DNA of 45,417 bases from Clostridia bacterium (lineage in GTDB: Bacteria; Bacillota; Clostridia; Peptostreptococcales; JAAYPU01). Below are positions 1-45,417 of the stretch, piece by piece (the first letter of the stretch is position 1; each line of letters begins with the position of its first letter). The notes under the pieces are model-generated. The model did not search any database. It was not told the origin of the DNA and was given only the letters and a program-made list of their open reading frames with translations. The translations under genes and the position numbers were made by a program. Where the stretch lies: contig JADQBM010000039.1 in assembly GCA_016278615.1 (NCBI GenBank), positions 1 to 45,417 on the forward strand, in the 5' to 3' direction.

Positions 1-53
1 ACCCGCGACTTTCGCCTTGGCAAGGCGAAGCTCTACCCCTGAGCCACTTCCGC
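1..53 (-). tRNA. tRNA-Gly(GCC), 3' part outside window
   Basis: Read on the minus strand, the sequence begins GCGGAAGTGGCTCAG and has a 5-bp anticodon stem TCGCC/GGCGA around the loop TTGCCAA, so the anticodon is GCC (Gly). The T arm is cut by the window edge and the acceptor 3' strand lies outside. It is the last visible gene of the seven-tRNA operon. Confidence 0.93.
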
Positions 54-226
54 ATGTTAAACTTGGTTAATTAATAATTAATAATGAAGAATGAATAATG
101 ATGGTTAATTTTGTTACACAAAATTCTCTTTTATATAATTTCTATATTTTGCTATTGCAAAATATATTTCCTTCATTGTTCATTGTTCCTTATTCATTGT
201 TCATTGTTCATTGTTCATTGTATTTA
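54..226. repeat. tRNA spacer filled by a palindromic satellite element (Tyr-Gly)
   Basis: The left arm is made of AATGAAYA-type units and the right arm of CATTGTT units, which are their reverse complement with a 7-base period. Inside are two short perfect hairpins, TTTTGT-TAC-ACAAAA-like near 111-126 and TTTTGC-TATT-GCAAAA near 148-165. The spacer is 173 bases long, far more than the few bases to few tens usual between tRNA genes. No protein is encoded; an open frame here is low-complexity. Confidence 0.7.
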
Positions 227-311
227 TGGTGGAGGGAGGTGGATTCGAACCACCGAAAGCTCAGCTAACGGATTTACAGTCCGCCCCCTTTGGCCACTCG
301 GGAACCCCTCC
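227..311 (-). tRNA. tRNA-Tyr(GTA)
   Basis: The minus-strand sequence runs from GGAGGGG to an encoded CCA end. The anticodon loop contains CTGTAAA, anticodon GTA. A long variable arm gives the 85-base class II length expected for bacterial tRNA-Tyr. The T arm GGTTCGAATCC is intact. Confidence 0.96.
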
Positions 312-570
312 AGGTTTGTTGCTTGGGAATGAATAATTAATAATGTAAAATGAATAATGATGGTTAATTATCGGCTTCGTTAACTAAATCAGAGATTTAG
401 ACTTCGCGATTCCTGACCTACGACACAATCAAAGATTGCTGTTAGGTCATTGTGTTTCACAAATTCTCTTTTAATTTTCAATACTCTTGATTTTGCCCTA
501 GCAAAATCTTTCCTTCATTGTTCATTGTTCCTTATTCATTGTTCCTTATTCATTGTTCATTTATTTCTCA
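312..570. repeat. tRNA spacer with two repeat families (Thr-Tyr)
   Basis: This 259-base spacer holds AATGAATA/CATTGTT arms and a TTTTGC-CCTA-GCAAAA hairpin near 493-508. At roughly 370-455 it also holds an inverted, divergent copy of the 84-base structured repeat found at 16649 and 27114: on the minus strand it reads CCTAACAGCAATCTTTGATT then GTGTCGTAGGTC. Two small hairpins are visible, AAATC-AG-AGATTT-like and CAATC-AAA-GATTG. Confidence 0.6.
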
Positions 571-645
571 TGGAGCTGGTGAGAGGAATCGAACCCCCAA
601 CCTGCTGATTACAAGTCAGCTGCTCTACCGTTGAGCCACACCAGC
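571..645 (-). tRNA. tRNA-Thr(TGT)
   Basis: The minus-strand sequence begins GCTGGTGTGGCTCAAC and ends with an encoded CCA. The anticodon stem CTGAC/ATCAG-type encloses loop CTTGTAA, anticodon TGT. It is 75 bases long with a standard T arm. Confidence 0.96.
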
Positions 646-976
646 ATGGTTAATTAATAATGAAGAATGAATAATGAATAATTATGGTTAATTTTGTTTC
701 ACAAAATTCTCTTTTAGTTTTCAATACTATTGATTTTGCCTTAGCAAAATCTTTCCTTCATTGTTCATTGTTCATTGTTCATTGTATAAATGGTGACCTG
801 GGTCACCGACTAAGTGATTCACTCTAGCAAAATCTCTAAGTGCTAAGTGTAAGTAACTCCTTCGGAGTTAGTGTAAGTTAAGTCATAAAACAACATCTCA
901 ACTTACTATTTAGTACTAAACTCATCCTTAAACTTATACTTTAACTTACTTTTCATCCATTTTCAATGGATAATAA
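646..976. repeat. tRNA spacer with mixed satellites (Asp-Thr), 331 bases
   Basis: The stretch contains AATGAATA/CATTGTT arms around TTTTGT and TTTTGC hairpins at about 690-760. A second block of hexamer AAGTNT units follows at about 840-950, containing an ACTCCTTCGGAGT hairpin at 857-869. No gene is present. Both blocks match families found elsewhere in the window. Confidence 0.65.
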
Positions 977-1053
977 TGGCGACCTGGATGGGTCTCGAAC
1001 CCACGACCTCCAGCGTGACAGGCTGGCATTCTAACCATCTGAACTACCAGGCC
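977..1053 (-). tRNA. tRNA-Asp(GTC)
   Basis: The minus-strand sequence begins GGCCTGGTAGTTCAG and ends GTCGCCA with CCA encoded. The anticodon stem CCAGC/GCTGG encloses loop CTGTCAC, anticodon GTC. The seven acceptor pairs form with one G.T pair. It is 77 bases long. Confidence 0.96.
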
Positions 1054-1164
1054 GCATATTTCAATTGACAGTTGACAATTAAAAATTGAAAATTATTTTT
1101 GAAGTAGAATTTGTCTGCGACAAATTCTCTCCTAATTGTCAATTATCCATTATCAATTGATAAG
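1054..1164. repeat. tRNA spacer, TTGACAA-type arms (Val-Asp)
   Basis: The layout matches the other spacers but the arm satellite differs. TTGACAG/TTGACAATT units on the left are complemented by AATTGTCAATTAT units on the right. They enclose a perfect hairpin GAATTTGTC-TGC-GACAAATTC near 1108-1128, followed by CTCTCC. Confidence 0.6.
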
Positions 1165-1240
1165 TGGTGGGCGTAATAGGGCTCGAACCTATGACCCCCT
1201 GCTTGTAAGGCAGGTGCTCTCCCAGCTGAGCTATACGCCC
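1165..1240 (-). tRNA. tRNA-Val(TAC)
   Basis: The minus-strand sequence begins GGGCGTATAGCTCAG with CCA encoded. The anticodon loop CTTACAA between CCTGC and GCAGG gives anticodon TAC. It is 76 bases long. Confidence 0.96.
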
Positions 1241-1385
1241 CCGTTGTTTAATTAATAATTAATAGTGAAGAATTAATAATGATGGTTAATTTTGTTCCAC
1301 AAAATTTTCATTTATTCTATTTTCATTTTGCTTTGCAAAATTTCCTTAATTATTCATTTTTCATTCTTCATTCTTAATTTGAAAC
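1241..1385. repeat. tRNA spacer palindromic satellite element (Glu-Val)
   Basis: AATTAATAGTGAAGAATTAATAATG-like units form the left arm and TTATTCATTTTTCATTCTTCATTC-like units the right. They enclose TTTTGTTCCACAAAA and TTTTGCTTTGCAAAA hairpins. The design is that of the spacer at 54-226. Confidence 0.6.
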
Positions 1386-1460
1386 TGGTGACCCTATCGG
1401 GAATCGAACCCGAGTTACCGCCGTGAAAGGGCGGTGTCTTAACCGCTTGACCATAGGGCC
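1386..1460 (-). tRNA. tRNA-Glu(TTC)
   Basis: The minus-strand sequence begins GGCCCTATGGTCAAG and ends with an encoded CCA. The anticodon stem CCGCC/GGCGG encloses CTTTCAC, anticodon TTC. It is 75 bases long. Only six bases separate it from tRNA-Asn, the one normally short spacer of the cluster. Confidence 0.96.
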
Positions 1461-1466
1461 CTGAAA

Positions 1467-1541
1467 TGGCTCCAGAGGTGGGACTTGAACCCACAGCCTA
1501 CCGGTTAACAGCCGGGTGCTCCACCATTGAGCTACTCTGGA
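1467..1541 (-). tRNA. tRNA-Asn(GTT)
   Basis: The minus-strand sequence begins TCCAGAGTAGCTCAATG and ends with an encoded CCA. The anticodon loop CTGTTAA gives anticodon GTT. It is 75 bases long and is the first gene of the tRNA operon, directly after the promoter at 1577-1605. Confidence 0.96.
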
Positions 1542-1576
1542 ATATCTTATCTCCCTTTTTGGTGAGCACGAATATT

Positions 1577-1605
1577 ATAGTAACATAATATATTACCCTT
1601 GTCAA
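1577..1605 (-). promoter_or_regulatory. promoter of the tRNA operon
   Basis: On the minus strand there is TTGACA (1600-1605), a 17-base spacer and TACTAT (1577-1582), a strong sigma-A type promoter overlapping a second TATAAT. It lies about 35 bases upstream of tRNA-Asn. Confidence 0.8.
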
Positions 1606-1633
1606 CGCAATTTTCGTTTTTTTTAGTCAAGAT

Positions 1634-1972
1634 CTATTTTCTCTTCTTCTGTGTCTTTTCAAGGGCTTCGCGCTCTTTTCGGAATTTTTTAACATTAAAT
1701 AGTGCCCATACAAAATATGCCAATATCAATACGATAATGTAATTCATATAAGAGGTTGATTCTTCTGCATTTTGCAAAGAATTCAAAAAAGAATTTACAT
1801 GCATAACCGCAAAAATTAATATCGAAACAGAAAATGATACGTCTACAACATTCTTAAATCTTCTTTTCTGTACATTTCCTTTATTCTCTCTGGCGTATTT
1901 AAACTTAAGACCTAAATATAAAACACAAATCATAGAAACAAAAAAAGCAAATGTGCTTGATAGTATTGTCAT
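1634..1972 (-). CDS. small membrane protein, unknown function
   Basis: This is a 112-residue protein with three hydrophobic segments, at the N-terminus (about 3-20), mid-protein (about 45-60) and about 80-97. The C-terminal tail is very basic (ending KTQKKRK), which should lie in the cytoplasm. The start was chosen at the ATG after AGGGGGAAGAGA; an in-frame ATG 18 bases upstream (1990) has no ribosome site and would place the Shine-Dalgarno inside the gene. No family is recognised. It sits just upstream of the tRNA promoter on the same strand, with no terminator seen between. Confidence 0.72.
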   Translation of the reverse strand: MTILSSTFAFFVSMICVLYLGLKFKYARENKGNVQKRRFKNVVDVSFSVSILIFAVMHVNSFLNSLQNAEESTSYMNYIIVLILAYFVWALFNVKKFRKEREALEKTQKKRK

Positions 1973-2146
1973 TCTCTTCCCCCTATTCATTAGTACAACA
2001 ATTATATATTAAAAATATAATGTATGCAATTATTAATGTGTGTTACTATGAGATTCTTTATTCAAAGAAATCTTAAAAACCTTAAGGATAAACTATGGAT
2101 ATTTGTTAAATAATAAAGACTAGAATTCTTTAGAAGGGATAATATT

Positions 2147-2491
2147 ATGATAAAAAAAATGATTACCGGCATCGTTTCAGGATTTCTTAATGGTTTTTTT
2201 GGTTCTGGCGGGGGCACAATTGTTGTGCCGGCTTTGGAATTCATTCACAAAATAGAAGAACACAAGGCACATGCAACAGCAATTCTAATTATTTTTCCTT
2301 TATCGATTATTAGCACCTTAATCTACCTTAAGAATGGATATATTGAAATAACCCCTGTTTTAAAAGTTGCAGGGGGTAGTATCATAGGTAGCCTTATTGG
2401 AGCTAAACTCCTGAATAAAATATCTTCAAAAAATTTAAGGAAATTCTTTGGTGCTATTCTTATTATTGCTGCAGTAAGGATGGTGTTTTAA
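2147..2491 (+). CDS. TSUP (TauE/SafE) family permease, N-terminal half-protein
   Basis: This 114-residue membrane protein matches one repeat of the sulfite exporter TauE/SafE (TSUP) family. An N-terminal helix carries the signature GFLNGFFGSGGGTIVVPAL, followed by hydrophobic stretches and a GGSIIGSLIGAKL motif. Typical TSUP proteins are about 250 residues with two such repeats; here each repeat is its own gene, and the stop of this one overlaps the ATG of the next (TAATG). The two halves probably assemble as a heterodimer in the inner membrane. The family exports or imports sulfur compounds and organic anions; the substrate here is unknown. A ribosome site GAAGGGAT precedes the ATG. Confidence 0.85.
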   Translation: MIKKMITGIVSGFLNGFFGSGGGTIVVPALEFIHKIEEHKAHATAILIIFPLSIISTLIYLKNGYIEITPVLKVAGGSIIGSLIGAKLLNKISSKNLRKFFGAILIIAAVRMVF

Positions 2492-2850
2492 TGCTTTATT
2501 TTATAATTGGCTTATCTGCTGGTGTTATTAGTGGTATGGGAATAGGAGGAGGCACCATATTAATCCCTGCATTGGTGCTTTTCTCTCCACTTACACAACA
2601 GCAAGCTCAAGGAATCAACCTTGTGGTTTTTCTGCCTGCCGCGATTTCTGCGTTAATTATCCACCACAAAAACAAAAACTTAAAATACAAAATGACTTTA
2701 CCTATCGTTTTAACTGGCATTGTTGGGGCTGTTGGGGGGTCTATCTTGGCTGTATATGTTTCCCCTGGTTTTCTAAAAAAACTATTTGGAATCTTTCTTT
2801 TTATTGTTGGTCTTGTTGAATTGTTTTCAAAAGGTAAATCGAATCATTAA
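2491..2850 (+). CDS. TSUP (TauE/SafE) family permease, C-terminal half-protein
   Basis: This 119-residue partner of the preceding gene has the same motif arrangement: GLSAGVISGMGIGGGTILIPAL near the N-terminus, then a GIVGAVGGSILAVYVSP stretch, with about four hydrophobic helices. The ATG overlaps the upstream stop by one base, implying coupled translation and a stoichiometric pair. Both frames are clean with independent ribosome sites (AAGGATGG before this one), so this is a two-gene arrangement rather than a frameshifted pseudogene. The gene converges with the CoA-binding protein gene, with a single base between the stop codons. Confidence 0.85.
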   Translation: MLYFIIGLSAGVISGMGIGGGTILIPALVLFSPLTQQQAQGINLVVFLPAAISALIIHHKNKNLKYKMTLPIVLTGIVGAVGGSILAVYVSPGFLKKLFGIFLFIVGLVELFSKGKSNH

Positions 2851-2851
2851 A

Positions 2852-3256
2852 TTACAATTCGTCCATTACATCAACTGCCATCATAACACAAGCGCCTTCA
2901 TGAACAACATTAAAACCTTTCTCTTCCGCAAATTTAGCTATCTCCTCATCATAAGAACCTGGTTGAAGCCAAAGATATTTTATTTCTTGTGGATCAAGCT
3001 TTTCAATGGTCTTTCGGGTCACATTGGGCGGAACAACAAAATCTACGCAGTCTGGCACAACAGGTAGACTCTCGATATCCTTATAGCATTTAAGCCCTTC
3101 AATCTCCTCGCAATTAGGATTTATGCAATAGACCTCATACTCGTGGGCCAGTAACCTTTTAACAATTTTATAGCCAATTTTGTCGACATTTGGAGTAGCT
3201 CCTATTACCGCCCATGTTTTTTTAGAAAGCATTTCTTTCATTAATTTCTCATTCAT
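2852..3256 (-). CDS. CoA-binding domain protein (YccU-like)
   Basis: This 134-residue single-domain Rossmann protein of the CoA-binding (YccU) family has a KTWAVIGATPNVDKIGYK nucleotide-binding start, VYCINPNCEEIEG after strand two and a WLQPGSYDEE motif, which with the CVMM segment is conserved in the family. The fold resembles the CoA-binding domain of succinyl-CoA synthetase, but the cellular role is not established. The start is the ATG eight bases after GGAGG; an upstream in-frame TTG overlaps that ribosome site and was rejected. Confidence 0.85.
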   Translation of the reverse strand: MNEKLMKEMLSKKTWAVIGATPNVDKIGYKIVKRLLAHEYEVYCINPNCEEIEGLKCYKDIESLPVVPDCVDFVVPPNVTRKTIEKLDPQEIKYLWLQPGSYDEEIAKFAEEKGFNVVHEGACVMMAVDVMDEL

Positions 3257-3271
3257 AATATTTTCCTCCAA

Positions 3272-3375
3272 TTTCGTTATTTATAAATGAACAATGAATA
3301 ATTAATTATAATTTTATTTCGCAAAATTATCATTTCTATTCAAATATTACTTACCCATTTATTTTTGATCTATTC
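3272..3375. repeat. remnant of an AATGAACA-type palindromic element
   Basis: AATGAACAATGAATAATT units at about 3287-3303 are followed by a TTTTATTTCGCAAAAT half-hairpin. This looks like a partial or decayed copy of the elements in the tRNA spacers. Confidence 0.4.
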
Positions 3376-3410
3376 AAAAAAAATTAGAAATTTGGTTTAC
3401 CCAAATTTCT
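3376..3410 (-). terminator. terminator after yigZ
   Basis: A perfect 10-bp stem AGAAATTTGG/CCAAATTTCT (3386-3410) with loop TTTAC is followed on the minus strand by AATTTTTTT. It lies 23 bases after the yigZ stop. Confidence 0.7.
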
Positions 3411-3432
3411 TCCATAATGCTTAATTTAAAGA

Positions 3433-4068
3433 TCACCCTTCCTTCAAGCTTAAATATTCACAATCCAAGCATTCAATCTGGCACTGCCCGTTGGTTAAAT
3501 TGATTAGCATTTCCTCAAGCCTCTCAACCTTTTCACAAAGGGAATATATATATAACATAACAGCTTCTGAAAACTGAATATCTTTTATAATAAATCCTTC
3601 GTTCAACAATTCACTTTGCACCTTGCCTAAAAACGTATAACCTATTTTAACACTTATTAATTGATGTTCTACTTTCGTTACGATTCCTGCTTTTTCCAAA
3701 GCAAGTTTTGCTGAGTTTGTATAAGCACGAACCAGCCCCCCGGTGCCAAGTTTGATGCCTCCATAGTACCTTGTAATTACCATGGCAACATTAGTAATAC
3801 CTTCTTTCTTCAACATTTCTAAAATGGGAACACCTGCCGTCCCGCTGGGCTCTCCATCATCACTGTATCTTTGAAGTTCATAGTTTTGTCCCACAAGATA
3901 AATTGGAACATTATGAGTGGCCTCTTTATGTTTACTTTTTATATGGGCAATAAAAGACTCTGCTTCTGCCTCATTCTCAACGGGCTCAACATAGCCAAAA
4001 AATTTTGATTTTTCTATTACGACTTCACTTTCTCCATACCGCTCTACTGTTTTATATCCTTTACCCAT
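3433..4068 (-). CDS. yigZ: YigZ/IMPACT family protein
   Basis: This 211-residue protein of the UPF0029/IMPACT family has the full signature RYSDDGEPSGTAGVPIL (about 67-83) followed by VITRYYGGIKLGTGGLVRAY (about 97-116). The C-terminal part is the ferredoxin-like extension (DUF1949 type) usual in bacterial YigZ. The family is linked to translation regulation through the eukaryotic IMPACT protein, but the bacterial activity is not settled. GGAGG lies seven bases before the ATG. The gene is 62 bases downstream of hflX on the same strand with no clear terminator between, so the two are probably co-transcribed; a terminator follows yigZ. Confidence 0.93.
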   Translation of the reverse strand: MGKGYKTVERYGESEVVIEKSKFFGYVEPVENEAEAESFIAHIKSKHKEATHNVPIYLVGQNYELQRYSDDGEPSGTAGVPILEMLKKEGITNVAMVITRYYGGIKLGTGGLVRAYTNSAKLALEKAGIVTKVEHQLISVKIGYTFLGKVQSELLNEGFIIKDIQFSEAVMLYIYSLCEKVERLEEMLINLTNGQCQIECLDCEYLSLKEG

Positions 4069-4130
4069 GACGCATCCTCCAAAAATTAGGGACTTTGGAA
4101 TTCTTAATTAAGATTTTTGAGCAATAAAAG

Positions 4131-5396
4131 TCAGTCGCAAACAAATTCTTTATATCGATTGAAATCCGCCTTCAGTAATTTCGTTTCAATATAGACCCCT
4201 TCTTCTTTATAATCCATCTTTTGAATTTTTGTATGATTACACAAATAGGATGAAATATCCCCTCGTTCGAAAGGTATCAAAAGAGTCGCTTGTACCATAC
4301 CAGAAAATATTATCTCTCTAATTTTCTGGATCAGTTGATCCATACCCTTTCCATTTTTTGCAGAAACATATAATATATCTTCTCCCCATGGTATGATTCC
4401 TTCATCATATGCAATTTTATCCATTTTATTAAAGATCGTAATCTTTTTTCTCTCTTCAGCCTTTATTTCCTTTAAGACTTTTTCTGTCACATCCATCTGA
4501 AAAGCAAAATTCTCATAGGAAGCGTCTACCACATGAATCAATAAATCGGCAAATATTACTTCCTCCAATGTTCCTTTAAAAGCCTCGATTAGTTTATGGG
4601 GCAACTTGCTTACAAACCCTACTGTATCAATTAGTATAAACTCTTCTTTGGTTTCAAGTTTTATTTTTCTTTGAGATGTATCCAATGTTGCAAAGAGCAT
4701 GTCCTCTGCATAAACACTTTTTTCTTCTTTGTTCGCCTTCTGTAGCAGGACATTCATAACCGTGGATTTTCCAGCATTGGTATATCCCACAAGTGCAACC
4801 ACAGGAATCTCCGATTTTTTTCTTTGCCCCCTTTGAGTGCTCCTAATCCTTTTAACGTCTTCAAGTTCTTTCTTAACATCGTCCATTCTACTTAAAACAT
4901 GGCGCCTATCTGTTTCTAATTTTTTTTCACCGGGACCTCTCGTCCCAATTCCTCCGCCTAAACGGGAAAGAGATTTTCCCAATCCTTTCAGCCTTGGCAG
5001 ACGATACTGGAGTTGAGCCAATTCAACTTGAAGTTTACCTTCTTTAGATACGGCTCTTTTGGAAAAGATATCCAAAATTAAGATAGTCCTATCTATTACT
5101 TTGAGTTCCAGTTTTTCTTCAATATTTCTAAGCTGTACGCCGGACAATTCATCATTAAATATGACCATATTTGACTCTAGATTTTCACACGCGCTCTTTA
5201 ATTCCTCCAATTTTCCTTTACCAATAAAAAAAGCCGCGTCTATTCTTTCTCTCTTTTGAACAAGCTCTCCTACGACCTCACAATCTGCCGCTTGAGCAAG
5301 CTGTGACAATTCATCCATGGAATATGTAATATCCTCGTTTCTCTCTACACCTACCAAAATGGCACGTTGTGTTATTTCTTCAAAACTGTTTTCCAT
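4131..5396 (-). CDS. hflX: GTPase HflX
   Basis: This 421-residue ribosome-associated GTPase binds 50S/70S particles and helps rescue or recycle stalled ribosomes under stress. The N-terminal HflX domain is followed by the glycine-rich GGGIGTRGPGE loop (147-157) and a coiled helical linker. The G domain then has G1 GYTNAGKST (204-212), G3 DTVGF (257-261) and G4 NKMD near 324. Length matches the family. AGGTG precedes the ATG. Confidence 0.96.
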   Translation of the reverse strand: MENSFEEITQRAILVGVERNEDITYSMDELSQLAQAADCEVVGELVQKRERIDAAFFIGKGKLEELKSACENLESNMVIFNDELSGVQLRNIEEKLELKVIDRTILILDIFSKRAVSKEGKLQVELAQLQYRLPRLKGLGKSLSRLGGGIGTRGPGEKKLETDRRHVLSRMDDVKKELEDVKRIRSTQRGQRKKSEIPVVALVGYTNAGKSTVMNVLLQKANKEEKSVYAEDMLFATLDTSQRKIKLETKEEFILIDTVGFVSKLPHKLIEAFKGTLEEVIFADLLIHVVDASYENFAFQMDVTEKVLKEIKAEERKKITIFNKMDKIAYDEGIIPWGEDILYVSAKNGKGMDQLIQKIREIIFSGMVQATLLIPFERGDISSYLCNHTKIQKMDYKEEGVYIETKLLKADFNRYKEFVCD

Positions 5397-5513
5397 TTTT
5401 TCACCTGCTTTTATTTATTGTTAATTTCATAGATTTTCAAGTTTCTATTCATTATAATTTGTTTGTCCACTTATAATCATACCATAAAGTCTTAAGTATG
5501 AAGTTCGAGGTTT

Positions 5514-5552
5514 AATGGCGGAGATTGCAAGCCGCACTCGAGCAATGACAAA
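5514..5552. repeat. fragment of a GTCATTGC...GCAATCTC dispersed repeat
   Basis: On the minus strand this reads GTCATTGCTCGAGTGCGGC and continues TTGCAATCTCCGCCAT. It resembles the palindromic GTCATTGCGAG...GCAATCTC repeat scattered in many bacterial genomes. It lies between yunB and hflX and seems to be a degenerate single copy. Confidence 0.4.
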
Positions 5553-5571
5553 GTTATCTGGCCAATAACCC

Positions 5572-6243
5572 CTAAGGGCCAATAACGTTAGGTACCTCAT
5601 TTTCTGGAATAAAAATATAACTCTGAGGGACTTCACCTAAAATAACAGTTTCTGCTATGGGCACGATGGTTTGTATGTTAATGGTATTGGAGTTAAATGG
5701 CACAATAATTTTAGCATAAGTTTCAACCTCTAGGAATATTTTATGCCTTGTCTGATTAATTCCTGAATCTTCAAATTCTGTTTTGAAATTGACTTTTGCC
5801 ATTCCAATGGGAACAATATTTAATCGTATCAGGGGACCATATTGAGATAATATCTGGCTCCCTAAAACACTTCCTATTGGAATCTTTACCTGAGAAGAGG
5901 TTACATCTTGAATTTTGTTTTGAATAAGGAGTGACATATCCGCAGCTAAAGTATTCATTAAAACAGTATTTGCCTGAAGGGACATAACCCTTCCCTCACT
6001 ATCTGTTGTAATTTCAACAAGATCATTATAATTTATATTTTCAACAAATTCAGAATGAACAGATTCATTTACAGCCTGTGTGGTTATTTCTTTTACTTTC
6101 ATTTCAGCAATACTAAATACAGCGGGTTTTATTTTGTTGTCTAAAAAAATAAAACCATATATACTTAATAAAAAAATTAATACAATTAGAAGAAAAAATT
6201 TGAGAGCAGATTTATTTCTTTGAATTTTGCTTTTTCTCTTCAA
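5572..6243 (-). CDS. yunB: sporulation protein YunB
   Basis: This protein of about 223 residues has one N-terminal transmembrane helix (FFLLIVLIFLLSIYGFIF, preceded by a run of Lys/Arg). The long extracytoplasmic domain carries the YunB hallmarks NYNDLVEITTDSEGRV, the N-T-L-A/M-N motif after it, and IPIGSVLGSQIL. In Bacillus subtilis yunB is expressed in the mother cell under sigma-E and is needed for normal sporulation. The start is uncertain: an ATG at 6258 has no Shine-Dalgarno, while a TTG at 6243 lies six bases after a run of seven G. A direct repeat TTATTGGCC sits at the stop codon. Confidence 0.88.
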   Translation of the reverse strand: MKRKSKIQRNKSALKFFLLIVLIFLLSIYGFIFLDNKIKPAVFSIAEMKVKEITTQAVNESVHSEFVENINYNDLVEITTDSEGRVMSLQANTVLMNTLAADMSLLIQNKIQDVTSSQVKIPIGSVLGSQILSQYGPLIRLNIVPIGMAKVNFKTEFEDSGINQTRHKIFLEVETYAKIIVPFNSNTINIQTIVPIAETVILGEVPQSYIFIPENEVPNVIGP

Positions 6244-6290
6244 AATAATCCCCCCCATAATATATAATATTATGAAGAGAAAAAAATGTG

Positions 6291-6319
6291 AAAAAAAGAG
6301 TAAAATTTAATTTACTCTT
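6291..6319 (-). terminator. terminator after codY
   Basis: A perfect 9-bp stem AAGAGTAAA/TTTACTCTT (6296-6304 with 6311-6319) has a 6-base loop and is followed on the minus strand by TTTTTTT. It probably ends the topA-hslV-hslU-codY transcript. Confidence 0.85.
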
Positions 6320-6356
6320 ATCATATTCAATAAATTGTAAGGAAAATATACTTTTT

Positions 6357-7136
6357 TTATATCTCTAATCGTGCCAACTCTTCCATGAGCTTGTCATTTA
6401 GAATCCTAATATGCGTACCTTTCATGCCTAAAGACCGAGATTCGATGACGCCGGCGCTTTCAAACTTCCTTAAGGCATTGACAATTACAGATCGAGTAAT
6501 CCCAACTCGATCAGCTATTTTGCTTGCAACCAACAAGCCTTCATTGCCTTCTAACTCCGCAAAAATATTCTGAACTGCTTCCAACTCTGAATAAGATAAT
6601 GTCCCTATTGCCATTTGAACCACTGCTTTTTTTCTTGCCTCTTCTTCAAACTCATGGGTCTTTGCTCTCAGTATTTCTATACCTACGATGGTTGCACCAT
6701 ATTCTCCTAGAATAATGTCTTCAACATCAAATTTTCGATCATATCGAGCCGCAATTAAAGTCCCTTGTCTTTGATGATTTCCGTATATAGGGATAATAGT
6801 AAGATATTTGTCCATGGTATTATAATCATACTTAAATACCTTAAGAGACTCTTCACCTGTTAAATTCTCTTTTGTTTCATTTATTTTGAGCAATTCATCA
6901 TTGTATTCTTTGGGAAATTTTTCAATACCCGTTTCCGGATCTATTATAATCGGGCTATCAGCTTTTATTATCAGCTTTAATCCTAAAACTTTTCCTTTTT
7001 TACTAATTATATAAACATTTGAATCAAGAAGACTACTCAGTATACCGCATAAATCACTAAAAGAAATTGATTCATTATCAGTCATTTGCAGTACTGCATT
7101 GAGCCTTCTGGTCTTTTCAAGCAACTCTACCAACAT
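6357..7136 (-). CDS. codY: GTP-sensing global repressor CodY
   Basis: This 259-residue protein has exactly the usual CodY length. The N-terminal GAF-like domain senses branched-chain amino acids ([17 protein letters not shown] start). The C-terminal winged helix-turn-helix ([20 protein letters not shown]) binds AATTTTCWGAAAATT-type boxes and represses nutrient-uptake and biosynthesis genes during growth; GTP increases binding. The start is the ATG with AAGGAGG eight bases upstream; an open frame 20 codons longer lacks support. It follows hslU by 83 bases, the conserved Firmicute order hslV-hslU-codY. Confidence 0.98.
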
Positions 7137-7219
7137 GGTTTTATCCTCCTTAGGTTTTTCATATTCATTATACCCATCTTTTGAGATATGAATCAAGGGG
7201 TTTCATGAAATATATGGAA

Positions 7220-8623
7220 TTATAAAATGTATTTGTCAATTTCATCAATATAAACTGTATCAGCAAATTTATTTCGAACAAAATCTGCATCAATTGTGAG
7301 AACTTCTTCCTTTATCTCTGATATATCAAAAGAAATATCCTCTAAAAGATTTTCCATAATGGTATGAAGCCTTCTTGCTCCAATATTTTCTGTCTGCTCA
7401 TTTATAAGAAAAGCAACATTGGCAATTTCATCCACTGCATCATCTGTAAAGTTCATGATGACTCCCTCTGTTTCCAAGAGCATTTTATGCTGTTTAATCA
7501 AAGCATTCTCTGGTGCAACCAATATTTGTCGAAATACTTCTTTTGAAAGATTTTCTAATTGCACACGTATAGGAAACCGGCCTTGAAGCTCGGGAATTAA
7601 ATCCGTCACCTTTGATGTGTGAAATGCACCTGCACCTATAAAGAGAACATAATCTGTTTTCACTGGACCATACTTGGTATTAACCACACTGCCTTCTACA
7701 ATTGGCAATATGTCTCTTTGAACACCCTCTCTTGATACATCTGCGCCACCTTTAAAATTTGGTGATGCAATTTTATCTATTTCATCAATAAAGATAATGC
7801 CATTTTGCTCAGCATTTTCTAAGGCTTCACTATTTACTTGGTCCATATCTAATAAATTTTGTGCTTCCTGTTCTCTCAGTATCTTTCGAGCATCCCGAAT
7901 GAATACTTTCTTCTTCTTTTTCTTTTGAGGCATCATATCTCCAAAGATGTTTCCAATACTAATGCTTACATCACTGCCTAAATCCATCATATTGAGCCCA
8001 TTTTGGCTACTGTTCACTTCGATTTCAATAAGTTGGTCTTCAAGTAATCCTTTTCTCAGCTGATCTCTTACCTGATCACGTTGAAGCTCCACATCATTTT
8101 TATCATTATCTGACTCATCTTTACTTTGGCTGCTACTATTGCTGCTACCATAAGGATTATTATTCATTATAAAGTCAAAAGGATTTTTGATAGAAGTAGG
8201 TCTTTTTTTGCCGGGAACGATGGCTTCAATAATTTTCTCTTCAGCAATTTTTTCTGCGATTCCATATTTCTCCTGCATTCGATTGTTCTTAACCAATCGA
8301 ATTGAGGTCTCGACTAGGTCTCTTACCATAGATTCAACATCTCTACCAACATATCCAACCTCAGTATATTTTGTTGCCTCAACTTTTACAAAAGGTGCGT
8401 CAATGAGCTTTGCTAAACGTCTTGCTATTTCGGTTTTTCCCACACCAGTGGGCCCCATCATCAGAATATTTTTAGGCGTAATTTCTTCCTTCATTTCATC
8501 TGGTAGCAGACTACGCCGATATCTATTTCGCAGGGCAATGGCGACAGATTTTTTTGCTTTTTCTTGCCCAATAATATACTTGTCAAGTTCAAATACGATT
8601 TCCTTAGGTGTCATATTCTTCAT
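7220..8623 (-). CDS. hslU: HslU (ClpY) unfoldase ATPase
   Basis: This 467-residue AAA+ hexamer unfolds proteins and feeds them to the HslV peptidase. Walker A GPTGVGKT is at 57-64. The intermediate domain at about 110-245 includes a Ser/Asn-rich low-complexity stretch at 157-178. Walker B GIIFIDE begins at 275. An arginine-finger region is near [11 protein letters not shown]. The C-terminus ends [10 protein letters not shown], where the last residues normally insert into HslV pockets. The start ATGA overlaps the hslV stop by four bases, indicating coupled translation. Confidence 0.98.
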
Positions 8624-9168
8624 TCTTTATCTCCTCCTAAAGATTCGATACTAATATTACTATTGGTATAGATACATATGGATGACGCAATTTCTAGAGA
8701 TTTTCTTACAATTTCCTCAGCTTTCAAATCCGTATTATGAAATAAAGCTTTGGCAGCAGCAAATGCATAATTACCACCTGAACCAATTGCAAGAACATCA
8801 TCATCTGGTTCTATTACCTCACCATTTCCTGAAATCAATAAAATATCATCTTTATCGGCAGCCAACATTAAAGCCTCTAATCGCCTAAGAATTTTATCCT
8901 TACGCCATTCTTGGGCCAATGAAACCGCTGCCCGTTTGAGATTGCCTCCATGCTCTTCTAATTTATTCTCAAACTTCTCTGTCAATGTAAAGGAATCTGC
9001 AACAGACCCTGCAAAACCTGAAAGAACCTTATTTTTATATATTCTTCTGACTTTTTTTGCAGTATGTTTCATTATAGATGATTCCCCAAAGGTAACTTGA
9101 CCATCACCCCCAATACAGATATCGTTTTCGTTTCTTCGTACTACAACAATCGTTGTTCCATGAAACAT
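8620..9168 (-). CDS. hslV: HslV (ClpQ) threonine peptidase
   Basis: This 182-residue peptidase forms the double-hexamer proteolytic core of HslUV. The N-terminus is [13 protein letters not shown], so the nucleophilic Thr would be exposed by removing a four-residue propeptide, rather than by Met removal alone as in Escherichia coli. GGDGQVTFG and the [10 protein letters not shown] active-site loop are conserved. It is encoded between topA (three bases away) and hslU (4-base overlap). Confidence 0.97.
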
Positions 9169-9171
9169 GAT

Positions 9172-11250
9172 TCATTCCTCCGTTATTTTACTCTCTTTAT
9201 AATGGCACTCCTTATTTGAACATTGAAAATCTGATTTTTTTGTCTTCTTTTCAGTCATTATTGACCCACACTCTGGACATTTTCTGTCAATAGGCTTATT
9301 CCATAGTAAAAAACGACATTCTGGATAGCCACTACATCCATAAAATATTTTGCCTTTCTTGCTTTTTCTTTGAATAATTTCATTTCCACATTCAGGACAT
9401 GTCACACCCGTTTTATGGATAATAGGTTTCGTGTTTTTGCACTCTGGATAACCTGAGCAAGCTAAAAATTCACCAAACCGTCCTTGCTTAATGGCCATAA
9501 ACTTATCACAAAGTTCACATTTCTCATCGGTTAATTCATCTTGTATCTCTATTCTTCTTATTTCTTCATCTGCTTCTTCTAACTCCGTCTTAAAAGAATG
9601 ATAGAAGTCACCTACGACACTTTTCCATTCAACAGTTTTTTCCTCTACATCATCTAATTTTTCTTCAAGATTTGCAGTAAATCCAATGTCAACAATGTTT
9701 TTAAAATAGTTTTCCAGCAAATCCGTTACGATAAAACCCAATTCAGTTGGAAATAAAGTCTTTTTATCTCTTGTAACATATTTACGTGTTAAAAGTGTTG
9801 TAATGATAGGCACATATGTACTTGGCCTTCCAATATTTTTGTCTTCCAATTCCTTTACGAGACTTGCTTCTGAAAATCTTGAGGGGGGTTGTGTAAATCG
9901 TTGATCAGAGGTTATATCTAAGCAATCGAGTCCTTTCCCTTCATTCATTACAGGGAGTATTTTATCAGAGGCTTCCATAAAAGAATACACCTTTAGAAAG
10001 CCGTCAAATTTTAGTTGAGAACCAGATGCCCTAAAGAGATAGCCATTGTTTAAAATTTCTACAGAATTGCTATCATAGACGGCGCTACTCATTTGGCTTG
10101 CTGTAAACCTCTCCCAAATAAGCTTATAAAGCTTATATTGATCATTGCTTAAAGAACTTTTTATATTATCAGGATGCATGCTGACATAAGTCGGTCTTAT
10201 GGCTTCATGGGCATCTTGTATATCTTTCTTTTTATTTGAGTACACGTGGTTGCCCACATAAGCTTCAGAGTACTTTTCTTTTATATATTTTTTAACATTA
10301 TCTCGCGCTTCTTCAGAAATTCTAATGGAATCTGTTCTAATATAAGTAATTAAGCCAACGGTTCCTTCTCCTTTAATATCAACACCTTCATAAAGTTGCT
10401 GAGCAGCCATCATAGTCCTTTTTCCATAAAACCCTAAACGATTGGATGCCTCCTGCTGCAAAGAACTTGTTGTAAACGGGGGTTGCGGTTTCCTTGTTTT
10501 CTCTTTTGTTTCTACCTTAACTACTTTGTAATCTTTGGAATCAAGAGCGGCTAAAATATCATCTGCTTCTTTTTTATTGTTGATGGTAATTTTTTTTCCT
10601 TTGAAATCACTCAATTTAGCTTCAAAAGATTTACTTCCTTTTTTTTCACCAGTAGACAAAAAAGCGGTGATAACCCAAAATTCTTTTGGAACGAATTTCA
10701 AAATTTCTTTCTCTTTATCACAAATAATCTTCAATGCAGCCGATTGGACTCTTCCAGCACTCAAACCCCTTTTAACCTTCTTCCAGAGCAAAGGACTTAT
10801 ACTATATCCAACCAATCGGTCCAACACCCTTCGTGCCTGTTGCGCATCCACAAGCCCCATATGTATAGGCCTTACTGATTTGATTGCGCCTGCAATGGCA
10901 CTTTTGGTGATTTCATGAAACTCTATCCGACATTTCTCTTTTTCGTCGATTCCTAAAAGATATGCAATATGCCATGAAATCGCTTCCCCTTCTCTATCAG
11001 GGTCAGTTGCAAGCAATATCTTTCCAGCTTTTTTTGCTTCCTTCTTCAGTTCTTTTATAACATCGCCTTTTCCTCGGATATTAATATATTGTGGGTCAAA
11101 ATTGTTATCAATATCAATTCCCATTTTACTTTTAGGCAAATCACGGACATGCCCCACCGAGGCAACAACTTTATATCTGCTCCCTAAAAATTTTCCTATG
11201 GTCTTAGCTTTTGCTGGTGATTCAACAATTACCAAAGATTTTCCAGCCAT
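9172..11250 (-). CDS. topA: DNA topoisomerase I
   Basis: This 692-residue type IA topoisomerase relaxes negative supercoils behind RNA polymerase. The Toprim domain holds VIVESPAKAKTIGKFLG (7-23) and DPDREGEAISWH (83-94). The active-site tyrosine is Y303 in GLITYIRTDS. Three C-terminal C4 zinc ribbons at about 580-690 are visible: CELC...CSGYPEC, CPECG...CSGYPEC and CPECG...CSNKEC. AGGTG lies before the ATG. A good promoter sits just upstream, overlapping the end of dprA. Confidence 0.98.
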   Translation of the reverse strand: MAGKSLVIVESPAKAKTIGKFLGSRYKVVASVGHVRDLPKSKMGIDIDNNFDPQYINIRGKGDVIKELKKEAKKAGKILLATDPDREGEAISWHIAYLLGIDEKEKCRIEFHEITKSAIAGAIKSVRPIHMGLVDAQQARRVLDRLVGYSISPLLWKKVKRGLSAGRVQSAALKIICDKEKEILKFVPKEFWVITAFLSTGEKKGSKSFEAKLSDFKGKKITINNKKEADDILAALDSKDYKVVKVETKEKTRKPQPPFTTSSLQQEASNRLGFYGKRTMMAAQQLYEGVDIKGEGTVGLITYIRTDSIRISEEARDNVKKYIKEKYSEAYVGNHVYSNKKKDIQDAHEAIRPTYVSMHPDNIKSSLSNDQYKLYKLIWERFTASQMSSAVYDSNSVEILNNGYLFRASGSQLKFDGFLKVYSFMEASDKILPVMNEGKGLDCLDITSDQRFTQPPSRFSEASLVKELEDKNIGRPSTYVPIITTLLTRKYVTRDKKTLFPTELGFIVTDLLENYFKNIVDIGFTANLEEKLDDVEEKTVEWKSVVGDFYHSFKTELEEADEEIRRIEIQDELTDEKCELCDKFMAIKQGRFGEFLACSGYPECKNTKPIIHKTGVTCPECGNEIIQRKSKKGKIFYGCSGYPECRFLLWNKPIDRKCPECGSIMTEKKTKKSDFQCSNKECHYKESKITEE

Positions 11251-11298
11251 TATTTCACCTCATAATTCCTTTTTTATTCCAACTCAACTGCTTTCTTG

Positions 11299-11327
11299 AT
11301 TATATGCACTATCACTTTATTTTGCAA
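11299..11327 (-). promoter_or_regulatory. probable topA promoter
   Basis: On the minus strand TTGCAA (11322-11327), a 17-base spacer and TATAAT (11299-11304) lie about 50 bases upstream of topA. The -35 box overlaps the last codons of dprA. Confidence 0.6.
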
Positions 11328-12393
11328 TAACTATTTTACCAGGCATTACCTGAACCAGCCCTTTTATCTCTAAAACTGTCAATAATGCATTTATGTCTGA
11401 AGGTGTTGAATTTAATTCTTGTATTAATAGATCTATGCTTGTAGAATCTTTGTTTTTTAGGATATTTATTAACGCTTTCTCGTGAGTCCCAAGAGAAACC
11501 TCTTCCGATAATTCTTTTTGCCCCACAATTAGATTTAATTCACTTAGAAACTCCTTTATGCCAATAATCGGAGTCGCACCTTCCAGTATAAGTTTATTTG
11601 TCCCTTTACTATAAATGCTTTCTATATTGCCTGGAACAGCATAAACATCTCTTCCCTGTTCTAAAGCATACTCTGCGGTAATCAAGGACCCACTTTTCAA
11701 ACCTGCCTCTACCACCACGACTCCTTGTGACAAACCACTGATGATTCTATTTCTTGCAGGGAAAAATCCAGGTAATGGCGGCGTCCCAGGAGCATATTCT
11801 GAAATGACAGCACCTTTTTCAATAATTTTTTTCATAAGCTTGTAATTGCTTTTGGGATAACAAATATCAAGACCACATGCCAATACCGCAATGCTTCTAC
11901 CGTTGCTATCCAAAACGCCTTGATGTGCAAAAGTATCAGCACCAAAGGCCATGCCACTAATAACTGTGGTATTATATTCACCCAATTGATAAGCAATATT
12001 ATAAGCAGCCCATTTACCGTAAGCCGTAGCTTTCCTTGCACCAACGATAGCAATGGCTTTTTGATCAGCTTCCATCAATTCACCCTTCATATAGAATAAA
12101 AAAGGCGGATTGAATATTTCTTTCAAAAGTGACGGATAGCTCTTATTATAATAAGCAATACCTTTTATTTCTTCTTCTTTCATAGTATCGTAAATATTTT
12201 TTGCTTTATTCAAATCTTTATTTAATAATATACTATTTATGATGTCTTTATTTATACCTTCAATATTCTCAAGTGTTCCTTTTGAAGCATGGTAAACATT
12301 TTCACTCTCTCCCAAACACTTCACCAGATGAATTTTTGTTTTGGAACTCATATGCGGCAATTCTTTAAGCCAAATATCGAATAAAGTATTCAT
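11317..12393 (-). CDS. dprA: DNA-processing protein DprA (Smf)
   Basis: This 358-residue DprA protects incoming single-stranded DNA and loads RecA during natural transformation. An N-terminal SAM/HhH-like region (KCLGESENVYHASKGTLENI) leads into the Rossmann core with AIVGARKATAYGKWAAYNIA, SGMAFGADTFAHQGVL, the PARNRIISGLS motif and GSLITAEYALEQGRDVYAVPG. A C-terminal winged-helix domain (about 295-355) follows. GAGGT precedes the ATG. It lies between comM and topA on the same strand, the usual Firmicute neighbourhood. Confidence 0.96.
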   Translation of the reverse strand: MNTLFDIWLKELPHMSSKTKIHLVKCLGESENVYHASKGTLENIEGINKDIINSILLNKDLNKAKNIYDTMKEEEIKGIAYYNKSYPSLLKEIFNPPFLFYMKGELMEADQKAIAIVGARKATAYGKWAAYNIAYQLGEYNTTVISGMAFGADTFAHQGVLDSNGRSIAVLACGLDICYPKSNYKLMKKIIEKGAVISEYAPGTPPLPGFFPARNRIISGLSQGVVVVEAGLKSGSLITAEYALEQGRDVYAVPGNIESIYSKGTNKLILEGATPIIGIKEFLSELNLIVGQKELSEEVSLGTHEKALINILKNKDSTSIDLLIQELNSTPSDINALLTVLEIKGLVQVMPGKIVIAK

Positions 12394-12477
12394 TTTATAT
12401 ACCTCTATTATTTTCTTCCATTATATATGACTTAACATACAACATTAGTCTTTACTATTGGTATTCTTCTTACGTTC

Positions 12478-14013
12478 TTATATCCCTCTAAATTTCTTGT
12501 CGAGGCTTCTATACTGTATGGCTTCAGCAACATGGCTCGTTTCAATACTTTCTGAGACACTCAGATCAGCAATAGTCCTACTTAATTTTATTATTTTGGT
12601 ATAAGCTCTGGCACTTAAAGAGAGTTTTTTAAAGGCCACTTCCAATAATAGGGTACTTTCGGGTTTTAATTTGCAGTACTTCTTTATTAGCGTTGGACCC
12701 ATTTGAGAATTATACAGTATTCTACTTTTCTTAAACCTCTCTACCTGCATTCTTCTTGCACTTTCCACTTCTTTTCTCATCTCCAATGAACTTTTATGTA
12801 TACCATTAGACGATAAATCTTCATATTTTACAGGAAAAACTTCAATATGCATATCAATCCTGTCCAAGAGGGGCCCTGAAATTTTAGACATATATTTGGT
12901 TATCTGACCCACACTGCATATACATTCATGGGTTGGATCCCCATAATACCCACAGGGGCATGGGTTCATGCTTGCAGCAAAAATAAACTTTGATGGAAAA
13001 GTAAAAGAGGCATTGACTCTTGAAATGGTAACCACTTCATCTTCCATGGGTTGCCTGAGCATTTCAAGAACATTTCTGTTGAATTCAGGGAGTTCATCTA
13101 AAAACAAAACCCCGAAATGTGCTAAGGAAACTTCTCCAGGTTTTGGTATGCCACCCCCTCCCACCATCGCTGTAGGGGATATGGTATGATGGGGTGCTCT
13201 GAAAGGTCTTTCAATTATTAAAGCCTTTTTCTCCGACAGTTCACCAGCAACACTATATATTTTAGTGACCTCAAGTTTTTCTTCATAGCTCATTTCAGGC
13301 AAGATTCCAGGAATACGCCTGGCAAGCATGGTTTTTCCTGCACCAGGCGGACCAATCATCATGACATTGTGAGCCCCTGCTGCAGCAATTTGAAGTGCTC
13401 TTTTTACAGAATCCTGTCCGGCTACTTCAGAAAAATCCTCCGTTTTTTCTTCTTTAAACTCACTTTCATGAATTTCGATTTTGCTATAAGGCTCTATTAA
13501 ATTAGGTGCTTTTAAAAAGTCAACTACTTCTCGCAAATGTCCAAAAGGATATAGGATAACATCTTCTATGATGGATGCTTCTAAAACATTGGCAATGGGT
13601 AGGATAATCTTCTTTTTTCCTTGATTTCTAAGACCAATGATTAAGGGGAGCGCCCCATTGATTCTATTAATCTTTCCATCTAAAGAGAGTTCCCCAATAA
13701 TAGCATACTCCCCAACATACAAATCAGAAATATATTCTAAAGCCCACATGATTCCAATAGCCATGGGAAGATCAAAATGAGTCCCTTCCTTTTTTGTATG
13801 AGCCGGCGAAAGATTGATTGTAATTCTCTTTGAAGGAAATCTATAGCCGGTATTAATAATGGCTGAGCGCACCCGTTCCTTTGATTCTTTCACTTCCACA
13901 TGTGGTAAACCCACAATATTAAAAGATGGAATCGCATTGGACAAATCCGCTTCCACCATGGTGATTTCTGATTCAATTCCTTTTAAAGAACAACTAAGCA
14001 CTTTTGCATACAT
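12478..14013 (-). CDS. comM: ComM/YifB Mg-chelatase-like AAA ATPase
   Basis: This 511-residue YifB/ComM hexameric helicase-like ATPase promotes branch migration during integration of transforming DNA in species where it has been studied. The N-terminal Lon-like fold domain ends about residue 170. Walker A GPPGAGKT is at 221-228, and the Mg-chelatase signature FRAPHHTISPTAMVGGG and LDELPEF Walker B follow. Its cysteine-rich insert NPCPCGYYGDPTHECIC is conserved. The chosen start (MYAKVL) lies seven bases after GGAGGG. A longer open frame to 14130 exists only because the upstream hexamer satellite is open in this frame and would add a low-complexity LKLI-repeat leader. Confidence 0.95.
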   Translation of the reverse strand: MYAKVLSCSLKGIESEITMVEADLSNAIPSFNIVGLPHVEVKESKERVRSAIINTGYRFPSKRITINLSPAHTKKEGTHFDLPMAIGIMWALEYISDLYVGEYAIIGELSLDGKINRINGALPLIIGLRNQGKKKIILPIANVLEASIIEDVILYPFGHLREVVDFLKAPNLIEPYSKIEIHESEFKEEKTEDFSEVAGQDSVKRALQIAAAGAHNVMMIGPPGAGKTMLARRIPGILPEMSYEEKLEVTKIYSVAGELSEKKALIIERPFRAPHHTISPTAMVGGGGIPKPGEVSLAHFGVLFLDELPEFNRNVLEMLRQPMEDEVVTISRVNASFTFPSKFIFAASMNPCPCGYYGDPTHECICSVGQITKYMSKISGPLLDRIDMHIEVFPVKYEDLSSNGIHKSSLEMRKEVESARRMQVERFKKSRILYNSQMGPTLIKKYCKLKPESTLLLEVAFKKLSLSARAYTKIIKLSRTIADLSVSESIETSHVAEAIQYRSLDKKFRGI

Positions 14014-14030
14014 GTGAGAACCCTCCATAG

Positions 14031-14113
14031 TAAGTTTAAGTTTAAGTATAAGTATAAGTTTAAGTATAAGTTTAAGTATAAGTTTAAGTATAAGTTTAAG
14101 TATAAGTTTAAGT
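14031..14113. repeat. hexamer satellite AAGTTTAAGTAT upstream of comM
   Basis: About 14 units of a 6-base repeat alternate AAGTTT and AAGTAT. The array ends five bases from the comM ribosome site (CCCTCC at 14021-14026 on the plus strand). The same hexamer family appears at about 21300, 37210 and 38800. Confidence 0.85.
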
Positions 14114-14117
14114 CCTA

Positions 14118-14143
14118 AGGACAACCGCAAGGGCCTTCCCTAC
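14118..14143 (-). repeat. copy of the GTAGGG hairpin repeat
   Basis: On the minus strand it reads GTAGGGAAGGCCCTTGCGGT then TGTCCT. It is a relative of the repeat at 38000-38029 (GTAGGGACGACCCTTGCGGT...). It lies between the hexamer and heptamer satellites. Confidence 0.5.
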
Positions 14144-14147
14144 ATAT

Positions 14148-14188
14148 CTCTAACCTCTAACCTCTAACCTCTAACCTCTAACCTCTAA
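14148..14188. repeat. heptamer array (CTCTAAC)5.9
   Basis: Almost six perfect tandem copies of CTCTAAC are present. No complementary GTTAGAG arm is present nearby, unlike most other arrays in the window. The rest of the stretch up to 14278 is AT-rich and shows nothing recognisable. Confidence 0.9.
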
Positions 14189-14271
14189 TAAATATATAAT
14201 TCGCCATTTTATCTTGTTTTCCTTCATTTATTTTCAAATATTTACTTTTTATGGAATTTTTGTTATGATGA

Positions 14272-14303
14272 ATAAAAAACTACCGATTGATTAAATCGGT
14301 AGT
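14272..14303 (-). terminator. terminator hairpin, minus strand
   Basis: A perfect 10-bp stem ACTACCGATT/AATCGGTAGT (14279-14303) has loop GATTA and is followed on the minus strand by TTTTTTATTC. It could stop leftward transcription before comM. Confidence 0.65.
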
Positions 14304-14401
14304 AATATTTTGACAGAATTGCTCTGCACCACCTCTATACACCTTAAATGACAAATCATCATATGATGTTCATATATTAATAAAAAAGGTGTGATAGATA
14401 A

Positions 14402-14593
14402 ATGTCTCCTTATCATAACGATTCATATAGGCCTCCTGATGATGCCGCAGATAGAGATGGTACACGTCAGTTCTTCGGTTTTGGTCCCGGATATGGCCCC
14501 GGGTATGGTCCTGGATATGGTGGTCCTGGTTTTCGCCGCCCCGGCTTTGGCCGTGGTCCAGGGTTCGGATTTTTTTGGTCCTTCTTCTTTTAA
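14402..14593 (+). CDS. small Gly/Pro/Phe-rich protein
   Basis: This is a 63-residue protein. The first 22 residues are polar (MSPYHNDSYRPPDDAADRDG). The rest is built of GPGYGPGYGPGYGGPGF and R-P-G-F-G-R repeats and ends in an aromatic FGFFWSFFF tail. It has no signal peptide and no known domain. Such compositions occur in spore-coat and surface proteins of Clostridia, but that is only an analogy. A weak ribosome site GGTGTGAT precedes the ATG, and a strong terminator hairpin follows 10 bases after the stop. Both support a real gene. Confidence 0.6.
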   Translation: MSPYHNDSYRPPDDAADRDGTRQFFGFGPGYGPGYGPGYGGPGFRRPGFGRGPGFGFFWSFFF

Positions 14594-14603
14594 GATAAGT
14601 ATA

Positions 14604-14635
14604 AAAACAGCTACTGACTATTCAGTAGCTGTTTT
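14604..14635 (+). terminator. terminator hairpin after the Gly-rich gene
   Basis: A perfect 13-bp stem AAAACAGCTACTG/CAGTAGCTGTTTT has loop ACTATT. A near-identical copy lies at 14786-14817, with a MITE-like element between. The A/T ends make it suitable in both directions. Confidence 0.75.
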
Positions 14636-14783
14636 CAGACTGTTGAAAAACTCCAAATTTCTGCGTTACTGCTTTCAAGTGAGCATGCTCACTTACCCAA
14701 AGTAAGCTCCGCTACTCACTCTTAGCGCGCCTTGAACTTCGAAGTTTTCAAGAGTCTGGATTTTGTTGACTTTTTCAACAACC
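14636..14783. mobile_element. MITE-like element, about 148 bases
   Basis: It has terminal inverted repeats TGTTGAAAAA (14641-14650) and TTTTTCAACA (14771-14780), with further pairing of CAGACT near the left and AGTCTG near the right end. Inside is an 18-base perfect palindrome AAGTGAGCATGCTCACTT (14677-14694). It contains no coding sequence. It is more GC-rich than its surroundings. The flanking duplicated terminator hairpins suggest insertion at, or mobilisation with, that hairpin. Confidence 0.55.
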
Positions 14784-14785
14784 TC

Positions 14786-14817
14786 AAAACAGCTACCGAC
14801 TATTCAGTAGCTGTTTT
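14786..14817. terminator. second copy of the terminator hairpin, probably bidirectional
   Basis: AAAACAGCTACCG and CAGTAGCTGTTTT flank ACTATT. The stem differs from the copy at 14604 by one base, which creates one mismatch. It lies 16 bases after the stop of the leftward QueG-like gene and would terminate it. Confidence 0.65.
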
Positions 14818-14833
14818 ATATTCTGGCATAATA

Positions 14834-15718
14834 TCAATCTCTTTTATTAGTAAAATCTATGGTCATAGGAATCCCATCTTGACACGGGATCTTTGATTGG
14901 CATAAACCGCAACCAGAAACATAATGACTTTTAGTGACTAAATCAGGTCCTTTTTCATTCTTTAACAACTGCAAATATTCACTACAAGTATTTTTATCAT
15001 GTCCTTCTTTGGTTATGGCATGAACTGGGCATCTATACATACATGCACCGCAAGTTCCATCTGCATAAAATTTGCACCATTCATTGTACTTTTTATAAGG
15101 TCTTATATCTGCAGGCAGATTTCCTTCTATAATAATCGTACAAAATCGCATTGCTTTACCTTGCTTTGTAATAAGCCCATCGGACAAACCAAATGTTCCA
15201 AGGCCCGCTACAAAAGCTGTATGTCGATGTGACCATTTTGATGCAATCCCATGCTTAGTAGATGTCATTCTACTCCACTCCGGCAATAAATCAATGGCAA
15301 CTGCTGGAATGCCTTTTTTCTCAAACTCGCTTATTACTTTTTCGCACATGTCATAAATAAAAGCCTCCCATTCTCCTCGACTTGCAAACCACCTGAGACT
15401 TGGAATTTCTTTAGCCCTATTTTGTGCCTTTTTTGTTTCTTTTGTTTGAGAAAAACCAAAACTTATAACCGTTAAATCTTTATCTTTTACACTTTTATCT
15501 TTATACTTCAAGTGAAAAGCCTCTGAAGGCAACCAATAAAACGCTCCTATATCATGTTTAAAGAACTTAAAGTAATCATCATCTCCTGCTGCGAATCCCA
15601 CGATAGGTGGATTCCACATGGCTTCTTCAGGCAAATCAATGGCTTTGAAATTATTTAAATTCGAATGATCTGCAGTTTCAATGATCATGTCTCTTATATT
15701 TGCTTTTGTCATTTTCAA
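14834..15718 (-). CDS. QueG-like 4Fe-4S protein
   Basis: This 294-residue iron-sulfur protein is related to the epoxyqueuosine reductase (QueG) group. The central part includes GLGTFGLSDGLIT, as in the QueG cobalamin-binding region. The C-terminal third has ferredoxin-type cysteine motifs CGACMYRCPVHAI and CGLCQSKIPC, enough for two 4Fe-4S clusters. It is shorter than typical QueG and lacks HEAT-like repeats, so it may be a paralogue with another reductive role. The start is the TTG nine bases after AGGAGG; a GTG three codons upstream abuts the ribosome site. No other queuosine genes are in the window. Confidence 0.7.
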   Translation of the reverse strand: MKMTKANIRDMIIETADHSNLNNFKAIDLPEEAMWNPPIVGFAAGDDDYFKFFKHDIGAFYWLPSEAFHLKYKDKSVKDKDLTVISFGFSQTKETKKAQNRAKEIPSLRWFASRGEWEAFIYDMCEKVISEFEKKGIPAVAIDLLPEWSRMTSTKHGIASKWSHRHTAFVAGLGTFGLSDGLITKQGKAMRFCTIIIEGNLPADIRPYKKYNEWCKFYADGTCGACMYRCPVHAITKEGHDKNTCSEYLQLLKNEKGPDLVTKSHYVSGCGLCQSKIPCQDGIPMTIDFTNKRD

Positions 15719-15879
15719 TTTTTTCACCCTCCTTTTGAATCAGATAAAGTGATGCTCCCTTTATTGATATTCTAATAATAAAATACTATTATAGCAAATT
15801 ATTCGTATAAACGTACAAATCTTTACTCTTAATTCAATGGTATTATCTTCAAATAGTACGAGATATAATTTTTTTTCAA

Positions 15880-15904
15880 AAAAAAGAAGCATTCCGCTTC
15901 TTTT
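15880..15904 (-). terminator. terminator after the ferritin-like gene
   Basis: The stem AAGAAGC/GCTTCTT encloses ATTCC (15884-15902) and is followed on the minus strand by TTTTTT. It lies about 45 bases after the stop. Confidence 0.7.
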
Positions 15905-15947
15905 GTACTTTCGAATACCATCTGAAAAGATAAGTCTATATGGGAAA

Positions 15948-16436
15948 TTACAGGTGCTCTATCTCCCATTTTTGAAATTCAGCACTCTCTATACCTTGTA
16001 GAATTCCTCCAGAAATGTGATTCAACAAAGTTTCTACTAAAAAGAGATGCTCTTTCTCCTCTTTTATCAATTTATTAAATATTTCTTTTTCCTTTAAATT
16101 TTCCGACATTTTGCTCTGATTTTCGTAGAACTCAATACTTTTCTTTTCCATGTCCATTGCATGCCTTAAAGCATCTTCATCAAGAACTATTTGCAGTTTG
16201 TCTTGTGATTGATGTAACAATTCAAAGATATTCTTAGCGTCTTCCAGTGTTTTGGAATCCTGAGGCATCTCTACTTTTTTTTGATAATTCATTATAACAT
16301 CATAATGTGTTTGCTCGTCTTGAGCCAACATACTGAAGATCTTTTTAATCCCTTTGTTCTCAGATTTCTCTTCTAAAGAATTATAGTAATTTTTTCCGTC
16401 CTCTTCCATTTTCATTGCAAATTTATATACATCCAT
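15948..16436 (-). CDS. ferritin-like (rubrerythrin-type) domain protein
   Basis: This 162-residue all-helical protein is of the rubrerythrin/ferritin-like superfamily. The first helical pair has MEEDGKNYYNSL and DEQTHYDVI; the second has MEKKSIEFYEN and EEKEHLFLVE. The paired E...ExxH motifs form a di-iron site. It lacks the C-terminal rubredoxin CxxC motifs of full rubrerythrin. A role in peroxide or oxygen defence in an anaerobe is likely. The start is the ATG nine bases after AAGGAGG; a 13-residue longer frame has no ribosome site. Confidence 0.88.
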   Translation of the reverse strand: MDVYKFAMKMEEDGKNYYNSLEEKSENKGIKKIFSMLAQDEQTHYDVIMNYQKKVEMPQDSKTLEDAKNIFELLHQSQDKLQIVLDEDALRHAMDMEKKSIEFYENQSKMSENLKEKEIFNKLIKEEKEHLFLVETLLNHISGGILQGIESAEFQKWEIEHL

Positions 16437-16583
16437 ATTACATTCCTCCTTCTCTGTTTTATATTTAATACCCATTATCGATAATTATTAACCAACTTTC
16501 CCACTCATAAAAGTACTTCTTAAATTGTAATTTCAATGTCAAAAGAGATGTTTAATGTATTTATTTTTGTTTTTCACTTGTTT

Positions 16584-16630
16584 GAAGCCCTAACACAGAA
16601 TCTTTGATTCTGAATGTAGGTCTCATACAA
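16584..16630 (+). repeat. partial, divergent copy of the 84-base structured repeat
   Basis: GAAGCCCTAACACAGAATC then TTTGATTCTG and GTAGGTCTCATACA match the first half of the element at 16649. The hairpin arms have changed together (CAGAATC/GATTCTG instead of GTAATC/GATTAC). Confidence 0.65.
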
Positions 16631-16648
16631 GTGGAACTTTCTAATCAT

Positions 16649-16732
16649 GAAGCCCTAGCAGTAATCTTTGATTACGTCGCAGGTCTTATACAGAAACTCT
16701 CCAATCTCTGATTGGTCAAGAGTTTTTCAGTT
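16649..16732 (+). repeat. 84-base structured repeat, copy 1
   Basis: It begins GAAGCCCTAGCAGTAATC and ends GAGTTTTTCAGTT. It has two hairpins, GTAATC-TTT-GATTAC and CTCTCCAATC...GATTGGTCAAGAG. It is nearly identical to 27114-27197 (about six differences, mostly in loops). It sits between a ferritin-like gene and the rpiB promoter; the rest of the 400-base gap shows nothing else. Confidence 0.8.
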
Positions 16733-16752
16733 AAACCCTAAATTTATATGGC

Positions 16753-16781
16753 TTGACATCTAAAAATGTAACCAATAAAAT
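16753..16781 (+). promoter_or_regulatory. promoter of rpiB-upp
   Basis: TTGACA (16753-16758), a 17-base spacer and TAAAAT (16776-16781) lie about 58 bases upstream of rpiB. Confidence 0.75.
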
Positions 16782-16838
16782 AAAAAGGAATAGAAACACA
16801 TACAATACTTTAACTGAAATGAAGGAGGAGCTATTAAC

Positions 16839-17297
16839 GTGATAGTGGGGTTGGCAAGTGATCATGGTGGATTTCTTTTAAAAGAAGATATAAAGCAATA
16901 CCTTGAAAATAAAAAGATTCAATATGTAGATTTAGGGGCTTACTCTGAAGAGTCAGTTGATTATCCAGAATTTGCAGAAAAGGCTGCGAAGGCAGTTGTT
17001 TCAGGGCAATGTAATCAAGCAATCATTTTTTGCGGGACAGGCATTGGGATATCCATTTCAGCCAACAAAGTACCAGGAATACGTTGTGCCGTTGTTTCAG
17101 ATGTTTTTTCTGCTAAAATGTCTAAAGCCCATAACAATGCAAATATGCTGGCACTTGGCGGCAGAGTGGTAGGAAAGGGTCTTGCTTTTGAAATTGTCGA
17201 AGCATGGCTTAATACTGAATTCTCAGGCGAATGTAGACATGAAAAAAGAGTCAATAAAATCAATGAAATAGAAAATAAATACTTTAATATAAAGTGA
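16839..17297 (+). CDS. rpiB: ribose-5-phosphate isomerase B
   Basis: This 152-residue RpiB/LacAB family sugar-phosphate isomerase interconverts ribose-5-phosphate and ribulose-5-phosphate in the pentose phosphate pathway. It has ASDHGGFLLK at the N-terminus, the CGTGIGISISANK phosphate loop with its catalytic Cys, and the HNNANMLALGGR segment. It starts at GTG, eight bases after GGAGGAG. It is 99 bases upstream of upp in the same direction; this rpiB-upp pair is common in Clostridia and links ribose phosphate to uracil salvage. Confidence 0.96.
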   Translation: MIVGLASDHGGFLLKEDIKQYLENKKIQYVDLGAYSEESVDYPEFAEKAAKAVVSGQCNQAIIFCGTGIGISISANKVPGIRCAVVSDVFSAKMSKAHNNANMLALGGRVVGKGLAFEIVEAWLNTEFSGECRHEKRVNKINEIENKYFNIK

Positions 17298-17366
17298 GAA
17301 GCCTGTTGTTTTTCGCTTTTTTTATATAATAGGAAATATCGATTTACAAAATAAGTTGCCAGCTAA

Positions 17367-18026
<660 letters not shown>

Positions 18027-18058
18027 GGGTATGCTGTACGCACATCAATAAATAATGA

Positions 18059-18102
18059 GAACAAAAAAATAAGAGATTTGATTTCTCTTATTTTTTTTGT
18101 TC
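18059..18102. terminator. bidirectional terminator between upp and the convergent gene
   Basis: GAACAAAAAAATAAGAGA pairs with TCTCTTATTTTTTTTGTTC around TTTGATT. T runs in both orientations serve upp and the leftward gene at 18126-18608. Confidence 0.85.
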
Positions 18103-18125
18103 TTATATAAAGTGATTAGAAAAAA

Positions 18126-18608
18126 TTAAATTCCTTCAGGGTCTTTTCCAAAATAGACTCTCTCGCTGACGTCTTTTGTTTCATAAATTACCTGCTCTAA
18201 ATCATTGATTTTTTCTATTATTTTTTCAGTTTGAACACGAGATACATTGTAGTATAAATACAAATCATCAAATGCTCGAAGTGCCTTATTAATTTTTTTG
18301 TTTATTTCAATGAAATTTACGAACTTCTTGCTTTTTTCAGCATTGTTCATTTGCAGAATATCATGTTCTATGATATCAATAACATCGTTGTGGCTTGGAT
18401 AATTTCCAAAACTTATGGGGTAAGGCTCTAATCTTTGGAGAAAATACTCTCCTCCATCATTAATATGATAAGCGTATTTAATATTGATACCTTTAACAGA
18501 ATACCAGACATAATGTAATATTCCGTCAACCGCTTTAACCTCTGCACCAAGTTGATTTAATTTTATCTGATGTATATCTTTTTCGACTCTTAATAACTCA
18601 CGACCCAA
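18126..18608 (-). CDS. hypothetical cytoplasmic protein
   Basis: This 160-residue soluble protein has no recognised domain. It has an N-terminal alpha/beta-looking part with aromatic residues (HYVWYSVKGINIKYAYHIN), an ERLEPYPISFGNYPS-like middle, and a helical C-terminal half (about 90-145) with a heptad-like Ile/Leu pattern that could form a coiled coil. It starts at TTG nine bases after GGAGG. It is a single gene, convergent with upp. No function is proposed. Confidence 0.7.
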   Translation of the reverse strand: MGRELLRVEKDIHQIKLNQLGAEVKAVDGILHYVWYSVKGINIKYAYHINDGGEYFLQRLEPYPISFGNYPSHNDVIDIIEHDILQMNNAEKSKKFVNFIEINKKINKALRAFDDLYLYYNVSRVQTEKIIEKINDLEQVIYETKDVSERVYFGKDPEGI

Positions 18609-18890
18609 AGCACATTACCTCCAATCTTTATCATTTTTTTATAAAAAATCTTGTATTTTTGCTAGTATATAAACTTAAGAGATTACTTGTTTATTTTATA
18701 TTATTATATTATCTCAATAATCACAATATATAATTAGTTTAATTCTAATTATTTCTTTATTGATATACCCAATATTTTTATTAATTGAAAGATTCTCTCC
18801 ATAAAATATAAATACTAATAGGAAAAATCCTTAGAAAACTAACACACAAAAAGATACTTTAAAAACTTAGCATGTATACTGTATTTTCTC
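18609..18890. other. AT-rich intergenic region, nothing recognised
   Basis: This divergent region between the hypothetical gene and the ion transporter is very AT-rich. No RNA gene, repeat family or riboswitch was recognised apart from the promoter at 18891-18919. Confidence 0.6.
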
Positions 18891-18919
18891 TTGCAATATT
18901 ATTAGCATAGCGTTACAAT
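18891..18919 (+). promoter_or_regulatory. probable promoter of the ion transporter
   Basis: TTGCAA, a 17-base spacer and TACAAT end about 55 bases before the ATG. Confidence 0.5.
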
Positions 18920-18973
18920 AGTACAGTTATTTATTTCTTAAGTTAATATTTTAAATTGGAGGCTAATTCTAAA

Positions 18974-20254
18974 ATGACACCTATCATACAATATTTACCG
19001 GTTTTAACGATTTTTATTTTAACATATATAATTATTGTTTCTGAAAAAGTCCATAGGACAACCATCACATTTGTAGGGGCAATACTTTTAATTGTATTGG
19101 ATATTTTAAATTTTGATAAAGCTATCGGATATATTGATTTTCATACCATTGGCTTATTAATTGGAATGATGATCATTGTGAGTATCATGAAGACTACAGG
19201 TGCATTTCAATATATGGCAATAAAGGCGGCCAAAAAAGCAAAAGGGAAGCCAATTCCCCTTCTCATTACTTTGGCTATTGTAACTGCTATCTTTTCTGCT
19301 TTGTTAGACAATGTAACCACTGTACTATTAATTGTCCCTGTAACCATTGTATTGACTGAAGCATTAGAAATTAATCCTATCCCATTTTTGATTACACAGA
19401 TATTAGCGTCAAACATTGGTGGAACAGCTACCCTTATCGGTGATCCTCCAAATATTATGATTGGAAGCCAGACTGGACTTGGATTTTTGGATTTCATAGT
19501 CAACCTATTGCCTGTCGTTATGATCATCTTCACCGTTACACTTCTTATTCTTAAAAGAATATATAAAGAGCAATTGGTAGTTGATGAAAAGAACATGAAG
19601 AAAATTATGGGATTTAATGAGAATCTTGCAATTACCGATAAAGCTATGTTATTCAAATCTTTAACAGTAATCATTTTGACAATAGTTGGTTTTACCATTC
19701 ATCAATTTATTGGTATGGAAAACTCTACAGTGGCTTTAACAGGTGCAGCCATTTTGTTATTAATTAGTAAAGTTGACCCAGAACATGTTTTAAAAGAAGT
19801 GGAATGGACGACTATATTTTTCTTTGCTTTTCTATTCATCTTAGTAGGAGGTCTTGAACATACAGGTCTGCTGGATATTGTGGCCAATAAAATAGTCAGT
19901 CTTACTCATGGCAACCTATTTCTAACAACCATGTTAATATTGTGGTTTTCGGCCATTATGTCAGCATTTTTAGACAATATTCCTTATGTGGCAACCATGA
20001 TTCCAATTTTGCAAAGTATTGGAGCACAGTCATCTTTTGACATAGAGCCTCTTTGGTGGGCGCTTTCATTAGGTGCTTGTTTAGGTGGAAATGGTACGTT
20101 AATAGGGGCTTCTGCTAATGTAATTGTAGCAGGAATTCTTGAAAAGAATAATTATAAATTATCCTTTGTACAATATTTTAAAATAGCGTTTCCAATAATG
20201 ATTTTGTCCATTGCAATTTCCACAATATACATCTATCTTATATACCTAAGATAA
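18974..20254 (+). CDS. ArsB/NhaD-type ion transporter (IT superfamily)
   Basis: This 426-residue polytopic membrane protein has about 11-12 hydrophobic helices and the internal duplication of the ion transporter superfamily. Matching re-entrant motifs are SALLDNVTTVLLIVPVT in the first half and SAFLDNIPYVATMIPI in the second, each followed by a conserved glycine/asparagine segment (GGTATLIGDPPNIMIG and GGNGTLIGASANVIV). Relatives include ArsB arsenite exporters, NhaD Na+/H+ antiporters and P-protein. No arsenic genes are nearby; a Na+ or anion role fits better with the probable Na+ ATP synthase, but the substrate is not shown. The start is the ATG after TTGGAGG. Confidence 0.82.
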   Translation: MTPIIQYLPVLTIFILTYIIIVSEKVHRTTITFVGAILLIVLDILNFDKAIGYIDFHTIGLLIGMMIIVSIMKTTGAFQYMAIKAAKKAKGKPIPLLITLAIVTAIFSALLDNVTTVLLIVPVTIVLTEALEINPIPFLITQILASNIGGTATLIGDPPNIMIGSQTGLGFLDFIVNLLPVVMIIFTVTLLILKRIYKEQLVVDEKNMKKIMGFNENLAITDKAMLFKSLTVIILTIVGFTIHQFIGMENSTVALTGAAILLLISKVDPEHVLKEVEWTTIFFFAFLFILVGGLEHTGLLDIVANKIVSLTHGNLFLTTMLILWFSAIMSAFLDNIPYVATMIPILQSIGAQSSFDIEPLWWALSLGACLGGNGTLIGASANVIVAGILEKNNYKLSFVQYFKIAFPIMILSIAISTIYIYLIYLR

Positions 20255-20323
20255 ATTAATTTAATCCTTTAGATTGTTTCTTTCATTCATTTATACTACT
20301 CGAATAATTCTTACTTTTAAATT

Positions 20324-20352
20324 ATCGAAAGAGGTAGTCTACCTCTTTCGAT
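20324..20352 (+). terminator. terminator after the ion transporter
   Basis: A perfect 13-bp stem ATCGAAAGAGGTA/TACCTCTTTCGAT has loop GTC, followed by TTGTGTT. It lies 70 bases after the stop and shortly before metF. Confidence 0.7.
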
Positions 20353-20403
20353 TTGTGTTATGTTATAATATATAAACAATTTTTGTAAATGAAGGGAGCT
20401 ATT

Positions 20404-21288
20404 ATGAAGATAAAAGACCTATATAATAAGGACAGAACGCTTCTATCTTTTGAAATTTTTCCACCTAAGAAGGACTATCCTTTAGAAACTATATTTCAAA
20501 CCATAGAGGAATTAAAAGATTTAGAGCCGGATTTCATAAGTGTCACTTATGGAGCAGGTGGTAGCTCAAAGGATAGAACCGTAGAAATTGCAGCAAAGAT
20601 AAAGAATGAATATCAGATAGAAGCATTGGCACATTTGACCTGTATCTCTTCTACGACAATGGAAATAAATCATATATTAGAAGCCTTAAAGAAGAATCAT
20701 ATAGAAAACATTTTAGCCTTAAGAGGCGATTTGCCAGAAAACCCTGACTTTGAGTTTCCTTCACCTTTGCAATACACTTACGCAAAAAATTTAATTCATC
20801 ACATCAATAAATCAGAAAAGGGTTCCGTAGGTGCGGCATGCTATCCAGAAGGGCATCCTTCATGTAAGAGTAGAATCCAGGATATCAAATACCTTAAGGA
20901 AAAAGTGGACGCAGGGGTCGATTTTTTAGTTTCTCAGTTGTTTTTTGACAATGAATTGTTCTATCGATTTATGGAAGAGTTGGATTTAGCGGGCATAAAT
21001 GTCCCTGTTTCTGCAGGCATAATGCCAGCTTTAAACACAAAACAAATATTCAGGATGCAGAAGCTTTCTGGTTGTAGCTTGCCTCCTAAATTTAAAAGAA
21101 TATTAGACAAATATGAAAACAACCCTGAGGCCCTTAAAGAAGCTGGAGAAGCATATGCTTTAGAGCAGATTATTGATTTAATGGCTTGGGGAGTGGATGG
21201 CATTCATTTATATACCATGAACAAATCAGAAACAGCAAGAAAGATTGCTAAAAATATAAAGATGATACGAAGTATAGGAAAGAGTTAA
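20404..21288 (+). CDS. metF: methylenetetrahydrofolate reductase
   Basis: This 294-residue MTHFR TIM barrel reduces 5,10-methylene-THF to 5-methyl-THF. It has FEIFPPKKDYPLE near the N-terminus, SVTYGAGGSSKDRT, LALRGDLPE and the FLVSQLFFDNELFYRF segment of the flavin site. The chosen ATG lies nine bases after AAGGGAG; a frame five codons longer overlaps that site. It is followed by metH 174 bases on, so methyl-THF goes to methionine synthesis, or to a one-carbon pathway if the cell is an acetogen. Confidence 0.96.
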   Translation: MKIKDLYNKDRTLLSFEIFPPKKDYPLETIFQTIEELKDLEPDFISVTYGAGGSSKDRTVEIAAKIKNEYQIEALAHLTCISSTTMEINHILEALKKNHIENILALRGDLPENPDFEFPSPLQYTYAKNLIHHINKSEKGSVGAACYPEGHPSCKSRIQDIKYLKEKVDAGVDFLVSQLFFDNELFYRFMEELDLAGINVPVSAGIMPALNTKQIFRMQKLSGCSLPPKFKRILDKYENNPEALKEAGEAYALEQIIDLMAWGVDGIHLYTMNKSETARKIAKNIKMIRSIGKS

Positions 21289-21295
21289 ATATAAG

Positions 21296-21450
21296 AAAGT
21301 TGAAGTATAAGTGTAAGTGTAAGTATAAGCGGAAATTCAATATTCAACTTAAACTACTCCGAAGGAGTCCATTTAAACTCAAGCTTCACAATACAATACT
21401 ACTCCGAAGGAGTCTATTTAAACTTATCACTTCGAATATTTCGTATAAAG
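21296..21450. repeat. hexamer satellite and ACTCCGAAGGAGT hairpins between metF and metH
   Basis: AAGTATAAGTGTAAGT units at 21300-21331 are followed by two copies of CTACTCCGAAGGAGTC..TTTAAACT (about 21354-21381 and 21403-21428). The segment AAACTCAAGCTTC is shared with 37490-37503. No riboswitch was recognised before metH. Confidence 0.75.
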
Positions 21451-21462
21451 AAGGATGATATC

Positions 21463-23838
21463 ATGAACATTAAAGACTTATTAGGTAAAAAAATTATCAT
21501 ACTTGACGGTGCCATGGGAACTATGATTCAAAAACGGGGTCTAAAACTTGGTGAGTTGCCGGAGCTTTTAAATATAACCAATCCTGAGATTATTGAAAGC
21601 ATTCATAAAGAGTACATTCAAGCGGGTTGTGATGTGGTGACCACCAATACTTTTGGTGCAAATTCATTAAAGCTTAAGGAAAGCGGATATTCCACGGAAA
21701 CCCTTGTATCAGCAGCAGTAAAAATTGCACGAAAAGCGGCTAAAAATAAGTTTGTAGCTTTGGACATAGGTCCTTCAGGAAAAATGATGGAACCCACTGG
21801 TGATCTCACTTTCGATGCGGCTTATGACTTGTATCAAGAACAAGTAATTGCTGGAACAAAAGCCGGTGCGGATTTGATTCTTTTTGAAACTTTTTCTGAT
21901 ATTTATGAAATGAAAGCGGCTGTGCTTGCAGCAAAAGAAAATAGTCACTTACCTGTATTCTGTTCCATTACATTTCAGGAAGACGAACGTACTTTAATGG
22001 GAACGGACCCCTTTTCCATGGTCAATATTCTACAGGATATGGGAATTGATGCACTAGGCGTCAACTGCTCCTTAGGGCCCCACCAGATGGTAAGTGTTGT
22101 GAAACAAATAATGAAATATTCGAGAATTCCAGTTTTGGTCCAGCCAAATGCGGGGCTTCCTGAAGTCGTAGAGGGAGAAACGGTATTTCAGGTAGATATT
22201 GACGCATATATAGAAGCAATAAATGAAATGGTGGATGAAGGTGTTCAAATTGTTGGAGGATGTTGTGGGACAACCCCTGAATATATCCGTCGCTTAAAGG
22301 AAACTTTTAAGGATAAAAAGCCTAAAGTCATGAATGCTAAACCTTTTACGGCTTTAAGCTCTCCTACCAATACCGTTATGTTAGATGAGCGGATTTGCAT
22401 TATTGGAGAACGTATTAATCCAACGGGTAAAAAACAACTAAAAGAAGCCTTGAGAGAAGATAAAATATCCTTTATTGTAGATGAAGCTATTCTTCAGGCG
22501 GATAGTGGTGCCCACATTCTTGATATTAATGTGGGATTACCTGAGATTGACGAAAAAGAGATGATGTGCAAGGCCATCAGACATATTCAACAAAGTATTA
22601 ATTTACCCTTGCAGATAGATAGTTCTGATCCTGAAGTTATTGAGCAGGCCGTTCGGTATTATAATGGAAAACCAATTATTAATTCTGTTAATGGCAAAAA
22701 AAGTGTGATGGATGAGATATTTCCAATCGTTAAGAAATACGGTACTTGTGTTGTGGCACTCACATTAGATGAAAAAGGTTTGCCGGAGTCTTGTGAAGAA
22801 AGAGTAGATATTGCAGATAAAATAATACGTTATGCACAGGATTTTGGAATCAATAAAGAAAGAATCATAGTAGATTGCCTCACCCTTACGGTTTCTGCAC
22901 AGCAAGACGCAGCATATGATACTTTAAGGGCTATGAAGATTATTAAAGAGCGATATGGCGTTAAAACCACCTTAGGTGCCAGCAATATATCTTTTGGATT
23001 ACCTGAAAGAAAGATACTTAATAGAACTTTTCTTGCAGCTGCGTTAACCTATGGACTGGATGCACCTATTACAGATCCAACTGAAAAAGAAACCATGGAT
23101 GTGATAAAGGCTTTTGAGGTGCTAAGTGGAAAGGATCGAGAAGCTAAAGATTATATAGAGTATTTTTCTAAAGAAGAAAGCGAACCTACTCATAATATAA
23201 AAAAAGAAACGAAGGAATCATTGGATCAGATTATCATAAAAGGTTTGATAGATAAATCTCAGCCCGAAACCTTGGAGCTGCTGAAAACAAAAGCACCTCT
23301 TGAGATTGTCAATCAGGTTCTACTCCCAGCTTTGGAAGTGGTTGGACATCAATATGAAACGGGTGAAATATTTCTGCCTCAATTGATCAAATCAGCAGAA
23401 ACCGTTAAAAAAGCCTTTGAAGTCATCAAAGAAAAATTAAAAGAAAATGGAGATTCTCTGTATTGTGGTAAAATAATTCTTGCTACTGTCAAAGGAGATA
23501 TTCACGATATTGGGAAAAACATTGTAAAAGTGCTTTTAGAAAATTATGGATATGAGATAATTGACTTGGGAAAAGATGTATCAATAGAAGAGGTTGTCAA
23601 TACAGCTAAGAACAGTGCTATTGAGTTGGTAGGGCTTAGCGCTCTAATGACCACAACGGTTATAAGCATGGAAAAAACAATCCAAGCATTAAAGGATGAA
23701 GGGTTGACATGTAAGGTCATGGTAGGCGGCGCCGTCCTAAACCCCGAATATGCGACTAAAATAGGTGCGGATTATTATTGCAAAGATGGAATGGCAGCAG
23801 TGAGAGTGGCGAAAGAGGTATTTGAGAAAGAAAGATAG
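21463..23838 (+). CDS. metH: cobalamin-dependent methionine synthase, short form
   Basis: This 791-residue MetH moves the methyl group from 5-methyl-THF via cobalamin to homocysteine. The homocysteine barrel (about 1-290) has zinc ligands C202 (GVNCSLGP) and C267/C268 (GGCCGT). The pterin barrel (about 310-570) includes ERINPTGKK. The cobalamin cap is at about 590-665, and the B12-binding Rossmann domain has the DxHxxG motif D679-I-H681-D-I-G684. The C-terminal S-adenosylmethionine reactivation domain of the 1200-residue enzyme is missing, as in many Clostridia, where a separate protein does this job; none is seen in the window. The stop is at the start of a satellite array. Confidence 0.96.
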   Translation: MNIKDLLGKKIIILDGAMGTMIQKRGLKLGELPELLNITNPEIIESIHKEYIQAGCDVVTTNTFGANSLKLKESGYSTETLVSAAVKIARKAAKNKFVALDIGPSGKMMEPTGDLTFDAAYDLYQEQVIAGTKAGADLILFETFSDIYEMKAAVLAAKENSHLPVFCSITFQEDERTLMGTDPFSMVNILQDMGIDALGVNCSLGPHQMVSVVKQIMKYSRIPVLVQPNAGLPEVVEGETVFQVDIDAYIEAINEMVDEGVQIVGGCCGTTPEYIRRLKETFKDKKPKVMNAKPFTALSSPTNTVMLDERICIIGERINPTGKKQLKEALREDKISFIVDEAILQADSGAHILDINVGLPEIDEKEMMCKAIRHIQQSINLPLQIDSSDPEVIEQAVRYYNGKPIINSVNGKKSVMDEIFPIVKKYGTCVVALTLDEKGLPESCEERVDIADKIIRYAQDFGINKERIIVDCLTLTVSAQQDAAYDTLRAMKIIKERYGVKTTLGASNISFGLPERKILNRTFLAAALTYGLDAPITDPTEKETMDVIKAFEVLSGKDREAKDYIEYFSKEESEPTHNIKKETKESLDQIIIKGLIDKSQPETLELLKTKAPLEIVNQVLLPALEVVGHQYETGEIFLPQLIKSAETVKKAFEVIKEKLKENGDSLYCGKIILATVKGDIHDIGKNIVKVLLENYGYEIIDLGKDVSIEEVVNTAKNSAIELVGLSALMTTTVISMEKTIQALKDEGLTCKVMVGGAVLNPEYATKIGADYYCKDGMAAVRVAKEVFEKER

Positions 23839-24042
23839 AAGAGAAAGATAAAAGATAATAGATAATAGATAATAGTTAATAGTTAAGGTTAGTTTTGCTT
23901 TGCAAAACTTCCATTTAAAATATAATCAAAAATTGTTTTCTATAAAAAGAAGATTTTGTGCAACAAAATCCTCCATAACTCTTATCTCTTATCTGTTATC
24001 TATTATCTATGTTCTCTATTATCTCTTATCTATTATCTCTTT
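23834..24042. repeat. GATAAYA-arm palindromic element with twin hairpin core, copy 1
   Basis: The left arm is built of GATAATA units (23834-23885) and the right arm of TTATCTNTTATCT units (about 23980-24040). The core has hairpin AGTTTTGC-TTT-GCAAAACT (23891-23909) and hairpin GATTTTGT-GCA-ACAAAATC (23952-23970). It begins at the metH stop codon and ends just before the dCMP deaminase ribosome site. The same core recurs at 38090-38290, 41915-42087 and 42801-42960. Confidence 0.8.
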
Positions 24043-24060
24043 AAAATTGGAGGTCATTTT

Positions 24061-24549
24061 GTGAACCGAATAGACAAAATTAATTATTATTTAGATATTG
24101 CAGACACTGTATTGGAAAGAGGGACTTGCCTAAGAAGAAATTTTGGTGCAATTCTTGTTAAGAATGATGAAATCATAGCCACTGGATATACAGGTGCGCC
24201 AAGGGGAAGGAAGAATTGTCTTGATCTGAATAGCTGTATTCGAGAAAAGATGGGCATTCCAAGAGGGCAAAAGTATGAGAAATGCAGGTCGGTTCATGCA
24301 GAGGCAAATGCCGGTCTCTCCGCTGCCAGACGTGATATGATAGGAGCGGATTTATTCTTAGTAGGCAGAGAAAAAACCTCAGGAGCACTCATAGAAGGTG
24401 CAGATTCCTGCGCCATGTGTAAAAGGCTGATTATAAATGCAGGGATAAAAAAGGTATTTATTAGAGACTCCAAGGATGATTATAGAGTGATTGAAGTGGA
24501 AGAATGGATTACAAATGATGACTCTTTAACGGATCAAGAGGGATATTAG
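24061..24549 (+). CDS. dCMP/cytidine deaminase family protein (ComEB type)
   Basis: This 162-residue zinc deaminase turns dCMP into dUMP, feeding dTMP synthesis. The zinc motif HAEANAG and the second motif SCAMCKRLI are present, with Ser in place of the usual Pro before the first Cys; GTCLRRNFGAILVKND is the typical N-terminal strand. It starts at GTG eight bases after GGAGG. A frame 35 codons longer is open only because it reads through the upstream TTATCT satellite. Confidence 0.93.
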   Translation: MNRIDKINYYLDIADTVLERGTCLRRNFGAILVKNDEIIATGYTGAPRGRKNCLDLNSCIREKMGIPRGQKYEKCRSVHAEANAGLSAARRDMIGADLFLVGREKTSGALIEGADSCAMCKRLIINAGIKKVFIRDSKDDYRVIEVEEWITNDDSLTDQEGY

Positions 24550-24681
24550 AATTGAGGATTTAAATAGGTGACAGGTGACAGAGAACAGGCAAAATTGGAA
24601 ATTGGAATGTGAGTCCTGTGACAAAATACGTGAGTCATTTTGGTACTGAATGTTTAAAGGTGTACCAAAAATGTCCTTTTC
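24550..24681. other. intergenic region with inverted repeat before the tagO/wecA-like gene
   Basis: The region contains a perfect 9-bp inverted repeat TTTTGGTAC (24638-24646) / GTACCAAAA (24662-24670) 12 bases upstream of the -35 box of the next gene. It may be an operator or a weak terminator; there is no long T run. The rest is unremarkable. Confidence 0.4.
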
Positions 24682-24711
24682 TTAAGAAGAATTTAGTAGT
24701 TGTGGTATAAT
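24682..24711 (+). promoter_or_regulatory. extended -10 promoter of the wecA/tagO-like gene
   Basis: An extended TGG-TATAAT (24703-24711) is preceded 18 bases upstream by TTAAGA. It lies about 100 bases before the start codon. Confidence 0.55.
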
Positions 24712-24808
24712 GTGATTTCTTTTATGATCTGTGGATGTGTTGATTATTATGGGAATTTTGATACAATGGACACAGATGAGACACAAAAAATGAAGGGAAA
24801 ACAAGCAA

Positions 24809-25849
24809 ATGTTTGAATATATATTCATATTTTTAATTGCGGCGGTTACTTCCTATATATTTACGCCAGTTGCTTTGAAACTTGCCATTAAAATTGGAGC
24901 AATTGATGTTCCCGTTGATAATCGTAGAGTACATAGCACTCCAATTCCAAGGTTGGGTGGAATAGCTATATACCTTGGAACCATTATTAGCATTATATGG
25001 ATTCTTCCCTTTTCTCTCGAAACGACGGGCATTCTTGTAGGAGGAACCATTATTCTTGTAACTGGAATTATAGATGATATATACAAACTTTCTCCATGGG
25101 CAAAATTGACTTGCCAGGCAGCCAGTGCCATTGTTCTTTTTTCTTTTGGGGTTAGAATTAACTTTATAGGTATTCCTTTAGGCGACGGCTATTTTTATTT
25201 TCCATGGATTATCAGTTTAATTGCTACCATTATATGGATTGCAGGTATTACCAATACAATCAACCTTATTGATGGACTTGATGGTTTAGCAGCGGGTGTG
25301 GCTGCCATTGCAGCTTTATCTCTGGCGTATATTGCTTTCATCAATGAGAGCCCTGAGGTGGCATTAATCACATTAGCTGTTGCAGGAAGCTCTTTGGGTT
25401 TCTTGCCCTATAACTTTAATCCTGCAAAAATATTTATGGGGGATGGAGGCTCGCTGTTTTTGGGCTTTATGTTAGCTGCAGTATCCATTGTCGGGCCTAT
25501 GAAAGGGGCTGCTGCAATAGCAACCGTAATACCCGTATTGGTTTTAGGACTTCCGATTTTTGATACAGCTTTTGCAATATTTAGGCGCGTCATAAAAGGT
25601 AGACCTATCATGGAGGCGGACAAAGAACATCTACATCATCGAATTCTTTCAAAAGGAATGGATCAAAAGAGAACGGTTATTGTTTTTTATACCTTAAGCG
25701 GCATATTAGGGATTGCAGCTGTGCTGGTGAATAATAATATGTTTGTATATGGGTTCATTTTAATTGGGCTCACTTTTGCTCTGGTTTATGTTTTTACTTA
25801 TACAAAAAGAGAAGATGAAATCGATGAGGAACACAGAGATATTCATTAA
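24809..25849 (+). CDS. undecaprenyl-phosphate GlcNAc-1-phosphate transferase (WecA/TagO type)
   Basis: This 346-residue polyprenyl-phosphate sugar-1-phosphate transferase has about 10-11 membrane helices. The catalytic motifs of the MraY/WecA superfamily are present: RRVHSTPIPRLGG, the DDIYKLSPWAK Asp pair, NLIDGLDGLAAG, FMGDGGSLFLGF and the final HLHHRIL. The HLHHR ending and short loops fit WecA/TagO, which starts teichoic acid or other wall polymers, rather than MraY. The next gene, 10 bases downstream, makes ManNAc from GlcNAc, supporting a wall-polymer role. It lies just upstream of the atp operon, a common clostridial order. Confidence 0.93.
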   Translation: MFEYIFIFLIAAVTSYIFTPVALKLAIKIGAIDVPVDNRRVHSTPIPRLGGIAIYLGTIISIIWILPFSLETTGILVGGTIILVTGIIDDIYKLSPWAKLTCQAASAIVLFSFGVRINFIGIPLGDGYFYFPWIISLIATIIWIAGITNTINLIDGLDGLAAGVAAIAALSLAYIAFINESPEVALITLAVAGSSLGFLPYNFNPAKIFMGDGGSLFLGFMLAAVSIVGPMKGAAAIATVIPVLVLGLPIFDTAFAIFRRVIKGRPIMEADKEHLHHRILSKGMDQKRTVIVFYTLSGILGIAAVLVNNNMFVYGFILIGLTFALVYVFTYTKREDEIDEEHRDIH

Positions 25850-25859
25850 AGGAGGACAT

Positions 25860-26993
25860 ATGTCTAAATTAAACAAAATAAAAGTACTTACGATATTTGG
25901 GACCAGACCAGAAGCAATTAAAATGGCACCCTTGGTCAACAAACTGAATCAAGAAGATTGTATAGAGGCGTATGTTTGTGTCACAGCACAACATAGGGAA
26001 ATGTTGGACCAGGTTCTTGAACTTTTTAATATCATTCCAGATTTCGATTTAAATATCATGAAGAAAAATCAGACACTAACACAGATCACCTCAAAAGTTT
26101 TAGAGGGTTTAGAGGATGTAATAAAAAAAGTCCAGCCTCAAATCATATTGGTTCACGGGGATACTACAACCACTTTTGCAGGGGCATTGGCTGCTTTTTA
26201 CCACCAGGTCAAGGTGGGGCATGTAGAGGCTGGGTTAAGAACACATAATAAATATTCTCCTTTTCCGGAAGAAATGAACAGAACCTTGACTGGTCATATG
26301 GCAGATTTTCATTTTACACCCACCCTTCGAAACAAAGAAAATTTAATTAATGAAGGAATCCATAAAGATAGGATATTTTTGACAGGCAATACGGTTATAG
26401 ATGCCTTGATAGAAACTTCCAAGAAAGAATACGATTTTAGGGATTCTTCCCTAAAAGAGATTGACTTTGAAAAGCATAGAATTATAACGGTTACTTGTCA
26501 TAGGAGGGAAAATTTAGGGGAATACATGCATAATATTTTTTATGCTTTAAAAGATATTGTAGAAATGTTTTCTGATATTGAAATTGTTTTTCCTGTACAT
26601 CTCAATCCAAAAGTAAGAAGCGTTGCTGCAGAAGTATTAGGGGATATAGAACGTATACACCTGATCGAACCTTTGGAATATCAGCCATTTGTAAAATTAA
26701 TGGCACAATCCTATCTTATTATTACGGATTCGGGAGGACTTCAAGAAGAAGCACCAGCCCTAGGCAAGCCTGTATTGGTTGTGAGAAAAGAAACAGAAAG
26801 ACCTGAGGCCATTGAGGCGGGAACGGTTAAGCTTGTAGGTGTTGAGCGGAAAGATATTGCTAAAATGGCTGGAGAATTACTCAATGATTCAAGTGCCTAT
26901 AAAGCCATGGCACAGGCGGTTAATCCATATGGGGATGGAACCGCATCGGATAGAATTGTTCGAATTATAAAAGAACAGTTTGACATATCATAA
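25860..26993 (+). CDS. wecB: UDP-N-acetylglucosamine 2-epimerase
   Basis: This 377-residue non-hydrolysing epimerase interconverts UDP-GlcNAc and UDP-ManNAc (WecB/MnaA). Motifs are IFGTRPEAIKMAPL, HGDTTTTFAGAL, HVEAGLRTHNKYSPFPEE and TDSGGLQEEAPALGKPVLVVR. The start is the ATG five bases after AGGAGGA; a longer frame overlapping the previous gene was rejected. It forms an operon with the transferase upstream and ends before a terminator. Confidence 0.97.
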   Translation: MSKLNKIKVLTIFGTRPEAIKMAPLVNKLNQEDCIEAYVCVTAQHREMLDQVLELFNIIPDFDLNIMKKNQTLTQITSKVLEGLEDVIKKVQPQIILVHGDTTTTFAGALAAFYHQVKVGHVEAGLRTHNKYSPFPEEMNRTLTGHMADFHFTPTLRNKENLINEGIHKDRIFLTGNTVIDALIETSKKEYDFRDSSLKEIDFEKHRIITVTCHRRENLGEYMHNIFYALKDIVEMFSDIEIVFPVHLNPKVRSVAAEVLGDIERIHLIEPLEYQPFVKLMAQSYLIITDSGGLQEEAPALGKPVLVVRKETERPEAIEAGTVKLVGVERKDIAKMAGELLNDSSAYKAMAQAVNPYGDGTASDRIVRIIKEQFDIS

Positions 26994-27022
26994 AAACCTA
27001 AGAAATAAATATTCTTTAATAT

Positions 27023-27050
27023 AAGGAGAATCTTAAGAGACTCCTTTTTT
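27023..27050 (+). terminator. terminator after wecB
   Basis: AAGGAG/CTCCTT stem (27023-27028 with 27041-27046), inner pairing in AATCTTAAGAGA, then TTTTTT. Confidence 0.7.
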
Positions 27051-27081
27051 AATAATAGGAAATATCAATTTTCTATTATTA

Positions 27082-27359
27082 AAAAGGGGGAAGTGCAGAG
27101 GGGAAGCCCCTTTGAAGCCCTAGCAGTAATCTCTGATTACGTAGCAGGTCTCATACAGAAACTCTCCAATCATTGATTGGTAAAGAGTTTTTCAGTTGCC
27201 GGTTAAGGAGGGTGCTCAGACTGTGAAGCAGTCGCCGAAGGGAACCATAGCCTTTTTACCCCAAGCTTGCTTGGCTAGGTAAAACGGACAGCAGGGAGCG
27301 TAGCGAGTCGGAGGTGAAGCCGTTGGGTTCCATAGCGGAGTGGCGAAGCCACTTTTTTT
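27082..27359 (+). ncRNA. candidate structured RNA ending in a terminator
   Basis: This GC-richer island lies in an AT-rich 550-base gap. It contains a GGGG-AAG-CCCC hairpin, the 84-base repeat (27114-27197), GACTG-TGAAG-CAGTC (about 27218-27232) and paired TTTTACC/GGTAAAA. A long-range pairing GGGAACC (about 27240) / GGTTCC (about 27326) encloses several small stems. The end is a perfect AGTGGC-GAA-GCCACT terminator with TTTTTTT (27339-27359). The class is unknown; it may be a small RNA, a leader before the atp promoter, or an assembly of repeats. Confidence 0.4.
27114..27197 (+). repeat. 84-base structured repeat, copy 2
   Basis: It differs from 16649-16732 at about six of 84 positions, mostly in loops. 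The hairpins GTAATC-TCT-GATTAC and CTCTCCAATC...GATTGGTAAAGAG are preserved. The two copies are 10 kb apart in the same orientation. Confidence 0.8.
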
Positions 27360-27470
27360 ATTATTGTATTTTTTTCAGAACAGAGATGTATGAATTGTTG
27401 AACAATTCTTTCTATTTCAACAAATTATTTAAGAGTGAAAACCTTATAAAATAAAAAACCATCAGAAATC

Positions 27471-27500
27471 TTTACTTTTGTTGGTTCTTAGAGATATAAT
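27471..27500 (+). promoter_or_regulatory. probable atp operon promoter
   Basis: TTTACT (27471-27476), an 18-base spacer and a perfect TATAAT (27495-27500) lie about 44 bases before atpZ. Confidence 0.5.
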
Positions 27501-27543
27501 AACAATATTATAGATTTTTATTTCTGTTTGAAAGGAATGAAAG

Positions 27544-27783
27544 ATGTCAGATAATCGGTTTTCAATCTATAAAGGGCTTGCGCTTCTGACGCATATGGGA
27601 ATACTTATGATCCTACCTATTTTTGCAGGAGTTTACTTAGGAGGGTTACTAGACACTAAATTCAATACGGGAAATATTTTTCTAATTGTGCTCATTATAT
27701 TAGGTGTCATGGTTGGATTTAACAACATATATAAAACAGTGATGAAAGATATAAAGAAAGACAACAAGAAAGATAAAAAATAA
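27544..27783 (+). CDS. atpZ: AtpZ/AtpI-family small membrane protein
   Basis: This 79-residue protein with two membrane helices (about 12-30 and 44-64) and the motif GVYLGGLLD is typical of AtpZ, the first gene of many clostridial and bacillar atp operons. It and AtpI are thought to help ion supply or rotor assembly. The C-terminus is a run of lysines. AAGGAATGAAAG precedes the ATG. Confidence 0.85.
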   Translation: MSDNRFSIYKGLALLTHMGILMILPIFAGVYLGGLLDTKFNTGNIFLIVLIILGVMVGFNNIYKTVMKDIKKDNKKDKK

Positions 27784-27807
27784 TGATTCATATTATAGGA
27801 GTATGAA

Positions 27808-28206
27808 ATGGGCGAAACATTTAAGTTAAGAATAAAGGTATATAAATATACCTTAATATTGACCTGCCTCATATCGGGGATTGCAGTATTTGTTATTCGT
27901 GAATATGTGCCTTTTATTTATGGGCTTGTGTTTGGCACACTTATTGCATCATTAAACTTTACTTTACTAGCTAAGACTTTAGAGCGCGCAGCAAAAATGA
28001 CGCCAGAAAGGGCCAAGGGGTATGCCACCTCCAGATACTTTATAAGGTATATGATTTATGGCATTGTTTTGTATATTTCTGTTGTTGCAGATTATATAAA
28101 TATCATTGGGACGATTGTTGGATTATTAGTTATTAAAATAGTTATACTAATATTGCATGCATTTAATGATAAGGCTTATTATAAAAGAATTTTTAGAATA
28201 CGATAA
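27808..28206 (+). CDS. atpI: ATP synthase subunit I
   Basis: This 132-residue membrane protein has four hydrophobic segments and the GLVFGTLIASLNFTLLA motif of AtpI, a chaperone for c-ring assembly in Na+ ATP synthases such as those of Propionigenium and Acetobacterium. Correct ring assembly may matter here because two very different c subunits are encoded. TATAGGAGT lies before the ATG. A 183-base gap with a candidate RNA element separates it from atpB. Confidence 0.88.
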   Translation: MGETFKLRIKVYKYTLILTCLISGIAVFVIREYVPFIYGLVFGTLIASLNFTLLAKTLERAAKMTPERAKGYATSRYFIRYMIYGIVLYISVVADYINIIGTIVGLLVIKIVILILHAFNDKAYYKRIFRIR

Positions 28207-28227
28207 CATTTTTTTAAGATTTAAGAC

Positions 28228-28256
28228 TTATAATTTAATTATGTGTTAAATTATAA
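28228..28256 (+). terminator. hairpin after atpI, possible attenuator or processing site
   Basis: A perfect 11-bp AT-only stem TTATAATTTAA/TTAAATTATAA has a 7-base loop. No T run follows, so full termination is doubtful. Confidence 0.4.
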
Positions 28257-28261
28257 ACAGA

Positions 28262-28318
28262 GTTCTTGGCTTCAGGTGGAGTTTTCACCCTTAACGGAAC
28301 AGAAGACTACCCCTGGAT
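28262..28318 (+). promoter_or_regulatory. candidate cis-regulatory RNA before atpB
   Basis: This GC-rich island of about 55 bases has GGTG/CACC pairing (28275-28278 with 28286-28289), outer CAGG/CCTG (28273-28276 or neighbours with 28312-28315) and a purine-rich single-stranded GGAACAGAAGAC segment. It interrupts an otherwise tightly spaced operon just where the membrane sector begins. Na+-sensing riboswitches (the former DUF1646 motif) are known upstream of Na+-driven ATP synthase genes; membership here is a guess. Confidence 0.35.
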
Positions 28319-28389
28319 AAATGAATTTAATTTTGTATGTTATAGGTAAAACCATAACAATAAATTTTAGCACGGAAAGGAGGGTTACA

Positions 28390-29088
28390 ATGGAAACAGA
28401 ATTTGGACCTAAAGTTATTTTCGAACTTCCTGGTGAAATATTCATTACAGAAACAGTTGTAAATACTTGGATTATCATGATTATTCTTATTATAGGTTCA
28501 TTGATTTTAGTTCGCAATTTTGAGAAAACACCCAAACGCGTTCAAAATGCAGTAGAAACTATAGTGGATATGATTTATAAGCTTACAGAACAAGGAATGG
28601 GAAAAGATAAATTAGGCTTTGCACCTTACATAGGTACACTTTTCATTTTTTTGATTGTTGCTAACCTATGGGGATTGACAGGATTCAGAGCACCAACTGC
28701 CGATACAAATACGACATTTGCATTAGCCATCATTACATTTATCATGATTCATTTTTTTGGAATAAGATCAAAAGGCGTTCTAAAGTATTTGAAAGGATTT
28801 ACAGAGCCTGTACCTTTCATGCTGCCTCTTAATATCATCAGTGAATTGGCCACACCCATATCTTTGGCTTTTCGTTTATTTGGGAATATCATAGGTGGAC
28901 TTATTATTATGAGTCTATTATACGGTGCACTTGCAGGCTTAAGTGTAAAACTTGGAATACCTATTCCTATTTTCGAGGTGGGAATTCCTGCAGCATTTCA
29001 TATGTATTTTGATATTTTTGCAGGGGTCCTTCAGTCATTTATATTTGTTATGCTGACGATGGTATTTGTTTCCATGGCAATGGATTAA
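28390..29088 (+). CDS. atpB: ATP synthase F0 subunit a
   Basis: This 232-residue stator protein forms the ion half-channels. The essential arginine lies in ISLAFRLFGNIIGG, about residue 169, in the penultimate long helix; about five to six membrane helices are visible. The chosen ATG has AAGGAGG eight bases upstream; a frame starting at 28321 overlaps the leader. Co-encoded with c subunits of Na+ type. Confidence 0.96.
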   Translation: METEFGPKVIFELPGEIFITETVVNTWIIMIILIIGSLILVRNFEKTPKRVQNAVETIVDMIYKLTEQGMGKDKLGFAPYIGTLFIFLIVANLWGLTGFRAPTADTNTTFALAIITFIMIHFFGIRSKGVLKYLKGFTEPVPFMLPLNIISELATPISLAFRLFGNIIGGLIIMSLLYGALAGLSVKLGIPIPIFEVGIPAAFHMYFDIFAGVLQSFIFVMLTMVFVSMAMD

Positions 29089-29094
29089 ATATGA

Positions 29095-30171
<1,077 letters not shown>

Positions 30172-30182
30172 AATCTATCTAA

Positions 30183-30473
<291 letters not shown>

Positions 30474-30509
30474 TTAATTTTCTAAAACGGGGAAAGGAGG
30501 CGGTATTTT

Positions 30510-31022
30510 ATGGCAGTATATACCGGACTTGTTAATTTTGGTTGGACATTTTTCTTTCAAATTGCCAATACAATTATTATATTTCTAGTATTAAAGAAAA
30601 TCCTTTTTAAGCCTGTAAGAGAATTTATGACGGCACGTCAAAAAGGAATAGAAGATACAATCAATGAAGCAGATTCCATTCATAATAATGCTATGGCATT
30701 AAAAGCTGAGTATGAAACAAAACTAAGTCAAGTCAAAGAAGAAGGTCGTGAAATCATCAAAGACGCAAGGCATAAGGCTGATGAACAAGCCAGAGAAATT
30801 ATAAAAGAGTCTCAAGAGAAAGCATCTATGATGATTAATCATGCAGAAAATGAAATCAAAAGAGAAAATGTTAAGGCCATGAATGAGCTTAAAGATGAAA
30901 TTACTTCACTTGCTTTTATGACTGCAGAAAAGATTTTAAAGAAGAAGCTGAGTGAAAAAGATCATAATGAACTAATCAAGGAATTTGTTGAAGAGGTAGG
31001 GGAAACTGAATGGCAGAGTTAG
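30510..31022 (+). CDS. atpF: ATP synthase F0 subunit b
   Basis: This 170-residue peripheral stalk subunit has an N-terminal membrane helix (about 8-30) followed by a long charged helix with heptad-like pattern for dimerisation and a C-terminal delta-binding part. AAAGGAGGCGG lies before the ATG. The last codons overlap the start of atpH by 13 bases. Confidence 0.96.
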   Translation: MAVYTGLVNFGWTFFFQIANTIIIFLVLKKILFKPVREFMTARQKGIEDTINEADSIHNNAMALKAEYETKLSQVKEEGREIIKDARHKADEQAREIIKESQEKASMMINHAENEIKRENVKAMNELKDEITSLAFMTAEKILKKKLSEKDHNELIKEFVEEVGETEWQS

Positions 31023-31552
31023 TTGCACTTACCTATGGCAAAGCTTTATTTGAAGTAGCACAACAGTTAAATTCAGTTGACCTTTTCCTTGATCAAATCA
31101 ATTTCATCAAAAGCGTTTTTAAGAATGAACAAGATTTTTATGAATTGTATAAATCTCCAAGAATCAATAAATTAGATAAAAAGAATCTATTAAAAAAAAT
31201 ATTTAAAGATAAAATCAGCAAGGAAGTCTTAAATTTCTTATTCATATTATTAGATAAGAAAAGGCCCCATTCTTTTATTGAGATTTCAAAAGAGTTTATT
31301 AGGCTTGCAAATCAGTATAAGAATATTGAAGAGGGCATTGTCTATTCCGCTGTAAAGCTCTCGGATAATCAAATGGAGCTTCTGGAAAAAAGATTTTCAG
31401 AGATTACAGGCAAAGGAATTAAATTACAGGCCATTCAGGACCCTTCATTAATTGGAGGGGTAAAAGTTAAAATAGGTGATAAGGTTGTAGATGCTTCTAT
31501 AAAGAACCAGCTTAAAAACCTTAAATACACCGTCGATACCATAATAGTTTAG
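31010..31552 (+). CDS. atpH: ATP synthase F1 subunit delta
   Basis: This 180-residue OSCP/delta subunit joins the b stalk to the top of F1. The N-terminal helical bundle (ALTYGKALFEVAQQL) and the C-terminal signature IQDPSLIGGVKVKIGDKVVDASIKNQL are present, with the last residues matching the usual end of the family. The overlap with atpF implies translational coupling. Confidence 0.95.
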   Translation: MAELVALTYGKALFEVAQQLNSVDLFLDQINFIKSVFKNEQDFYELYKSPRINKLDKKNLLKKIFKDKISKEVLNFLFILLDKKRPHSFIEISKEFIRLANQYKNIEEGIVYSAVKLSDNQMELLEKRFSEITGKGIKLQAIQDPSLIGGVKVKIGDKVVDASIKNQLKNLKYTVDTIIV

Positions 31553-31558
31553 CGATAG

Positions 31559-33088
<1,530 letters not shown>

Positions 33089-33117
33089 CTGTTTCCTCAG
33101 CAAACGGAGGTGAGTAG

Positions 33118-33996
33118 ATGGCAGGAAAAGGACGCGAGATAAAGCGTAGGATAAAGAGTGTCAACAGCACGAAACAAATTACAAAGGCAATGGAACTTGT
33201 GTCTTCTGCTAAGTTACGAAGAGCAAGAGAACGATTAAATAAAACAAAACCCTACTTTGATACCGTTAAGAAAACAATCAATGAAATTCTCGCAGATTCA
33301 GAAAATATTAAGAGCATCTATTTTGAAGGTGAGAAAGAAATAAAAAGAAGTTGTTTTATTGTTATAACAGCGGACAGAGGACTTTGTGGGGGTTATAATA
33401 CCAATGCCATTAAGGCATCTTTGCTAAGTATGCGTGATAAAGAAGATATATCGGTCATTGCTATAGGGCAAAAAGGCCGAGATTACTTTAAGAGAAGAGG
33501 ATATAATTTAGATGGTGAATATACCAATATCCTTGAAACCATATCCTTTAAAGATGCAAAGGAAATCGGCGCTTTGGTCATGCAGCTTTATAAGCAGGAA
33601 ATGATAGACGAAGTATACTTGGTTTATACAAGTTTTTTAAGCACGATTTCACATAAAGCAGAGTGTATCAGGCTGCTTCCTCTTACAGAAATAGAGGAAA
33701 CAGGACAAGAAAAGCAAGAAAAGGGAGATGCAGTTTTTGAATATATTTCTTATGAACCCTCTCCTAGCGCACTGTTTGATTATTTGGTACCTCAATACGT
33801 GGAAAGCTTGATATTTGGAGGACTTGTAGAGTCTGCCGCCAGTGAACAAGGGGCACGACGTATTGCAATGGAAAACGCAACAGATAATGCAATTGAAATG
33901 ATTGATAAATTAACATTGAATTATAACAGAGCGCGTCAAGCGGCAATCACCCAAGAAATAGCTGAAATAGTGGGTGGGGCTGAAGCATTGAAATAG
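33118..33996 (+). CDS. atpG: ATP synthase F1 subunit gamma
   Basis: This 292-residue central shaft has the N-terminal helix IKRRIKSVNSTKQITKAMELVSS-type coiled coil, ITADRGLCGGYN in the globular part and the C-terminal coiled-coil ASEQGARRIAMENATDNA...YNRARQAAITQEI. The C-terminal LSKE/DELSEEM motif for rotation is present as QEIAEIVGGAEAL. GGAGGTGAG precedes the ATG. Confidence 0.97.
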   Translation: MAGKGREIKRRIKSVNSTKQITKAMELVSSAKLRRARERLNKTKPYFDTVKKTINEILADSENIKSIYFEGEKEIKRSCFIVITADRGLCGGYNTNAIKASLLSMRDKEDISVIAIGQKGRDYFKRRGYNLDGEYTNILETISFKDAKEIGALVMQLYKQEMIDEVYLVYTSFLSTISHKAECIRLLPLTEIEETGQEKQEKGDAVFEYISYEPSPSALFDYLVPQYVESLIFGGLVESAASEQGARRIAMENATDNAIEMIDKLTLNYNRARQAAITQEIAEIVGGAEALK

Positions 33997-35406
<1,410 letters not shown>

Positions 35407-35436
35407 TTTACGGATTTTACACCGGGAGGTGATATT

Positions 35437-35853
35437 TTGGCCCAGACTTTTCATCTTGAAATTGTGACTCCAGAAAGGTCTTTCTATAATGGTGAGGCAG
35501 AGATGGTTGTTGTTCGAACGGTTCAAGGAGATGTTGCTTTTATGGCAGATCATATGTGGACCGTGACACCTTTAGCCACTGGTTTATTGAAGATAAAAGA
35601 TAAAAAAGGAATAAAAAAGGCAACCTGCTCAGGTGGATTTATTCATGTGAAAGAAGGCAAGGCAATTATTGTTACAAACTCAGCCGAATGGCCTGAAGAG
35701 ATAGATCTTGATCGTGCAATTGAAGCGAAGGAACGAGCAGAAAAAAATTTGAAATCTTCGGATTCTAATATTAACGTTGAAAGAGCGAAAGTAGCAATGT
35801 TTAGAGCCCTTAACAGGATTCGAGTAAAAGAAGAATTAATGAATAATAAATAA
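35437..35853 (+). CDS. atpC: ATP synthase F1 subunit epsilon
   Basis: This 138-residue subunit has an N-terminal beta sandwich (FHLEIVTPERSFYNGEAEMV) and C-terminal helical hairpin (about 90-135, LDRAIEAKERAEKNL) that can inhibit hydrolysis. In the usual GD-GE-LGVLP-type loop it has GDVAFMADHMWTVTPL. It starts at TTG eight bases after GGGAGG. It ends the atp operon; a terminator follows at once. Confidence 0.96.
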   Translation: MAQTFHLEIVTPERSFYNGEAEMVVVRTVQGDVAFMADHMWTVTPLATGLLKIKDKKGIKKATCSGGFIHVKEGKAIIVTNSAEWPEEIDLDRAIEAKERAEKNLKSSDSNINVERAKVAMFRALNRIRVKEELMNNK

Positions 35854-35857
35854 AACA

Positions 35858-35890
35858 AAGATAAGGTCCTTGAGGCCTTATCTTATTTTA
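35858..35890 (+). terminator. terminator of the atp operon
   Basis: AAGATAAGG/CCTTATCTT (35858-35866 with 35876-35884) with TCCTTGAGG between, then ATTTTA. It starts five bases after the atpC stop. Confidence 0.85.
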
Positions 35891-35899
35891 AACAGCTTT

Positions 35900-35928
35900 T
35901 TTCAAAATTTTTCATATTATGATATAAT
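35900..35928 (+). promoter_or_regulatory. promoter of the DUF2791 ATPase gene
   Basis: TTTCAA, a 17-base spacer and perfect TATAAT (35923-35928) lie 29 bases before the ATG. Confidence 0.55.
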
Positions 35929-35957
35929 GAAATGGATTTCTTATTTTGGAGGGAAGT

Positions 35958-37211
35958 ATGAGTTTAACAGAACAAACTCTTCAGCATATCATAAATGCAC
36001 TAAAAAATGGCGTTGTCCCACAGTATGGAATAGAATATTTATGTGTTGGTAGAGAGAAACAATTGGAAGAGATTTCAAGAGGTTTTAATTTAGCAAAAGA
36101 TGGTAGTGGTGTGGTGAAGTTTGTAAGTGGCGAGTACGGATCTGGAAAATCTTTCTTTATGAAGAGAATAAAACTTGAAGCCTTAAGAAATAATTTTGTT
36201 GTATCTTCAATAAAAATCAATCAAGGTTTTCGCTTCAATCACTTACAACATTTGTATTACAACATCATGCATAATTTATCGATTCTTGAAAAAGGAGAAA
36301 CAGCTACAAGCATAGAAGATATCTTTGACCGATGGATTAGTAAAATTAAGAAAATGCCATATGGACAAGCTTCATGTGAGATTAAAGAAATTTTATATAA
36401 TCTCGAAAAGTATAATGCCTCATTTGCAAGAGCGGTCACATTTTATATTCGTGCCCGAATAAATGAAGACAAGGAACTGGCAGGGACCATAGCCTCTTGG
36501 ATTGCAAGTGAGAGTAACATACCGCATCAACTAAAGGCTAAGTTTGAAGTCATAGGTGATATTAATAAAATAAATGCTTTAGATTTTTTAAAGGCATTTA
36601 TTTATCTTGTTAAATATATGGGTTATGAGGGAATTGTAATATTGGTGGATGAAGTAGAACTTATAATGAACGAAAGGATCGATATACGATCTAAAGCTTA
36701 TGAAAACATTCGATATATCATAGATGAGTGTTCAATGGGCGAGCTAAAAAATACCCTGTTTGTGTTTGCAGCGACTAATGATTTGTTAAACGATACAGAA
36801 AAAGGCATCCCCTCTTATCAGGCACTCTTTCAAAGATTAGGGAATCCCGTTGATAAGAATAATGCTGCCTTATCAGATATTCGTCAACCCATTCTAAAAT
36901 TACCTGATTTATCAGATGAAGATTTCATTAAGATTACAAAAAATATATTTGAAATATATAATAAGATATACAACATTGATTTAAAAATTTCCATAGAATC
37001 CATTACCAATTGGGCATTATATATGTATAAAGAAGTAGAACCCCAAATGAAAAAAGTGAATCTAAGAAAGTTCGTAATGAAGGTCGTGGAAGTTTTTGAT
37101 ATTATTGAACAACATCCGGATATTACAATATTACGGTCAGAACTTAAAAAAATAGAAAAAGACGGCGTCCCTTATTTTAAAGCCGCACTGAAAGTGACAA
37201 AGGGGAATTAA
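35958..37211 (+). CDS. DUF2791/BrxD-like P-loop ATPase, orphan
   Basis: This 417-residue ATPase is of the DUF2791 family, whose best known members are the BrxD ATPases of BREX phage-defence systems. The N-terminus reads VPQYGIEYLCVGREKQLEE, then Walker A GEYGSGKS (58-65), NNFVVSSIKIN, and Walker B VILVDEVEL near 228, followed by a sensor-like FVFAATNDLL. No methyltransferase, PglZ phosphatase, helicase or other BREX gene is nearby; only yueI follows, beyond a satellite array. A chromosomal, non-defence role is therefore possible. GGAGGG precedes the ATG by four to five bases; an in-frame TTG inside the ribosome site was rejected. Confidence 0.82.
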   Translation: MSLTEQTLQHIINALKNGVVPQYGIEYLCVGREKQLEEISRGFNLAKDGSGVVKFVSGEYGSGKSFFMKRIKLEALRNNFVVSSIKINQGFRFNHLQHLYYNIMHNLSILEKGETATSIEDIFDRWISKIKKMPYGQASCEIKEILYNLEKYNASFARAVTFYIRARINEDKELAGTIASWIASESNIPHQLKAKFEVIGDINKINALDFLKAFIYLVKYMGYEGIVILVDEVELIMNERIDIRSKAYENIRYIIDECSMGELKNTLFVFAATNDLLNDTEKGIPSYQALFQRLGNPVDKNNAALSDIRQPILKLPDLSDEDFIKITKNIFEIYNKIYNIDLKISIESITNWALYMYKEVEPQMKKVNLRKFVMKVVEVFDIIEQHPDITILRSELKKIEKDGVPYFKAALKVTKGN

Positions 37212-37512
37212 GTGGAAGTGGAAGTTTAAGAATAAGTGTAAGAATAAGTGTAAGTTGAAGTATAAGTATAAGCATAAGTGGAAGTGGAAGTGGAAGTGTA
37301 AGTATAAGTCTGTAGGGGCTGGTCCTGTGCCTGCCCGATAAAATGCAAGTTGAAGCATAAGTGTAAGTTGAAGTTTAGGTGTTATGGTAGATTTTGTTTA
37401 CAAAATCTTCTATTTGAACTTAACCTACTCCGAAGGAGTCCACTTAAACTTCAGTTTCAAAAACTTAACCTACTCCGAAGGAGTCCATTTAAACTCAAGC
37501 TTCCAAGATAAC
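37212..37512. repeat. hexamer satellite with hairpin repeats after the DUF2791 gene
   Basis: A long run of AAGTGT/AAGTTT/AAGTGG units (37212-37310) starts at the stop codon. It is followed by a GTAGGGGCTGG hairpin repeat (37312-37337), more hexamers, a GATTTTGT-TT-ACAAAATC hairpin near 37391-37408, and two CTACTCCGAAGGAGTC blocks (about 37426-37452 and 37471-37497). Confidence 0.8.
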
Positions 37513-37532
37513 AGATACCGATTGGAGAAAGC

Positions 37533-37907
37533 ATGAATAATAAAGATCAATTAGAAGAATATATAAAATATGGGGTATCGGGAGTGCCTGTTCTTAAAAG
37601 AGAAGAAAAGAAAAAGTTTTTAGGAGAATTTAAAGAAAGAGTGATTTTGGCAATTGAAAATCAGTATTTAAAAAATAATGAATGCTTTGAGAAAATTGAA
37701 GAGGTTATTCAGAAAAAGAGTGTTAATAAAATCATTGTCAATTCAAGCCTCAACAGCCAACTCCGAGGCAAATGCATGAAGCTGGCAAAACAGTATCACA
37801 AAGATTTTAAATTAATAAATGGCGAGACCACAATGGCTATTATCTTAGCCTCAAATACGGCCCAAGAGGTCGAGGAAATATATTTTATAGGCGAGGATAA
37901 GGGATAA
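37533..37907 (+). CDS. yueI: YueI-family (DUF1694) protein
   Basis: This 124-residue protein matches the DUF1694/YueI family of Firmicutes: KYGVSGVPVLKREEKKKFLGEFKERV at the N-terminus, a central variable helix, then an alpha/beta part resembling ribosomal protein L7Ae-like folds (IIVNSSLNSQLRGKCMKLA). The function is unknown. ATTGGAGAAAGC lies before the ATG. The stop codon is part of the following GATAAG array. Confidence 0.8.
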   Translation: MNNKDQLEEYIKYGVSGVPVLKREEKKKFLGEFKERVILAIENQYLKNNECFEKIEEVIQKKSVNKIIVNSSLNSQLRGKCMKLAKQYHKDFKLINGETTMAIILASNTAQEVEEIYFIGEDKG

Positions 37908-38300
37908 GAAATGAGAGATAAGAGATAACAGATAACAGATAAGAGTTGAGGATGATTTTGTTAACACAAAATCTCCATTATAAAATAAAAATAACCAGTG
38001 TAGGGACGACCCTTGCGGTTGTCCTTGCCAGGTCGTAGGGGCTGGTCCTGTGCCTGCCCGAGCAAGATGCAGGTGACAGGAGATAGAGATTAGGGATAAG
38101 AAATGAGAGATAACAGATAATAGATAAGAGATAATAGTTGAGGATGATTTTGTTACACAAAATCTCCATTTTACAATAACCTGAATGAGGTTTTATATAA
38201 ATAGCTAAGTTTTGCTCCAGTAAAACTCTCCATAACTATTATCTATTATCTGTTATCTCTTATCTATCTTACGTTATCTCTTATCTATCTTACGCAAAGA
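37903..38300. repeat. GATAAYA-arm elements: half copy, nested hairpin repeats, full copy
   Basis: A half copy (37903-37996: GATAACA arm, GATTTTGTTAACACAAAATC hairpin, TCCATTATAAAA) is directly repeated as a full copy (about 38088-38293: arm, GATTTTGTTACACAAAATC-type hairpin, TTATATAAATA, GTTTTGC...GTAAAAC hairpin, TTATCT arm). Between them lie two GTAGGG hairpin repeats, 38000-38029 and 38035-38060. There is no gene in this 430-base gap. Confidence 0.8.
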
Positions 38301-38315
38301 AAAAAGTGATTTTCA

Positions 38316-38344
38316 TTGACATAAGAAAAGATGTTGTATAAAAT
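38316..38344 (+). promoter_or_regulatory. promoter of the metG leader
   Basis: Consensus TTGACA (38316-38321), a 17-base spacer and TAAAAT (38339-38344), just upstream of the T-box leader. Confidence 0.75.
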
Positions 38345-38364
38345 CAATATAAAATTAAATACCA

Positions 38365-38612
38365 AATGGCATTGATGGGAAGAGTAGACATGGATGACGT
38401 TCAAAGAGAGTCGGAGATGGTGAAAGCCGATACGTTAAATAGGTTGAAGATGGCCCCGGAGCTCTATATCCGAATATTTTAGGGTATGGCGGGTTGATAT
38501 CCGTTAAAAATATATGGTTTATTAAACCTATTAAGGCATCAATCTTGAGATTGATGCAAAATAGAGTGGTAACACGGAAGCTTTTCGTCTCTAATGTCGA
38601 GGAGTTTTTTTT
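38365..38612 (+). promoter_or_regulatory. T-box leader, Met specifier, for metG
   Basis: The T-box riboswitch reads uncharged tRNA-Met. Visible parts: stem I start GATGGGAAGAGTAGACAT, the AGAGAGTCGGAGATGGTGAAA region, and the specifier ATG at 38450-38452 in GAAGATGGCCCCGGAGC. The T-box sequence AGAGTGGTAACACGGAAG is at 38563-38580. A terminator stem CTTTTCG/CGAGGAG (38581-38587 with 38598-38604) is followed by eight T. The stem contains two G.T pairs. Confidence 0.9.
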
Positions 38613-38639
38613 ATTATAATTGTTGAAGCATATAAAAAT

Positions 38640-38800
38640 TAAGTTTAAGTGAACTCCTTCGGAGTAGGGTGAGTTTTTGAAACTGAAGTTTAAATAGACT
38701 CCTTCGGAGTAGGGAAAGTGAATCAAGAATTAAGAATTAATGTGGAAATTTGTAAAAACAAATTTCTTCCTTCAATCTTAATTCCTAAATCCTAAATCTT
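38640..38800. repeat. hairpin repeats and GAATTAA-arm element between T-box and metG
   Basis: Two inverted copies of the ACTCCTTCGGAGTAGGG repeat (about 38652-38668 and 38698-38715) are followed by AAGAATTAAGAATTAA, hairpin GGAAATTTGT-AAAA-ACAAATTTC and a complementary arm CTTAATTCCTAAATCCTAAAT. Confidence 0.7.
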
Positions 38801-38802
38801 AA

Positions 38803-39008
38803 ATGACTCATATACTTACACTTCAATTTAAACTCACGGGCAGGCACAGGACCAGCCCCTACAGACTTACACTTAAACTCACGGGCAGGCACAGGACCAG
38901 CCCATACAGACTTACACTTAAACTCACGGGCAGGCACAGGACCAGCCCCTACAGACTTACACTTATACTACCACTCACACTTATACTTACCCTTAAACTT
39001 CAACTCAA
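38803..39008. repeat. 45-base tandem repeat x3 in hexamer satellite
   Basis: Three copies of the 26-base GTAGGGGCTGG...CTGCCCG hairpin repeat lie on the minus strand at 38837-38862, 38882-38907 and 38927-38952, exactly 45 bases apart, with nearly identical 19-base ACTTAAACT-type linkers. Hexamer ACTTAT/ACTTAA units follow up to the metG ribosome site. The array lies within the metG transcript, after the T-box terminator. Confidence 0.85.
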
Positions 39009-39026
39009 AAAATGGAGGGAAATAAA

Positions 39027-40940
39027 ATGAACAGAGGTAAATACTATATTACAACCGCTATTGCTTATACATCTGGCAAACCACATATTGGCAATACATA
39101 TGAGATCGTTTTAGCGGACAGCATTGCTCGGTTTAAAAGATTAACGGGATATGATGTATTTTTTATGACTGGGACAGATGAACATGGGCAGAAGATTCAA
39201 AATAAAGCTGAAGAAGCAGGGAAAAAGCCTAAGGAATTTGTTGATGACGTTGCGGATGAAATAAAACGCATCTGGGATTTGATGAACACAAGTTATAACA
39301 AATTTATTCGTACAACAGATGAAGATCATATTCAAATTGTTCAAAAAATATTTAAAAAATTGTATGATCAGGGAGACATCTATAAAAGTGAGTATGAAGG
39401 TTGGTACTGTACACCTTGTGAATCCTTTTTCACAGAATCTCAGCTTAAAGAAGGCAAATGCCCTGACTGTGGGAGAGAAGTAAAAAAGGCAAAAGAGGAA
39501 GCCTATTTTTTCAAATTAAGTAAATATCAGAATCAATTGATGAAACACATTGAAGACCACCCAGAGTTTATTCAGCCTGAATCCAGAAAGAATGAAATGA
39601 TTAATAATTTCCTAAAACCCGGATTGCAAGATCTGTGTGTATCGAGAACCTCCTTTGATTGGGGAATACCTGTTACCTTTGATGAAAAACATGTCATCTA
39701 TGTATGGATTGACGCTTTAAGCAACTATATTACAGGTCTTGGCTATGATACGGATGGCAACCATGGGGAACTCTTTAAAAAGTATTGGCCAGCAAATGTG
39801 CATCTTATTGGAAAGGATATCTTGAGATTCCATACTTTATACTGGCCCATTATGTTGATAGCCTTAGGGGTTGAATTACCTAAACAAGTATTTGGACATC
39901 CATGGCTACTTATAGGTGAAGGTAAAATGAGTAAATCCAAAGGGAACGTTGTATATGCAGATGATCTTGTTGATTTTTTTGGGGTGGATGCTGTACGTTA
40001 CTTTGTACTTCATGAAATGCCTTTTGCTCAGGATGGAACCTTGACTTATGAGCTTCTTATTGAGCGGATCAATTCAGATTTGGCAAACATATTGGGTAAC
40101 TTAGTAAACAGGACGGTTACAATGGTCAATAAGTATTTTGACGGGGTGATACAGGCACCGAAAGAAAAAGAGAAAATAGATGAAGACTTGATCAGTATGG
40201 CCATTTCTACACCCTTGAAAGTTGAAGAGAAAATGGATAAATTAAGGGTGACAGATGCCATTGATGATATCATTACTTTACTCCGCAGAAGTAACAAATA
40301 TATAGATGAGACAAGCCCTTGGATTTTAGGGAAAGATGAAAGTAAAAAAGACAGGCTGGCAACGGTGTTATACAATTTATTGGAGTCCATAAGATTTTCT
40401 GCAGTACTCTTATCTTCATTTATGCCAGAAACTGCTGAAAAGATTTTCCAACAGCTTAATACAGGAGAAAAAAGTTGGGATTCACTAAAAAAATTCAGTG
40501 GCATGAGAGCTGGGGATTCTGTAGGAAAACCAGAAATTCTTTTTACAAGAATAGATACGGTGAAAAAAATTGAAGAAATAGTTCATTACAACGAACAAAA
40601 GAAAGAAGAGGTATCAGATACAGATACTATTACCATTGAGGATTTTGATAAAATTGCATTAAAAGTAGGGGAAATTATTGATTGTCAGAAGCATCCTAAA
40701 GCAGATAAACTTTTGGTATCTCAAGTTAAAATAGGAGATGAAACAAGACAAATTGTCTCTGGTGTCTCAAAGCACTATACTCCAGAAGAAATGAAAGGCA
40801 AAAAAGTAATCGTTGTAGCTAATTTGAAGCCCATTAATTTACGCGGCGAAGAATCAAAAGGGATGATCCTGTTTGCAGAAAATGGAGACAAATTAGATTT
40901 CGTAACCACAGAAGCAGAGAGCGGATCTGTGGTGAAATAG
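39027..40940 (+). CDS. metG: methionyl-tRNA synthetase
   Basis: This 637-residue class I synthetase charges tRNA-Met. The HIGH-type motif HIGNTYE is near residue 17, and the zinc knuckle CTPCESFFTESQLKEGKCPDC is at about 127-147. KMSKSKGN is near 300. The C-terminal EMAP/Trbp tRNA-binding domain (DFDKIALKVGEIIDCQKHPKADKLLVSQ-type, about 535-637) is fused. The chosen ATG lies seven bases after GGAGGG; an ATG five codons upstream contains that site. It is controlled by the T-box 400 bases upstream. The stop codon lies in a small TAGGCAC-AATA-GTGCCTA hairpin. Confidence 0.97.
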   Translation: MNRGKYYITTAIAYTSGKPHIGNTYEIVLADSIARFKRLTGYDVFFMTGTDEHGQKIQNKAEEAGKKPKEFVDDVADEIKRIWDLMNTSYNKFIRTTDEDHIQIVQKIFKKLYDQGDIYKSEYEGWYCTPCESFFTESQLKEGKCPDCGREVKKAKEEAYFFKLSKYQNQLMKHIEDHPEFIQPESRKNEMINNFLKPGLQDLCVSRTSFDWGIPVTFDEKHVIYVWIDALSNYITGLGYDTDGNHGELFKKYWPANVHLIGKDILRFHTLYWPIMLIALGVELPKQVFGHPWLLIGEGKMSKSKGNVVYADDLVDFFGVDAVRYFVLHEMPFAQDGTLTYELLIERINSDLANILGNLVNRTVTMVNKYFDGVIQAPKEKEKIDEDLISMAISTPLKVEEKMDKLRVTDAIDDIITLLRRSNKYIDETSPWILGKDESKKDRLATVLYNLLESIRFSAVLLSSFMPETAEKIFQQLNTGEKSWDSLKKFSGMRAGDSVGKPEILFTRIDTVKKIEEIVHYNEQKKEEVSDTDTITIEDFDKIALKVGEIIDCQKHPKADKLLVSQVKIGDETRQIVSGVSKHYTPEEMKGKKVIVVANLKPINLRGEESKGMILFAENGDKLDFVTTEAESGSVVK

Positions 40941-40954
40941 GCACAATAGTGCCT

Positions 40955-41118
40955 ACTTCAAATTAATAATGAACAATTAATAATGAACAATTAAGGATGG
41001 GTTTTTCCAAAACCCTCGTTATATTAGAAAGAGGTTTTAAAAGGTAGAAATTCTTCCTAATGGAAGAATTTCTGACCATAATTATTCATTATTCATTTTT
41101 AATTATTCATTATATTAA
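40955..41118. repeat. AATGAACA-arm palindromic element between metG and tatD
   Basis: Left arm TTAATAATGAACAATTAATAATG (40963-40993), core hairpins GGGTTTT-TCC-AAAACCC and AGAAATTCTTCC-TAAT-GGAAGAATTTCT (about 41046-41074), right arm ATTATTCATTATTCATTTTTAATT (41078-41112). Same plan as the tRNA-spacer elements but with different hairpin sequences. Confidence 0.75.
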
Positions 41119-41132
41119 AGAAAGGAGCTATC

Positions 41133-41903
41133 ATGTTATTTGATTCCCATTCACATATGTACTCGGTAAAGTTTGATGGTGATCGAGAAGAAGTTTTTAA
41201 GAGAATAAAAGAAGCTGACGTTAGATATGTTTTAAATGCTGGTGCTGATTTGGAGACTTCTATGAAGGCGATAGATTTTGCCCAAAAGTATGAAATGTTC
41301 TATGCATCAGTGGGTTGTCATCCTCATGATGTCAAAGATTTAGATGATGCAACCATTCAACTGTTTAAAGGGCTTGTGAAAAAGCCAAAAGTCTGTGCCA
41401 TAGGGGAAATTGGTCTGGATTATTATTATGACCATTCCCCCAGGGACCTTCAGCAATATTGGTTTAGAAGGCAGATCCAGCTTGCCCATGAGGTTTCTAT
41501 GCCCATTATTATTCATGACAGGGATGCCAACGAGGACACTTTAAAACTATTAAAAGAAGAGAAAGCTTTTGATCTCGGCGTTTTGATGCATTGTTTTTCA
41601 GGAAGTGCGGAGCTTGCTAAACAATATATTAAGCTTGGTGCCAAGATTTCAATTGCGGGACCTGTTACCTTTAAAAATGCAAAAAAACTAATTGAAGTTG
41701 TTGAGGCAATCCCCGTTGAACATTTGTTAATTGAAACAGATGCCCCTTATTTGACCCCGGAACCTTTTCGTGGCAAGAGAAATGAATCCACTTATGTTAA
41801 ATATACAGCCCAAAAAGTTGCAGAAATAAAAGGCATGCCTTTCGAAGAGATTGCAAGAATTACCTGCGAAAATGCATTGGCTTTTTTTAGAATCAAGGCG
41901 TAA
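41133..41903 (+). CDS. tatD: TatD family hydrolase
   Basis: This 256-residue metal-dependent deoxyribonuclease has a TIM barrel with two metals. Metal-binding motifs are DSHSHMYS at the N-terminus, GEIGLDYYYD, IIHDRDAN, LMHCFSGS and LIETDAPYLTPEPFRG. The position after metG is the common Firmicute order metG-tatD. AAAGGAGC precedes the ATG. Confidence 0.96.
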   Translation: MLFDSHSHMYSVKFDGDREEVFKRIKEADVRYVLNAGADLETSMKAIDFAQKYEMFYASVGCHPHDVKDLDDATIQLFKGLVKKPKVCAIGEIGLDYYYDHSPRDLQQYWFRRQIQLAHEVSMPIIIHDRDANEDTLKLLKEEKAFDLGVLMHCFSGSAELAKQYIKLGAKISIAGPVTFKNAKKLIEVVEAIPVEHLLIETDAPYLTPEPFRGKRNESTYVKYTAQKVAEIKGMPFEEIARITCENALAFFRIKA

Positions 41904-41914
41904 CGAAATAAGAA

Positions 41915-42087
41915 AGAAAGATAACAGATAATAGATAACAGATAATAGTTAGGGAGGTTTTGCCGAGGCAAAACTTAGCCTTATATAAACATTGTTCTGT
42001 GGTTATTTTAAAATGGAGATTTTGTGTAACAAAATCATCCTCAACTGTTATCTATTATCTATTATCTATTATCTGTTATCTATTATC
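41915..42087. repeat. GATAAYA-arm palindromic element, tatD-sfsA
   Basis: Left arm GATAACAGATAATA (41920-41949), hairpin GTTTTGC-CGAG-GCAAAAC (41957-41974), hairpin GATTTTGT-GTA-ACAAAATC (42018-42036), right arm TATTATCTATTATCT (42045-42087). The right arm supplies the TAA stop codon of sfsA. Confidence 0.85.
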
Positions 42088-42784
42088 CCCTTGTCTGGTC
42101 CAATAAGATAGGAACTTTAGCATTTAAATAAATCTCATTATTTGAAACCACAGAGTCATAACACAAGACAGAAACCGATTTTGAATGGGCAAGCATAAGC
42201 GCTTTTGCAAATTCTGGATCGGTTTTTATATTGGGACTAAAGGATTGTATTCCCTTCATTTGAATTAGAAAAAATATAAACCCTTCATAGCCATCTTCTA
42301 CAGCCTCAATCATTTCCAGTATATGGCGTGTGCCCCTTTTTGTTGGTGCATCAGGAAACAGCGCGGAGCCATTCTCTTCAAGGGTCACACCTTTCACTTC
42401 AATAAAACCTTTTCGTGTAGGGGATTCAAAATACATATCAAACCGTGAGCTATGATATGTAACCTCTCTTTTTAAAACAGAAAGATTTTCAAAGGCCTTT
42501 ATTTCACCTGAAAGAATGGCATCATAAACCACCTGATTCGGTACCTGAGAATCAATGTTAATAAGTGAAGCTCCTTTTCTTACGGAGGTTAATGAATAAT
42601 CTGTTTTTCTCTTGGGGGATGGAGCGAATTGCAAATAGACTTCTGCCCCAGGGATTAGTATTTCTCTACAACGCCCTGTATTCTTCACATGAACCAGAGT
42701 TCTTTCCCCATCAATCTCAACCCAAGCAATAAACCGATTAGGTCGGTCAATAAAAGTTCCTTTTACAATATTTGAATACAACAT
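42083..42784 (-). CDS. sfsA: sugar fermentation stimulation protein SfsA homologue
   Basis: This 233-residue protein has an N-terminal OB-like part (NRFIAWVEIDGERTLVHVKNTGRC) and a nuclease-like C-terminal part with SRFDMYFE...FIEVKGVTLEENGSALFPDAPTKRG, resembling a PD-(D/E)xK active site. The family name comes from an E. coli maltose phenotype; the actual role is unclear, with nucleic-acid binding suggested. The start was chosen at the ATG after GGTGA. The stop codon lies inside the adjacent satellite arm. Confidence 0.93.
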   Translation of the reverse strand: MLYSNIVKGTFIDRPNRFIAWVEIDGERTLVHVKNTGRCREILIPGAEVYLQFAPSPKRKTDYSLTSVRKGASLINIDSQVPNQVVYDAILSGEIKAFENLSVLKREVTYHSSRFDMYFESPTRKGFIEVKGVTLEENGSALFPDAPTKRGTRHILEMIEAVEDGYEGFIFFLIQMKGIQSFSPNIKTDPEFAKALMLAHSKSVSVLCYDSVVSNNEIYLNAKVPILLDQTRG

Positions 42785-42800
42785 AATTTTCACCATTAAA

Positions 42801-43012
42801 GGATAGATAATAGATAACAGATAATAGATAAGAGTTTACGATGATTTTGTTCCACAAAATCTCCATCTTAAATAACCAATCTTATGTTTTATATAAATAC
42901 CCAAGTTTTGCCCCAGCAAAACTCTCCATAACTCTTATCTGTTATCTATTATCTCTTATCTTTCTTTTTTCTTTTCTCAACTCTTATCTGTTATCTATTA
43001 TCTCTTATCTCT
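42801..43012. repeat. GATAAYA-arm palindromic element before spoIIE
   Basis: Left arm GATAATAGATAACAGATAATA (42802-42833), hairpin GATTTTGT-TCC-ACAAAATC (42843-42861), a TTATATAAATA segment, hairpin GTTTTGC-CCCA-GCAAAAC (42905-42922), then a doubled right arm of TTATCTGTTATCT units (42930-43012). The remainder up to spoIIE is AT-rich and contains TGTCAAA at about 43114, which could be a Spo0A-like box. Confidence 0.8.
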
Positions 43013-43240
43013 CTCCTCTCCAATTTTCCTGTCCCTTGTCTTTTGTCTCTTGCTGTTAAATTTAACACAAAAACAGTTTTTATTAGATAAACTTTAAACT
43101 TATTTAGGGAATATGTCAAAAATCTCTTTAAGAATGACTTAGAAACTGACAAATAATTTGTTCTTCAGCTGTTAACATAAAAATGAATGTTATTTACTAA
43201 GAGTCATGTATGTTAAATGATAATAAAGGGGACAAGTTTT

Positions 43241-45417
43241 ATGATCTTGACTGTTCTTAAACCTGTCAATTTTATTCACAGAATTTATACGAACTTAAAA
43301 GAACTGAGAATCACGGTACTCTGCATCTATACAATTCTATCTTTCGTAATGGGAAGAGGCGCTTTGTTTGGGTATATGTTTCCTTTCGCAATGGCTTTTT
43401 TTGTTGTACTAATTACAACAAAAAAAAGTTATTTTGTCTTTGCCGTACCTATTTTATTAGGCATCTTATCTTGTAATGTTCCAGGATATATTATGATAAA
43501 ATATATGACCATTATGGGCATACTGGCCATCTTATCATTGCTTTTTCCTAAAAAAATCCCCAAGGAGCCATTGAGGATTGCGGCATATGGAACGGTCTCT
43601 TTTGTTCTTATTATTATGGTATATCAATTCGCAACAGAAATTATTCTTTTGTATGATATGTTTATGATTATTACAGAAAGTGCAACCATATTTACATTTA
43701 TATTCTTGTTTTCAACACTACCCAGTCTTTTGAATAAAAATATCTTTGAACAAGATTTATCCACCGAAGAAATAATAGCGGCAGCTTCTGCTTTGGTTAT
43801 TGTGATTATTGCCTTAGGCGACATTACTATTCTTGATTTAAGATTAAAGTTCATTTTATCCATATGGATGATTCTCATAGCTGCAGCCGAAGGGGGCATG
43901 ACTTTAGGTGCGGCTATTGGCGTAACTTTAGGGATGATTATTACCATGACATCTTTCGGAACTGTAGAAACTATTGGGATGTTAGGAGTTGGCGGGATAG
44001 CAGCGGGATTCTTTAAAAAAGCAAATCGGTTTTTAAATTGTCTATCATGGATGATTTGTATCGTTGTGTTTATGTTTTACTATGATGGCTTTGCAAATGC
44101 TTCTATTATAAATATTGAGTCGTTAATTGCATGTGGTCTTTTTTTAATCATTCCAAAGAAGAAGTTGGATACTGTCGGTGAAATGCTAAACAACTCTATA
44201 CAGAGTCATCACGTGAACCACCTTTATGGAGATAAAATAAGAAAATTAATTATCAACAATCTCAGAAATTATTCTGATACTTTCGAGAATCTTGCTATTA
44301 CTTATAACAAAGCATATGAACGAAAACAGGCAGTGGAAGAAGAAGATACAAAAGAGATTCTTATAAACATAAAAAACAGGATATGTAGTACATGTGATTT
44401 TAATAAGATCTGTTGGAAAAAGGATAATATTAGAGTTATTAGTACAATTAAAGATATCATCTATAGAACCAATAAAGGGTTAAGGATAGAAAAGGAGTAT
44501 GTGCGTAAGGAGCTGGGATTCGTTTGTGAGAATTTAGATCGGATTATCTTTTTAACTCAGAGTATTGTTCAGGTTTTGGGAATTAGCTTTAAATGGCAAA
44601 ATAAACTTCAAGGAAGCAGAGAAATTACAGCATCACAGTTCAGAGGAATTGCCAAATCTATTAATCATTTAATAGAAGAAATAAATGAAGAGCAATTATT
44701 CAATGTTGAGCTGGAACAAAAAATAACTTATGGACTAAAAAGCCTAAAGGTACCAGTAACCAATGTAACGGTATTGGAAGGAGAAAAAAGCAAAAATATT
44801 GCCCTGGATATTGGTGAAAACAATGTTGAGTTATACCATAATAAAATTGAAGCAGCAGTATGGGAAGAATTGGGCGAGGACTATCGTATTATCAAATATA
44901 AACCCACTAATAATGGAATTGGAAAAAAATCAGTGGTTATATTAAAAAAGAATCCCCATTTTAAAATTATAACAGGTTCTTCTAAATACGCCAAAGAAAT
45001 GAATACTTGCGGAGACAGCTTCATATGTATGGAGCTAAAAGATAATGAATACCTAATTGCATTGAGTGACGGCATGGGAAGCGGTGAAAAAGCTGCAAGA
45101 GAAAGTATTCTTACCATCAATACATTAAGTCATCTTTTAGAAGCGGGTTTTGAAAAAGAGTTGGCTTTAAAAACAATGAATTCTATGCTTCTTTTAAAAT
45201 CACCTGAAGAAATTTTCTCTACAGTAGATATCACCATTATTAATCTGGATTCTGGAGAGACAAGCTTTTATAAGATTGGTGCAGCAGCAGCTTTTATTAA
45301 AAGAAAAGATGGAAAAATAGAGATTATAAAATATTCAACTTTGCCCATTGGGATTATGGACAAAATCAAAATTGAGGAAATTGAAGTCAGTTTAGAAGTT
45401 GGAGATATGATTGTGAT
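43241..45417 (+). CDS. spoIIE: stage II sporulation protein E, C-terminus outside window
   Basis: SpoIIE is the PP2C-type phosphatase that dephosphorylates SpoIIAA to activate sigma-F in the forespore, and it acts with FtsZ at the polar septum. 725 codons are visible. About ten membrane helices fill residues 20-310, followed by a regulatory region with a cysteine cluster CSTCDFNKICW. The phosphatase domain has TCGDSF and the metal-binding SDGMGSGEKAARES segment, with STVDITIINLDSGE later. The last part of the PPM domain is cut. AAAGGGGAC lies before the ATG. This shows the organism is an endospore former. Confidence 0.97.
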   Translation, partial: MILTVLKPVNFIHRIYTNLKELRITVLCIYTILSFVMGRGALFGYMFPFAMAFFVVLITTKKSYFVFAVPILLGILSCNVPGYIMIKYMTIMGILAILSLLFPKKIPKEPLRIAAYGTVSFVLIIMVYQFATEIILLYDMFMIITESATIFTFIFLFSTLPSLLNKNIFEQDLSTEEIIAAASALVIVIIALGDITILDLRLKFILSIWMILIAAAEGGMTLGAAIGVTLGMIITMTSFGTVETIGMLGVGGIAAGFFKKANRFLNCLSWMICIVVFMFYYDGFANASIINIESLIACGLFLIIPKKKLDTVGEMLNNSIQSHHVNHLYGDKIRKLIINNLRNYSDTFENLAITYNKAYERKQAVEEEDTKEILINIKNRICSTCDFNKICWKKDNIRVISTIKDIIYRTNKGLRIEKEYVRKELGFVCENLDRIIFLTQSIVQVLGISFKWQNKLQGSREITASQFRGIAKSINHLIEEINEEQLFNVELEQKITYGLKSLKVPVTNVTVLEGEKSKNIALDIGENNVELYHNKIEAAVWEELGEDYRIIKYKPTNNGIGKKSVVILKKNPHFKIITGSSKYAKEMNTCGDSFICMELKDNEYLIALSDGMGSGEKAARESILTINTLSHLLEAGFEKELALKTMNSMLLLKSPEEIFSTVDITIINLDSGETSFYKIGAAAAFIKRKDGKIEIIKYSTLPIGIMDKIKIEEIEVSLEVGDMIV

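Follow-up and report, generated by a model that had tools for sequence, protein, structure and literature searches.

What fills the long gaps between the tRNA genes of a single presumed transcript, and did that DNA arrive by repeated independent insertion, as an earlier note on this locus proposed? The question is posed by a minus-strand tRNA operon, Asn-Glu-Val-Asp-Thr-Tyr-Gly, that fills the first 1.5 kb of the window, a whole contig (C79) of 45,417 bases from a clostridial genome (G000) of 3.5 Mb in 128 contigs. ARAGORN called tRNA-Asn(GTT) at 1467–1541, tRNA-Glu(TTC) at 1386–1460, tRNA-Val(TAC) at 1165–1240, tRNA-Asp(GTC) at 977–1053, tRNA-Thr(TGT) at 571–645 and tRNA-Tyr(GTA) at 227–311, all on the minus strand; a truncated tRNA at 1–53 was found with Rfam and identified as tRNA-Gly(GCC) by comparison with a paralogous operon. 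Because the contig starts within the tRNA cluster, the operon is truncated at its Gly end. The best single operon promoter predicted from sequence, TTGACA-17-TACTAT with a TG before the second hexamer, lies at 1577–1605 (minus strand), and a genome from a sister genus of the same family (G001) has a matching TTGACAAGGGTAA and downstream GTGCTCACC context upstream of its tRNA-Asn. Terminator prediction returned no internal terminators on the operon strand. Every operon tRNA gene whose 3′ end lies in the window encodes CCA, and the elements described below start a few bases beyond it, so that an exonuclease would run into a stem if no endonuclease had cut before.

In transcription order the spacers measure 6 nt (Asn>Glu), 145 nt (Glu>Val), 111 nt (Val>Asp), 331 nt (Asp>Thr), 259 nt (Thr>Tyr) and 173 nt (Tyr>Gly), so that the five long spacers and the single short one given in the earlier note agree exactly with the ARAGORN and Rfam coordinates. 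Its description of the long spacers as filled with hairpins and satellites also holds. Relative to dinucleotide shuffles, RNA folding gave z-scores of −2.4 for Glu>Val, the weakest fold (3 of 200 shuffles were equally good), −5.4 for Val>Asp, −5.7 for Asp>Thr, −3.4 for Thr>Tyr and −4.9 for Tyr>Gly (positions 54–200 folded). Among periods 3–12, period 7 was best in each of the four long spacers bounded by complete tRNAs on both sides (z-scores of 3.7 to 4.9 relative to mononucleotide shuffling), and all arrays reported by Tandem Repeats Finder at 1–1385 had period 7, with one row of 14.

The arm satellites do differ from spacer to spacer. Glu>Val (1241–1385) contains an element that we call A, with AATGAAN arms and two hairpins, and Val>Asp (1054–1164) contains element B, with AATTGAY-type arms and one central hairpin (period 7, z 3.7). 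Asp>Thr is composite: its 5′ part (791–976) is element D, made of TAAGTT-type hexamer or 12-mer repeats and hairpins, and its 3′ part (646–790; fold z −5.2) is another AATGAAN-armed A. Sequence comparison and folding showed that Thr>Tyr (312–570) holds an A whose second hairpin is split by a nested element C (GACCTAACAGCAATC...AAATCTCTGATTTAG...; 366–448), a satellite-free double hairpin whose other copies are 95% identical in L112 and L113 and 83% identical in L009. The A of Tyr>Gly (54–226) has the longest left heptamer array in the operon. All of these elements lie on the minus strand. At gathering score, the Rfam 15 matches in the window were to tRNAs and a T-box only, and A thus has no match to a known RNA family.

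Two further operons in the same genome carry A: Asn-Leu-Met-Met-Met-Val-Asp-Thr-Tyr-Gly-Gly (C75, L009), with A in five spacers, and an operon (C7, L010) with A in Trp>Pro. The 5′ part of Asp>Thr is identical over 186 of 186 nt between the window operon and L009. It includes half of an E-type repeat (798–822, minus strand, by sequence comparison); E was considered as a genome-wide family and rejected, being found only in the paralogous operon and as half copies. Elsewhere in the window, at 14031–14188, a TAAGTT hexamer/12-mer array adjoins a perfect (CTCTAAC)6 heptamer array, and the LILKLILK beginning of a mechanical ORF (12478–14130) is translated from its 12-mer part. The Asp>Thr spacer of the second operon (L009:4089–4337, G000:C75) and that of a genome from a different bacterial family (L032, G028:C18) share another peculiarity, in that the intact tRNA-Thr is preceded by two partial tRNA-Thr copies in tandem; each comprises the first ~20 nt, breaks off at the same D-loop place and runs on into TAAGTAGAGAACC-palindrome-GTGAATCACTTAGT.

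Read in the direction of transcription, A consists of an (AATGAAN)n arm, AAGGA, hairpin 1 (for example GATTTTGC TAAG GCAAAATC, or ATATATTTTGC...GCAAAATATAT), an AT-rich middle, hairpin 2 (AATTTTGTG..CAAAATT), ACCAT and a complementary arm, (TTATTCA)n. In aligned copies the foot of the palindromes is GG/CC, followed by the heptamer arms. Across 331 heptamer units of A, five positions hold one base in at least 91% of cases, G or T stands at the fourth, and the seventh accepts any base, though A seldom occurs there. The arms form terminal inverted repeats, variable in heptamer number, in 34 of 34 copies, and the left and right arm types match in every one of them (30 A/A and 4 F/F, where F denotes AGATAAN arms on the same core).

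Both hairpins vary by compensatory change. The 34 copies contain 32 different stem sequences for hairpin 1 and 23 for hairpin 2; when stem halves were exchanged between copies, pairing fell to 58% and 62%, respectively, from a self-pairing baseline that is 100% by construction, since the stems were found through their complementarity. In an alignment based on sequence only, the arms and hairpin 2, taken jointly, had 35 cells with changes on both sides, compared with 15 in shuffles. The hairpins are kept equally well far from tRNA genes, which makes their maintenance a property of the element.

Genome-wide, the two-hairpin core belongs to a family of roughly 90 copies by estimate. A covariance model (R1) built from eight tRNA-spacer copies of A scored 94.6 bits at 1254–1371, 126.9 bits at 656–782 and 115.6 bits at 73–197 in the window operon, although the higher scores of tRNA copies carry no weight given how the model was trained. 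It produced at least 79 two-strand matches in this genome (an estimated 55 or so places), at least 6 in G001 and at least 16 in a second sister genome (G002), and no matches in 57 further genomes from the same order, many of them AT-rich; within this sample A is therefore restricted to its bacterial family, where it is present in 3 of 3 genomes. About 45 places are away from tRNA genes, and the copies examined outside tRNA operons are intergenic; a few small mechanically called ORFs overlap elements. The core with F arms occupies an estimated 44 or so places. An exact scan for the left-arm/core junction across a wide set of genome contigs, which may exclude this genome and its near kin, gave 10 matches; the two inspected (L130, L133) were unrelated sequence lacking the element, and the remainder were scattered across distant phyla. 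We did not find the family described in the literature searched, which left out most subscription journals. A represents a genuine, clearly delimited repeat family that is new but of a known type, and the matched arms of its architecture are unusual.

In the window itself, one A is separate from the tRNA operon and sits between the genes taken to be metG and tatD (40961–41113, plus strand), and four F-armed copies are found at 23846–24041 (plus strand, orientation weakly determined; flanked by a presumed metH and a presumed deaminase gene), 38095–38294 (minus strand), 41919–42087 (plus strand; between genes read as tatD and sfsA) and 42803–43012 (minus strand). Another repeat, 3.2 copies of a 45-nt unit at 96% match (38828–38969), separates the T-box leader (38363–38595) from the gene read as metG. 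Two genes in the window also stood out. A plus-strand gene at 29119–30171 is predicted to encode a 350-aa ATP synthase c subunit with four c-type hairpin repeats (four PF00137 stretches); by eye, Glu occupies the usual carboxylate position in the first repeat only (AETSG) and Gln in the other three (AQTSG/AQTTG), a pattern that would mean one ion site per eight helices. A BrxC/BrxD-type ATPase (35946–37211, plus strand; PF10923, E 4e-90) adjoins the ATP synthase operon.

The sister genera allowed the same sites to be compared, since the orthologous operons of G001 share the neighbour gene and the promoter context. Trp>Pro holds A here and an unrelated C-type element in G001; Met>Met measures 49 nt here and 127 nt in G001, where an extra insert of roughly 75–80 nt is present; and Met>Val holds A here and is 45 nt long with no element in G001. 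Relatives thus show empty sites, which the earlier note had suggested seeking, as well as sites filled in another way. At Glu>Val, A here corresponds to AATTGAY arms in G001, and the two could have a common origin, because sister genomes from different genera may have diverged far enough to hide one. The note held that the same spacer sequence at the same site in relatives would indicate old, non-mobile spacers; such sharing was seen at one tRNA site only, Val>Arg, where the hairpin and 3′ flank are homologous between genera and the heptamers in the arms are different. Both genera conserve a Pro>Met spacer that has a TTGACA-17-TAAAAT-like promoter and no element, Asn>Val in G002 holds an unrelated GC-rich palindrome, and the paralogous operon's Thr>Tyr lacks the C element that is nested in A in the window's Thr>Tyr. 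At sites not next to tRNA genes, the metG-tatD gap of this genome carries A, G001 has a different heptamer array there (ATACTCY), and G002 has another repeat; at metH-deaminase, G001 keeps an arm of the same type. Heptamer arrays with a variable pyrimidine (ATACTCY, AACCTCY) were also observed at A/F sites in the metG-tatD and tatD-downstream gaps of G001 and G002 (L184, L185). These site differences indicate that the contents of such gaps come, go and are replaced, and that a minority of sites are shared; an ancestral element common to the genera at Val>Arg, and probably at metH-deaminase, means that some sites are not recent. With different repeats, or no repeat at all, at these positions in the sister genera, the spacers resemble parking sites for small elements that spread, not long-established fixed sequence.

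How, then, did the copies of A reach so many spacers? All 10 copies in the three tRNA operons share one orientation relative to transcription, and they represent 7 distinct spacer types, for which uniform orientation has a two-sided probability of 2 × 0.5^7 = 0.016 if they are independent. In a tree of 31 copies the tRNA copies cluster (2 label changes versus 6.5 in shuffles), and a single clade of tRNA copies is not rejected (p-AU 0.42). Elsewhere, A copies between co-directional genes are sense in 8 cases and antisense in 4, where orientation is clear; this difference is not significant, so there is no general orientation rule for A, and a general alignment with transcription was rejected. 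Uniform orientation, clustering in the tree and the 186 identical nucleotides together favour rare entry of A followed by recombination between spacers, which, judged from sequence comparisons, is probably a simpler reading than independent insertion. Selection for a precursor function would predict the same uniform orientation and clustering, and sequence by itself does not tell the two apart. The earlier note's inference of repeated independent insertions is accordingly only partly supported: the different families clearly arrived separately, but for the copies of A such a history is doubtful. On balance we favour, with some reserve, the view that the spacers are occupied by short non-coding palindromic repeats that behave as selfish or slippage-grown elements and that A entered once or a few times and then recombined among spacers.

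A MITE-like element transposed separately into each spacer by an unknown transposase would account for the terminal inverted arms, high copy number and intergenic placement of A, as well as for the nested insertion in Thr>Tyr and the occurrence of filled and empty sites. We nevertheless consider it unlikely, given the single orientation and clustering of the tRNA copies. No target duplication is seen either; the ends of A are repeat arrays at which no border can be fixed and no target-site duplication defined. A search for a linked transposase that covered Y1_Tnp (PF01797) identified none: A-like ends adjoin none of the six Y1_Tnp genes in the genome, and one F-armed copy in L145 lies more than 1 kb from the Y1 gene. 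One of these loci (L144, G000:C109) has a RAYT-like Y1 transposase gene flanked by several REPs of its own (GGACAACCGCAAGGGTCGTCCCTAC), unrelated to A. A RAYT-driven REP origin of A was rejected once the flanks of all six genes had been inspected.

A further proposal concerns the arms alone, namely that the heptamer arms are written by templated copying of one arm onto the other, the ends being rewritten in concert by an element with no transposase of its own. Six near-fixed unit positions (one of them G or T) with a free seventh, matched arms, unrelated units on one core and the unit swap at Val>Arg would all fit such copying, which we regard as a rather doubtful possibility.

The elements might instead be RNA processing signals under selection, with the stem offering an RNase III or RNase Y site for maturing CCA-encoded tRNAs. 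Stable folds in the transcribed strand, an operon strand lacking terminators and compensatory change in the hairpins are consistent with this idea, as is the single orientation in all tRNA spacers, because selection for a precursor function would also give uniform orientation and tight clustering. We judge this explanation improbable, however, since the 45 or so copies away from tRNA genes show no significant orientation and keep their hairpins just as well, sister genera lack A at the same spacers, spacers of 3–15 nt in the same operons carry no elements, and the tRNA operons of most relatives have spacers of 4–40 nt.

Still less probable is in situ filling of old spacers through slippage of AT-rich heptamers, with no movement of elements. 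In its favour, sister genera have differing heptamer arrays at shared positions (Glu>Val, Val>Arg, metG-tatD), and heptameric repeats have been described as over-represented in several bacterial genomes, with a slippage hypothesis put forward (PMC4692102). Yet slippage alone cannot make a two-hairpin core common to about 90 loci or inverted arms of the same heptamer, and it does not explain the presence/absence differences at Trp>Pro, Met>Met and Met>Val. Misplacement of repeats into the tRNA cluster of a short-read assembly is hardly credible: the assemblies are fragmentary and break in these repeats, contigs C79, C75 and C7 end in or near tRNA/repeat clusters, and two operons share 186 identical nucleotides, but the variant and the flanks are particular to each spacer, and elements also lie inside long contigs.

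Under the favoured reading of rare entry and later recombination, the gap between two tRNA genes of one transcript would carry little other information, such that repeats are tolerated there. A may then have moved among spacers, and from one paralogous operon to another, through gene conversion or homologous recombination, with the flanking tRNA genes and heptamer arrays serving as homology. Unrelated elements (B, C, D and E) would come to occupy these gaps by insertion. Bacteria are known to repair imperfect palindromes by fold-back; arms would lengthen and drift by slippage, and quasi-palindrome repair of this type could keep them matched. In the precursor RNA, the elements would form long stems between tRNAs whose ends are cut by the usual enzymes, and any effect on processing would be a side effect.

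Several known repeat classes resemble A. MITEs, ERIC, BOX and bcr1-type elements are non-coding imperfect palindromes of 100–200 nt in intergenic DNA, but they have fixed terminal inverted repeats, whereas the arms of A are tandem heptamers of variable length and interchangeable sequence. Elhai and colleagues reportedly described in 2008 tandem heptamers of Nostoc with embedded small dispersed repeats (SDR) of 21–27 nt. The two systems are alike in having intergenic seven-base arrays, compensatory hairpin modules, nested insertion and no known enzyme, and A too has a hairpin module embedded in tandem heptamers; its arrays, however, are inverted complements around a two-hairpin core and are always matched, and such arms are not known for SDR. 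The cyanobacterial heptamer/SDR repeats appear to be the closest relatives of A in kind. The GGGAATC and GGGGA(C/T)T repeats of Xanthomonas and Nostoc are likewise heptamers, mostly intergenic, that vary in length and sequence between relatives, and the Nostoc unit has a variable C/T position; they are direct arrays of G-quadruplex type in which inverted pairs occur (PMC4692102), and they are not known to have a conserved hairpin core like that of A. REP/BIME/REPIN sequences associated with TnpA-REP (RAYT) resemble A as many-copy intergenic palindromes with paired hairpins, (PMC3733652, PMC3116915), but A has no GTAG/CGTC tag at the palindrome foot in the aligned copies and, at the six Y1_Tnp loci inspected, was not seen next to a RAYT gene.

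The kind of element, if not A itself, extends further. Period 7 was best in 18 of 42 tRNA spacers of at least 60 nt from this genome and the order, a set fetched by similarity to the window operon and so not a random sample. Unrelated heptamers, some with strong folds, occur in tRNA spacers of other families (G026, GGGAAAY-like; G006, Glu>Val; G018, Val>Asp). His>Gln and Lys>Ser of L056 (G026:C71) show an A-like architecture of unrelated sequence, in which GGGAAAY-like heptamer arms and their complements enclose a central hairpin. Heptamer architecture built from unrelated units in other families of the order indicates that the kind is wider than this genome. Because whole arms, and not just single base pairs, change together, fold-back repair or templated copying could be tested between strains, and the coexistence of 3–15 nt spacers with a repeat-filled one of 331 nt in one presumed transcript offers a natural test of how much additional structure tRNA processing tolerates.
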